From positions 1,058,169 through 1,122,168 of the forward strand of contig NC_134514.1 in NCBI RefSeq assembly GCF_027942865.1: a stretch of DNA of 64,000 nt, written 5' to 3'. The translations under genes and the position numbers were made by a program. Numbering within the stretch: the stretch's first letter is position 1; every line of letters begins with the position of its first letter. Positions 1 through 64,000 of this stretch are shown one piece after another. Under the pieces are notes generated by a model. It searched no databases. It had not been told where the DNA came from and was given only the letters and a program-made list of their open reading frames with translations. The stretch is from Odontesthes bonariensis (taxonomy: Eukaryota; Chordata; Actinopteri; Atheriniformes; Atherinopsidae).

Positions 1-595
1 GCTGGTTCCGGAGCCCAAGCCATGCGTCGAGGTGAGTCCGACTATATCTAACCGGAACCGCTCAGCCTTGCGCACCAGCTCACGCTCCTTCCCCAACAGA
101 GAGGTGACGTTCCACGTCCCAAGAGCCAGCTTCAGTAGCCGAGGATCAGACCGCCAAGGTCTCTGCCTTCGGCCGCCGCCCAGCTCACACTGCACCCGAC
201 CCCCATGGCCCCTCCCACGGGTGGTGAGCCCGTAGGAAGGGGGACCCGTGTCGTTTCTTCGGGCTGTGCCCGACCAAGCCCCATGGGCACAGACCCGCCC
301 ACCAGGCGCTCGCCGGCGGGCCCCACCCCTGGGCCTGGCTCCAGGGGGAGGCCCCAGTGACCCGTGTCCGGGCGAAGGAACACGGTGTCCAATTTTCTTC
401 ATCATCATAGGGGTTTTTATGAGCTGTTCTTTGTCTGGTCCCTCATCTAGGATCTGTTTGCCTCGGGTGACCCTACCAGGGGCTTAAAGCCCCAGACAAC
501 ATAGCTCCCAGACTCATTGGGGCACGCAAACCCCCCCACCACGGTAAGGTGACAGCTCATGGGGAGGGAGATTTCTGTTCACTCTCTTTAAAAAG
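1..595 (-). mobile_element. Rex3/RTE LINE, 5' end and start of endonuclease, cut by window edge
   Basis: The minus strand reads a G/C-rich 5' leader and then the start of an apurinic-type endonuclease, with GTWNVTSLLGKERELVRKAE followed by LDIVGLTSTHGLG near positions 20-120. This is the usual opening of RTE-clade ORFs in fish. The element continues past base 1, so the RT part is not seen. The leader at about 458-595 recurs at 12697-12830, where it is joined directly to RT sequence. Family assignment rests on likeness to the fuller Rex3 pieces in this window. Confidence 0.75.
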
Positions 596-995
596 GGCCA
601 GCTATATAATTTATTTTAATATATATATATTTGAAAACTAGAAGTTTCAAGGTTTTTAATGGTGTCACTTATATGTTTGAATGACAAAAACTCACAGAGT
701 TACAGATGTGTTTTTGGACAAATGTCAAAAATCCCGCCGGTGGGTTTTAGACTCCAGAGTGTTAAAACAGGGGTGCTGCATGTTGTTCCCCCTCTCTGCC
801 CCCCGCTTCCTGTCTCTCTGAACTTTCCATTAAAGGCACAAACCCCCCCCAAATTTTTTTTTAAATATTTAAAAAAAAAAAAAATTGTAAAAAATAAATA
901 AATAAAACCTGCGTTAATGTGCAATAAAATGTTTATCGGCGTTAAATAATCAACGAGTTAACTCGATAATAACGAGTTAACTCGCCCAGCCCTGC
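596..995. mobile_element. Possible hAT-type element end (low confidence)
   Basis: No gene is seen. The stretch ends with GAGTTAACTCG repeats followed by CGCCCAGCCCTG (about 984-995). On the other strand this reads CAGGGCTGGGCG, a form common at hAT ends. No matching left end is found. The same sequence recurs at 12830-13232 as part of the tandem duplication. Confidence 0.35.
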
Positions 996-1089
996 TTTTT
1001 ATGGTATCAGTTTGTGGTAAAAGAAGCATGAGCCTGAACATTCAATAATTTGTTTACTTTCATTTATTTTTTATTTAGTTTGAATGATG

Positions 1090-2595
1090 TTGATACAACA
1101 CAAAAGTCCAGCAAGAAGCTTCCGGTGACGTGGAGGCAGGAACCGATCTGGCGGCCGGCCAGACATCCGGCGATGTTGCATGAGGAACTGGAGGCGGTCT
1201 GGCGGGCGGTCTGGCGGGCGGTCTGGCGGGCGGTCTGGCGGGGCGGTCTGGCGGGGCGGTCTGGCGGGCGGTCTGGAGGGCTCTCTGGGCTCTCTAGGCT
1301 CTGGTGCTAGCTCTGGCTCTGTGGCCTCTATGGGCCCTAGCTATGGCTTTCTGGGCTCTGGGCGCTAGCTCCGGCTCTCTGGCTTCTATGGGCGCTAGCT
1401 TTGGCTTTCTGGCTTCTATGGGCGCTAGCTCTGTGGCCTCTATAGGCACTAGCTCTGTGGATGCTGTGGCTGCTAGCTCTCTGGACTCTGTGGCTGCTAG
1501 CTCTCTGGACTCTGTGGCTGCTAGCTCTCTGGACTCTGTGGATGCTAGCTCTCTGGACTCTGTGGATGCTAGCTCTCTGGACTCTGTGGCTGCTAGCTCT
1601 CTGGACTCTGTGGATGCTAGCTCTCTGGACTCTGTGGATGCTAGCTCTCTGGACTCTGTGGCTTCTAGCTCTCTGGACTCTGTGGCTGCTAGCTCTCTGG
1701 ACTCTGTGGCTTCTAGCTCTCTGGGCTCTGTGGCTTCTAGCTCTCTGGACTCTGTGGCTGCTAGCTCTCTGGACTCTGTGGCTTCTAGCTCTCTGGGCTC
1801 TGTGGCTGCTAGCTCTCTGGACTCTGTGGCTGCTAGCTCTCTGGACTCTGTGGCTTCTAGCTCTCTGGGCTCTGTGGCTGCTAGCTATCTGGACTGGGAG
1901 TCTGTGGACTGTGGTGTTGGAGAGGTGAGGGAGGATCTGTACAGCGTGATGAGTTTTTCTGGCTCCATGTCAAAAATGTCCAGCAACAAATCACGCTGTA
2001 CACTCCTCGCATGAGTCAAGACGTCTGCCAGGTTCTCAGTCCAATTCTGGAGATTCCGTTTTTCTAAAAGAAAGTCCAGCAGATCGTGAGTCACCTTAGG
2101 TGGTGTCCCACTCCAAGCAGCGCCAGAAGTCTTCGTATAAATCCCAGAACCTGTCGGAGTCCGCTGCATCCATGGCTGGTGATTTCCTTCTGTCAGGGGT
2201 GGGGTGGCAGAACACTAATACAGACTTCAAAAGGTAAAAGCAAACTGGGTTTATTTTAAGAAACAGAGTCAACAAAAGGCCGGATGACAAAACTAGACTG
2301 TGGGAACAAAAACATGAATATAAACTGTGATAAGAAAACAAATGACTTGACATGGCATGAAAAGCACTTAGCTTAAGTCGTGGCAAGACAAAGGAGATGG
2401 TGAATTCAGGGAAAGGAAATCACAAACTGAAAGGGGAGCCTGAGAAATAAATACTAAACTGGGAGTGATTGACAAATGAGTGAAACTGTGGGGAAGACAA
2501 TGGCAAAATTAAAACTAAACATGAACTCAAAAACCAAGACATAAACAACCTAAAACACGATAAAAACATAAAACTAAAAACATGGAGAAAACCCA
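1090..2595 (-). mobile_element. Ty3/gypsy-like LTR element fossil, unit A copy
   Basis: The LTR lies on the minus strand at about 2191-2595. It matches, in reverse, the plus-strand LTR at 25227-25627, including the AATAAACCC region and the CCCTGACA end. Beyond its inner end comes a short gag-like reading frame (MDAADSDRFWDLYEDFWRC) and further gag-like sequence that runs into a 24-bp minisatellite. The element is broken and incomplete: no protease, RT or integrase is seen. It predates the tandem duplication because unit B has it too. Confidence 0.6.
1477..1893. repeat. 24-bp minisatellite in gag region, 18 units
   Basis: The unit is built on CTAGCTCTCTGGACTCTGTG plus four variable bases. It repeats about 18 times with few changes. 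Because 24 is a multiple of three, an open frame of AASSLDSV-type octapeptides runs through the plus strand; this is antisense to the gag-like sequence and I do not call it a gene. A 12-bp GGCGGTCTGGCG-type run (about 1190-1275) precedes it. The sister array in unit B has 27 units. Confidence 0.92.
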
Positions 2596-3249
2596 ATGTT
2601 TTTAGTTTTATTATAGATGTAACAATGTCGCCGTGGAGTGAGGACACAGAGGCAAAGACAGATGTTTTCAGCAGCATATTTCCTGCCCTTCTCATGAATA
2701 CAGATGTTTTGACTTTGGTCTTTTCATGAGGAAAATTAAAGATGTCGAACACACCAATTTCCTAAAGGCACGAGTGAAATTCACGACTTAAAATGTGACA
2801 AACACTGCAAAAAAGAACTTACATTTCACTGTTAAACTGTTCAACATTTATCAGACTGTTTTGTGTTGATTAAAAAAAATCAGGAAACTTGATGTGGAAT
2901 TCAATTCAATTCATTTTTATTTATATAGCGCCAAATACAACAAATGTCATCTCAAGGCACTTAGATAATAAAGTCCAATTCAAGCCAATTGGAATTCAAT
3001 TAATTGGAATTGGAATTGCTATTAAAGGTAATATTCAGGTCTTCATGAGGTGCTGAACAAACCTCACATCTGCTCACATTCATCTGAATCTGATGCGGGG
3101 CTTTTTGAAGGAACACAGAAGAGGTTCTGTTCCTGTATTCAGAGATTTAAAAGAGGCTAAAAACGTGCATCAGTGTGTTTTATGGCTGCGTGATGAAGAT
3201 AAGCAGAGCTACTTTAAAATCTTATCCGATTAATTAAAATAAACTTATT
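2596..3249. other. OR1 3' flank with an L2-type 3' tail
   Basis: No gene is seen. At about 2898-2990 the sequence TTTATTTATATAGCGCCAAA and what follows is the usual 3' end of fish L2-type LINEs and their SINE partners. A/T-rich direct repeats of the AATTCAATT and AATTGGAATT kind follow it. The same tail is at 15238-15335 in unit B. Confidence 0.55.
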
Positions 3250-4179
3250 TCAATTCTTTACATTTGAAATAAGATCTTTACAAATATTCCGGATCTTGGA
3301 CATGTTCAGACCATATATCGCAGGATTAAAAAGAGGCTGAACCGTGAAGAAATATAATGACAGAAAAATACGCAACACCTTCGGTACATGACTCATGTTA
3401 AATCTGCTCTGTGATATTTCAAAGGTACCAGCAAAGGTAAAGTTCAAGATGGAAGCCAGGTGAGGCGTGCAGGTGCTGACAGCTTTCTGTCGGGTCTGTT
3501 TGGATCCAGAGAAACATACAATAAAAATCTGAATGTAAGTGTAAAGGATTAGAAATAAAGCAACAATGATTGTGCCAAAAGTAGCAATGAGCCCATAGAT
3601 GTTGATTAAAGTTGTTTCATAGCATGCCAGTTTGACCACAGAGTGCATATCACAGTAAACTTTGTTAATCCTGTTCCCACAGAGCTGCAACGGTGTAATC
3701 AGAGATAAAGAGATAACCATCGCAAAAAAAGGATATAGCCACGTCACAGAGATGAGAATGGCAATCTTTTTAGGTGTCATACGTGAGATGTACTGCAGAG
3801 GATAACAGATAGCAAGATATCTGTCATAGGACATGACAGCGAGGTTTAAAAACTCTACAGCTCCGTAAGAATGAGCAATAAAAAGCTGCAGGAAGCAAAG
3901 AGGAGCAGAAACAGTGTGAACGTCAGAGAGGATCTGAATCAGCAGGAATGGAACCAGCCCTGAACTACCATACAGCTCATTCACAAACAGGCTGCACAGA
4001 AACATGTACATGGGTCCATGTAAGCTCCTGTTCACACCGATAACCACGATGAGCAGAACATTAGAACCAACTATTAAAATATACAATGACAGGGTGAATA
4101 TAAAATAAAAGTACTTTAAAAGTCCAGGGTCAAAGTAACCACCAAGTGTGAAATATGAAACCTGTGAGGTGTTCATCAT
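3250..4179 (-). CDS. Olfactory receptor OR1 (teleost, one-exon GPCR)
   Basis: This is a 309-residue seven-transmembrane odorant receptor, expected in the cilia of olfactory neurons and coupled to G-olf. It has an N-glycosylation site at N3, TM1 with GSN at 38-40, PMYMFLC at 56-62, a C95 disulfide partner, MSYDRYLAICY at 116-126, KAVSTCTPH at 232-240 and PLFNPAIY at 282-289. The start is the first of two adjacent ATGs; either is possible. Length and motifs are complete, so it looks functional. It is about 96% identical to OR2 (13 of 309 residues differ). OR1 departs from its relatives at the usually fixed ACSDT (here ACYET, 185-189), which may mean relaxed constraint. I think it belongs to the fish delta-like OR group, but that rests on memory of motifs. 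Confidence 0.95.
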   Translation of the reverse strand: MMNTSQVSYFTLGGYFDPGLLKYFYFIFTLSLYILIVGSNVLLIVVIGVNRSLHGPMYMFLCSLFVNELYGSSGLVPFLLIQILSDVHTVSAPLCFLQLFIAHSYGAVEFLNLAVMSYDRYLAICYPLQYISRMTPKKIAILISVTWLYPFFAMVISLSLITPLQLCGNRINKVYCDMHSVVKLACYETTLINIYGLIATFGTIIVALFLILYTYIQIFIVCFSGSKQTRQKAVSTCTPHLASILNFTFAGTFEISQSRFNMSHVPKVLRIFLSLYFFTVQPLFNPAIYGLNMSKIRNICKDLISNVKN

Positions 4180-5046
4180 GATGAATCATTCTACACATCA
4201 AACAAAGAATTAGTTCATGTCCTGTGAAACAAAGTTGTTGCATTTCTCCTGGTTCAAATCTGCCTTTTTCAACAAGCTCCCGCTGAAAGATAAAACACAC
4301 ACAAAGCCACCACTGAGAGGACCATCCATGCTTCAAACCTGCTGTCCTGCTTCAGTCTCTCTGCCGACTGAAACATTTCAACTTCCTCAACATCTTTTAA
4401 CTTTTCAGCAGAGGGTGACAGCAGCTGCTGAGTTGCCTCATTATGAAAGTTCCCACTGGTGTTTTAGTTTCCCACCATCTCTGCCCCCCCCCAACTGAAC
4501 ACATCCACTTCTGTCCCTTTTTTCCACCCACTTTTGTGTCGGCTTTGTTTCCCTGCTGATCATGAAAGGCCTTTAATCCCAATAACATGTTGAAGTCTCT
4601 GTCACAGAATGCTGTGATCGACCGTATTAAATGCAGGACTGATGGAGATTTCTTTTTTGTGTGAATCACAATCATTTATACATCAAATATCTGTTTGAAT
4701 CAGATGCTAAATTATTTATCAGGAAGATATTTTATCTTCCAAAACTGCCCTGTTCAGGATGTAGTACGTAAAGAGAACTTGATACATTTGTGTTGGGCTT
4801 ACAAAGAGGAACATTTGTGCTTTGTCAAGTACTCCAAGCATATTCTTTCTACCTTGTGATCAAAATCATCTCACATTCAATCTCCACCACAGCTGTTCAA
4901 ATCTGTTAACTTAAAGTTGTTCCTCTCTGTAAACACAACATTTAAATTCAGATGCGTCAATCAAGCCTGTGAATAAATAACAGAGGAAGCAGGATGTAGC
5001 TCAATATGAGTAGTTAACTCGTTCAAGATATTTGACGTATAGATCA
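4180..5046. other. OR1 upstream region, no gene seen
   Basis: From 4180 to about 4617 this matches unit B (16523-16962) closely and probably holds the OR1 promoter and a 5' exon, though I cannot fix a start site. From 4618 to 5046 the sequence is specific to unit A, A/T-rich, and shows no gene or clear repeat. Confidence 0.5.
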
Positions 5047-6060
5047 GTATTTATGTCATATGTTGGTGTAGATTCTCGAAACGCGCTCTAGGCACTAACT
5101 CTGGCTCCAGCTCTCTGGGCGCTAGCTCTTTGGGCTCTCTCTCAAAATGGGAAAAAGTGGGAAAATTGTGGCGCCAACTGCCAAAAAATGCCCTATTTTA
5201 GAGGCCTTATAACTCAGCCATACAGCATCGCACAGACCTCATTCAATGTTTATATGTGACAGGAGACTCTCGGCTTTAACTGACCCAAAGGGTTTGTTGA
5301 TACATTACACAGCTTTGACACAACGGCAGTTTACGTTTTAGGAAGACTACATCTCAGCTGAGGTGTCTCTCCCACTCTGTTTCTCACTCTAAATTCGATA
5401 CTGCACCAATTCCTCGAACAAATGTCATTCATATCCAAAATACCTGCCCAATCTGGACAAATTTTCCTTCAAATTGTAGGTATTTTTGTCCTCTTTCACA
5501 CAGTCACACTCATTGAGCTTTGCATCACAGATTTCTCACAAATTGCCTCTGAGGGCAGAGAGTTGGCCCTCCAGCTGACATTCCGCCCATTATAAACGCC
5601 TAAAATCATAAAATTAATGTGAAAAATTATTTTAAAACGGCCATTAAAAACGAGCCAAACATAGTAGCCGAATAAAAATTACACCGCTGGCTTCTGCCGT
5701 CTCTTGGGGTGCTGACGGTTAAATAATTATTCGGATACGACTTGTACTTTTCGAACAGCGCCCATTTGTTCGAGAAAGGCTACAGTCAAAATTATAGTGC
5801 AATTTTAAGAAGCCATAGTGTGTGCACATATGTCAGTTTGCTCTCTGTATAACACAGACGAGCCGCAGCTGGTTCCATCTCCGTAGCAACGCCTTGTTAG
5901 CCTGCTCTGTTCTAAGACTGCTGATGAGGGCAGAGCCAAGATGGCTGCCCTGTTATAACAGCTTCATGTTATAAATCTGATCTGCTTTTCCCCTTTAAAC
6001 TGATAGTGAGGGGAAGTTTGAAAATACCCACAATGCAATGGGAAAATGCATTGCGAGGAT
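5047..6060. repeat. Interspersed repeat block X, unit A copy
   Basis: This non-coding block is matched by 17340-18141 plus 18995-19192 in unit B. A part of it (CATAACTCAGCCATAC and neighbours) recurs at 5208-5290, 10088-10150, 17504-17570 and 19372-19450, so it is a dispersed repeat with internal duplication. Its left edge carries GCTAGCTCTTTGGGCTCTCT (5124-5143), close to the gag minisatellite unit. It ends with CAATGCAATGGGAAAATGC (6031-6049), where the L1 has inserted. I cannot assign a family. Confidence 0.5.
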
Positions 6061-9000
6061 CTCCTCTCATTTTGAAGCTTTATTTGAACTTCGGACTTGG
6101 AAGTCTTTGGTTTCTGCTTTTATAGTTCATTGTTCACTGTTTGTTGTTCTTGTTGTCATGGGTAATGTCACACAAGTTTACACAGTTTGGAAAAAGATAT
6201 GCATCGCCAGGAGTATAAAGTAGTCACACTAAACGTCAATGGGCTGCATAATCCGATAAAAAGGAGTAAAATTATTGCAAAAATGAAGCGAGAAAAGCCG
6301 CAGATAATATACTGGCAGGAGACACATCTCTCTTCTTCTGAACATGAAAAATTAAAAAAGCTTGGGTTCCAAAATACCTATTATTCATTTCATAAATCAG
6401 GCCGGAGGAGAGGTGTGGCCACACTGATCCCCAATACAGTAAATTTTGAGTTCATTTCCCAGGTGAAAGATAATGAAGGGAGATTTGTCTTAGTAAAAGG
6501 CAAATTAGATAATGAAGCAGTAACTTTATTTAATGCCCCCCCGGGGAGTAACAAATCCTTTTTTAAGAAAATATTCGAATTGATGGTAAAGGAAACACAG
6601 GGAATCCTGATTCTTGGTGGTGACTTTAACATCCAACTTCAACCAAAATTAGATACATCTAACCAACGCCAAAAGAAAAGCCCAAATGCCACCTTGGTTC
6701 AGCGAACGCTTACAGAACTGGGCCTTATTGATGTGTGGAGAGAGTCCCATCCCATAGAAAAACAATTTACATATTACTCCCCTTGTCACTCTGTTTACTC
6801 GCGGATTGATTACTTATTTATGTATAAATCAGACTGGCATAGGGTCAGAGATTGTGAGATAGGGATTAGAGACTTATCTGATCATTCAGGCGTATATTTG
6901 ACCTTATATCTAAACAACCAACGGAAAAATACACTTTGGAGGCTTAATACAAGCATTTTAAATGACTAAGCAGTACGGAAACAGATCCAGCAGGAATTTG
7001 AAACATACCTACAGTATAATGATAATGGAGAAGTGTCTCCTAATACTTTGTGGGATGCAGCAAAGGCTGTAATTCGAGGTAAGATAATTGCCCTTACGGC
7101 CTCAAGATATAAATGGTATATATGATGAAGAAATTGAAAAACAACTTAAATTTATCAAACAAAAGTACTATGAGACAGGATCGAGGGCTATGAAACTCCT
7201 TTCTTGGAGGATCCGAAAACAACAGGATAAAAATACAATATATAAAATTAGGAACCCTGTGACAAAAAATATGAGCGGCAATCTAGAAGACATCCAACGC
7301 TCGTTTGAACTATACTATAAGGACTTGTATACTCAACCAACCAGAGCCGATACCACAATAATAGAGACGTTTCTAAGTTCGCTGGACCTACCATCCATAG
7401 GAGAAAAACAGAACAAAGAAATTATGGCTGAGATAAAGCTAGAAGAATTGAATAAAGCCATCTCAAGATTGAAAGCTAATAAAGCTCCTGGGGCAGATGG
7501 ATATTCGTCTGAATTGTACAAAACATTTAGAACACAAATAACACCCATGCTGCTTAACTGCTTTAACCACACTTTGAGAACAGGAGAAGCCCCGCAGTCA
7601 TGGAAGGAAGCAGTCATTTCTGTCATCCCAAAAGAAGGGAAAGATAAAAATGAATGCAGCTCATATAGACCAATATCAGTCCTCAATGTAGACTATAAAC
7701 TGTTTGCCTCAGTCCTATCTAAAAGGCTGGAAGCTATTATCCCGGAGCTAATAGAGTTGGACCAAACAGGCTTTGTACTAAATAGACAGACACAGGATAA
7801 CTTAAGGAGAACATTACAAGTGATGAGTCATGTTACTTCGACCAAAATTGGTGCAGTGTTGGTCAGTCTAGATGCCGAAAAGGCCTTTGACTCAGTAGGC
7901 TGGGAATATTTGTATAGGGTACTTGCAAGATTTGGCTTTAAGGACTGCTTCACTACATGTATTAAATCGTTATACTCCTCTCCAACAGCCAGGATGAGGA
8001 TAAATGGACACCTGTCACAAACTATTCACCTAGAAAGAGGGACACGCCAGGGATGTCCCCTGAGTCCGACCTTGTTTGCCTTATTTATTGAACCTTTGGC
8101 CCAAGCAATTAGAGAGGACCCTGAGATAAAGGGGACAACTATTAGAGGAGAGGAACATAAAATTTGTATGTTTGCAGATGATGTCCTGCTCTTTATCACA
8201 ACCCCTGACTCGAGCATCCCCAGATTGATGTGTCTATTAAAGACTTACAACTCATACTCTGGATACAAGCTAAATATTCAAACAACTCAAACCCTTACAT
8301 TTAATTATACTCCCCATCCAGATATAAAAAAGAAGTACAACTTTAAATGGGACTCTCCCACAATAAAATATTTAGGAATAAATCTACCAAAAGATATGTC
8401 GAAGCTTTCTGAAATTAATTATGGCCCCATCAACAAAGCGGTAAAATCAGACATCTCTAGATGGACGATGCTCCCGCTGGATATGAGCAATAGAATAGAA
8501 ATAATCAAAATGAATGTGTTGCCACGATTTCTTTATCTCTTCCAGTCCTTACCCCTGGAGATACCACCCAAACAATTTGATGAATGGGACGGGTGGATTT
8601 CAAGGTTTATTTGGAACGGTAAAAGACCGAGGGTACGGTTCAAGACACTGCAATTGAAGAAGGAGACGGGAGGAAGAGCTCTACCATGCTTACAGGACTA
8701 TTATCATGCTGCACAATTGAAACCCTTAGTATACTGGTGTACACCAAATTATGAATCTAAATGGAAGTCTTTGGAAATGACACAGACAGATATTCCAATA
8801 CAATCAATATAGGAAACAAAAGCCAAGCAGAAAAGAATTATAACAGCTTGAATCAATGGACCCTATTCTCGGTTAAACTGTGGTTTAAGGTGTTGAGGAA
8901 ATTGCAGCTAGAGAAACAGGCCAGGGTCTTGAATTGGGTAGCATATGATCCAGAATTTGAACCTGCAAGACTGGACGGGAGCTTTAAACAGTGGATTAGG

Positions 9001-10000
9001 AGAGGCATCACATCCTTTTGTTCACTCACTTCAAACAGTAAATTTCAGAGTTACAAGGCAATTTCTGACTCATTTGGATTGGAAAAATGCGATTTTTTTA
9101 GATACCTACAAGCCAGAGACTACTTTAATAAAATATCACAAATCAAAACGGGGAAAGAATATAACCTGATCTCTTTATTCCATGAAGCATATGAAAAAAA
9201 CAACATTAAAAAACTGATCTCACGAATATATGAAAGTATGCAAACCTCCAAAAATCACTCTACATTATCCATCAAACAAAAATGGGAAAAGGAGTCTGGT
9301 ACAGAAATATCAGATGAGTCTTGGATGGAGAAATGTGAGACACAAGCAACCACTGCGAACTCAAGGTCATTAAGAGAGTTTGGTTGGAAGAATGTTGTGA
9401 GGTTTTTTATCACTCCTAAAATAACAGCTTTGCAATCAGGCTCTCAGAGTCCGGGGCTTTGTTGGAGACAATGTGGAGTCGCTATGGCTAATCATTTTCA
9501 TGTCTTTTGGGCTTGTCAAAGAATTCAACCATATTGGAAGGAAGTAACTAATGAAATATGTAAGATGATGGGACTGGAAATAGACTACTCTTTTACTACT
9601 TTGTATCTAGGTAAAATACCAGAATCTGTCCCTCACAAATGCAAATATCTGCTAAAGATTCTCTTGGCATGTGGTAGAAAGGCTATAACCCGAAAATGGC
9701 TCCGGACTGACCCCCCAGCATTGCACCAGTGGAGGAAAATAGTGAAAGAAGTTTATTGTATGGAGAGACTGACTTATATTTTAAGATTGGAATTGGAGAA
9801 ATGTGTTGAATGTTGGGAAAATGGATCATGTATGCACTGTACCTGGAATAGTGTGACACTGTACTTCGATGTATTGAGAAGAATGTGACCCTATACTGTT
9901 ACACCCATGAGTATGTTGTATGTTTGCTTTTTGTTTTTCCTTTATTTCTTTCTGTACAAAATTCAAAATCCAAAATAAAAAGTTTAAAAAAAAAAAAAAA
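6061..10000 (+). mobile_element. L1/Tx1-type LINE, 5'-truncated, with poly(A) tail
   Basis: The element has an ORF2-like endonuclease-RT region, AATAAA at 9974-9979 and a 15-base A run at 9986-10000. ORF1 is missing. It sits inside repeat block X. Unit B keeps the empty site, where 19193-19284 (about 92 bp) is absent from unit A, so the insertion removed target DNA, and I see no clear target duplication. It inserted after the tandem duplication or was lost from unit B. Few disruptions suggest it is fairly young. Confidence 0.88.
6187..9888 (+). pseudogene. L1 ORF2 (endonuclease + reverse transcriptase), three frame segments
   Basis: Segment 6187-6969 is the endonuclease (LNVNGL, QETHLSS, GGDFNIQL, SRIDYLF, SDHSGVYLTL). 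It ends at an in-frame TAA (6967-6969), after which the frame stays open to about 7105. A frame change then leads into 7088-8812, the RT, with APGADGYSSELYK, SYRPISVLNVDYKLF, LDAEKAFDSVGWEYL, GTRQGCPLSPTLFALF and the catalytic FADD. A second frame change at about 8761-8812 leads to the C-terminal part (to 9888), with a C-x3-C...NHFHVFWAC zinc-knuckle-like motif. One stop and two frame changes in 3.7 kb make it inactive but recent. Confidence 0.88.
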
Positions 10001-10157
10001 GACCTGTCTTATGAATGTTGGGCCGAAAATCAATTGAAAAGCACTTAACGATCCAAAAAAGCAAAAAACTACCCTATTTTGGAGGCCTCATAACTCAGCC
10101 ATACGACATCACAGAGACCTCATTCAAAGTTTATATGTGAAAGAAGACTCTCAACAT
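10001..10157. repeat. Repeat block X, distal piece after the L1
   Basis: Bases from GACCTGTCT to about 10157 match unit B 19285-19440. This is the far side of the L1 insertion site and the right end of duplication unit A. Confidence 0.7.
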
Positions 10158-10805
10158 AACCCTCTGGAGTCTAAGGCCTTTTCAGAGACTTTGAGGCAGT
10201 TTTCACCACCTTGACATTTTCAAGTATTTCAACTAACTGTAAACATCTATGCAAAAGTGACACATATGGTTGTATTCTGAAAAGCCTAACAAAAAACAAT
10301 ATGAGAGTGAAGTGAATGTAATACAAACAAGTTTTATTTAAATTGAGGTTAAACACAACTGTACAAAAAAACAAGTTTTAGAGGTCTTCAAACAGTGCAA
10401 GAAAACACACTATAAATATATCTAGCCAAGACTTTTGAAGGTTGAACCTTGTAAACAAAAGCGTTGGCTGCATAAAAGTAAAAAGTGCAGTCAGAAATGT
10501 TTTTTTGTTTTCACACAAACTGTAAAAAAGTAATTGTAACTCCAGGCAGTGTCTCTGAGAGTTGAATACTAATTAGATGGGTGTGTAACACCCCTGATTC
10601 CCCCCACCCCCCTGTCACTCTCCATGTGATAATTGTCTGTCACTGGCAGGACATTGCTGCCTTCCCCCACATGCTGGCTGAATGGGGTGTGTTCTCACCT
10701 GTGAATAGCCACTCAATCACCTGGTACTTTACATGTGAATAGCGATAGGTGTGGCCTAGGAGGCTGCTGCAGTCAGAGAGTACAGAAAATCCAAAGATTT
10801 CTGTT
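10158..10805. mobile_element. piggyBac-like end fragment (tentative)
   Basis: The stretch begins ATAACCCTCTGGAGTC, close to the TTAACCC start of piggyBac-like ends. No transposase motif is readable and no right end is seen before the Rex3 piece at 10806. I see no host gene here. Confidence 0.35.
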
Positions 10806-12696
10806 CCATCCATCCATCCATCCATTATCTTCCGCTGGTCCGGGGATCGGGTCGCGGGGGCAGCAGCTTGAGCAAAGAGACCCAGACGTCCCTGTCCCCG
10901 GCCACTTCCTCCAGCTCTTCTGGGGGGACCCCAAGGCGTTCCCAGGCCAGCCGAGAAACATAGTCTCTTCAACGTGTCCTGGGTCTTCCGCGGGGCCTCC
11001 TCCCAGTAGGACGGGCCCGGAACACCTCACTGGGGAGGCGTCCAGGAGGCATCCTAACCAGATGCCCCAGGAGGCATCCTAACCTGATGCCCCAGGAGGC
11101 ATCCTAACCAGATGCCCCAGGAGGCATCCTAACCAGATGCCCGAGCCACCTCATCTGACTCCTCTCGATGCGGAGGAGCAGCGGTTCTACTCCGAGCCCC
11201 TCCCGGATGACCGAGCTTCTCACCCTATCTCTAAGGGAGAGCCCAGACACCCTGCGGAGGAAACTCATTTCGGCCGCTTGTATTCGCGATCTCGTTCTTT
11301 CGGTCACTACCCACAGCTCGTGACCATAGGTGAGGATAGGATCTCGTTCTTTCGGTCACTACCCACAGCTCGTGACCATAGGTGAGGGTAGGAACATAGA
11401 TTGAGCGGTAAATCGAGAGCTTCGCCTTCTGGCTCAGCTCCTTCTTCACCACGACGGGCCGGTGCAGAGCCCGCATCACTGCAGACGCCGCACCGATCCG
11501 TCTGTCAATCTCCTGCTCCATTCGTCCCTCACTCGTGAACAAGACCCCGAGATACTTGAACTCCTCCACTTGGGGAAGGATCTCATTCCCGACCCGGAGA
11601 GGGCATTCCACCCTTTTCCGGCCGAGGACCATGGTCTCAGATTTGGAGGTGCTGATTCTCATCCCAGCCGCTTCACACTCGGCTGCAAACCGCTCCAGTG
11701 AGAGCTGAAGGTCACGGCCTGAGGACGCCAACAGAACCACATCGTCCGCAAAAAGCAGAGACCCGATTCTGAGGTCGCCAAAACTGACCCCCTCAACGCC
11801 CTGGCTGCGCCTAGAAATTCTGTCCATAAAAATTATGAACAGAATCGGTGACAGAGGGCAGCCCTGACGGAGTCCAACCCTCACAGGAAACATGTCCGAC
11901 TTACTGCCGGCAATGCGGACCAAACTCTGACACCGGTCATACAGAGACCGAACAGCCCATATCAAGGAGTCCGGCACTCCATACTCCCGGAGCACCCCCC
12001 ACAAGAGTCCCCGAGGGACATGGTCGAACGCCTTATCCATTTCCACGAAACACGTGTAGACCAGTTGGGCGAACTCCCATGCACCCTCCAGGATCCTGCG
12101 GAGGGTATAGAGCTGGTCCACTGTTCCACGGCCAGGACGAAAACCACACTGCACCTCCTGAATCCGAGATCCGACTATCCGGCGGATCCTCCTCTCCAGT
12201 ACCCCCGAAAAGACCTTACCAGGGAGGCTGAGGAGTGTGATCCCCCTATAGTTGGAACACACCCTCCGGTCCCCCTTTTTAAAGAGGGGGACCACCACCC
12301 CGATCTGCCAGTCCAGAGGCACTGCCCCCGATGTCCATGCGATGCTGCAGAGGCGTGTCAACCAAGACAGCCCCACAACATCCAGAGCCTTGAGGAACTC
12401 AGGACGGACCTCATCCACCCCTGGGGCCTTGCCACCGAGGAGTTATTTGACCACCTCGGCAACCTCAGTCCCAGAAATGGGAGGTCCCACGTCCGAGCTC
12501 CCCAACTCTGCTTCCTCATCGGAAGGCGTGTCAGTAGGCTTGAGGAGGCCCTCGAAGTATTCCCCCCACCGACTCACGACGTCCCCAGTTGAAGTCAGCA
12601 GAGCCCCGCCCTCACCATACACGGTGTTGACAGTGCACTGCTTTCCCCCCCTGAGCCGCCGGATGGTGGACCAGAATCTCCTCCTAAGCCCGAGTT
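10806..12696 (-). mobile_element. Rex3/RTE LINE, RT and 3' end
   Basis: The 3' terminus is a short ATGG-type tandem repeat (10806-10826), typical of Rex3. Reading leftward from 12696, the minus strand gives an RT frame (12418 to 11231) with SNYRGITLLSLPGKVFSGVL, FVEMDKAFDHVPRG, GLRQGCPLSPILFIIFMDRI and FADDVVLLA, then the GYELWVVTERTRS-type C-terminal domain. An extra copy of a 40-bp stretch near 11290-11380 and a 25-bp repeat at 11038-11142 break the frame. At 12696 the RT joins a Rex3 5' leader, so the endonuclease region has been lost at the junction of the tandem duplication. Confidence 0.88.
11038..11142 (-). repeat. 25-bp tandem repeat inside Rex3, about 4 units
   Basis: The unit, built on GATGCCCCAGGAGGCATCC, repeats about four times at the point coding for RMPPGASG in Rex3. 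The unit length is not a multiple of three. The same site is expanded to nine units in the Rex3 piece at 23140-23362. Confidence 0.85.
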
Positions 12697-13304
12697 TTTG
12701 CCTCGGGTGACCCTACCAGGGGCTTAAAGCCCCAGACAACATAGCTCCCAGACTCATTGGGGCACGCAAACCCCCCCACCACGGTAAGGTGACAGCTCAT
12801 GGGGAGGGAGATTTCTGTTCACTCTCTTTAAAAAGGGCCAGCTATATAATTTATTTTAATATATATATATTTGAAAACTAGAAGTTTCAAGGTTTTTAAT
12901 GGTGTCACATGTTTGAACGACAAAAACTCACAGAGTTACAGATGTGTTTTTGGACAAATGTCAAAAATCCCGCCGGTGGGTTTTAGACTCCAGAGTGTTA
13001 AAACAGGGGTGCTGCATGTTGTTCCCCCTCTCTGCCCCCCGCTTCCTGTCTCTCTGAACTTTCCATTAAAGGCACAAACCCCCCCCCAATTTTTTTTTAA
13101 ATATTTAAAAAAAAAAAATTTGTAAAAAATAAATAAATAAAACCTGCGTTAATGTGCGATAAAATGTTTATCGGCGTTAAATAATCAACGAGTTAACTCG
13201 ATAATAACGAGTTAACTCGCCCAGCCCTGCTTTCTATGGTATCAGTTTGTGGTAAAAGAAGCATGAGCCTGAACATTCAATAATTTGTTTTCTTTCATTT
13301 ATTT

Positions 13305-14935
13305 TTGATTTAGTTTGAATGATGTTGATACAACACAAAAGTCCAGCAAGAAGCTTCCGGTGACGTGGAGGCAGGAACCGATCTGCGGCCAGCCAGACGT
13401 CCGGCGATGTTGCATGAGGAACTGGAGGCGGTCTGGCGGTCTGGCGGGCGGTCTGGCGGGCGGTCTGGAGGGCTCTCTGGGCTCTCTAGGCTCTGGTGCT
13501 AGCTCTGGCTCTGTGGCCTCTATGGGCCCTAGCTTTGGCTTTCTGGCTTCTATGGGCGCTAGCTCTGTGGCCTCTATAGGCACTAGCTCTGTGGATGCTG
13601 TGGCTGCTAGCTCTCTGGACTCTGTGGCTGCTAGCTCTCTGGACTCTGTGGCTGCTAGCTCTCTGGACTCTGTGGCTGCTAGCTCTCTGGACTCTGTGGC
13701 TGCTAGCTCTCTGGACTCTGTGGCTGCTAGCTCTCTGGACTCTGTGGCTGCTAGCTCTCTGGACTCTGTGGATGCTAGCTCTCTGGACTCTGTGGATGCT
13801 AGCTCTCTGGACTCTGTGGCTGCTAGCTCTCTGGACTCTGTGGCTTCTAGCTCTCTGGGCTCTGTGGCTTCTAGCTCTCTGGACTCTGTGGCTGCTAGCT
13901 CTCTGGACTCTGTGGCTTCTAGCTCTCTGGGCTCTGTGGCTGCTAGCTCTCTGGACTCTGTGGCTGCTAGCTCTCTGGACTCTGTGCCTTCTAGCTCTCT
14001 GGACTCTGGGGCTGCTAGCTCTCTGGACTCTGTGGCTGCTAGCTCTCTGGACTCTGTGGCTGCTAGCTCTCTGGACTCTGTGGCTGCTAGCTCTCTGGAC
14101 TCTGTGGCTGCTAGCTCTCTGGACTCTGCTAGCTCTCTGGACTCTGCTAGCTCTCTGGACTCTGTGCCTTCTAGCTCTCTGGACTCTGTGGCTGCTAGCT
14201 CTCTGGGCTCTGTGGCTGCTAGCTATCTGGACTGGGAGTCTGTGGACTGTGGTGTTGGAGAGGTGAGGGAGGATCTGTACAGCGTGATGAGTTTTTCTGG
14301 CTCCATGTCAAAAATGTCCAGCAACAAATCACGCTGTACACTCCTCGCATGAGTCAAGACGTCTGCCAGGTTCTCAGTCCAATTCTGGAGATTCTGTTTT
14401 TCTAAAAGAAAGTCCAGCAGATCGTGAGTCACCTTAGGTGGTGTCCCACTCCAAGCAGCGCCAGAAGTCTTCGTATAAATCCCAGAACCTGTCGGAGTCC
14501 GCTCCATCTATGGCTGGTGATTTCCTTCTGTTAGGGGTGGGGTGGCAGAACACTAATACAGACTTCAAAAGGTAAAAGCAAACTGGGTTTATTTTAAGAA
14601 ACAGAGTCAACAAAAGGCCGGATGACAAAACTAGACTGTGGGAACAAAAACATGAATATAAACTGTGATAAAAAAAACAAATGACTTGACATGGCATGAA
14701 AAGCACTTAGCTTAAGTGGTGGCAAGACAAAGGAGATGGTGAATTCAGGGAAAGGAAATCACAAACTGAAAGGGGAGCCTGGGAAATAAATACTAAACTG
14801 GGAGTGATTGACAAATGAGTGAAACTGTGGGGAAGACAATGGCAAAACTAAAACTAAACATGAACTCAAAAAACAAGACATAAACAACCTAAAACATGAT
14901 AAAAACATAAAACTAAAAACATGGAGAAAACCCAA
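13305..14935 (-). mobile_element. Ty3/gypsy-like LTR element fossil, unit B copy
   Basis: This is the duplicate of the fossil at 1090-2595. The LTR lies at about 14529-14935 on the minus strand, followed inward by gag-like sequence and the minisatellite. It is broken and lacks any pol domain. Its age is at least that of the tandem duplication. Confidence 0.6.
13595..14226. repeat. 24-bp minisatellite in gag region, 27 units
   Basis: The units are the same as at 1477-1893. Two units are shortened by six bases (about 14120-14160), and variants change GTGGCTG to GTGCCTT or GGGGCTG. The extra nine units account for much of the size difference between duplication units A and B. Confidence 0.92.
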
Positions 14936-15592
14936 TGTTTTTAGTTTTATTATAGATGTAACAATGTCGCGGTGGAGTGAGGACACAGAGGCAAAGACAG
15001 ATGTTTTCAGCAGCATATTTCCTGCCCTTCTCATGAATACAGATGTTTTGACTTTGGTCTTTTCATGAGGAAAATTAAAGATGTCGAACACAGCAATTTC
15101 CTAAAGGCACGAGTGAAATTCATGACTTAAAATGTGACAAACAATGCAAAAAAGAACTTACATTTCACTGTTAAACTGTTCAACATTTATCAGACTGTTT
15201 TGTGTTGATTAAAAAAATCAGGAAACTTGATGTGGAATTCAATTCAATTCAATTCATTTTTATTTATATAGCGCCAAATACAACAAATGTCATCTCAAAG
15301 CACTTAGATAATAAAGTCCAATTCAAGCCAATTGGAATTCAATTAATTGGAATTGGAATTGCTATTAAAGGTAATATTCAGGTCTTCATGAGGTGCTGAA
15401 CAAACCTCACATCTGCTCACATTCATCTGAATCTGATGCGGGGCTTTTTGAAGGAACACAGAAGAGGTTCTGTTCCTGTATTCAGAGATTTAAAAGAGGC
15501 TAAAAACGTGCATCAGTGTGTTTTATGGCTGCGTGATGAAGATAAGCAGAGCTACTTTAAAATCTTATCCGATTAATTAAAATAAACTTATT
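14936..15592. other. OR2 3' flank with an L2-type tail
   Basis: This is the counterpart of 2596-3249. An L2-type 3' tail lies at about 15238-15335. No gene is seen. Confidence 0.55.
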
Positions 15593-16522
15593 TCAATTCT
15601 TTACATTTGAAATAAGATCTTTACAAATATTCCGGATCTTGGACATGTTCAGACCATATATCGCAGGATTAAAAAGAGGCTGAACCGTGAAGAAATATAA
15701 TGACAGAAAAATACGCAACACCTTCGGTACATGATTCATGTTAAATCTGCTCTGTGATATTTCAAAGGTAACAGCAAAGGTAAAGTTCAAGATGGAAGCC
15801 AGGTGAGGCGTGCAGGTGCTGACAGCCTTCTGTCGGGTCTGTTTGGATCCAGAGAAACATACAATAAAAATCTGAATGTAAGTGTAAAGGATTAAAAATA
15901 AAGCAACAATGATTGTGCCAAAAGTAGCAATGAGCCCATAGATGTTGATTAAAGTTGTGTCAGAGCATGCCAGCTTGACCACAGAGTGCATATCACAGTA
16001 AACTTTGTTAATCCTGTTCCCACACAGCTGCAACGGTGTAATCAGAGATAGAGCGATAACCAAACCCAAAAAAGGATATATCCACGTCACAGAGATGAGA
16101 ATGGCAATCTTTTTAGGTGTCATACGTGAGATGTACTGCAGAGGATAACAGATAGCAAGATATCTGTCATAGGACATGACAGCGAGGTTTAAAAACTCTA
16201 TACCTCCGTAAGAATGAACAATAAAAAGCTGCAGGAAACAAAGAGGAGCAGAAACAGTGTGAACGTCAGAGAGGATCTGAATCAGCAGGAATGGAAACAG
16301 CCCTGAACTACCATACAGCTCATTCACAAACAGGCTGCACAGAAACATGTACATGGGTCCATGTAAGCTCCTGTTCACACCGATAACCACGATGAGCAGA
16401 ACATTAGAACCAACTATTAAAATATACAATGACAGGGTGAATATAAAATAAAAGTACTTTAAAAGTCCAGGGTCAAAGTAACCACCAAGTGTGAAATATG
16501 AAACCTGTGAGGTGTTCATCAT
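15593..16522 (-). CDS. Olfactory receptor OR2 (duplicate of OR1)
   Basis: This is a 309-residue odorant GPCR with the same layout as OR1: N3 glycosylation site, GSN at 38-40, PMYMFLC at 56-62, MSYDRYLAICY at 116-126, KAVSTCTPH at 232-240 and PLFNPAIY at 282-289. Unlike OR1 it keeps the family-typical SSGLFPFLL and ACSDTTL. The 13 differences from OR1 cluster around TM3-TM5 (residues 76, 102, 107-108, 148-158, 187-188), where odorant contacts are usual. The frame is complete and looks functional. Confidence 0.95.
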   Translation of the reverse strand: MMNTSQVSYFTLGGYFDPGLLKYFYFIFTLSLYILIVGSNVLLIVVIGVNRSLHGPMYMFLCSLFVNELYGSSGLFPFLLIQILSDVHTVSAPLCFLQLFIVHSYGGIEFLNLAVMSYDRYLAICYPLQYISRMTPKKIAILISVTWIYPFLGLVIALSLITPLQLCGNRINKVYCDMHSVVKLACSDTTLINIYGLIATFGTIIVALFLILYTYIQIFIVCFSGSKQTRQKAVSTCTPHLASILNFTFAVTFEISQSRFNMNHVPKVLRIFLSLYFFTVQPLFNPAIYGLNMSKIRNICKDLISNVKN

Positions 16523-17339
16523 GATGAATCATTCTACACATCAAACAAAGAATGAGTTCATGTTCTGTGAAACAAAGTTGTTGCATTTTTCCTGGTTCAA
16601 ATCTGCCTTTTTCAACAAGCTCCCGCTGAAAGATAAAACACACACAAAGCCACCACTGAGAGGACCATCCATGCTTCAAACCTGCTGTCCTGCTTCAGTC
16701 TCTCTGCCGACTGAAACATTTCAACTTCCTCAACATCTTTTAACTTTTCAGCAGAGGGTGACAGCAGCTGCTGAGTTGCCTCATTATGAAAGTTCCCACT
16801 GGTGTTTTAGTTTCCCACCATCTCTGCCCCCCCCCCCCAACTGAACACATCCACTTCTGTCCCTCTTTTCCACCCACTTTTGTGTCGGCTTTGTTTCCCT
16901 GCTGATTATGAAAGGCCTTTAATCCCAATAACATGTTGAAGTCTCTGTCACAGAATGCTGTGATTGTTCGGATCTTCACAATTTAGCCCTCTGAAAAGGC
17001 TTTACAGGTAGCACAAATGTTATGGCTCGTGTTTGTCATAGGTCTTCTTTTATTTGTATTCAAAATGACCACAGGTAATAAACCTGAAACAATCAAACCA
17101 GGTAATAATATTAACGAAATTATAACTTTTTTAAATAGCTTTTTTATTTCAATAAACAAAAACATAATCAATTAAATTATTTCCATAAATAATAGCAATG
17201 TTTGGATTACATAACACGCAGTAGACCCAAAAGTAAATACTATTTTGTATTAGCTAACATAAATCGTCAAAAAACCTAGCAGGAGCTAGCCGACGATGCT
17301 AACCGGAACTAGCCGAGCGCTAAACAAGTGCCCGCCCCC
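16523..17339. other. OR2 upstream region and unit-B-specific DNA
   Basis: From 16523 to 16962 this matches the OR1 upstream region. At 16963 it switches to 376 bp not found in unit A: A/T-rich at first, then G/C-rich with two near-repeats of CTAGC(C/A)G. No gene is seen. Confidence 0.5.
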
Positions 17340-18141
17340 CAGTATTTATGTCATATGTTGGTGTAGATTCTCAAAACGCGCTCTAGGCGCTAGCTCTGGC
17401 TCCAGCTCTCTGGGCGCTAGCTCTTTGGGCTCTCTCTCAAAATAGGAAAAAGTGGGAAAATTGTGGCGCCAACTGCCAAAAACTACTCTATATTAGAGGC
17501 CTTATAACTCAGCCATACAGCATCGCACAGACCTCATTCAAAGTCTATATGTGACAGGAGACTCTCAGCTTTGACTGAACTAAAGGGTTTGTTGATACAT
17601 TATACAGCTTTGACACAACGGCAGTTTACGTTTTAGGAAGATTACATCTCAGCTGAGGTGTCTCTCCCACTCTGTTTCTCACTCTCATTTCGATACTGCA
17701 CCAATTTCTCGAACAAATGTCTCTCATGTCCAAAATATCAGCCCGATCTGAAAACTTTTTACTTCAAAATGTAGGTATTTTTGTCCTCTTTCACACAAAG
17801 TTTCACTCATTAAGCTCTGCCTTACAGATTTCTTACAAATCGCCTCTGAGCGCAGACAGTCGGCCCTCCAGCTGACATTCCGCTCATTGTAAACGCCTAA
17901 ACTCATAAAATTAATGTGAAAAATGATTTTAAAACTGCCATAAAAAACGACCCAAACATAGTAGCCGAATAAAATTACACTGCTGGCTTCTGCCATCTCT
18001 TGGGGTGCTGACAGTTCAAGAATTATTCGGATACGACTTGTCCTTATCGAACAGCGACCGTTTGTTCGAGTCAAATTTATACTCCAATTTTAAGAAGCCA
18101 TAGTGTGTGTACATATGTCAGTTTGCTCTCTGTCTAACATA
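17340..18141. repeat. Repeat block X, unit B copy, left part
   Basis: This matches 5047-5850 in unit A. The block is split here by the Harbinger-like element and resumes at 18995. Confidence 0.6.
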
Positions 18142-18994
18142 AGCCCTTTTTCCATCAACGACATGATTCGCTTTAAATTTATGCGCATCAAGAAGTTAGT
18201 GTGACACGTGATGGAAAAACGGTTAAATCGCTAGAACGCCTGTTTTGTCGCATTAAATCAATTCACTGGAAATAGGTGGTTCAGGGCTAAGTTGTGTCAC
18301 TACAGAAGTAATGGAAAAGGTTAATGCAATTCAGACTAGCCACGCATGCGCAGATGGTGTTGGTAAAGCGTGAGGATTCGAATGTTGTTGTTGAGCCGCT
18401 CAGCCGCCCCACTTCACCTATCCTGTCGGTATCAAAACAGCAGCAACAACTAGTAACAACAATGTCCGATAATAAAAGAAACAACTGGTCGAGAGCAGAG
18501 ACTCTGCTTTTTATAAACACAATTCGGGAGGTCCTGAAGCAGCATAATTAATTCTCGCCTCGCTCTCATCCTCCTTCTTAAATTTCTGACGCTATTATAA
18601 GCTGACATAGCAGCACTAGCAGCATGTTTAGTCCTATCCTACGGTCCATAACTCTAAATAAGTAACTAGCCTAATAAATAAAACGAAAGCCGGTGGTGAA
18701 AAGGTACGTAGCCTTGAAAGTTATAGCAACTGTTATAACAGGAGGCTGACAATAACAGCGCGAGCAATTAAACTCCCGCTACCGAGCATTCTAATTCGCT
18801 ACAATTCGCCACTTTTGTAATGGAAAATCATCTGGTCGAGTCAGAATAATGCGCATCAGCACGTTCCGGTGATGTCATTTTATTTCGCTAGAATCGTCCT
18901 GTTTGATGGAAAACCAACCGAACGCATCTTATTGCGCAACAAAGTAATGCGATATAACTTTTAATTCGCTACAGAATCTGATGGAAAAAGGGCT
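18142..18994 (+). mobile_element. Harbinger-like DNA element with Myb/SANT-type start
   Basis: It has perfect 16-bp terminal inverted repeats, AGCCCTTTTTCCATCA on the left and its complement on the right. Flanking bases fit a 3-bp TAA/TAC target repeat, the TWA class of PIF/Harbinger. Unit A lacks the element at the same site (near 5850), so it is a clean insertion. Several GATGGAAAA motifs lie just inside both ends. A frame with MSDNKRNNWSRAETLLFIN (from 18462) resembles the start of the Myb/SANT-like DNA-binding protein of Harbinger elements and stops after about 30 residues. It is non-autonomous. Confidence 0.75.
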
Positions 18995-19440
18995 ACAGAC
19001 GAGCCACACCTGCTCCTGTTACCGGGGCAACGCCTTGTTAGCCTGCTCTGTTCTAAGACTGCTTATGAGGGCAGAGCCAAGATGGATGCCCTGTTATAAC
19101 AGCTTCATGTTATGAATCTGATCTGCTTTTCCCCTTTAAACTCATAGGGAGGGGAAGTTTGAAAATACCCACAATGCAATGGGAAAATGCATTGAAAAGC
19201 ACTTATTAAGGCCATTTTGAAAATGCCATAAAAGCTGTATTTTAAACAGGACCTTGATAAAAAATAACATAGCTGGCTACAGCAGACCTGTCTAGTGAAT
19301 TTTGGTCCAAAATTAAATTGAAAAGCACTTAACGAGCCAAAAGAGCCAAAAACTGCCCTATTTTGGAGACCTCATAACTCAGCCATGCAACATCACAGAG
19401 AGATCGTTATAGTTTATATGTGACAGGAGACTCTCAGCTT
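18995..19440. repeat. Repeat block X, unit B copy, right part
   Basis: It continues block X after the Harbinger-like insertion. Bases 19193-19284 are the stretch lost from unit A when the L1 inserted. Confidence 0.6.
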
Positions 19441-20308
19441 CAACTGAACTAAACGGTTTGTTGATAGGGCGGGCAGTAGATTGGCACCCATCAAAATTTC
19501 TGAAGAACTTTTCTAGTTCTCTTTCATATTGAGATTGAGGAAGTCAGTATCTGGAATCATTATCTGCTCCACATTTAAACAGGATTTTCCACAGACTGAG
19601 ACATGTTCATTAATTATATTTCAGTTCACATTAATCATTTCGCTGAAAGCTTTAAAAGTCAGGAAGAAGTCGAATCCTCCTGCAGGAAACTTCTGTGTCT
19701 AGGTGGAAGCTGACTGAACAATAAAGGAGTACGAGGAAAACAACGACCTTCAGACCCACAGACAGACTCTCAGGTGGTTTTATGATGATCTGAAGAAAAT
19801 GTAACATCCAGAAGAGGACGAGCAATGTTTTCCATCTGTGTGAGGATGATTTAAACATCTCTGAAAACATCATTTATCTTTGTGAGAATAAAAAAACTGA
19901 AAATTATTGATAAAGAATGTCAATATTTACATGTTAGACCAATAAAATATTATCTGAGAAGGAATCAGTTATAAGAGCTGGACACTCAACTTTAGAGATA
20001 GAAGATAGAATTTCATTTAAAATCATTCTTTTCTGAAACAACAAAGAATCAACTTTGAAAGGAGATTAGTAAAAACCTTTAAATTTAAAAGGTTAGAAAC
20101 CTTTACACTGAGGAAATCATTTCAAACAAAGCTTATATTTTCTAAGCTTTACACAGACTGACTGCCTCGCTGCTCTTTTCCTTCAGAGCTCCAGAAAATC
20201 CCGATTAACACCTCCAACACACATTAAAATCACGATTCACACTTCATCATTTTTCCATCATTCGTGTCAGGCTGAGCAGCAGAGTTTTGAGTTCGAGTAT
20301 CTTCGTCT
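19441..20308. other. OR3 3' flank, no gene seen
   Basis: A/T-rich sequence without readable repeats or genes. It probably includes the OR3 3' UTR. Confidence 0.5.
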
Positions 20309-21247
20309 TCATGCCAAAATCTTCTTCTGCAGGAAACCTTTCCATGAATTCCGAATCTTAGACATTTGCATTCCGTACACGATTGGATTTAAAAGCGGTT
20401 GGAGCATCAGAAAATACAAAGACAAAGTGAGTCTCAGCACATGGGACCAGCTGCTCATATCAAATCTACTCTGGAGGGTTTCAAATAAGCATCCGAAAGA
20501 GAAATTTACCAGAGAAATGAGGTGAGGCGTGCAGGTGCTGACAGCTTTCTGTCTCGTGTTTCTGGAGCCAGAGAAGCAAACCTTCAGAATCCTGCTGTAA
20601 GAGAAAAGGATCGCCAGCAGAGGGAAAATTACAGAAAAGACTAAACCAATGAGTCCATAAATGTTGTTCACCTGAGCGGCAGAACACGCCAACTTAATTA
20701 TTAAGTAGCTCTGACAGTACAAACTGTTCAGGCTGTTCCCACACAGCGTCAGACGGATGTTGAGGTTCAAAGTGATGAAGCATCGGATGAAACAGTAGAA
20801 CCACGACAAAACAATGAAGACAGTCACCGTGTTCAGTGTCATACGTGTGTTGTATTGTAGAGGATGACAGATGGCCACATATCTGTCATAAGACATAACG
20901 GCTAAGTTACAAAATTCAATATTCGCATAAGTATAAATACAGAAAACCTGCAGGAAGCAGAGAGGAGCAGAAACAGTGTGAACGTCAGAGAGGATCTGAA
21001 TCAGCAGGAATGGAAACAGCCCTGAACTACCATACAGCTCATTTACAAACAGGCTGCACAGAAACATGTACATGGGTTCATGTAAGCTCCTGTTCACACT
21101 GATAACCACGATGAGCCACGCGTTGGCCACAATAATGCTGCCATATAACATCAGCGTTACCACAAAGTAAAAGTATCTCAGCGTCCCTACATTCATGTAA
21201 GCTTCAAGGATGAAATACGACAAAGTGGATAAAGTTGAGTTTAACAT
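20309..21247 (-). CDS. Olfactory receptor OR3
   Basis: This is a 312-residue one-exon odorant GPCR. It has N-glycosylation at N3 (NST), PMYMFLC at 58-64, C97 for the disulfide, MSYDRYVAICHP at 118-129, KAVSTCTPH at 234-242 and PLLNPIVYG at 284-292. Its N-terminus and TM4-TM7 group with OR5 and OR6 (NSTLSTLSYFILEAYMNVG), not with OR1, OR2 and OR4. Yet its TM1-TM3 DNA is nearly identical to that of OR4. There is a single ATG start and the frame is complete. Confidence 0.95.
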   Translation of the reverse strand: MLNSTLSTLSYFILEAYMNVGTLRYFYFVVTLMLYGSIIVANAWLIVVISVNRSLHEPMYMFLCSLFVNELYGSSGLFPFLLIQILSDVHTVSAPLCFLQVFCIYTYANIEFCNLAVMSYDRYVAICHPLQYNTRMTLNTVTVFIVLSWFYCFIRCFITLNLNIRLTLCGNSLNSLYCQSYLIIKLACSAAQVNNIYGLIGLVFSVIFPLLAILFSYSRILKVCFSGSRNTRQKAVSTCTPHLISLVNFSFGCLFETLQSRFDMSSWSHVLRLTLSLYFLMLQPLLNPIVYGMQMSKIRNSWKGFLQKKILA

Positions 21248-21636
21248 GATTTGTTCTGTGTTAGTTCACATAAATAATAATTACTGGCTTTAAAAAGAAT
21301 AAAAATGTCACAAGCAGCATAAAGTTACCTTTTGCTCATGAGAACATTAATGATTCATCATGATGAGCTCAGAGCTTCTGTGAGATCCAGCTCATCTATA
21401 GACTCATTTAAGACCAAAGAGGACCTGTGAGATACACCCTCCGTATCCCCAGTGATGATCTCTGTTTACCATCAGCTTGAATGATACAGAAACACACATT
21501 CATCTGAAATGTCCATCCTCACTTTAACAAAGAATTTCATGCAATACAGCTGGGAAACTGACCATTTTAGCACTTTTTAATTCTTTGTGAATAACCCAGT
21601 AAACAATCATCTTCGTGCTCAGTGGTCCCACAGATG
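21248..21636. other. OR3 upstream region, no gene seen
   Basis: No repeat or gene is recognised. It presumably carries the OR3 promoter; I see no convincing TATA box with a splice donor. Confidence 0.4.
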
Positions 21637-22688
21637 TAAATATAAATGTACTTTATTTCTACAGCCCTTTACAGACAATCCTTCCGGTGTACCAACGTGC
21701 TTTAAAGCAGGTAATAAATAAAGAGAAGAAGAAGTAAAAACAAATAAAAACAAAAAAAGCACAGTAAAAGCAATAAAATACAACAAAACCAAATAAGACA
21801 AAAGTGTCCTCATGCTACTGGGTATTAAAGCCATCCTAAATAAGTAGGTTTTTAGCCCAGATCTGAAGAGGCCCAGGTCAGAAATAAGACTTAGCTGGAC
21901 GGGGGGCTTATTCCAGAGCCTGGGGGCAGCTTTGGGAAAAGGCTCGCTCACCCCAGGGTTTGTATTCTGACCTGGGCACTTCCAGCAGAAACTGATCTGC
22001 TGACCTCAGAGCTCTACCAGGACTGTTAAAAGCTCAGATAAATACGACGGGGCGAGGCCGTTAGGAGCTTTAAAAACACACATTAAAAGGTTAAAATCAG
22101 TTCTATAAAGGACAGGAAGCCGATGGAGGGAGTTAAGAACAGGAGTGATGTGCACACGTCTGTTGGTGTTGGTTAAAGACGGGCAGCAGCGTTCTGCACC
22201 AGCTGAAGGCGGCTGAGAGAAGACTGGGAGACGCCCACATAAAGAGCATTAAAATAGTCTGACCTTATGAACTTATTAGGGCATGGACGGCTTTCTCAAG
22301 GTCATGACCACTTAAAAACATTTTAACTTTGGCCAGGAGACGCAGCTGGAAAAAACTAGTCCTGATGACATTGTTCATTTGTTTGTCCGACCTCAGGTCA
22401 AAGGTCAAAAGTCACTCCCAGATTTCTGATGGTTGAACTGAGCTTTGAAGACAAGGTGCCAAAGCCAGCCGTCACAGTGTCCCCAAACACAATGCATTCA
22501 GTTTGGTCATCATTTACATGAAGAAAGTTTGGGCCAACCACTGCTTAATATCAGCAACACAATTAAACACAGAACATTGTGCACTGTTACTGTTTGTCTT
22601 CAATGGTAGATAAATGTGTAAATCGTCTGCATAGCAGTGGAAAGAAAGGTTGTGCCTGGCTATAATTGACCCAAGTGGTAGCATGTAC

Positions 22689-23599
22689 TTGAACTCCTCC
22701 ACTTGGGGAAGGATCTCATTCCCAACCCGGAGAGAGCATTCCACCCTTTTCTTTTCCCCAAGTGGAGGAGTTCAAGTATCTCGGGGTCTTGTTCACGAGT
22801 GAGGGACGAATGGAGCAGGAGATTGACAGACGGATTGGTGCGGCGTCTGCAGTGATGCGGGCTCTGCACCGGCCCGTCGTGGTGAAGAAGGAGCTGAGCC
22901 AGAAGGCCAAGCTCTCGATTTACCGGTCAATCTATTTTCCTACCCTCACCTATGGTCACGAGCTGTGGGTAGTGACCGAAAGAACGAGATCGCGAATACA
23001 AGCGGCCGAAATGAGTTTCCTCCGCAGGGTGTCTGGGCTCTCCCTTAGAGATAGGGTGAGAAGCTCGGTCATCCGGGAGAGGCTCGGAGTAGAACCGCTG
23101 CTCCTCCGCATCGAGAGGAGTCAGATGAGGTGGCTCGGGCATCTGGTTAGGATGCCTCCTGGGGCATCTGGTTAGGACGCCTCCTGGGGCATCTGGTTAG
23201 GATGCCTCCTGGGGCATCTGGTTAGGATGCCTCCTGGGGCATCTGGTTAGGATGCCTCCTGGGGCATCTGGTTAGGATGCCTCCTGGGGCATCTGGTTAG
23301 GATGCCTCCTGGGGCATCTGGTTAGGATGCCTTCTGGGGCATCTGGTTAGGATGCCTCCTGGACGCCTCCCCGGTGAGGTGTTCCGGGCCCGTCCCACTG
23401 GGAGGAGGCCCCGGGGAAGACCCAGGACACGTTGGAGAGACTATGTCTCTCGGCTGGCCTGGGAACGCCTCGGGGTCCCCCCAGAAGAGCTGGAGGACAT
23501 GGCCGGGGACAGGGACGTCTGGGTCTCTTTGCTCAAGCTGCTGCCCCCGCGACCCGATCCCCGGACCAGCGGAAGATGATGGATGGATGGATGGATGGA
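22689..23599 (+). mobile_element. Rex3/RTE 3' fragment with 5' inversion and 13-bp target duplication
   Basis: It carries the C-terminal part of the Rex3 protein (VEEFKYLGVLFTSEGRMEQE, then LTYGHELWVVTERTRSRIQ, then GRPRTRWRDYVSRLAWERLG) and an ATGG-type 3' tail. The target repeat TGGTAGCATGTAC lies at 22676-22688 and 23600-23612. The first about 65 bp (22689-22753) are in the opposite orientation and are complementary to the start of the rest, the pattern expected of twin priming. It inserted into the L2 RT. Confidence 0.93.
23140..23362 (+). repeat. 25-bp tandem repeat inside Rex3, about 9 units
   Basis: The unit, built on CATCTGGTTAGGATGCCTCC, is repeated about nine times almost without change. 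It replaces a single RMPPG-coding site in the Rex3 C-terminal domain and destroys the frame. Confidence 0.92.
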
Positions 23600-24732
23600 T
23601 GGTAGCATGTACAATGAGAAGAGGATGGGGCCAAGAATAGATCCTTGAGGAACTCCACAGGAGAGAGGAGCACTGGAAAAGGAAAGGTCACCAACCATAA
23701 CGGAGAAGGTTCTACTGGACAAGTAAGACGTAAACCACTTCAATGCAGAGCTGTGGATGCCAATATAATTACTGAGATGTGACAGGAGGACTGCATGGTC
23801 CACCGTGTCAAAGGCTGCTGTGAGATCAAGCAGCACTAAGACAACAGGGCATCCACAGACAGAGCAATGTGCACCTTTAACAGTGCAGACTCTGCTGTGA
23901 GGAGACCTGAACCCAGATTGGAATTTCTCAAAAACAGAGTTATCCTCAAGAAAGGACTGTAATTGTATAAAAACAACTTTTTCTAAAACCTTAGAAAGAA
24001 AGTACAGATTGGAAACAGGTCTAAAATGTGACAACACTGAGGGGTCAAGATTAGGCTTTTTAAGAAGGGGCCTGACCACAGCCTGTTTAAAGGCAGCTGG
24101 GACAGTTCCTAATCTCAGACAGGAGTCAATAAAAACCAGGAGACTGGGCCCCATAGTTTTAAAAACCACTTTCAAAACTTTGGCAGGGACAATATCCAAT
24201 GGGCAGTTTGTAGGTTTCAGAGATTTCACTACGTCACAGAGAGAAGAGGGAAACCTAATCAAACTGATCGAACGCAGCAGAATGAGATGGGGCAACAGGT
24301 AGATCCTTATTTCTACTCACAATAACATTACTGGTATCTTTTCTAACAGAATCCACTTTTTCAACAAAATGATGAAGAAATTCATCATTTTGAATGTTAA
24401 AGAAAAAGTGGCTATTGATACATCAATCACAGAAGAAGTGCAAGGGTTAACAACAGCGTTAATTGTATCAAATAACACCTTGGGACAATGACTGCTGCTA
24501 GAAATAATATCAGAGAGATACTGAGATTTTGCTTCACGTACGGCTCTCTGATAATCAGCGAAACAGTCCCTTAACATTTCCAGAGACACATACAGTTTGT
24601 CCTTCTTCAATCTGCGTTCGGCCTGCCTGCAACGTTGCCTGATGGCGCGGGTGGTGTCGTTCAACCAGGGGTCAGTTCTTGGCTTGGCAGATTTTTGCCT
24701 AAAAGGGGCAATAGAGTCCAGAACAGTGGACC

Positions 24733-25092
24733 AGTGGACCAGTTCCATACCCTCTGCAGGATCCTGGAGGGTGCATGGGAGTTCGCCCAACCGGTCTACA
24801 TGTGTTTTGTGGACTTGGAGAATGCGTTCGACCGTGTCCCTCGGGGACTCTTGTGGGGGGTGCTCCGGGAGTATGGAGTGCCGGACTCCTTGATATGGGC
24901 TGTTCGGTCTCTGTATGACCGGTGTCAGAGTTTGGTCCGCATTGCCGGCAGTAAGTCGGACATGTTTCCTGTGAGGGTTGGACTCCGTCAGGGCTGCCCT
25001 TTGTCACCGATTCTGTTCATAATCTTTATGGACAGAATTTCTAGGCGCAGCCAGGGCGTTGAGGGGGTCCGGTTTGGCGACCTCAGAATCAC
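24733..25092 (+). mobile_element. Rex3/RTE RT core fragment
   Basis: It codes in plus sense for FHTLCRILEGAWEFAQPVYM, FVDLENAFDRVPRG and GLRQGCPLSPILFIIFMDRI. It is joined on the left to the L2 endonuclease-RT linker near GTGGACCAG and on the right, without spacer, to LTR-element sequence. It has no 3' tail, so it is a rearranged piece rather than a fresh insertion. Confidence 0.8.
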
Positions 25093-25627
25093 AGGAAGTC
25101 TGGCCGCTCGCCAGACCGCCTCCTGCCACTCGAAGCCGGAACTCTGGCCACATGCCAGGCCGTCACTGGCTTCGAGCCCCTCCCTCCCTCAGAGTTTTGG
25201 GTCGTCTTGAGGGGGGGGGGGGTCTCTGTCACACCCACGTGACTTTTCCCATGTTTTAGTTTAGTGTTAGCTTGTTAGCTTCACTCCCTTCACCTGTTTT
25301 CCCCATCAGCTGCACTCATTCACTAACATTCCCAGTCCTCTATTTAGTTTCCAGGTTTCCCCTTTCAGTTTGTCAGATCCTTACCCATATTACCTATGTT
25401 CCCACCCATGTTATCCGTCTTCACCCCTCATGCCTCGCTACGTCATCTTTTGAAGCTAAGTTTTTATTCCATGCCATGTCAAGTGATTTGTTTGTTTTGT
25501 CACAGTTTAGTGTTTTAATCCGGCTCAGCCGCGCCTTTTGTTTAACCATGTTTTGTTTTGTGAAATAAACCCAGTTTTCTTTTTGAAAGTCCCCATCCGT
25601 GTCTTACCTCCCCACCCCACCCTGACA
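25093..25627 (+). mobile_element. Ty3/gypsy-like LTR with short 3' internal stub (fossil)
   Basis: The LTR spans about 25227-25627. It begins TGTCACACCC, ends CACCCTGACA, carries AATAAACCC as a likely poly(A) signal, and is preceded by a G-run polypurine tract (25211-25222). The stub at 25093-25210 is end-of-pol-like sequence. It is broken, with no other coding domains. It is the same family as the minus-strand LTRs in units A and B. Confidence 0.7.
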
Positions 25628-25870
25628 ATGTTTCTGTCGGCCAATCAGACCGGAAATGAAAACCTGGGCTCCACCCCACCCCTCACCTGAAAAGGTTAAA
25701 GAGGTATGAGCAGCTCAACCACCCTCACAGCCTGCATCACACTGATGTTGAATCATCTGACAGTCAGTTGAACACGTGGAGAGTTTGTGGTTTTGAGCTT
25801 TGACAAACTGTTGGAGAGTAATCACAGTGTATCCTCTTTCTGAACAGCGGTAATGACTGGAAAGGTGATC
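25628..25870. promoter_or_regulatory. OR4 5' flank with probable splice acceptor
   Basis: A pyrimidine-rich stretch ending TTTCTGAACAG (about 25838-25848) just before the OR4 start looks like a 3' splice site, fitting the usual OR layout of a 5' non-coding exon and a single coding exon. The upstream exon is not identified. Confidence 0.4.
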
Positions 25871-26809
25871 ATGGTAAACTCCACACAGGTTTCATATTTC
25901 ACCCTCACTGCTTACTTTGACACTGGGCGTTTGAAGCATTTATACTTTCTGGTTGTGCTGACTCTTTATATCCTGATCATCAGCTCTAATGTTCTGCTCA
26001 TCGTGGTTATCAGTGTGAACAGGAGCTTACATGAACCCATGTACATGTTTCTGTGCAGCCTGTTTGTAAATGAGCTGTATGGTAGTTCAGGGCTGTTTCC
26101 ATTCCTGCTGATTCAGATCCTCTCTGACGTTCACACTGTTTCTGCTCCTCTCTGTTTCCTGCAGGTTTTCTGTTTGCACTCGTACGGAGGTGTAGAGTTT
26201 TTCACCCTGGCCATCATGTCTTATGACAGATATCTTGCTATCTGTTATCCTCTGCATTACAACATACGCATGACATCTAATAAGATTGCTGTGCTCACTG
26301 CTGTTTTATGGGTCTACCCTTTCCTTTCTAATGTCTTCCTTGTGTTTGTACTAACTGTCCCTTTACAGCTGTGTGGGAACCTCATCAACAAAGTGTACTG
26401 TGATAACTACTATATCGTAAAACTGGCCTGCTCTGACACCACAGTCAATAACATCTGTGGACTTGTTAAGATGTTTACAGTCATCCTGGGTCTGATTGTT
26501 CTAATCATTTACACTTATATTAGAATCCTGAAAGTGTGTTTTTCTGGGTCCAAACAAACCCGACAGAAGGTTTTCAGTACCTGCACACCACACCTGGCTT
26601 CTCTGCTCAACTTCTCCTTTGGGGCCTTTTTTGAAATTGTGCAGAGTAGGTTTAACTTGAGCAGGTTACCGAACATGCTGCGCATCTTTTTGTCCTTGTA
26701 CTGGCTCACATGTCAGCCGCTTGTCAATCCTGTGCTTTACGGACTGAAAATGTCCAAAATAAGAAACGCATGTAAAGATCTGCTTTTTGGGAGGAAGATC
26801 TACCTCTAA
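25871..26809 (+). CDS. Olfactory receptor OR4
   Basis: This is a 312-residue odorant GPCR counted from the ATG at 25871. An ATG at 25853 would add MTGKVI, but the relatives start M(x)NSTQVSYF, so I take the inner one. It has N3 glycosylation, PMYMFLC at 56-62, IMSYDRYLAICYP near 115-127, KVFSTCTPH near 232-240 (K-V-F in place of K-A-V) and PLVNPVLYG near 282-290. It groups with OR1 and OR2 and has the opposite orientation. The frame is complete. Confidence 0.95.
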   Translation: MVNSTQVSYFTLTAYFDTGRLKHLYFLVVLTLYILIISSNVLLIVVISVNRSLHEPMYMFLCSLFVNELYGSSGLFPFLLIQILSDVHTVSAPLCFLQVFCLHSYGGVEFFTLAIMSYDRYLAICYPLHYNIRMTSNKIAVLTAVLWVYPFLSNVFLVFVLTVPLQLCGNLINKVYCDNYYIVKLACSDTTVNNICGLVKMFTVILGLIVLIIYTYIRILKVCFSGSKQTRQKVFSTCTPHLASLLNFSFGAFFEIVQSRFNLSRLPNMLRIFLSLYWLTCQPLVNPVLYGLKMSKIRNACKDLLFGRKIYL

Positions 26810-27689
26810 TCCAACCGTCATATGAGGTGGAACTGAGATATTATTAGATTAAATGGAACTAAATGTGAGTGCAGAACTATTTGATTTTAATAACAGTCTG
26901 AAGAAAGAGTAAATACTTTTGTTACAGAGCTAGAGATTTTCTTTGTGTCACTGAAAGTAGTCATTCCTTCTGTTCTGTTACCACTGCTTTAAAGTCTAAT
27001 AACTTCACACATACGCTTTGAAATATTTGTATTTCTGAGCTTAAACTGTTGTTTCTTCAAGTCTCTGAACTGAGACGTGTGAGACACCCAGAGGTGGATG
27101 TCCAACGCTGAAACGGGAGATCATTTTCAGAAGGGACCAAAATGTGTCTGTAACTGTATTTAACCATCTGCAGTTTAATTCACTTTAATTATGCAGCATC
27201 AGTTGAAGGCTAAAGGCCATCATAAGGCACCTTATGTCAGGGAACTCCACAATTCAGCAGTTCTGTTGCAAATAAAGTTCAGCTCATAGTAAAAGAAGAG
27301 AGCCCAAATTAAATGATTATACATGAAGAAATCAAGGCAAAGTAAAGGTCCCAAAGACATTTCTGTACCTTCTAGTCTGTACATGTGAAATAAAACTTCT
27401 GTACCCTGAGTGGTAAAATCATTCTTTCATGTCCTGGTAGAGAAATGTTTACAGTGGAAGCAGCTGTCACACACAGTAGGTTTAAATCCACCAGTTAACC
27501 TAACACACTTGTTTAGATGTGTAGAGGGAGGCGTAGCCCCCAGAGAAAACCCTCAGGGTGACGAAACGCGATCTGACCCCAGAAGTGGCTGCAAATTTTA
27601 TTGAAGTCTTAAACAAAAGTTCTCCTGTGATTTCATCATTGAACATTTAACTCAAATCAAGTCTTTACTCAGTCGCTCCACTGATAACA
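26810..27689. other. OR4 3' flank, no gene seen
   Basis: A/T-rich unique-looking sequence. I see no reading frame of interest and no clear repeat. It probably includes the OR4 3' UTR. Confidence 0.45.
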
Positions 27690-27960
27690 AAAAAGGTAAA
27701 TACTAAGCCTACAGTTGGAGAAACGATGAAATTAGACAACTGAAAAGAAATTGGAGGATGGCTGAAAGGAACTGGCAACACGTCATCAAATTGTGCAAAA
27801 ACAACTTAAAACCTACAACGCTGCGGTTAAACAGACAAGGAATACCTACTTTACCAAAGTAATAACCGACAGTAAGAATAACCCAAGATCCTCTTTTCCA
27901 CCATCAACAATTTAATCATGTGAAGACCCCTTCAGGAGCAAAACTGATTTTATTAGATTC
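27690..27960 (+). mobile_element. L2-clade LINE fragment
   Basis: In plus sense the translation gives RQLKRNWRMAERNWQHVIK, then YFTKVITDSKNN-like and LFSTINNLI-like sequence. This is the endonuclease-RT linker of L2-type LINEs, with stops and frame changes. Ends are not sharp. Confidence 0.6.
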
Positions 27961-28019
27961 AGCATTTTATCGGAACAAAAAACAGTTTTTAATGAAACTG
28001 CAGGTCTGTTTTTACCTGA

Positions 28020-28135
28020 GGAAAGCCAGAGACGGCCTGGCGGGTGGCCAGACTTCTGGCGACGTGGCAGAAGTGGCCGATCTGGCATGTGGCCAGAGTT
28101 CCGGCTTAAGCCACCTTAACAATGGCTCCTCGTGA
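28020..28135 (+). mobile_element. LTR-element internal scrap (fossil)
   Basis: The GGCCTGGCGGGTGGCCAGAC region resembles the end-of-pol-like stub before the LTR at 25093-25210. It is a short broken remnant, probably of the same gypsy-like family. Confidence 0.4.
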
Positions 28136-28195
28136 CAAGTTTTTGCACTTTATACAGACTTAACTTTACTGTTGCATTTCTGGCAAAATGCTTAT

Positions 28196-29636
28196 ACTTA
28201 TTGCCCCCCGGCTGTGTGCCTGTACATTGGGGTTTACCCCAGTGGACGAGACGATAGCCTCCCTCCGCCTTAGGATGGGGGGGACGAGTCCTGACTGTTG
28301 TTTGTGCAGCATCGGCGGTTGCTGAGGAAAAAACTCGGGCTTGGGAGGAGTTCGGTGAGGCCATGGAGAACGACTTTCGGACGGCCTCGAAGAGATTCTG
28401 GTCCACCATCCGGCGGCTCAGGGAGTGAAAGCGGTGCACCGTCAACACCGTGTATGGTGAGGGCGGGGCTCTGCTGACCTCAACTAGGGATCGGGTTGCG
28501 GGGGCAGCAGCTTGAGCCCACATTACTGCAGACACCGCACCGATCTGCCTGTCAATCTCCTGCTCCATATGTCCCTCACTCGTGAATAAGAAGGATCTCA
28601 TCCTTGACCCGGAGAGGGCATTCCACCCTTTTCCGGCCATAGGATCATGGTCTCGGATTTGGAGGTGCTGATTCTCATCCCAGCCGCTTCACACTCGGCT
28701 GCGAACCGCTCCAGTGAGGCTGAAGGTCACGGCATGACGACGCCAACAGAACCACATCATCCACAAAAGCCAGAGACCCGATTCTGAGGTCGCCAAAACG
28801 GACCCCCTCAACGCCCTGGCTGCGCCTAGAAATTCTGTCCATAAAAATTATGAACAGAATCGGTGACAAAGGGCAGCCCTGACAGAGTCCAACCCTCACA
28901 GGAAACATGTCTGACTTACTGCAGGCAATACGGACCAAACTCCCCTATCAAGGGGTCCGGGACTCCATACTCCCGGAGCACCCCCCACAGGACTCCCCGA
29001 GGGACACGGTTGAACGCCTTCTCCAAGTCCACAAAACACATGTAGACCGGTTGGGCGAACTCCCATGCACCCTCCAGGATCCTGCGGAGGGTGTAGAGCT
29101 GGTCCACTGTTCCACAGCCAGGACGAAAACCACACTGCACCTCCTGAATCTGAGATTCGATTATCCGGTGGATCCTCCTCTCCAGTACCCCCGAATAGAC
29201 CCTTCCAGGGAGGCTGAGGAGTGGGATCCCCCTATAGTTGGAACACACCCTCCGGTCCCCCTTTTTAAAGAGGGGGACCACCACCCCGATCTGCCAGTCC
29301 AGAGGCACTGCCCCCGATGTCCACGCGATGCTGCAGAGGCGTGTCAACCAAGACAGCCCTACAGCATCCAGAGCCTTTAGGGACTCGGGACGGACCTCAT
29401 CCACCCCCGGGGCCTTGCCAACGAGCAGCTTTTTGACCAACTCGGGAACCTCAGCCCCAGAAATGAGAGGCCCCACGTCCAAGTTCCCCAACTCGGTAGG
29501 ATTGAGGAGGCCCTCGAAGTTTTCCCCCCACCGACTCACAACGTCCCTAGATGAGGTCAGGAGAGCCCCTTCCTCACCATACACGGCGTTGACGGTGCAC
29601 CGCTTTCCCCTCCTGAGCCGGCTCCAGATGTAGAAA
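28196..29636 (-). mobile_element. Rex3/RTE fragments, back-to-back
   Basis: Bases 28196 to about 28485 are in plus sense (endonuclease-RT linker, AEEKTRAWEEFGEAMENDF). At about 28490 they meet a minus-sense copy that runs 28490-29636, with 3'-terminal protein sequence, then RLGCRQGCPLSPILFIIFMD-type RT, then FVDLEKAFNRVPRG, then PELVKKLLVGKAPGVDEVRP at the far end. Internal deletions remove parts of the RT and C-terminal domain. The opposite orientations suggest twin priming or later rearrangement. Confidence 0.8.
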
Positions 29637-29949
29637 TCTCACGAATTCGGGGTCACCATTATGTTGTGGAGAAAAAGGAGTCGAATCCGCGTCGGTCAGT
29701 CTTTCATTGGGGAAGTTTATTTGAACAAGCCGTCACAGCAAATGTGCTTACAGGATGTCCGAAACTCTCCAACGACCTCATTTTGTGACAACCTTTTATA
29801 CGTAGTGGCCAGGCCCAATCTTCTTTGGAGGCGCCTAGCTTTCGCCGTTATCATAAACAAGCTCATTCTAACTATCAACAATATTCATATGAACCGAACA
29901 ACAAAGCACACGATGTAATTAGGCCATGTCATGACATTTCTCTCCCACA
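29637..29949 (-). mobile_element. Single LTR with primer-site stub (fossil), inside Rex3
   Basis: On the minus strand an LTR of about 280 bp (29672-29949) runs from TGTGGGAGAGA to TCTCCACAACA, with a TATA-like ACGTATAAAAGG and AATAAA near its end. It is followed by TGGTGACCCCGA, which looks like a tRNA primer-binding site. No coding part remains. The family is uncertain (BEL/Pao, gypsy or other). It differs from the gypsy-like LTR at 25227. It interrupts Rex3 sequence, so it is younger than that Rex3 copy. Confidence 0.6.
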
Positions 29950-30514
29950 CCGGATGGTGGACCAGAAACTCTTCGAGGCCGTCCGAAAGTCGTTCTCCAT
30001 GGCCTCACCAAACTCCTCCCAAACCCGAGTTTTTTCCTCAGCAACCGCCGAGGCCTCTTTCCGTTTGGCCTGTCGGTACCCATAAGCACAAACAACAATG
30101 AGGACTTGTCCCCCCACCCTAAGGCGGAGGGAGGCTACCCTCTCGTCCACCCGGGTAAACCCCAATGTACAGGCTCACAGCCGGGGGGCAATAAGTATGC
30201 CCACACCTGCTCTGTGCCTCTCACCACGGGCAACTCCAGAGTGGAAGAGTCCAACCCCTCTCGAGGAGGCTGGTTCAGGAGCCCAAGCCATGCGTCGAGG
30301 TGAGTCCGACTATATCTAGCCGGAACCGCTCAGCCTCGCGCACCAGCTCAGGCTCCTTTCCCAACAGAGAGGTGACGTTCCACGTCCCAAGAGCCAGCTT
30401 CAGTAGTTGAGGATCAGACCGTCAAGGTCTCCGCCTTCGGCTGCCACCCAGCTCACACTGCACCCGACCCCCATGGCCCCTCCCACGGGTGGTGAGCCCG
30501 TCGGAAGGAGAAGA
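29950..30514 (-). mobile_element. Rex3/RTE endonuclease-linker fragment
   Basis: It continues the minus-sense Rex3 beyond the LTR insertion: AEEKTRVWEEFGEAMENDFR, then the GLLTPGWTRG-like endonuclease end, then a piece (30270-30510) matching bases 1-240 of the window. The middle of the endonuclease is missing. Confidence 0.75.
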
Positions 30515-30517
30515 GAA

Positions 30518-30695
30518 ATAGATGAGGTAAAGATAAGTAGGAATGGGATTCAAACCCTGGTTCTGGTAGGGGGTAGAAATAGAAGAGGTAAAGATAAGTA
30601 GGAATGGGATTCAAACCCAGGTTCAGGTAGGGGGTAGAAATAGAAGAGTTAAAGATAAGTAGGAATGGGATTCAAACCCCGGTTCAGGTAGGGTG
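30518..30695 (-). repeat. About 57-bp tandem repeat at the 3' end of the RLE element
   Basis: Three near-copies contain AAAGATAAGTAGGAATGGGA, TTCAAACCC and GGTAGGGGGTAGAAATAGAA. Shorter versions occur in reverse at 41375-41465 and 50875-50936. The position suggests a 3'-UTR repeat used for priming, but that is inference. Confidence 0.75.
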
Positions 30696-30918
30696 TAATG
30701 AAAGTATAGAGGGTGCCAGAGATGGAGGCAGGACAAGACACACGAGCAGATTCAGCAGACAAACTCACCTAAGCAGTCCTACAGTCACTAAAAATACCAG
30801 CAAAAACAAAGCCATACAGGCCCACTCACCTAAAATGGCCGCCTGGTTACACATGGGCCACACCCTCCACTTAAATATCTTGAATTTCTTCTTTGCTTCT
30901 TCCAAGAGTCTGTTTACC

Positions 30919-31419
30919 CTAAGTGCTCCCCCTGCTGGGCCCCCAGCTGCTATTGCTTCTTCTAATCCAAATCCACTGACTGGACTTTACTGCCTCATCT
31001 GACACTTCCTTCACTATTTTCCTCACACTCTGTCCACTTACACCCAGCTCCCTCAACAATGAGACAACAGACTTTGCAACAAATCCTCTACATCCTACTT
31101 CCACTGGACAGATTCTAACCTTCCATCCTCGCTGCTCTGCTTCTGCCCCCAACTCCACATATCTAAGCTTTTTCCTTTCATATGCTTCTGCTACTGATTC
31201 CTCCCAAGGAACAGTCAGCTCTATGAAACAGACTCTCATTCTACTCCTAGACCACAAGACTATATCAGGCCTTAAATTTGTAGAGGCTATCTCCTGGGGA
31301 ACAACAAGCTTATCTCCTAAATCTACCTGCATCTCCCAATCACAAGCATCCTCCAAGCTGCCGTGCCTCCTAATCGTCTTATTAACTTTCTCCCCCTCTT
31401 GAACAAACTGAATTGCCAC
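30919..31419 (-). pseudogene. RLE-type C-terminal nuclease domain, left copy
   Basis: This 166-codon open stretch contains EDACDWEMQVDLGDKLVVP, LRPDIVLWSRSRMRVCFIEL, TVPWEESVAEAYERKKLRY and CPVEVGCRGFVAKSVVSLL. The PD...(D/E)-x-T pattern followed by E...K...Y fits the restriction-like endonuclease of R2/R4-type LINEs. It is detached from its RT and therefore not a working gene. The plus-strand twin is at 40280-40774. Confidence 0.65.
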
Positions 31420-31436
31420 TCTCTTCGCCTAAAGGG

Positions 31437-32214
31437 CCCAGTATAGTTGCCGTGATGGCTCTCACGAACGGTGTTGATGATGTCACAGTGTCGTGCCAGC
31501 CATACATAGCGCCAATCTTCTCCGTCACAGAGGTGTCGCTGCTACGTGAAGGATACCGCTAACTACACTGCAACGACGATAGTTGAGAAGAAAACAATGC
31601 CCCTGCAGCGCTGCCATCAGTGATGCTTCTGCTTAGAACCTTACCTAAAACAAATAAAAAAATAAATAGTAATAAAAAATAAATAAAAATAAAAAACAAT
31701 TAAAAATAATTTAAAAAAAGAACCTTACCGGCGAAAAGGTGACGAAAGAGAAAGATTATTTTTCATAATAGCTGATGAGCCTGCAGAAGTTGAAATTTCA
31801 ATAGGTGTTTTCTATAGTCTGATACAGTCCTTAGAATATTGTTATAGGACTTTAAGTGTATTGTGTTACCTTTTGTTTGTTTGTTTGTTATGATATAGTG
31901 TGCTTCAATGGACACACTTTGGAATTATCGTTACCTTTCAGGATGCAACAATAATAATAACAGATGGTTTTATATAGCGCTGATACTCAACGCTGCTTCC
32001 AGTGAATGAAACAACAGCAAATTCTTAACAACATCATTTATTTACAAATAATAGCACAAAGTATTTTACATGACAACCGGCAGCCGCGTGCCTGTTTTCG
32101 AGTTGGTCCGTCCGGTTTGTCGTTTTACGTGCGCGCCAAGTTTCAAATTTTGACTGGTGCCCGACTACGCGCCACGCCGCCTTTTCATGGCGCGCACCAG
32201 GCAGAAATACGTCA
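31437..32214 (-). repeat. 0.78-kb segment inserted in the RLE element, left copy
   Basis: This segment separates the zinc-knuckle part from the nuclease part and is present in reverse in the right copy (39484-40268). It holds CATATAAAACCATCTG, a T-rich run and GGTAAGGTTC motifs. I see no terminal repeats. Because both copies share it, it predates their separation. Confidence 0.6.
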
Positions 32215-32608
32215 TCTTGATGTCACGCGCCATGAGCGACGCGTCAACCATAAAACAAGCTTTAGACCCTCCTAAGTTTACCTGCCTTCGTTTATCTTCA
32301 ATACCTGCAGCTAAGCTTCTTAATACTTGGTCATGTCGCCATGTATACTGGCCTTGTGACAGACTAACCTTACAACCTGACAAAATATGCCTTAGAGTTG
32401 CAGTACCTGAACATAACGAACATAACGGGTCTCCATTTACCCAGAGTTTTAGGTTCTGGCAATACATCACATGTTGCCCCTATCAAAAATCTAATACTCC
32501 TTTCCTCCATACTCCACAGTTCTTTCCAACTAAGCTTTTTCTTCTCTACACCTTCCCAATTCACCCAGCGTCCCTGCTTAGCCTGAGCCACTGCCTTTGC
32601 ACCCCTTA

Positions 32609-33970
32609 AAGGGACAGTTCGCCTCTTTTGACATGAAGCTGTATGACATCTGTTGAGTTGTAAATACATTTTATGTTAGTTATCCCATATATACTCTGTT
32701 TTGTTGTATTGATTAAGAGTTTTAAGCAAAGTTGTGCTTTGCTCATTTGTGTGAAGATCGTAAATTCCACTGTTAGGAATGTGGTCTGGTCAGGCCTGAA
32801 ACTGGATCCCCCTTCCCTTCTTTTGAGAGCTGTTTGTAAGCAAGACACACCCATTTTCCAAATAAAGTTGAGGAGACATGATGGAGAAGCTTCAGAGCGT
32901 TTTTTGAGAGTGTAAAAAGCTGTCTCCTCATTGCTCTCCTCATGAGTAAAAAATCCTAAACGTCTCTCTCTCTCTTCTTTATGTAATTCTAAGTATTTGA
33001 ACCTGACAACATCCCATATTAGCAACATCATTTCTGAACATCTTCTTACCCCCTGCTGCGTCCTGTGAGCAGAGTTCCAGCCTCGTTTTGGTGTTGATGA
33101 AGGTAGTCCGGCTAGTTGGCTGGGGTTTAAAAAATAAAGCGTTTTGCTTCTCAAAACAATATGCGTTCAACAGAGTAATACATTTGCATCACAAAATGGT
33201 TCAACAGGAAAAAGTCAGAGCTCACAATCTCTTGGCCCTATTTTCTCTCCCTTCGTATCACTGCCTGCTGCCGCCTGCCGACAGCCGAGAACGATTTTGT
33301 GAGCAAATCCGCAGGCGTTTCAGCTGTTTATCACCATATGCCCTCCATTGTGGCAGCCCCTCAGCTGATCAGGTCTAAAGAATAGTCCTGCGTCCAATTT
33401 GGTGGTGATTTGATGATAAAAAGTTTATCTTTAAGCTTGCCCTGAATTCGGTTTTATTCTGTTCAGTTTCTGTTTAAACTGCGTGGATGACACTGATGTG
33501 TCTTTGTTCAACATAGCGTCACAAAATGGCGGACCTATTGTTTTGCCTTTGTTCAAGATGGCGGCCCAAGATGGCGGACCTGTTGTTTTGGACAAAGGGC
33601 TCCTCACGTGGTGACTCTGTTTTTGTGAATCAAAGGCCTGTTACTTTTCAAACCAGTTGTATAACCCTTGTATCAGAAGTAAACCAGTTCTTTTCGAATA
33701 CCTAGCTTCAGGGTCAGGGGTTAGCCCTGCTTATCACTGCTCAACACAAATAAAACACAACAGAAGAATAAATGTATCGAATCAGCTGATTTATTCTGAT
33801 TTATTGCTCTGTCTCTCTTTAGTTTTATATTCATAAAAACTAAAAAACATGTTTTCATCATAGTACAATATAATGTAAATTATCCATATGCCCCATATTT
33901 TATCCATATACCCTATATTTCTTATTGGTTTAGTCTGCTCAGTTAAATCTATTTTTTTTTACCTTTATTG
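32609..33970. other. Non-coding, probable dispersed repeats
   Basis: It begins TTAAAGGGACAGTTCGCC, and a related CATCCCATATTAGCAACATC segment follows at about 33008. I recall these as parts of a common fish non-autonomous element but cannot define its ends. Two copies of AAGATGGCGGCC/ACAAAATGGCGGACC lie at 33520-33580. No gene is seen. Confidence 0.35.
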
Positions 33971-34971
33971 TTAAAGGAAAACGCTGGAAAGTTTCAAATG
34001 TACTATTTTCCCTGGAAGATGTTCCCCAAACTCAATTTCTCACCTTGTTTACATTTGTCAGCCCGAGAGAGTAACATTCGCGAATGTTTGAAATTCAAGT
34101 TATACCGCTCTGGCTCTGCCTCCCTAGCGCCGCCATGTTCACTCAACATGACGTCAGAAATGCAAACATTTTTTCTACAGCAATGGAAGACACTTACGAA
34201 CTGTCTTGGTCTGACTCGGACCCGGAGATAGAATGCGAAGTTTCGCCTGAGTCCGAGTCAGATCATGATCAGCCTCTCGATCCAAGTTATGTTAGCTTAG
34301 CCATCAGCCGAGATGGTCGGATAAGGCTAAAAATAAGGACGGACAAGTGGCTGTCGCAGCAGCCGCGGCACCGCCGCCAAATGCTAACGACTCACCGGTT
34401 GTATCCACGAGCCGTGAGGCGTTTCCGGACCCCATGCCCAACCTTGTGTACCGTTTCCAGGCCTACCGGCAGGTGACCTACTTTCTCCATGGGAGACTTG
34501 GGAAGCGCTTCCGAAGAGTGATTCCCTCCTGTGCGGTGTGGGCGATCAGGGATAAATATGAGTCGCAGGACGGGACCTACAAGGGTTTCCTTCACGCCGA
34601 CGAGGCAGTTGTAGACTATCACTACAGATATATGTGAACATACATGTTGAAATAAAAATAATTTCTAATTCTACTATATACAGGTAGTATTCAATCATTG
34701 TGTATTTCCAAGTTACACTCTACACTTTGTTAGAGCACACTCCCGCCACACAAGTAGAATTTTTGTTTCCGCTGCACAAGTAGAATTTGCATTTCTGACG
34801 TAAAATATGCCCGGATGTGGCTGAACATGGCTGCGCCCATGGCTAGAAGTGAAAAAATCTGGGAGCGCAAGGTTATGGGTTGAATAATGTAAAACAGTGT
34901 GAGAAATCGATTTTGGGGGACAGGTGTCAGGGAAAATAGAAAAATTGAAATTTTCCGACGTTTTCCTTTAA
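33971..34971 (+). mobile_element. TTAA-flanked DNA element (Kolobok- or piggyBac-like) with P2X7-type domain
   Basis: TTAA lies at 33971-33974 and 34968-34971. Immediately inside are inverted repeats AGGAAAACG / CGTTTTCCT that extend imperfectly to about 24 bp (GGAAA and TTTCAA also match). The 993-bp element has no transposase. It codes instead for an acidic leader and the C-terminal half of a P2X7 cytosolic (ballast) domain. TTAA targets are used by Kolobok and piggyBac; an AGG start leans to Kolobok. Confidence 0.75.
34183..34637 (+). pseudogene. P2X7-type cytosolic domain protein, broken
   Basis: It starts MEDTYELSWSDSDPEIECEV, an acidic leader typical of fish proteins that carry the P2X7 intracellular domain. 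A frame change at about 34345 leads to YRFQAYRQVTYFLHGRLGKR, FRRVIPSCAVWAIRDKYESQ and DGTYKGFLHADEA, the conserved end of that domain. The cysteine-rich zinc-binding core expected between the two parts is missing. TTTTTTCTACAG just before the ATG could be a splice acceptor. The domain is recognised from memory. Confidence 0.7.
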
Positions 34972-34984
34972 ATGTACAAATCTG

Positions 34985-35215
34985 TTTTTAATTTATTTTA
35001 TTTAGTTTACTGATGTTCATCATCATTATTATTATTATTATTACTATTATCATTATTTACCCTACTCTTCATACTGTAGATCTGTATATAGCTGATGTTT
35101 ATTCACTATTTTTATTCTATTCTATTTGCTTGTTTTTACTTTAATTGTTTACATATCTTTTATACTGTACGCTGCTGCAACACAATAATTTCCCAAATTG
35201 GGATGAATAAAGTAC

Positions 35216-35257
<42 letters not shown>

Positions 35258-35258
35258 G
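34985..35258 (+). mobile_element. LINE/SINE 3' tail with (CTAT)n microsatellite
   Basis: CTGCAACACAATAATTTCCC, then TTGGGATGAATAAAGTACTT, then about 11 copies of a TATC-type tetranucleotide (35214-35256) form the standard 3' end of a Rex1/CR1-like fish LINE or its SINE. Upstream is an A/T-rich, ATT-repeat stretch. No coding sequence. Confidence 0.6.
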
Positions 35259-35997
35259 ATGTAGTCTCAGTCTGGCTCTGCCTCAGTTCTGATCTTTGTT
35301 CAGTTTCTACTTTATTCTGTCTCAGTTTCCCAGACTCACCAGAATTCATCCTCAGTCCAGCTTTATTCTGATGCTTTAAGTGGACCGTCGGAGTCTTCAC
35401 CTTTATCCACAACTTTTCTTTGGAAGTTCTCATCAGCAGTTATTTAGTTCACTTAGAAAGAAAAAAGATATTTACCAGAACTTTGTTAAATGTTTTCTGA
35501 TTGGAAAAGGTTCTCGTCAGAATCTAGAAAGTTTCTGATCCCTTCTTGATCCCATTTCTTCAGGATCAATAATCAGCGCATTTGTTTGTTTAATCTTCTC
35601 AGCTTTTCTGAAAATGTTGTTGATTATGTGTCTAAGTGATGAAACTTTTGTCAGATAAACTTTGTTTGCATTGCTGATGGAAGCTGAAGTTGCATCACTG
35701 CAGCTCATTACTGAAGTCCCTGATGTCCGAGGTCGCCTCAGCGACTCAACACGTTTGTCCCTGAGGCGTCTTCAGCTTTAGCCACAGTTTCTGTTCGTTT
35801 CCTCTGAACCAGAGAGACCAATCAGGCGTCCGTCTGTCCGCAGAGTGCTGAGGACACTAATGACCTCCCATCAGACCGTTCTGCAACAACACGCCTCAGG
35901 AGGAACGACACAGCAAACTTTAGTTGTATTAGTCACGAAAATGATTAGATGTGAAATTAACTGAAGTTTGGAAACACTTTGTGTTATCATACCAGGT
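35259..35997. other. Intergenic, nothing recognised
   Basis: No reading frame, repeat or RNA gene is convincing here. Confidence 0.4.
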
Positions 35998-36631
35998 TTA
36001 ACCCTTTGTGCGGTCTTAACATTGTGTTTACTCTCCTTTGTCCTACGGGTCAGAAATGAGCCGCCCTACCAAAGGCCCAAAATAAAGCAACTTACTTTAA
36101 TTTTAAATCCAAAATCTATTTAGTATGATGAAGCCACCTGTTATTTATCTATTCAACTCAATTCAATACATTTTTTATCATGTATCTTTTGTTACACAAT
36201 ACAAAAAGACAATCACCAGTTTTCAGGATTACACTTTTTTTTTTTTACTGTCAGTTGGACCAACAGTTTTCTTGTTTTCTCAGTTTTCTTTTACATAATA
36301 AAGGTTTATTATTGCTATTATATAAATGTGAAGTAATTACTTCTGAATTAATTATATTGAAAGGGAAAAAAACAGTGAACTTTTTTCTGGTGTTTAAATG
36401 TTTTTATAATTCACGGGTCAGAAATGACCCATAAGACAATCTTTGTACCCTAGTGGTGTACAGCCCACATGGCAACATAAACAAAAATAAAGTGTGACTT
36501 TTTCTAATGATGGGGTCCCTTTAGGAAAAGTCATGAAATTTCAAGTTGGAAAAAGATAGTTTAAGGTGTTTTTTCTACAGCTAAACATGGTGGTGGCTCA
36601 CTTTGGACCCGCAGGACAACAGGAGGGTTAA
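35998..36631 (+). mobile_element. piggyBac-like MITE, copy 1
   Basis: It starts TTAACCCTTTGTGCGG, ends GGAGGGTTAA, and is therefore flanked by TTAA with CCC/GGG termini as in piggyBac. Inside the ends are inverted CCTACGGGTCA / GACCCGCAGGAC motifs. It has no transposase. It is one of three copies here (also 53784-54359 and, inverted, 62259-63000). Confidence 0.8.
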
Positions 36632-37461
36632 AGTACAGAACAAACAGATATTTCTTCTTCTTCTCTGATCTCAAACATCGGTTCTATGACTGAAAGCAGC
36701 TGTTTTCCTCTGACATTTGGATCTTTATCCCATCCAACCAACTCTGAATCCAGTTACAGAAACACAGAGCATCGCACTTCCTCCATGTTTGACCCAAATC
36801 CTTTCCAGGAGCCCGACTCCAAACCCAGCTTTCATTAATGAGATTCCACTTTATTATCATTATTTTTGGGACAGATTGATTCCTCTTAACAACCTAAAAA
36901 CAGCATCATCTGTTCTGCTTTCTCATCACAGTATTCTGCTGAAATATAAACAGTAACTCAACTAAAAACTTTATATTCCTGCCGATGAGAGATTTTCTTT
37001 CACATGTCCACCAGGTTTTAGTATTTTGGAAATTTGGCTAATTTTTTTTACTCATAAACCAGTAAACAAGGTTAACTTGATAGACATTGTAAGGGGGTTG
37101 GAGGAAATGTTTTACTAACTTTAAGCTAACTAAACAGCTGAAAATAAAAGAGAGATTCTGAGACGCGTGACTGAGGATTACTGATAATCCTTTGTCCTCA
37201 TTTTCTGATGTGGGAATGTTCACAAACCAGCAGGTAGCACGGCCGTCCAACTGAGCCGGATTTGAAAGTGGGAGATACGAGTTCTTTAGCATCCAGGGCA
37301 GTTAGCGACAGCTGGTATTGGTTATGATGAAACTGGAGCTGCCATTTAACGTTCTAAAGATCTCATCACACAGTACAGATGTGACATATCTGTCAGTTAG
37401 TCATGTGTTGTTCATCTGAGGTTTGGTTCCCCTCATTTTGGGACTTAATAGGTATATAACA
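36632..37461. other. Intergenic, nothing recognised
   Basis: Unique-looking sequence between two MITEs. No gene supported. Confidence 0.4.
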
Positions 37462-37864
37462 CACTGGAAAAAATGCCTCTCAAAAAATAAGTAAGAAAAA
37501 CAACAAATACTTGAAAAAAGCACAAAAATCTGCCAATGGAACTAGTGAAAATCGGCTTGTCAAGATTTCTTGAAATAAAATGTGATATTTAGGACTTTTG
37601 AGTTAAAAGTGATCTTGAAATTAGCTTAAAGACCTCTTTAAATTAAAAAAAAAAGCTTGTTTCATGTGAAATATGACTCAAAATAAGATGTTTTCAAGAC
37701 TTTTTCACTTAACAAGATATTCCAGATGTATTGTATTAAAACAAGTCCCTATATCTGGCTGTAATGGTGCTTGTTAGGCAGTTGTGTCTTATATTAAGTG
37801 TAATGAGATATTTTGACTAGAAATGAGACCAATATACTTGGTAAGATTTAGATTTTTTCCAGTG
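37462..37864. mobile_element. Fold-back MITE with CACTGGAAAAAA termini, copy 1
   Basis: It begins CACTGGAAAAAATG and ends ATTTTTTCCAGTG. The two halves are largely complementary. No coding sequence. A reverse copy is at 53314-53649. The superfamily is uncertain (hAT-like). Confidence 0.7.
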
Positions 37865-38329
37865 CATGACTATGAGTTGGAGATGTGACTCGGTGAAGGA
37901 TAGGGGCACAGACCTATTCTCTGGGGCTAGAGCTGGGCAGAATAGTTCTCAGAGGAAAGTGAGTGTAGCTGGAGAGAATAAAAGTGGTAGGCTCAAGTAA
38001 AATAGTTAGAGGCCTTAAAATGCATCAGGGAAGAAAGAGATGTGTGGTAAAGGAAGGGCAGTGTGGCCGAATCGATCAGTACTTTTTAAGAAGTCAATCA
38101 AGTAAGTCGGATGGAGTCCAGCGGCAGGTAGGAAACCACAGTCCAAAGGATATCAATAACACAGCTACAGAGGGGGAGGAGGAGGTTCTAAGAAGGGATG
38201 CAGCTGATACTGAGGTGAACAGGCCAGTTAGAGAGAGAAATATGGAGCAGAAAGCTAGAGTTAAGTGGCCTAGGGCAAATAGTAACAAAGAATGGGAGGC
38301 AGTCAATAAAGATTTGTAGATAATATTAG

Positions 38330-39158
38330 TAAGTAAGTAAGTTAGTAATCTTTATTTGTACAGCGCCTTTCACAGACCAGAGTCACAAAGCGCTTTACAG
38401 GTAGAATAGAAAAACACAGTTAAGAAGTACATAAAAGTATAAGTTTAAGAAGGCCAAGGCAACTCAGTGACAATCATAGCAGCCCCAAGACAATTAAGAA
38501 AAAACCTGAACAAATAAAAAGGTCTTCAGTTGCCTTTTGAAGGCGTCAACAGACTCCATCGAGCATAGCATGAGCGGAAGATCGTTCCAAAGCCTGGAAG
38601 GATCGGTCTCCTTTGGTCCGGCACCATCAGAAGGTTCTGATCCACAGACCTCAGATCCCTAGCTGGGGTGTAAGACTGGATCAGATCTCTGATGTAAGGT
38701 GGAGCCTGACCATGCAATGCTCGGAAAGTTAAAACCAAAATTTTAAAATTTATCCTAGAGGAAACTGGTAGCCAATGAAGAGCTTTAAGAACAGGAGTTA
38801 TGTGAGTCCTCCTATTAGAGCGGGTCAGAATTCTGGCTGCAGAGTTTTGCACCAACTGCAGGCGAGACAGCTCCTTCTTGTTCAGACATGAAAACAGACT
38901 ATTACAATAGTCCAAACGCAAAGACACAAATGCATGAATGATCAGCTCCAAATCATTTTGTGACACCATTTTCCAGAGTTTGGAGATTTTCCTCAGTTGA
39001 AAAAAGCAGTTTTTGGTCAGCTGTTTGACGTGTCTTTGTCAAACACAACACCCAGGTTCCTTAGGCTCGGTTTAACAGACTGGCCCAAGTCACCCAAGTA
39101 CTGGTTAATCCCTGGAATGGAGTCATCAGGGGCAATAACCAGTGTTTCTGTTTTGTCC
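38330..39158 (-). mobile_element. L2-clade LINE 3' fragment nested in the RLE element
   Basis: A 7-bp target repeat ATATTAG flanks it (38323-38329 and 39159-39165). It starts (on the plus strand) with TAAG repeats and a TTTGTACAGCGCCTTTCAC tail. The minus strand codes for IIHAFVSLRLDYCNSLFSCL, LQLVQNSAARILTRS and HITPVLKALHWLPVSSRINF, the L2 RT thumb region. It splits a reading frame that resumes after it. Confidence 0.88.
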
Positions 39159-39483
39159 ATATTAGGTAGGTTAGGAGGAAATGCAAGCGATAGGCTAGAG
39201 AAGATGGGAGATATAATTTACTCCTATGGTGTAGAAAGATTTGGGGTGCAAGATAGAAAGAGAGTTGAAAGAGTACATTTAGTTAAGTCTAGGCGGCAAA
39301 AAGAGATGGAGAAATTGGTTAAGGAAAGAAGAAATTTAAGAAAGCAGTGGAAAATATCTACAGAAGAAGAGAGAGAGGGAATTAATGTTTTGCAGGAAGA
39401 ATTGAGAGGCAGGCTAGCAATACTCAGAAGGGCTGAACGTCTTAGGAAAAAGAGAAAGAAGAAAGAATATGAATATGTCTTGT

Positions 39484-40268
39484 AACATCAAGATGACGTA
39501 TTTCTGCCTGGTGCGCGCCATGAAAAGGCGGCGTGGCGCGTAGTCGGGCACCAGTCAAAATTTGAAACTTGGCGCGCACGTAAAACGACAAACCGGACGG
39601 ACCAACTCGAAAACAGGCACGCGGCTGCCGGTTGTCATGTAAAATACTTTGTGCTATTATTTGTAAATAAATGATGTCGTTAAGAATTTGCTGTTGTTTC
39701 ATTCACTGGAAGCAGCGTTGAGTATCAGCGCCATATAAAACCATCTGTTATTATTATTGTTGCATCCTGAAAGGTAACGATAATTCCAAAGTGTGTCCAT
39801 TGAAGCACACTATTTCATAACAAACAAACAAACAAAAGGTAACACAATACACTTAAAGTCCTATAACAATATTCTAAGGACTGTATCAGACTATAGAAAA
39901 CACCTATTGAAATTTCAACTTCTGCAGGCTCATCAGCTATTATGAAAAATAATCTTTCTCTTTCGTCACCTTTTCGCCGGTAAGGTTCTTTTTTAAAATG
40001 ATTTTTAATTGTTTTTTATTTTTATTTATTTTTATTACTTTTTATTTTTTTTTAGGTAAGGTTCTAAGCAGAAGCTTCACTGATGGCAGCGCTGCAGGGG
40101 CATTGTTTTCTTCTCAACTATCGTCGTTGCAGAGCGGTATCCTTCACGTAGCAGCGACACCTCTGTGACGGAGAAGATTGGCGCTATATATGGCTGGCAC
40201 GACACTGTGACATCATCAACACCGTTCGTGAGAGCCATCACGGCAACTATACTGGGCCCTTTAGGCGA
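39484..40268 (+). repeat. 0.78-kb segment inserted in the RLE element, right copy
   Basis: This is the reverse-complement counterpart of 31437-32214, nearly identical. Together with the nuclease domain it forms inverted arms facing each other across 7.3 kb. Confidence 0.7.
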
Positions 40269-40279
40269 AGAGAGGGGCA

Positions 40280-40774
40280 ATTCAGTTTGTTCAAGAGGGG
40301 GAGAAAGTTAATAAAACGATTAGGAGGCACGGCAGCTTGGAGGATGCTTGTGATTGGGAGATGCAGGTAGATTTAGGAAATAAGCTTGTTGTTCCCCAGG
40401 AGATAGCCTCTACAAATCTAAAGCCTGATATAGTCTTGTGGTCTAGGAGTAGAATGAGAGTCTGTTTCATAGAGCTGACTGTTCCTTGGGAGGAATCAGT
40501 AGCAGAAGCATATGAAAGGAAAAAGCTTAGATATGTGGAGTTGGGGGCAGAAGCAGAGCAGCGAGGATGGAAGGTTAGAATCTGTCCAGTGGAAGTAGGA
40601 TGTAGAGGATTTGTTGCAAAGTCTGTTGTCTCATTGCTGAGGGAGCTGGGTGTAAGTGGACAGAGTGTGAGGAAAATAGTGAAGGAAGTGTCAGATGAAG
40701 CAGTAAAGTCCAGTCAGTGGATTTGGATTAGAAGAAGCAATAGCAGCTGGGGGCCCAGCAGGGGGAGCACTTAG
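40280..40774 (+). pseudogene. RLE-type C-terminal nuclease domain, right copy
   Basis: It codes for EDACDWEMQVDLGNKLVVP, LKPDIVLWSRSRMRVCFIEL, TVPWEESVAEAYERKKLRY and CPVEVGCRGFVAKSVVSLL, almost the same as the left copy. An early frame change near 40300 separates the first residues. No RT is attached. Confidence 0.65.
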
Positions 40775-40952
40775 GGTAAACAGACTCTTGGAAGAAGCAA
40801 AGAAGAAGTTCAAGACATTTAAGTGGAGGGTGTGGCCCATGTGTAACCAGGCAGCCATTTTAGGTGAGTTGGCCTGTATGGCTTTGTTTTTGCTGGCATT
40901 TTTAGTGACTGTAGGACTGTTTAGGTGAGTTAGTCTGCTGAATCTGCTAGTG

Positions 40953-41321
40953 CAATGGTTCCCAAACATTCTCTGCTGGGCCCCCCTTTGGTACATAAGA
41001 CATTTTTTACCGAAGCTTGTTCAGCTTCAAGCTGTCACAAGCTAGAGTTTTAAGACAGACAACACACTGCGGTATCTCCTCGTAACCCACCGTTTTACAG
41101 GTGAAGCCAAAGGCAAGATATGTGTCACCATATATACTTTTCTTTGCCATGGAAGGAAATTGCTTTGGAAGCATATTTGGCATCATCCTCTGCTTTGCGT
41201 TTACATGGGAGCCCCATCAAAAACTTGTCCATGTTATGCTAGCAGTATCATTTATTTTAATTGATTAATTTGTGCATTCCCTCCTGCAATTGCTCTGTGC
41301 CTCCCAGTTTGGGAACCACTA
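40953..41321. mobile_element. hAT-type MITE
   Basis: Terminal inverted repeats are CAATGGTTCCCAAAC and GTTTGGGAACCACTA, one change each from the common CAGTGGTTCCCAAAC hAT end. It sits in the RLE 3' UTR; the left RLE copy has an empty site. The target repeat is not clear. No transposase. Confidence 0.8.
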
Positions 41322-41998
41322 TGTGTCTTGTCCTGCCTCCACCTCTGGCACCCTCTATACTTTCATTACCCCCTACCTGAACCAGGCTTTGATTCCCATT
41401 CCTACTTATCTTTACCTCTTCTATTTCTACCCCCTACCCAAACCAGGGTTTGAATCCCATTCCTACTTCGACCTAGACCAAACACTGATGAAAGGAGGTT
41501 CCCCCCTGATGACCCCAATGATGTTGGTCAGCACTGCTCACTGATCTATATAATAGGGAATCATTCACTGAGTCTGGTCCATTTTTTCTTTAGCACAAAT
41601 TTCTTGAGTTTACTTTGAAAATATTTCCATTATAACCTGATACACCATAAACACCTTGAGAAACCTTAGAATTAAAGGGGAGTGTACAGATATAAGATAT
41701 TCAGATCTAAAACTTCTGTTATCGGCCTGTTCTGGGAACTTTTTGGGTATTTTTGGTGTTTTTCTCTGTTCACAGGAAAACTTTAGACTTTGTTCTGTTA
41801 GTTCCAGATGAGACAGAAATCTTTCAGCTAGAAACTGGACACACAGTGGCATCTATGTTCTATCTGTCTGAAGGAGCAGGGTTGCGTCAGACGGCTGAAA
41901 CCAAAGGTTTAAAGAAGGTTTCATCTCGCTGTCGGTAAACATGGCGTCACTGGGGATGAGGTGTGTGCAGCCGGTGGTTTTCTTTGTCCTGAAGGACT

Positions 41999-42055
41999 TA
42001 TAAAGTTCAGCTGAGCAGCTTCAGAGCTGCGATGGCGAAGAAGAACAAACGGTAA
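41999..42055 (+). promoter_or_regulatory. Candidate OR5 promoter and 5' exon
   Basis: TATAAA (41999-42004) is followed about 30 bp later by a short leader with ATGGCGAAGAAGAACAAACG and then GGTAACTTTG, a plausible splice donor at about 42052. The same arrangement is kept in unit D. The likely acceptor is close to the coding ATG. Whether the short upstream ATG is translated is unknown. Confidence 0.4.
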
Positions 42056-42333
42056 CTTTGTGCAGCTTTGACACATCATTTCTAAAATCAGAGACATGTA
42101 GAAAGGTCAGGAAATATTTAATTCTTTTAAATCAAACTGCTTTATTTTCTGTTTTTGGTGAGAAAAAAAGATGCAAACATGAACTAAAGGGTTATATTTT
42201 CTTCTGTAAGTGAACACGTATTCTATAAAACTACGTTCAGTCCAACCTGTTTGTAAATGAACTATAAATGTAAATAATAAGTTTTGACCTGATAATAGAA
42301 CCTTTGAAATCTGCACCAAGTTTGATCAGAAGA

Positions 42334-43296
42334 ATGAAGTTAAATTCAACTTCATCAACTTTGTCTCATTTCATTCTTGGTGCTTATTTGAATGTTGGAA
42401 AGTTGAGATACTTCTTCTTCCTGATGGCCGCTTCGCTGTACGTTGTTATAGTCGTGGCCAACGCGTCGCTCATCGTGGTTATCAGTGTGAACAGGAGCTT
42501 ACATGAACCCATGTACATGTTTCTGTGCAGCCTGTTTGTAAATGAACTGTATGGTAGTTTAGGGCTGTTTCCATTCCTGCTGATTCAGATCCTCTCTGAC
42601 GTTCACACTGTTTCTGCTCCTCTCTGCTTCCTGCAGATCTTCTGTGTTTATACTTACGGAAGTGTTGAGTTTTGTAACTTGGCCGTCATGTCTTACGACA
42701 GATATGTGGCCATCTGTTATCCTCTGCAGTACAGCACACGCATGACGCTACGCAGCGCTGCTGTGATCATCGTTCTGACTTGGCTTTACTGTTTTGTGAA
42801 GTTTTTCATCAACTTGTCTTTAACCATCCGCTTGTCGTTCTGCGGAAACATCTTAAACAGTTTGTACTGTCAGAACTACGGGGTGGTTAAATTAGCCTGT
42901 TCTGACACCCAGGTGAATAACTTTTACGGTATTTTTGGTATTTTTCTCTCTGTTTTTGCTCCCCTGCTTCCAATCATCTTCTCCTACATGAAAATCCTGA
43001 GAGTGTGTTTCGTGGGTTCCAGGCAGATGAGGCAGAAGGCCGTCAGCACCTGCTCGCCTCACCTCGTGTCTCTCGTGAACTTTTCTTTCGGCAGCTGCTT
43101 TGAGATTCTTCAGAGCAGATTTGATCTGACCGGCGTCCCCGCTGAGCTGAAGCTCATTCTGTCCCTCTACTTTCTCATCATACAACCCTTTCTAAACCCT
43201 GTCATGTACGGACTGCAGATGTCAAAGATAAGAAAAATATACAAACACGTGCTCTGTTTTAAGATTATAGATCAGCGGAAAAATACTGCGTCATGA
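42334..43296 (+). CDS. Olfactory receptor OR5
   Basis: This is a 320-residue odorant GPCR from the first ATG in frame (MKLNSTSSTLSHF); the open frame extends ten codons upstream without an ATG. It has N4 glycosylation (NST), PMYMFLC near 59-65, MSYDRYVAICYP near 119-130, KAVSTCSPH near 235-243 and PFLNPVMYG near 285-293. It groups with OR3. It differs from OR6 at four residues only. Complete frame. Confidence 0.95.
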   Translation: MKLNSTSSTLSHFILGAYLNVGKLRYFFFLMAASLYVVIVVANASLIVVISVNRSLHEPMYMFLCSLFVNELYGSLGLFPFLLIQILSDVHTVSAPLCFLQIFCVYTYGSVEFCNLAVMSYDRYVAICYPLQYSTRMTLRSAAVIIVLTWLYCFVKFFINLSLTIRLSFCGNILNSLYCQNYGVVKLACSDTQVNNFYGIFGIFLSVFAPLLPIIFSYMKILRVCFVGSRQMRQKAVSTCSPHLVSLVNFSFGSCFEILQSRFDLTGVPAELKLILSLYFLIIQPFLNPVMYGLQMSKIRKIYKHVLCFKIIDQRKNTAS

Positions 43297-43734
43297 TTCA
43301 TTATGAACAGAAGATTAAAAACATGTGTGTTGATGTACGGAAGCCCGGAGCGGACGTGGTGCGTATAAACTTTTTTCTGATGGTTTTCTCCAGATAACGA
43401 GTTAATTTACCGATGGTTTTCGAGGCCACTTTTTCTCCCCAGTCCGCCCCTGTTTATATGTGTTTATATGTATTTCTGGCAAAGGTTTTTACCCATTTTT
43501 ACCCCCTTTCATTGAGAACTGAATAAAGTCGCCTATGAATCAAACATGGAATCTGGAGCGTTTTTGAAACTGAAAAAAGCAAAGAAGAATGGAATCAGGT
43601 TTAACACACACCAATCATGCCATTATCGTTATCTCCAGAAAACGATGACGGCACCTCTGGTGCATCATTGGGTAACCATGGAGACGGCCTGAAAGTTAAG
43701 ATATGAAAGTTATCTCTACGAGACAAACAAACTG
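43297..43734. other. OR5 3' flank, seed sequence of the array
   Basis: It contains CCAGTCCGCCCCTG (43439-43452), followed by TTTATATGTGTTTATATG, whose reverse complement is the unit of the adjacent array. A 155-bp stretch (43580-43720) is not in unit D. No gene. Confidence 0.55.
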
Positions 43735-44363
43735 CGAACACATAAAACGCATATAAATACATATAAACACATATGAACACATAAATACATATAAACACAT
43801 GTAAACACATATTAACACATAAAACACATATAAGCACATATAAATACATATAAATACATATAAAACACATATGAACACATAAATACATGTAAACACATAT
43901 TAACACATAAATACATATAAACACATGTAAACACATATGAACACATAAATACATATAAACACATGTAAACACATATTAACACATAAAACACATATAAGCA
44001 AATATAAATACATATAAAACACATATGAACACATAAATACATGTAAACACATATTAACACATAAAACACATATAAGCAAATATAAATACATATAAATACA
44101 TATGAACACATAAACACATGTGAACACATATTAACACATAAAACACATATAAGCACATATAAATACATATGAATACATATAAACACATATGAACACATAA
44201 ATACATATAAACACATGTAAACACATATTAACACATAAAACACATATAAGCAAATATAAATACATATAAAACACATATGAACACATAAATACATGTAAAC
44301 ACATATTAACACATAAAACACATATAAGCAAATATAAATACATATAAACACATATAAACACAT
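43735..44363. repeat. 10-bp-unit satellite array, left sub-array (about 78-bp higher-order unit)
   Basis: The basic unit is ACATATAAAC with variants (ACATGTAAAC, ATTAACACAT, AAGCAAATAT). ATTAACACATAAAACACATA recurs at 43811, 43975, 44053, 44130, 44227 and 44305, mostly 77-82 bp or twice that apart, so a higher-order unit of about 78 bp exists. The minus strand is open in all frames because of the repeat, not because it codes. Confidence 0.93.
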
Positions 44364-44452
44364 AATACTGTGTCATGATTCATTATGAACAGAAGATTAA
44401 AAACGTGTGGTTTAAGCTACGGAAGCCCGGAGCGGACGTGGTGCGTATAAAC
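44364..44452 (+). repeat. OR 3'-end relic inside the array
   Basis: These 89 bp match 43281-43367 closely: the last codons of OR5/OR6 with the TGA stop, ATTCATTATGAACAGAAG, and CGGAAGCCCGGAGCGGACG down to GTGCGTATAAAC. After that the array resumes. This is the tail end of a third OR duplication unit, otherwise replaced by array. Confidence 0.93.
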
Positions 44453-47400
44453 ACATATAAATACATATAAACACATATAAATACATATAAACACATATAA
44501 ACACATAAAACACATATAAACACATATAAACACATAAAACACATATAAACACATATAAATACATATAAACACATATAAACACATATAAATACATAAAACA
44601 CATATAAACACATATAAATACATAAAACACATATAAACACATATAAATAAATATAAACACATATAAACATATATAAACACATATAAACACATAAAACACA
44701 TATAAACACATATAAACACATATAAATACATAAAACACATATAAACACATATAAATACGTATAAACACATATAAACATATATAAACACATAAAACACATA
44801 TAAACACATATAAATACATATAAACACATATAAACACATATAAACACATAAAACACATATAAATACATATAAACACATATAAACACATATAAATACATAT
44901 AAACACATATAAACACATATAAATACATATAAACACATATAAATACGTATAAACACATATAAACACATATAAATACATAAAACACATATAAACACATATA
45001 AATACATAAAACACATATAAACACATATAAATAAATATAAACACATATAAACATATATAAACACATATAAATACATAAAACACATATAAACACATATAAA
45101 TACATATAAATACATAAAACACATATAAACACATATAAATAAATATAAACACATATAAACATATATAAACACATATAAACACATATAAATACATAAAACA
45201 TATAAACACATATAAATACATATAAACATATATAAACACATATAAACACATAAAACACATATAAATACATATAAACACATATAAACACATGAAACACATA
45301 TAAATAAATATAAACACATATAAACATATATAAACACATATAAACATATATAAACACATATAAATACATAAAACACATATAAACATATATAAACACATAT
45401 AAACACATATAAATACATAAAACACATATAAACACATAAAACACATATAAACACATATAAATACATATAAACACATATAAACATATATAAACACATAAAA
45501 CACATATAAATACATATAAACACATATAAACACATATAAATACATATAAACACATATAAATACGTATAAACACATATAAACACATATAAATACATAAAAC
45601 ACATATAAACACATATAAATAAATATAAACACATATAAACATATATAAACACATATAAATACATAAAACACATATAAACACATATAAATACATAAAACAC
45701 ATATAAACACATATAAATAAATATAAACACATATAAACATATATAAACACATATAAACACATATAAATACATAAAACATATAAACACATATAAATACATA
45801 TAAACATATATAAACACATATAAACACATAAAACACATATAAATACATATAAACACATATAAACACATATAAATACATAAAACACATATAAACACATATA
45901 AATAAATATAAACACATATAAACATATATAAACACATATAAACATATATAAACACATATAAATACATAAAACACATATAAACATATATAAACACATATAA
46001 ACACATATAAATACATAAAACACATATAAACACATATAAATACATAAAACACATATATAAACACATATAAATAAATATAAACACATATAAACATATATAA
46101 ACACATATAAATAAATATAAACACATATAAACATATATAAACACATATAAACACATATAAATACATAAAACACATATAAATACATAAAACATATAAACAC
46201 ATATAAATACATATAAACATATATAAACACATATAAACACATAAAACACATATAAATACATATAAACACATATAAACATATATAACACATATAAATACAT
46301 ATAAACACATAAAACACATATAAATACATATAAACACATATAAACATATATAAACACATATAACACATATAAAGACATATAAACATATATAAACACATAT
46401 GAACACATATAAACATATATAGACAGATATAAACACATATAAATACATATAAACACATACAAACACATATAAACATATATAAACACATATAAACACATAC
46501 AAACACATATAAACATATATAAACACATATAAACACATATAAATACATAAAACATATAAACACATATAAATACATATAAACACATATAAACACATAAAAC
46601 ACATATAAACACATATAAACACATATAAACATATATAAACACATATAACACATATAAAGACATATAAAGACATATAAACACATATAAACATATATAAACA
46701 CATATAACACATATAAAGACATATAAACACATATAAACACATAAAACACATATAAACACATATAAACACATATAAACATATATAAACACATATAACACAT
46801 ATAAAGACATATAAACACATATAAACATATATAGACAGATATAAACACATATAAATACATATAAACACATACAAACACATATAAACATATTTAAACACAT
46901 ATAAACACATATAAATACATAAAACATATAAACACATATAAATACATATAAACACATATAAACACATAAAACACATATAAACACATATAAACATATATAA
47001 ACACATATAAACACATATAAAGACATATAAACACATATAAACACATATAAACATATATAAACACATATAACACATATAAAGACATATAAACACATATAAA
47101 CACATAAAACACATATAAACACATATAAACACATATAAACATATATAAACACATATAACACATATAAAGACATATAAACACATATAAACATATATAGACA
47201 GATATAAACACATATAAATACATATAAACACATACAAACACATATAAACATATATAAACACATATAAACACATATAAATACATAAAACATATAAACACAT
47301 ATAAATACATATAAACACATATAAACACATAAAACACATATAAACACATATAAACACATATAAACATATAGAAACACATATAACACATACAAACACATAT

Positions 47401-50260
47401 AACACATATAAAGACATATAAACACATATAACACATATAAAGACATATAAACACATATAAACATATATAGACAGATATAAACACATATAAATACATATAA
47501 ACACATACAAACACATATAAACATATATAAACACATATAAACACATATAAATACATAAAACATATAAACACATATAAATACATATAAACACATATAAACA
47601 CATAAAACACATATAAACATATATAAACACATATAACACATATAAAGACATATAAACACATATAAACACATATAAACATATATAAACACATATAACACAT
47701 ATAAAGACATATAAACACATATAAACACATATAAACATATATAAACACATATAACACATATAAAGACATATAAAGACATATAACACATATAAAGACATAT
47801 AAACACATATAAACACATATAAACATATATAAACACATATAACACATATAAAGACATATAAACACATATAAACATATATAAACACATATAACACATATAA
47901 AGACATATAAACACATATAACACATATAAAGACATATAAACACATATAAACATATATAAACATATATAACACATATAAAGACATATAAACACATATAACA
48001 CATATAAAGACATATAAACACATATAAACATATATAAACATATATAAACACATATAACACATATAAAGACATATAAACACATATAAACACATATAAACAT
48101 ATATAAACACATAAAACACATATAAACACATATAAACACATATAAACACATATAACACATATAAAGACATATAAACACATATAAACATATATAAACACAT
48201 ATAACACATATAAAGACATATAAACACATATAACACATATAAAGACATATAAACACATATAAATACATATAAACACATATAAACACATAAAACACATATA
48301 AACACATATAAACACATATAAACATATATAAACACATATAACACATATAAAGACATATAAAGACATATAAACACATATAAACATATATAAACACATATAA
48401 CACATATAAAGACATATAAACACATATAAACACATAAAACACATATAAACACATATAAACACATATAAACATATATAAACACATATAACACATATAAAGA
48501 CATATAAACACATATAAACATATATAGACAGATATAAACACATATAAATACATATAAACACATACAAACACATATAAACATATTTAAACACATATAAACA
48601 CATATAAATACATAAAACATATAAACACATATAAATACATATAAACACATATAAACACATAAAACACATATAAACACATATAAACATATATAAACACATA
48701 TAAACACATATAAAGACATATAAACACATATAAACACATATAAACATATATAAACACATATAACACATATAAAGACATATAAACACATATAAACACATAA
48801 AACACATATAAACACATATAAACACATATAAACATATATAAACACATATAACACATATAAAGACATATAAACACATATAAACATATATAGACAGATATAA
48901 ACACATATAAATACATATAAACACATACAAACACATATAAACATATATAAACACATATAAACACATATAAATACATAAAACATATAAACACATATAAATA
49001 CATATAAACACATATAAACACATAAAACACATATAAACACATATAAACACATATAAACATATAGAAACACATATAACACATACAAACACATATAACACAT
49101 ATAAAGACATATAAACACATATAACACATATAAAGACATATAAACACATATAAACATATATAGACAGATATAAACACATATAAATACATATAAACACATA
49201 CAAACACATATAAACATATATAAACACATATAAACACATATAAATACATAAAACATATAAACACATATAAATACATATAAACACATATAAACACATAAAA
49301 CACATATAAACATATATAAACACATATAACACATATAAAGACATATAAACACATATAAACACATATAAACATATATAAACACATATAACACATATAAAGA
49401 CATATAAACACATATAAACACATATAAACATATATAAACACATATAACACATATAAAGACATATAAAGACATATAACACATATAAAGACATATAAACACA
49501 TATAAACACATATAAACATATATAAACACATATAACACATATAAAGACATATAAACACATATAAACATATATAAACACATATAACACATATAAAGACATA
49601 TAAACACATATAACACATATAAAGACATATAAACACATATAAACATATATAAACATATATAACACATATAAAGACATATAAACACATATAACACATATAA
49701 AGACATATAAACACATATAAACATATATAAACATATATAAACACATATAACACATATAAAGACATATAAACACATATAAACACATATAAACATATATAAA
49801 CACATAAAACACATATAAACACATATAAACATATATAAACACATATAACACATATAAAGACATATAAACACATATAAACATATATAAACACATATAACAC
49901 ATATAAAGACATATAAACACATATAACACATATAAAGACATATAAACACATATAAACATATATAAACATATATAAACACATATAACACATATAAAGACAT
50001 ATAAATACATATAACACATATAAAGACATATAAACACATATAAACATATATACACAGATATAAACACATATAAATACATATAAACACATACAAACACATA
50101 TAAACACATATAAACATATATAAACACATATAAACACATATAAATACATAAAACATATAAAGACATATAAACACATATAAACACATAAAACACATATAAA
50201 CACATATAAACATATATAAACACATATAACACATACAAACACATATAAAACACATATAAA
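44453..50260. repeat. 10-bp-unit satellite array, right sub-array
   Basis: About 5.8 kb of ACATATAAAC units with variants of 8, 9, 10 and 12 bp (ACATAAAAC, ACATATAACAC, ACATATATAAAC, ACATATAAAG). Long reading frames on the minus strand, the longest nearly 2,000 codons of CLYVFICVYM-type repeats, are a result of the 10-bp period: 30 bp give ten codons and every frame reads the same decapeptide. Confidence 0.96.
46555..49940. repeat. 1,693-bp higher-order repeat, two tandem copies
   Basis: Rare variants recur exactly 1,693 bp apart: TATTTAAACA at 46888 and 48581, TATAGAAACAC at 47368 and 49061, and the AAAGACATATAAAGACATAT pair at 46656 and 48349. The copies are about 46555-48247 and 48248-49940, with few differences, so this is a recent duplication within the array. 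Confidence 0.9.
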
Positions 50261-50825
50261 CAGGGGCGGACTGGGGAGACCCTAACCCTGTCATTAATGG
50301 AGCTGTGACATAAAGCACCAAGCAGCAGACTGATGCACAGAAGGGTGAAATATGCTTAAATGTGTCACCTAAAATAATTTGATGCTTTGTTGCCTTAAAC
50401 AAAAATGTGTTAAATTAAATTCTATCTTACAAACATTTTCCCTTTTAGTTCTTTACCCCTATAACCACCTGCTCGAACATTTGAGGGAGCTTATTCTTCA
50501 TTTCCACACTCTTATCTTATCAAAGAATCATGGCAGTGAACCTACCTGAACCATCCCTGAAACTTGTTTAGTTGTGTGATGCTAAAAGAAAGAAAACTTT
50601 CACCATCAAGTGAAGAAACATTTTGCTTTTTGCTTTTTTTGTCAGAGCGAATATGAATAGTTTAAAGATGGAAGTGAAATAGAGTTTAGGCAGGTGGTAC
50701 CAGGCAGACATGGAAGTGGCTCGGTGTTCCTAGATGTTTAAGTACTGTGGCACTGTATGGGAAAGGCATACTCCAGCTCCCAGTTTCTAGTCTAGTAGAG
50801 GAGTTTAAATTTAAATACAATGCAA
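50261..50825. other. Array right flank, unit-specific
   Basis: It begins CAGGGGCGGACTGGGGAGA, the exact reverse complement of OR5 3'-flank bases 43434-43452, then changes to sequence without recognisable features. Confidence 0.5.
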
Positions 50826-51269
50826 TAGTGTGTCGTGTCCTGCCTCCACCTCTGGCACCCTCTATACTTTCATTACCCCCTACTTGAACCAGGGTTTGAT
50901 TCCCATTCCTACTTATCTTTACCTCTTCTATTTCAAGGGGATTGAAAGGGGAGTGTACAGATATAAAATATTCAGATCTAAAACTTCTGTTATCGGCCTG
51001 TTCTGCGAACTTTTTGGGTATTTTTGGTGTTTTTCTCTGTTCACAGGAAAACTTTAGACTTTGTTCTGTTAGTTCCAGATGAGACAGAAATCTTTCAGCT
51101 AGAAACTGGACACACAGTGGCATCTATGTTCTATCTGTCTGAAGGAGCAGGGTTGCGTCAGACGGCTGAAACCAAAGGTTTAAAGAAGGTTTCATCTCGC
51201 TGTCGGTAAACATGGCGTCACTGGGGATGAGGTGTGTGCAGCCGGTGGTTTTCTTTGTCCTGAAGGACT

Positions 51270-51326
51270 TATAAAGTTCAGCTGAGCAGCTTCACAGCTG
51301 CGATGGTGAAGAAGAACAAACGGTAA
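51270..51326 (+). promoter_or_regulatory. Candidate OR6 promoter and 5' exon
   Basis: TATAAA at 51270-51275, then a leader with ATGGTGAAGAAGAACAAACG and the GGTAACTTTG donor. One of the few changes from unit C turns GCG to GTG in this short upstream frame. Confidence 0.4.
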
Positions 51327-51604
51327 CTTTGTGCAGCTTTGACGCACCATTTCTAAAATCAGAAACATGTAGAAAGGTCAGGAAATATTTAATTCTTTTA
51401 AATCAAACTGCTTTATTTTCTGTTTTTGGTGAGAAAAAAAGATGCAAACATGAACTAAAGGGTTATATTTTCTTCTGTAAGTGAACACGTATTCTATAAA
51501 ACTACGTTCAGTCCAACCTGTTTGTAAATGAACTATAAATGTAAATAATAAGTTTTGACCTGATAATAGAACCTTTGAAATCTGCACCAAGTTTGATCAG
51601 AAGA

Positions 51605-52567
51605 ATGAAGTTGAATTCAACTTCATCAACTTTGTCTCATTTCATTCTTGGTGCTTATTTGAATGTTGGAAAGTTGAGATACTTCTTCTTCCTGATGGCC
51701 GCTTCGCTGTACGTTGTTATAGTCGTGGCCAACGCGTCGCTCATCGTGGTTATCAGTGTGAACAGGAGCTTACATGAACCCATGTACATGTTTCTGTGCA
51801 GCCTGTTTGTAAATGAACTGTATGGTAGTTTAGGGCTGTTTCCATTCCTGCTGATTCAGATCCTCTCTGACGTTCACACTGTTTCTGCTCCTCTCTGCTT
51901 CCTGCAGATCTTCTGTGTTTATACTTACGGAAGTGTTGAGTTTTGTAACTTGGCCGTCATGTCTTACGACAGATATGTGGCCATCTGTTATCCTCTGCAG
52001 TACAGCACACGCATGACGCTACGCAGCGCTGCTGTGATCATCGTTCTGACTTGGCTTTACTGTTTTGTGAAGTTTTTCATCGTCTTGTCTTTAACCATCC
52101 GCTTGTCGTTCTGCGGAAACATCTTAAACAGTTTGTACTGTCAGAACTACGGGGTGGTTAAATTAGCCTGTTCTGACACCCAGGTGAATAACTTTTACGG
52201 TATTTTTAGTATTTTTCTCTCTGTTTTTGCTCCCCTGCTTCCAATCATCTTCTCCTACATGAAAATCCTGAGAGTGTGTTTCGTGGGTTCCAGGCAGATG
52301 AGGCAGAAGGCCGTCAGCACCTGCTCGCCTCACCTCGTGTCTCTCGTGAACTTTTCTTTCGGCAGCTGCTTTGAGATGCTTCAGAGCAGATTTGATCTGA
52401 CCGGCGTCCCCGCTGAGCTGAAGCTCTTTCTGTCCCTCTACTTTCTCATCATACAACCCTTTCTAAACCCTGTCATGTACGGACTGCAGATGTCAAAGAT
52501 AAGAAAAATATACAAACACGTGCTCTGTTTTAAGATTATAGATCAGCGGAAAAATACTGCGTCATGA
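51605..52567 (+). CDS. Olfactory receptor OR6 (duplicate of OR5)
   Basis: This is a 320-residue odorant GPCR, complete. It differs from OR5 by N to V in FFINLSL, G to S in FYGIFGIF, I to M in CFEILQ and I to F in LKLILSL. All four are in or next to membrane segments. The promoter region is also duplicated, so both genes could be expressed. Confidence 0.95.
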   Translation: MKLNSTSSTLSHFILGAYLNVGKLRYFFFLMAASLYVVIVVANASLIVVISVNRSLHEPMYMFLCSLFVNELYGSLGLFPFLLIQILSDVHTVSAPLCFLQIFCVYTYGSVEFCNLAVMSYDRYVAICYPLQYSTRMTLRSAAVIIVLTWLYCFVKFFIVLSLTIRLSFCGNILNSLYCQNYGVVKLACSDTQVNNFYGIFSIFLSVFAPLLPIIFSYMKILRVCFVGSRQMRQKAVSTCSPHLVSLVNFSFGSCFEMLQSRFDLTGVPAELKLFLSLYFLIIQPFLNPVMYGLQMSKIRKIYKHVLCFKIIDQRKNTAS

Positions 52568-52874
52568 TTCATTATGAACAGAAGATTAAAAACATGTGTG
52601 TTGATGTACGGAAGCCCGGAGCGGACGTGGTGCGTATAAACTTTTTTCTGATGGTTTTCTCCAGATAACGAGTTAATTTACCGATGGTTTTCGAGGCCAC
52701 TTTTTCTCCCCAGTCCGCCCCTGTTTATATGTGTTTATATGTATTTCTGGCAAAGGTTTTTACCCATTTTTACCCCCTTTCATTGAGAACTGAATAAAGT
52801 CGCCTATGAATCAAACATGGAATCTGGAGCGTTTGTGAAAAAGACAAACAAACTGCAAACACTTGTAAACACAT

Positions 52875-53055
52875 ATCTGGAGGCTTTTCAGAGAATATGT
52901 GGGACAGCCCAATAATAAAGAATTACAGTAGTCCAATCCTGAAGTAACAAATGCATGGAGCAGTTTTTCTGCATCACTCTGAGACAAGATGTTCCTGATT
53001 TTAACAACATTACGAAGGTGAAAGAAGGCACGTAACAGCTGGTTAGAACTCTTTT
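52875..53055 (-). mobile_element. L2-clade LINE fragment
   Basis: The minus strand codes for AFFHLRNVVKIRNILSQSDA, EKLLHAFVTSGLDYCNSLLL and GCPTYSLKSLQ, the L2 RT thumb region. It is short, with no 3' tail. Confidence 0.75.
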
Positions 53056-53313
53056 TCTCTTTCTGAAGTCCTGTTCTGGATAAAGATCACTTCACCGGCA
53101 GCCAGCAGCCAGCAGAGGGAGTAACAGTGCTCTGAACTGATGCTGAAACCCCACCTGCTGGTAAACAGCTCCACCTGGGGCTCACAGGTACAGTATCAGT
53201 AATACCATGGTGAGTCCATGTTTCAGTCTGTGGACCAATCAGAGCTTCACCTCCTCTGGATCCAACGCGTTTCAAATATTTAGAATCTTCCATCTGACTC
53301 GGGTTATGAAGAA
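53056..53313. other. Intergenic, nothing recognised
   Basis: Short unique stretch; no gene supported. Confidence 0.35.
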
Positions 53314-53649
53314 CATTGGAAAAAATCAAAGTCTTACCAAGTATATTTGTCTCATTTCTAGTCTAAATATCTCATTACACTTAATATGAGACACAACTGC
53401 CTAACAAGCACCATTTCAGCCAGATATAGGGACTTGTTTTAATACAATACATCTGGAATATCTTGTTAAATGAAAAAGTCTTGAAAACAAATTGTTTTGA
53501 GTCACATTTCATATGAAACAAGCTTTTTTTTTTCTTGACAAGCCGATTTTCACTAGTTCCATTGGCAGATTTTTTTGCTTATTTCAAGCAAAAACGTCTT
53601 TTATTTGTTGTTTTTTTTCCTTATTTTTGGAGGGGCATTTTTTCCAGTG
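53314..53649. mobile_element. Fold-back MITE, copy 2 (reverse orientation)
   Basis: It matches 37462-37864 in reverse, ending CATTTTTTCCAGTG. It is shorter by internal deletion. Confidence 0.7.
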
Positions 53650-53783
53650 TTGACAAAGACAAAGAAAATGAAGGATCAGCTGATCCCACTGAGAGGATGG
53701 ATGGTGTGGCCACAGAGATGAAAACCTGCATCCGTCAGTGCTTCAGAGACCCACAGATCCTACTTTCATGTCGTTTTAAGACA

Positions 53784-54359
53784 CTTGTCCTACGGGTCAG
53801 AAATGCCCCGCCCTACCAAAGCCCCAAAATAAAGCAACTTAACTGAATTTTAAATCCAAAATCTATTCTGTATGATGAAACCACCTGTTATTTATCTATT
53901 CAACTCAATTCAATACATTTTTTATCATTTATTTTTTGTTACACAATACAAAAAGACAATCAGCAGTTTTCAGGATTACACTTTTTTTTTACTGTCAGTT
54001 GGACCAACAGTTTTCTTTTACATAATAAAGGTTTATTATTGCTATTATATAAATGTGAAGTAATTACTTCTGAATTAATTATATTGAAAGGGAAAAAAAA
54101 CAGTGAACTTTTTTCTGGTGTCTAAATGTTTTTATAATTCACGGGTCAGAAATGAGCCATAAGACAATCTTTGTACCCTAGTGGTGTACAGCCCACATGG
54201 AGACATAAACAAAAATAAAGTCTGACTTTTTCTAATGATGGGGTCCCTTTAGGAAAAGTCATAACATTTCAAGTTGGAAAAAGATAGTTTAAGGTGTTTT
54301 TTCTACAGCTAAACATGGTGGTGGCTCACTTTGGACCCGCAGGACAACAGGAGGGTTAA
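53784..54359 (+). mobile_element. piggyBac-like MITE, copy 2
   Basis: The same family as 35998-36631, with the right end GGAGGGTTAA at 54350-54359. The left terminus is missing, and it starts at CTTGTCCTACGGGTC. Confidence 0.78.
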
Positions 54360-54532
54360 ACATCGAATCTGAATTTTATGGGGACTTTCAGTGTCACTGG
54401 AGACGTTAAATGCATGAAAAACTGGACGAAAGAATAAAAAAAATGACCGTGAATCACCCGAGTTAAGACCCAAACTCAGAGGTTTCACCTGTAACTGAAG
54501 CAGATACTGGACACAGGACAGAGGAAATTAAC

Positions 54533-54538
54533 TTTATT
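54533..54538 (-). promoter_or_regulatory. Candidate abcg1 poly(A) signal
   Basis: AATAAA on the minus strand, about 360 bp after the abcg1 stop codon. No other AATAAA is evident between. Position fits a short 3' UTR. Confidence 0.4.
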
Positions 54539-54811
54539 CATCAACATGAACAGTCTGTGGCGTCCTCACGCTTTAAACTCATCAATAATTCACTAAAGTC
54601 GTCCTGAGACCGTTTTCCTGCAGACTTTCAGGCTGTGGCACGAAGAAACTTTCAGGAACCAGGAGACCAGCTCCGGATCCTTCGAAACCTGAATGAGACA
54701 ACAACCAGATCTACGTCTACAGGCGTCACACGTTCTCTCAGACCATCTCTTTCTTCTTCGTGTGTTTTTAGACAACATGACTGCGTGCTAACTTTGGCCT
54801 AAATGCAGCGC

Positions 54812-54897
54812 GCCGTGGCTCCGCCTCCTCGCCCCGTGGCTCCGCCTCCTCGTCCGTGGCTCCGCCTGCTCGCCCCGTGGCTCCGCCTCCTCGCCCG
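54812..54897. repeat. G/C-rich repeat just after the abcg1 stop
   Basis: Four near-copies of CGTGGCTCCGCCTCCTCGCC, about 20-22 bp each, start 4 bp beyond the stop codon. GGCGGAGCC on the gene strand resembles Sp1-type boxes, but in a 3' UTR this is probably just a minisatellite. Confidence 0.8.
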
Positions 54898-54900
54898 GGT

Positions 54901-55129
54901 CTACCTCTCGGAGCTGATCTTGTACCGGAGGACGAAGTAAGCGATGAGCCTCAGAGAGAAGAAGAAGATGGCGAGGATGATGAAGTCCAGGTAGAGCTTG
55001 GCGTCCAGCATGTCCAGCTCCTTCAGGATGGCCTCCGACTTCTGGAAGTGACACGTTTCATCTTTTTCGCAGTGGAGGTCCTCGCGGTCCAGGCCGTAGA
55101 TGGACAGGATGACCCCCTCGAACCCGTAT
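54901..55129 (-). CDS. abcg1: abcg1 terminal coding exon
   Basis: It codes for [40 protein letters not shown], the last membrane helix [20 protein letters not shown] and the stop TAG at 54901-54903. The acceptor is GTGTTTCAG. It is separated from the previous exon by a 4.1-kb intron filled with mobile elements. Confidence 0.95.
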
Positions 55130-58100
55130 CTGAAACACAGCAGCAGGTTCGGCCTGTAGTCGGGGAGCCAAAGACTCAAAAATGGGTTGAACCTGACATG
55201 GTCTGCCATACTTTTTATTTGTGTTTCTTATGTTCACTTTGACCCTAAGGACAGCGGCGTCAATTCAGCCAAAGCTAAGGTACGGCAAGGTCACTATTGA
55301 CCCTTCCCAGTCACGTGACTTTCGTAAAGCAACCGCCATTTTGGACTTATAGAAGACAACGATTTGCGAGTAACGATAGTAACAGTAACGATACAGACAG
55401 ACTGAAAATTGAATAAAAGAAGAAAGAACAAGATGCAGAAAAAACCTCCACTATCCAGCGAGGTCGGGCATTTAGTGGGCCAGCAGAGGGAGAGGTATTT
55501 GGAGAAGCTGAAAATTGGAGGTTTAGAAAACGACGTGTACTTGCTTCCACTAGGGCTGTTTACAGACGTCCGACAGCATGCCACCGCCTCGTCTTTACCC
55601 GACTTCGGCCCCCACGACCTTTATATTTATGTTGTAAAAAACCCATCGCCATACATGGGAAAGCCTTTTTCCAGTGGATCGTCCCTGGAGCCGGTGGGCG
55701 CCATCTTTTTACAGCTAAGGTTTGTTTACATTTTTCATTTAACGTTGTTTACCAGGATAAACGACATGTAAACCCGTTGACACGGTGTTATAATCTTGCT
55801 ATTACGAGAATTGCAATGACCAAGTCGTAGTGCTTTACTAAAGGCGCTGTGTTATGTTTTATCTAGTAGAAAGGCAACCCTGAAATGGCACGGGGGAACA
55901 CTAGTGTGCCGTGAGAGATCATCTGGTGTGCCGTGGAAAATCCCTCTAAGGCTTTATCTTTATTTTGCATGTATATGTATATGTTAAATATCTTTATTCG
56001 ACACTTACCTCCAACAAAGTGGTCACTACACAACCGCTGGTATACTGAAGGTTGCCAGCCTTTCCTATTGATCGCCGCGACTCATCTTCTCTGTCGCTCA
56101 AGGTCAGAGGGGATCCGGTAAAAAGACAAATCTTTCCTCGTCTGCTGACTGCTGGTACACCCAGGCGCGCAACAATATGCCGGCATGATGTAAACCTTAC
56201 TGATCGAATCGATATTTTCCTTTGAATGTTCCTCGCTCCTCCGTTGTTGGCTGTGGTAGACTACTTGTTTTCACGTCCAAAATGGTTGACGCTTTTGTTG
56301 TGACGTCACGTGGGATGGGTCAATAGTCACATGACTACCGTATCAATAAATCAATAAATATACAATTTTCACCACAAAAGTCTGCTATGTAGCTTCTCTG
56401 TGTGCAAATGCAGTCTCACTCACATAGCCGCTAACATAACAATGGACTCGTCTCCGTCTCCCTGTTAGCATTAGCATTAGCATTAGCCTCGTTAACAGCC
56501 TGAATCCCGCCTTCACTACCCGGTCCTCCTTCCTCCGCCGCTGGGGCAACATTGGTCCCATCATCACCTGCTTTTTTTTTGGTGATTGATAAATAAGGTT
56601 TCTGCTTCCTTTTCATATTTTACATTAATTAGCAAACAACAAATCCCGCTAATAACGTCAGCTTTGACCTCCAGGCTCCGTCATCTCGTGGGGGGGGGGG
56701 GGGGGCTCGGAGATACCACATTTCAAAAGGGAAGATGATACTTAGATCAATTGATTGTGTTTATCAGAATTTCATTTGTAGTTCATCGATATGTATTAAA
56801 TAATAGAATAATCAATACAAATTGACACAGAGTAATTCCATAAATTCATTTAAAAAAAAAGAGAAAAAAAGAAAAACGAACATTTACATTTTCCCCTGGA
56901 GCCAAGATGTGGCAGCTGCCGTACCCAGTTGACGCCCATGCCTCACGCTAGTCGTCCATTGTTCCGTCAAAGCAAGCCGTATCCAACGCATTCAGTTAAT
57001 TTTCAATGAAATCCGGGCGATCGTTGTCGCCGTGCTCGCAAAGCATGCTGGGATTCCGGCACGGCGAGCGGGGGACCTGCGGCACGTCAAAAAGTTGGGC
57101 TCGCTCGAAGTTTATGCAAATTTGCCACGGCAGCCGTAGTGCGTTACCCAATGACAGTAGATCATGTGATCTCCTGTGTCGCAGCAGCAGCACAGCAGCT
57201 CTCCTCGCTCGCAGATCCGGATCCATGGTGCAATATGAAATAACGTTCCATTGCTGACGATTTATACACATTCATTTCCCTCCAAAACTCAAATTTTTAG
57301 AGGGAGAAACTTCGGTTGGTTAAAATCACAAGTTATTTACTTTCCCCCGGAGCCCGTATGTTCTATCTACAACTTCGTATACACGCCCCTCTGTACACGC
57401 CCACTGTACAGGCAACATGGCGAGACTAGGCATCCAATCCGGCGAGTTAAGTTGACGTGACGGAACAATTGACGACTACCGTAACGGTAGGCGTCCACTA
57501 TTCCGGCACGTCAAGCCGTATCCAACGCATTCAATTCATTTTCAATTAAATCCAACCGATCGTTGTCGCCGTGCTCGCAAAGCATGCTGGGATTCCGGCA
57601 CGGCGAGCGGGGCACTTGCGGCACGTCAAAAAGTTGGGCTCGGCCGAACTTTATGCAAATTTGCCACGGCACACGGAGTGCGTTACCCAATGACAGTAGA
57701 TCATGTGATCTCCTGTGTCGCAGCAGCAGCACAGCAGCTCTCCTCGCTCGCAGATCCACAGCCATGGTGCAATACGAAAAAATGTTCCATTGCTGACGAT
57801 TTATACACATTCATTTCCCTCCAAAACTCAGATTTTTAGAGGGAGAAACTTCGGTTGGTTAAAATTCCAAGTTATTTACTTTCCCCCGGAGCCCGTATGT
57901 TCTATCTACAACTTCGTATACAAGCCCCTCTGTACACGCCCACTGTACAGGCAACATGGCGAGACTAGGCATCCAATCCGGCGAGTTAAGTTGACGTGCC
58001 GGAATAGTGGACGGCTACCGTAAGAAGCAATAATCAGAGGGTCAGCTCTGCCGGAAACATGGCGAAAAAAAAATTGTGGCCATTTTAGTGTATGTACCCT

Positions 58101-61100
58101 TCATTTTTTGATAGAAAATGTTGGAAAATTACAATTTTCCATAAATCCTCAGTGGGTTGGGTAAGCTGTCAATAAATGCATTCCAGGTGCACAGAACACA
58201 TGTGGAGACAACATCCAATTAAATTATAACTCTTGATAAAGTTTTGGGGACGAACATGCCGTTCACATTTGATGCTCTAAACATGGGAAGAGGGACGGAA
58301 AGGTTGTCAAGATCAGCTGATAAATATATGTTTGGGATCATGCCGGTGGCTAGCAAAAAAAGCCATCACTAGGAAATGGATGAAGATGGAGCCTAAAAGG
58401 GAAGATCGGGTTGACGTAATGCACAATATTTATATGATGGAAAGGTTGACATTTTCCATCAGATTAGAATCGGGCAAATTTAAGAATTACTGGAAAAATT
58501 GGTTGGACTTTGTTTCACCATTGAGGTCAGATGTTGTTGAATAAAACCCCGGGGACAGGAGGAACCCTTACATAGCTACAGATTGTATATAGTTCATTTG
58601 GAGGTAAATTTAAATGAGAAGATAGGAAAATTAGGAGACTGGAAGAGGTTGGAAGAAGGAACAGTAAATGCCGGGTATTGAAAGTGTTGGGGCAGGTTGA
58701 AGTACATAAAGGAAAGAAAGGTTATAATACAGAATGTGGACACAACAGTTTGTTGAATACGGAAAGGATATTGTGAAAAATGTGGAATTGTGGTTGTTCA
58801 CCTGTATGGAAAACAAAAACTCAATAAAAATTTGCAAATTTAAAAACAAAGAAAGTATAACTCTTAAAATACATTTCTACATGATTTTGGCTCAATTTAA
58901 TGCAAAGAAATCAGGCGTTTTTTTCACTTTTTTCCAATATTTTCCTCTTTACTTCATTGGCAATCAATTATTCCCCCAAATTATGACATCAGTAAGTATG
59001 CCATTCTGTTCACCAAACAGTGTACTCATTCCATAGAAAAATTGGAAAAATCCAACCAAAATCATTGGATCTGTGATGATTTCACTGCTAGGCCAAGTTG
59101 GTGATCAACAGGCTCAGAACCTCCATAGAATTTTAGCCTATTCTTAAAATTACTGGCCTCATTGAGCAGCAGCGCCCCCTGCTGCTCAGTTACCGCAGTT
59201 ACCCAAGACTCCCAACGTGTGCGGCGCCCCCACCTGACGTAGGAGATGTAGGACATCCACTGCAGGTACCAAGGGATGGTGTCAAAGCTGACGAAGAACC
59301 CAGAGAACAGCAGAACCGGGATGGCCGTCACCGGCCCCACGAACGTGGCCACCTGTGGGGATGAAGCACACCTCAGACACGTCCGTATCACCTGTGGGAT
59401 GCAGGCGAGGAAGGAACGCCAACCTGGAGCGAGGTGGAGGCGGCGCCGATCAGCAGACCCAAACTCTGAGCCACCAGGGAGGTCAGGACCCCCAGAGACA
59501 GGAAGAGGAAGAAGCGTCCGGCGTCCGGAGGCTGAGCCGTCATCCAGTACACGATGCAGCAGTACACCACCGGGAACACCACCTGGACCAAAGCCGGGGG
59601 TAAATAAATAAATATAAATATAAATATAAATATAAATATAAATATGAAGCTCCAAAGATCACAAACTGATCTGGGAACAGTTATCAGATGATCAGCAGGG
59701 AACAAGTCTGAGATGTATTTGGGACCATTTCAGACCTTAAAGGTGAGACTTTAACACATTTAAGAGGCAAACACAGCGATGCGTTCATGTCTTTGTTTTT
59801 AAAAGTATTTTTAAAGTATCTTAAAGAAGCGATTGCTCGGGTGGTTACCTGGAAGGGGACGTCGGCCATGGTCTTAGCCAGGTAATACGCCTTCAGACTG
59901 TACCAGTAGTTCAGGTGTTCCCGGAGGAAAACCGCCATCTCCAGAGGAACTGAACACAAACACACGGTTTCTTTGAGGGAGGACTCTGATCTCAGCTTGT
60001 TGGTCACATGATCGGCAGGTGACTCACAGGTGAGCACGGTGGGCATCAGAGCGGCGAACATGAGGAACAGCATGGAGAAGAACAGGAAGCCCGAGTTACT
60101 CAGAACCTTCTTGGCCTCGTTGCCGATGCCCAGGTACAGCAGACCAATCAGAACGCCGATTCCGATGTGAGAAGAGATCCTCAGGTGAGTCAGGACCTGT
60201 TCGACCAATCACAACGTTGCATGGCAGTTTCCACAGTTCTACAGATTATTTCCTGGAAGTTTCCTCATAGTTTCCTGAACCTCGGCTGCTGTTTGCTGTG
60301 AGTTACAGAATGTTTCTGTTCATAACTGGACTTTAATTGGTTTGAACAGGACTCTAACTGGTTTGAACTGGCCTCTAATTGGTTTAAACTGAACTCTAAT
60401 TGGTTTAAACTGGACTCTAACTGGTTTGAACTGAACTCTAATTGGTTTGAACTGGACTCTAATTGGTTTAAACTTAACTCTAACTGGTTTGAACTAGACT
60501 CTAATAGGTTTAAACTGGACTCTAACTGGTTTAAACTGGACTCTAACTGGTTTAAACTGGACTCTAATTGGTTTAAACTGGACTCTAATTGGTTTAAACT
60601 GGACTCTAATTGGTTTGAACTGGACTCTAATTGGTTTGAACTGAACTTTAACTGGTTTGAACTGAACTCTAATTGGTTTGAACTGGACTCTAATTGGTTT
60701 AAACTGAACGCTAATTGGTTTAAACTGAACTCTAATTGGTTTGAATTGAACTCTAATTGGTTTAAACTGAACTCTAATTGGTTTAAATTGAACTCTAATT
60801 GGTTTAAACTGAACTCTAATTGGTTTAAATTGAACTCTAATTGGTTTAAACTGAACTCTAACTGATTTAAACTGAACTCTAACTGGTTTAAACTGAACTC
60901 TAACTGATTTAAACTGAACTCTAACTGGTTTAAACTGAACTCTAACTGGTTTAAACTGAACTCTAATTGGTTTGAATTGGACTCTAATTGAGGAAGTTTT
61001 GTGGAACAGGTCATCAAACTGAGAGTTTCTCACCGAGTCTCTGAGGATGCTGAGGAACGTCCTTCTGAACAGGATGCAGAACTGAGTCATGCAGCTGGCT

Positions 61101-63231
61101 GAGAAGCTGTGGCAGCCTTCAGACGGAGAGTTTTCCTGTCCACAACACAGAGGAAACACCTGATCTCTACTTTTCTCCTCAAGGTCAGAGATGCTTTTAT
61201 CACATTTAAATAATCCTCAGAACCGTCACCACCATCATGTCATTTCATTCTGTCTTTTTTCTATTTTTCTGTGTCGTTATAAAGTTTAAAACCAGATTAA
61301 TCTTTCCTGTAACCATCAGAGAAAAGGTGATTTATTGTTCGGAACCGAGCAGTGAAACTGCAAGGACCCTATTGTATCTGTAAGGTTTATTATTATTCTT
61401 CCGAATTATTCTTTGCAAAAGTTACTCGAAAACTCTTGAAATTTTGCGAGCGCCACCTGCCAGTCGACGACATGAAAGAATCTAAACTTTATATTTTTGG
61501 GAGTCGCTCATTGACTCTGTAGCGCCCCCTACGATGCTTAAAAATGGTCCCCGCATTGGGGTTAGTTTCACGTGGAATGACAAAATTCGGCATACTCATT
61601 CATCATGCCCAGACGCACAAATAAGTCTCAATGTACCATGGTCCCACGTCCACAGGAAGGCGGCCATTTTGGATGGAAGGTCCGTTTTCATGCCATTTTT
61701 GACCGATTCCACGCCTCGCATTTGATCAAACTCGTCCTACAGATTTAATGCTACAGGCTTCAAACTTGGCCAGGTTACTCTTAAGACATGGGGGGAAAGA
61801 GTCATGGAGAAACTTTTTCAAACCTCAAAGGGCGTGGCCGTGGCGACGCCTCAAATTTATGACTCGCCATAAAAAATTAAGTTGCTTATAACTTCCACAT
61901 ACATTATCAAATATCTGGGGTGCGTTTGTTTCCTACCTCCTCGGTGCGCTGCCACAGGAGCGGGTGGAGGCTGGTGTCCCCGTTCAGCTCCGTCTGATCC
62001 TCCTTCTCACACTTCCTGTCCTGAACGGCCTTCACCAGTCTCACCATCTGGTCCCCGTGCTCCCCGGATGCCACCTCCATGACTGGGGAACAGACATACC
62101 ATCACAGGCTTTTACTTCCTCCAGAATCCATCCCTGGGATGCTCTGCTTTCTGCCCCCCCACAGCCAGAACTCAGCCGGTTCTGACCCACAGCAGCTTTA
62201 AGGTCTCTGCATCGGCTTCAGAAGAGATTTTCAGGTTCTTTTCCTAGTTTTAAGGCTCTTAACCCTCCTGTTGTCCTGCGGGTCAAAAGTGAGCCACCAC
62301 CATGTTTAGCTGTAGAAAAAACACCTTAAACTATCTTTCTCCAACTTGAAATGTTATGACTTTTCCTAAAGGGACCCCATCATTAGAAGAAGTCACACTT
62401 TATTTTTGTTTATGTTTCCATGTGGGCTGTACACCACCAGGGTACAAAGATTGTCTTATGGGTCATTTTTGAGCCGTGAATTATAAAAACATTTAAACAG
62501 CAGAAAAAAGTTCACTGTTTTTATAACTGTTTTTTTTTAACTGTTTTTTTTTTAAACTGTTTAAAACTGTTTTTTAAACTATTTTTTTAACTGTTTTTTT
62601 AACAAGTTTTTAACTGTTTTTTTAACTGTTTTTTTCCCTTTCAATATAATTAATTCAGAAGTAATTACTTCACATTTATATAATAGCAATAATAAACCTT
62701 TATTATGTCAAAGAAAACTGAGAAAACAAGAAAACTGTTGGTCCAACTGACAGTAAAAAAAAAAGTGTAATCCTGAAAACTGGTGATTGTCTTTTTGTAT
62801 TGTGTAACAAAAAATACATGATAAAAAATGTATTGAATTGAGCTGAATAGATAAATAACAGGTGGTTTCATCATACAAAATAGATTTTGGATTTAAAATT
62901 CAATTAAGTTGCTTTATTTTAGGGCTTTGGTAGGGCGGCTCATTTCTGACCCGTAGGACAAAGGGAGTAAACACAATGTTAAGACCAAACAAAGGGTTAA
63001 AGGTTTCTGCTTTTACATTCCGAGTTCTGTCAGAACCCTTGGGTTCTTCTGGGTTCTTTAATGGTCCCTAAAGTCCGAACTAAATCCCATGCTGAGACCG
63101 CTTCCCGTGGTCTTACCGAAGTCGGCGGGGTTGTGGTAGGTGGGGCAGTTGAGTCCGAGTTCTCGCAGATACGGAACCAGACTGGACACCTTCCCTCTAT
63201 AGATGCACTGACCCTGACTGAGCACGTACAG
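54901..63231 (-). CDS. abcg1: abcg1, ATP-binding cassette half-transporter G1, last eight exons
   Basis: ABCG1 dimerises and exports cholesterol, oxysterols and phospholipids from the cell. Eight exons on the minus strand join in frame with GT-AG sites: 63117-63231, 61937-62082, 61034-61135, 60028-60196, 59849-59949, 59424-59582, 59234-59352 and 54901-55129 (1,140 nt, 379 codons with stop). They cover the end of the nucleotide-binding domain ([20 protein letters not shown]), the linker and all the transmembrane domain, to the C-terminal [12 protein letters not shown]. Human ABCG1 has about 380 residues after the same point. [11 protein letters not shown] and [10 protein letters not shown] favour ABCG1 over ABCG4. 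The Walker motifs lie in exons beyond the window. Confidence 0.95.
55293..56327 (+). mobile_element. TIR DNA element with a YqaJ-associated N-terminal exon, in abcg1 intron
   Basis: The ends are inverted: ACTATTGACCCTTCCCA on the left and, complemented, ACTATTGACCCATCCCA on the right. Similarity continues imperfectly for about 50 bp to a shared CCATTTTGGAC. The base before the left end makes it CACTA. No target repeat is certain. It contains one coding exon (55433-55719) and no transposase, so it is non-autonomous. Superfamily open. Confidence 0.65.
55433..55719 (+). pseudogene. Transposon-borne exon resembling the N-terminus of YqaJ/SWIM-type proteins
   Basis: From ATG 55433 it reads [40 protein letters not shown] and [20 protein letters not shown], up to a donor-like AAG/GTTTGT at 55719. 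The RYxEKL...YLLP...PDxYxYLV layout resembles the region before YqaJ-type nuclease domains in fish transposon proteins. Later exons with the nuclease are absent. The identification is from memory and uncertain. Confidence 0.4.
56328..56945. other. abcg1 intron, no feature except a 16-base G run
   Basis: A short TTAGCA repeat (about 56465-56487) and a run of 16 G (56690-56705) are the only notable features. Confidence 0.5.
56946..57481. mobile_element. Harbinger-like MITE, copy 1 of a tandem pair
   Basis: 536 bp. The left end CGCTAGTCGTCCATTGTTCC and right end GGAACAATTGACGACTACCG are inverted. TAA follows at 57482-57484; the left flank is TCA. It carries the same short minus-strand frame ([19 protein letters not shown]) as copy 2. 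Confidence 0.8.
57485..58020. mobile_element. Harbinger-like MITE, copy 2 of a tandem pair
   Basis: Also 536 bp. Inverted ends CGGTAGGCGTCCACTATTCC / GGAATAGTGGACGGCTACCG, flanked by TAA on both sides (57482-57484, 58021-58023). The 3-bp TAA repeat fits PIF/Harbinger. It is head-to-tail with copy 1, sharing one TAA. Confidence 0.85.
58230..58860 (+). mobile_element. L1/Tx1-type LINE 3' fragment
   Basis: The plus strand codes for [20 protein letters not shown] and [20 protein letters not shown], matching the end of ORF2 in the L1 at 6061-10000 (GRKAITRKWLRTDPP, VYCMERLTYILRLELEK). AATAAA lies near 58823 with an A-rich end. Confidence 0.8.
59234..59352 (-). CDS. abcg1: abcg1 exon
   Basis: It codes for [20 protein letters not shown] and [20 protein letters not shown](ag), with the GTCAG/gtgggg donor and cccacag acceptor. 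The split R codon is completed in the terminal exon. Confidence 0.95.
59424..59582 (-). CDS. abcg1: abcg1 exon
   Basis: 53 codons: [40 protein letters not shown] and [13 protein letters not shown], a membrane segment. Only a 71-bp intron separates it from the next exon. Confidence 0.95.
59600..59646. repeat. (TATAAA)n microsatellite in abcg1 intron
   Basis: Six to seven copies of a TATAAA-type hexamer next to the acceptor of the 59424-59582 exon. Confidence 0.85.
59849..59949 (-). CDS. abcg1: abcg1 exon
   Basis: It codes for (F)[18 protein letters not shown] and [15 protein letters not shown]. The first two bases complete the F codon split across the previous intron. Confidence 0.95.
60028..60196 (-). 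CDS. abcg1: abcg1 exon
   Basis: It codes for [40 protein letters not shown] and [16 protein letters not shown], including the first two membrane helices. The donor is ACCT/gtgagt. Confidence 0.95.
60330..60995. repeat. 21-bp minisatellite in abcg1 intron, about 31 units
   Basis: The unit is CTCTAATTGGTTTAAACTG plus two bases, repeated with single-base changes. Its length is a multiple of three, so the minus strand is open as NQLEFSL repeats; this is not a gene. A second array of the same unit is at 63330-63862. Confidence 0.92.
61034..61135 (-). CDS. abcg1: abcg1 exon
   Basis: 34 codons: [20 protein letters not shown] and [14 protein letters not shown], the linker before the first membrane helix. 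Confidence 0.95.
61365..61915. repeat. Unclassified dispersed repeat in abcg1 intron
   Basis: Starting near AAGGACCCTATTGTATCTG, it contains TTATTATTATTCTTCCG, AAAACTCTTGAAATTTTGCG and CGGCCATTTTGGATGG. I recall this as a common fish repeat, but I cannot name the family or fix the ends. No gene. Confidence 0.4.
61937..62082 (-). CDS. abcg1: abcg1 exon
   Basis: It codes for (V)[39 protein letters not shown] and PLLWQRTEE, the end of the nucleotide-binding domain and the variable linker. Confidence 0.95.
62259..63000 (-). mobile_element. piggyBac-like MITE, copy 3, in abcg1 intron
   Basis: TTAA at 62259-62262 and 62997-63000. It is reversed relative to copy 1. It is longer than copy 1 because of a local run of TTTTTAACTG-type repeats (62520-62635). 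TTAACCCTCCTG and GGGTTAA are at the ends. Confidence 0.82.
63117..63231 (-). CDS. abcg1: abcg1 exon, most 5' in window
   Basis: It codes for [20 protein letters not shown] and [18 protein letters not shown], after the H-loop of the ABC domain. Earlier exons lie beyond the right edge. Confidence 0.95.
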
Positions 63232-63329
63232 CTGGAACACGAACACACACACTTGACTTTAGACACACCAACTGATGACATCATCTGATGAAAGTGGAGA
63301 TTCAAAAACCTAGGTCGGAGCTCTTGTTT

Positions 63330-63862
63330 GATTGGACTCTAACTGGTTTAAACTGAACTCTAACTGGTTTGAATTGGACTCTAATTGGTTAAAACTGAAC
63401 TCTTAACTGGTTTAAACTGAACTCTTAACTGGTTTAAAAACTGAACTCTAATTGGTTTAAACTAAACTTTAATTGGTTTAAACTGAACTTTAACTGGTTT
63501 AAACTGGACTTTAATTGGTTTAAACTGGACTTTAATTGGTTTAAACTGAACTCTAACTGGTTTAAACTGAACTCTAATTGGTTTAAACTAAACTCTAACT
63601 GGTTTAAACAGAACTCTAATTGGTTTAAACTAATCTTTAATTGGTTTAAACTAAACTCTAACTGGTTTAAACTGAACTCTAACTGGTTTAAACTGAACAC
63701 TTAACTGGTTTAAACTGAACTCTTAACTGGTTTAAACTGAACTCTTAACTGGATTAAACTGAACTCTAATTGGTTTAAACTGAACTCTAACTGGTTTAAA
63801 CTGGACTTTAATTGGTTTAAACTGAACTCTAATTGGTTTGAATTGGACTCTAACTGGTTTAA
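63330..63862. repeat. 21-bp minisatellite in abcg1 intron, second array
   Basis: The same CTAATTGGTTTAAACTG unit as at 60330-60995, in the same orientation, about 25 units, with more 22- and 23-bp variants. It is in a different intron. Confidence 0.9.
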
Positions 63863-64000
63863 GATTTTCATCACCCAATAATAACCACTGTGTCTGTTAT
63901 TGTGTAAAAGACAAATAAACATCTTGAATCTTGAATAGCTTCTGGATTTCTTGGTTCATTTCATGAAAATATTGTTTTGCTATAAATTACAGGACTAGTT
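63863..64000. other. abcg1 intron, runs off the window
   Basis: An AATAATAACCACTGTGTCTG stretch and a TTGAATCTTGAATAG repeat; nothing else seen. Confidence 0.4.

Follow-up and report, generated by a model that had tools for sequence, protein, structure and literature searches.

A young family of short, very probably Kolobok-derived elements carrying the end of a P2X7-type ballast domain in Odontesthes bonariensis

Introduction

Kolobok transposons have termini of the form 5'-RR and YY-3' and duplicate a TTAA target, the duplication being common to Kolobok and piggyBac elements (PMC9587614). The features described for Kolobok transposases are a THAP domain with the motif AVPTIF, a DDE core, a C/DxxH motif and an H2CH motif (PMC9587614; PMC6004289). 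AGGRR is reported as the end motif of the Kolobok-linked T2-MITEs (PMC6004289). In the account of Kojima and Bao (2022; PMC9587614), the Kol0 (Kolobok0) lineage encodes a DDD/E transposase together with a second protein, KolX, which has the fold of the P2X7 ballast domain, and P2X7 itself is described as having arisen by fusion with KolX. The same source mentions a few piggyBac families that carry a relative of the KolX C-terminus without most of its cysteines. Capture of the ballast domain by a P2X4-like gene is described by Rump et al. (2020; PMC7016195). A search for the whole word KolX in the set of papers covered had Kojima and Bao (PMC9587614) as its sole match, and a search on P2X7-like predictions together with transposable elements found no paper.

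Anatomy of the 993-bp unit

The window, a stretch of 64,000 nucleotides of the O. bonariensis genome, contains a unit of 993 bp at 33975-34967 that is bracketed exactly by TTAA, as read directly from the sequence. The features of the unit, and the olfactory-receptor-like frames around it, are as follows (window coordinates; strand where one applies).

33971-33974: left TTAA target-site duplication (direct reading)
33975-34064, + strand: left terminal inverted repeat, starting AGGAAAACG; 79% identity to the right end over 91 bp
34183-34284, + strand: acidic KolX N-terminal leader (MEDTYELSWSDSDPEIECEVSPESESDHDQPLDP); in one frame with the ballast part in the 276-aa KolX of a longer relative, L060
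34386-34408: junction of internal deletion 1, with templated filler (a short stretch of neighbouring KolX sequence in inverted orientation)
34446-34637, + strand: KolX / P2X7 ballast domain, C-terminal end to the stop codon (PF20478, E 4.3e-9)
34735-34736: junction of internal deletion 2 (~5 kb in the 6.3-kb copy, transposase gene included), from the alignment to copy A
34877-34967, - strand: right terminal inverted repeat, ending CGTTTTCCT; paired with the left end
34968-34971: right TTAA target-site duplication (direct reading)
3250-4185, 15593-16528, 20309-21265, 25844-26809, 42274-43296 and 51545-52567: olfactory-receptor-like frames (by eye)

The initial annotation had placed TTAA and the limits of the unit at these positions, which hold; in place of the 24-bp inverted repeats that it proposed, we find repeats of 91 bp at 79% identity. 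With gaps allowed, the ends are complementary over about 200 bp per side, with an alignment score of 122, whereas 200 base shuffles reached 39 at most. The first bases of the left end are common to two relatives of 5.7 and 6.3 kb described below, and the AGGAA at the start of the unit fits AGGRR. The readable content had been described as an acidic leader and the end of the P2X7 intracellular domain, and the profile search suggested at the time bears this out. The ballast frame matches PF20478 (P2RX7_C) with an E-value of 4.3e-9 and 37 bits (cut-off 23.5) over profile positions 144-191 of 192, which is the C-terminal end only, or the last quarter of the domain. This end is the sole recognised protein content of the unit. 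The acidic leader precedes it, and the leader frame of the window copy had nothing above the cut-off in Pfam. In the window copy the leader is out of frame with the ballast fragment.

The six frames of about 310-340 aa listed above resemble intronless olfactory receptor genes in translation. Those at 42274 and 51545 are nearly identical and therefore seem to reflect a recent tandem duplication in the cluster. Window positions 43812-50414 hold a very long low-complexity tandem array with open frames of up to 2000 aa (by eye); its translation is rich in Y, C, V, F, I and M, and it is not a gene. Frames like LINE endonuclease and reverse transcriptase were seen by eye at 6166-9888 and 11231-12442, among others.

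Copies of the element in the genome

A DNA search with the unit was run against the window's own genome (945 Mb, 187 contigs), and the best 40 of 126 candidates were scored. All 40 reach within 3 bases of the ends of the unit; TTAA stands on both sides of 34 of them, and their printed flanks differ. A widened set of loci from the same genome holds at least 52 distinct full-length insertions, with TTAA on both sides in 46 and on at least one side in all 52. The best matches were listed first, and these copy counts are lower bounds. The unit is not a chance arrangement, since all 40 scored copies span it and the 52 full-length insertions carry TTAA. A second copy of the element's flanks, as an empty site, was sought within the window and none was found.

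The family is young. Its 52 insertions diverge from the family majority by a mean of 0.79% (range 0.20-1.71%). The longest ATG-started frame is a 124-aa ORF holding the ballast end in 35 of the first 40 copies. The window copy, which is without the shared ATG part of this frame, is among the two most diverged of those 40 (13 substitutions). Four of the loci, members of a subgroup with a 133-aa frame, match the window copy from end to end at about 97% identity. At element position 813-832, copy L070 is longer by about 1.1 kb and copy L090 by about 0.75 kb, the added DNA probably being nested insertions.

Longer relatives with KolX and a transposase

A search of the same genome with the DNA of the ballast end, in which 40 of 103 candidates were scored, brought up locus L060 on contig C20. 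L060 has the same left end and a frame of 276 aa in which the acidic leader is followed by a cysteine-rich ballast domain. This KolX matches PF20478 with an E-value of 4.3e-13 over profile positions 65-191, and in full it aligns with P2X7 residues 472-591 of PDB 9e3m (E 1.1e-4). Downstream, in the 3' part of KolX, L060 is split by an LTR retrotransposon (from L060 ~1740 to L071 ~3600, C20), which has a frame with SCAN and zinc-knuckle domains and is flanked by an apparent 5-bp duplication (by eye). The cysteine-rich part of KolX occurs at six places in the genome (six of six candidates scored). One of these, L072, is L060 itself. Two are short copies with KolX alone: L073, the same locus as L062, which measures 1246 bp, and L076, which has 1253 bp between its ends. 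A fourth, L074, is broken up by about 4.6 kb of other DNA.

The other two of the six places are long copies with the same ends and TTAA on both sides, one of 6301 bp (C14:3856471-3862771) and one of 5678 bp (C2:29817696-29823373). In each, KolX is encoded on one strand, and the opposite strand encodes a DDE-type transposase with Kolobok motifs. The KolX of the C2 copy matches PF20478 (E 2.7e-9), and that of the C14 copy is among the matches of the KolX protein search given below. The transposase strand of the C14 copy encodes a THAP domain (PF05485, E 1.1e-14) and has an open frame of 481 aa; the THAP scan was of this copy, and a similar frame was seen by eye in the C2 copy. Against Pfam the 481-aa frame had no Kolobok transposase match and a weak MULE match below the cut-off (E 0.1), and a PDB search with the DDE frame returned one chance match (E 0.59).

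A string scan of both long copies found AVPTIF, GDGRCD, ATDRH, DVFHMAK and LEVFHGMLLKY in each, and the H2CH-like HVANQH..CEH in the C14 copy only. Their order along the strand opposite KolX in the C14 copy is AVPTIF, GDGRCD, ATDRH, DVFHMAK, HVANQH...CEH, LEVFHGMLLKY. At the level of motifs, we read these strings as a DDE core with DxxH and H2CH, in order and spread over three reading frames; any assignment of catalytic or other single residues would be our own reading at that level only. The spread over three frames is what introns would give, although decay could produce it too. An intron also fits the GT...AG-like borders seen by eye ahead of LEVFH in the C2 copy. AVPTIF occurs twice in the C14 copy (L078 and L075; positions 5775 and 6772 of the joined copy A), and the end of the THAP region seems to be duplicated there. 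Both long copies look damaged, with the KolX frame broken in the C14 copy and part of KolX missing from the C2 copy.

The initial annotation had proposed to search the host and other fish genomes for copies with the same ends and TTAA flanks, and to look there for longer relatives in which a Kolobok or piggyBac transposase accompanies the P2X7-type frame. The host genome contains both: the 52 full-length copies, and two relatives of 5.7-6.3 kb with KolX and a DDE-type transposase, a THAP domain being confirmed in one. The annotation would have dropped its reading had the inverted repeats not been shared or had the domain profile given no hit, and neither was the case.

Origin of the short element

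Alignment with the joined 6.3-kb C14 copy (A), which served as the reference, shows the 993-bp unit to be an element with KolX and transposase after two internal deletions. Element positions 440-762 are 97% identical to A 1790-2112, the 3' part of KolX, and positions 761-993 are 97% identical to A 7136-7366, the right end. Positions 1-417 match the left end of the C14 copy at 81% with gaps and that of L060 at 92%, and positions 1-399 match the left end of the C2 copy at 87%. Since the left part is only 81% (C14) or 87% (C2) identical, the direct parent may be another copy.

Deletion 1 took about 285 bp of KolX, as measured in the 6.3-kb copy, with all of the KolX cysteines but one. At its junction, element positions 412-434 equal the reverse complement of A 1777-1799 at 22 of 23 bases, and from this inverted filler of about 20 bp of KolX we infer template switching during repair. 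Deletion 2 took about 5 kb with the transposase gene; two bases are common to both sides. The 1.25-kb KolX copies (L062/L073 and L076) were considered as direct ancestors of the unit, and L062 is rejected as such. The junctions of L062 (1246 bp) were aligned in detail: its right-hand junction differs and it is without parental sequence that the unit has kept. L062 looks like an independent derivative.

The parent type, as we see it from the long copies, is about 6 kb long and encodes KolX, including the P2X7-type ballast domain, with a THAP-DDE transposase encoded on the opposite strand. This transposase would recognise the retained ends (up to ~417 bp on the left and 233 bp on the right) and would mobilise the short element in trans, by cut-and-paste into TTAA sites. 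The ballast fragment of the short element is a remnant of KolX and is probably without activity.

The ballast domain elsewhere in the genome

A genome search with PF20478 gave 596 candidates, of which 150 were scored, and the 150 scored matches are above the family cut-off. The best place is C7:6162286-6162756 (E 4.0e-63), with a second nearby at C7:6159970-6160116. They lie just downstream of P2X-receptor exons at C7:6145210-6152247, found in a search with PF00864 (51 matches). We take C7:6145210-6162756 to be the host P2rx7 gene and the two PF20478 matches to be P2rx7 exons. Comparison of the two lists by eye put every other listed PF20478 place at least half a million bases away from any listed P2X match. 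Among the PF20478 matches, the top 35, with P2rx7 counted in, span at least 110 of the 192 profile positions; many later ones are confined to roughly positions 142-192, in frames some 84 aa long. A search of the genome with the KolX protein gave 868 candidates, 150 of them scored, and 232 matches.

A second high-copy repeat was seen at loci L107-L110 (C4:34757900, C12:3085700, C26:7320900 and C14:6127400), where it fills the 1.7-1.8 kb fetched. Its KolX-type ballast end occupies an 84-aa frame preceded by a likely splice acceptor, and in L107 a frame with a cysteine motif (CQCG...) lies upstream of the ballast-end frame. L107, the one of these short matches that was read, therefore looks like an intron-bearing KolX gene in another, longer repeat. 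A 908-aa open frame with a ballast fragment (C4:1154395) was considered as a gene fusion and rejected; it is a microsatellite read-through beside a truncated copy. Viral contigs scanned with the ballast fragment gave seven pattern matches and no relative.

Identity of the element and alternative explanations

From the copies, their ends, the target duplication and the anatomy of the parent-type copies, all of which are observed, we consider that the 993-bp unit is very probably a non-autonomous, internally deleted Kolobok of the Kol0 type, presumably moved by the transposase of the parent type and carrying the KolX fragment as a probably idle remnant. The window copy and the two long relatives all have RR/YY termini (AG...CT). 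The THAP domain is present in the 6.3-kb relative and absent from the window copy. A second protein, KolX with the ballast domain, is found in L060 and the 5.7-kb relative, and the window copy has its C-terminal end only. A piggyBac-type element with a KolX C-terminal piece would also leave TTAA duplications, but these are common to Kolobok and do not discriminate, and the window copy does resemble the piggyBac families with a KolX C-terminal relative in being without the cysteine-rich part. The absent cysteines are, however, accounted for by the visible deletion. The RR/YY ends of the unit argue against piggyBac, as do the relatives with the same ends, which encode KolX and a DxxH-type DDE protein (with THAP confirmed in one), and a Pfam scan of five frames of the long relatives had no piggyBac domain up to an E-value of 0.5. 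On the type of ends and the transposase of the relatives we reject a piggyBac identity as extremely unlikely. Capture of the ballast fragment as cargo from the host P2rx7 gene, whose locus at C7:6145210-6162756 has the same Pfam domain, deserves practically no credence: over 323 bp the DNA of the fragment is 97% identical to the KolX gene of the 6.3-kb element itself, which explains it in full. With the relatives' own KolX accounting for the fragment, host-gene cargo is rejected.

It is very unlikely that the short element still makes a working truncated KolX of up to 124 aa that regulates transposition and whose frame is kept by selection. We see an equally slight chance that such a protein would act on the transposase of the parent, as the transposon's own regulator bred from the P2X7-ballast protein family. 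The 124-aa frame is kept in 35 of 40 copies, but in a family this young most frames should be intact even if selection is absent. Within the ballast end of the 52 copies, the 42 distinct variants include 16 synonymous ones (11.6 expected, P 0.075) and one that creates a stop (2.2 expected, P 0.32), and variants are a little sparser there (0.22 vs 0.28 per base), but all of these departures fall short of significance. When the full 124-aa frame is compared among 40 copies, synonymous changes make up 24 of 73 distinct variants (33% vs 27% expected), and the density of variants is about that outside the frame (0.196 vs 0.206 per base). The cysteine-rich part has been lost, and the window copy itself is without the shared ATG part. 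Indels occur in the ballast end in 4 of the 52 copies and anywhere in the element in 29. The variation of the fragment is compatible with neutral drift and also with weak constraint. Selection on the retained frame is rejected, the departures being not significant.

The results support the suggestion of the initial annotation that the domain may travel with a transposon family: KolX in the long relatives is the family's own protein and not captured cargo. The option of cargo falls away, and in place of a working protein the 993-bp unit probably holds an idle remnant.

Comparison with known systems

The transposon origin of the P2X7 domain has already been published, as Kojima and Bao present it (PMC9587614), and the 993-bp family is a well-resolved one of a known kind. 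The addition made here is one more genome with a young, well-resolved family, parent-type copies included; it confirms from raw sequence that the P2X7 ballast domain has its home among Kolobok transposons. Young families with a readable KolX are material for studying the role of KolX in the transposon, and hence the former role of the ballast domain. Annotators should be aware that, in such genomes, a 'P2X7-like' prediction may represent a transposon protein.

The closest described system is Kol0 (PMC9587614). As that source describes it, Kol0 shares with our element the TTAA duplication and the RR/YY ends, and its combination of proteins is matched by our parent-type copies, with a THAP-DDE-type transposase and a KolX ballast domain. 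The window copy differs in being a 993-bp deletion derivative without the transposase and without most of the KolX cysteines. The T2-type MITEs and Kolobok elements described from Xenopus (PMC6004289) likewise have a TTAA site, the AGGRR motif and many similar short copies. The host is another one here, and in contrast to the T2-type MITEs as described there, our family has parent-type copies with the same ends and a readable coding remnant. The P2X7 ballast domain, in the form described by Rump et al. (PMC7016195), is homologous; the version in our element is that of a transposon protein and is not fused to a P2X channel.
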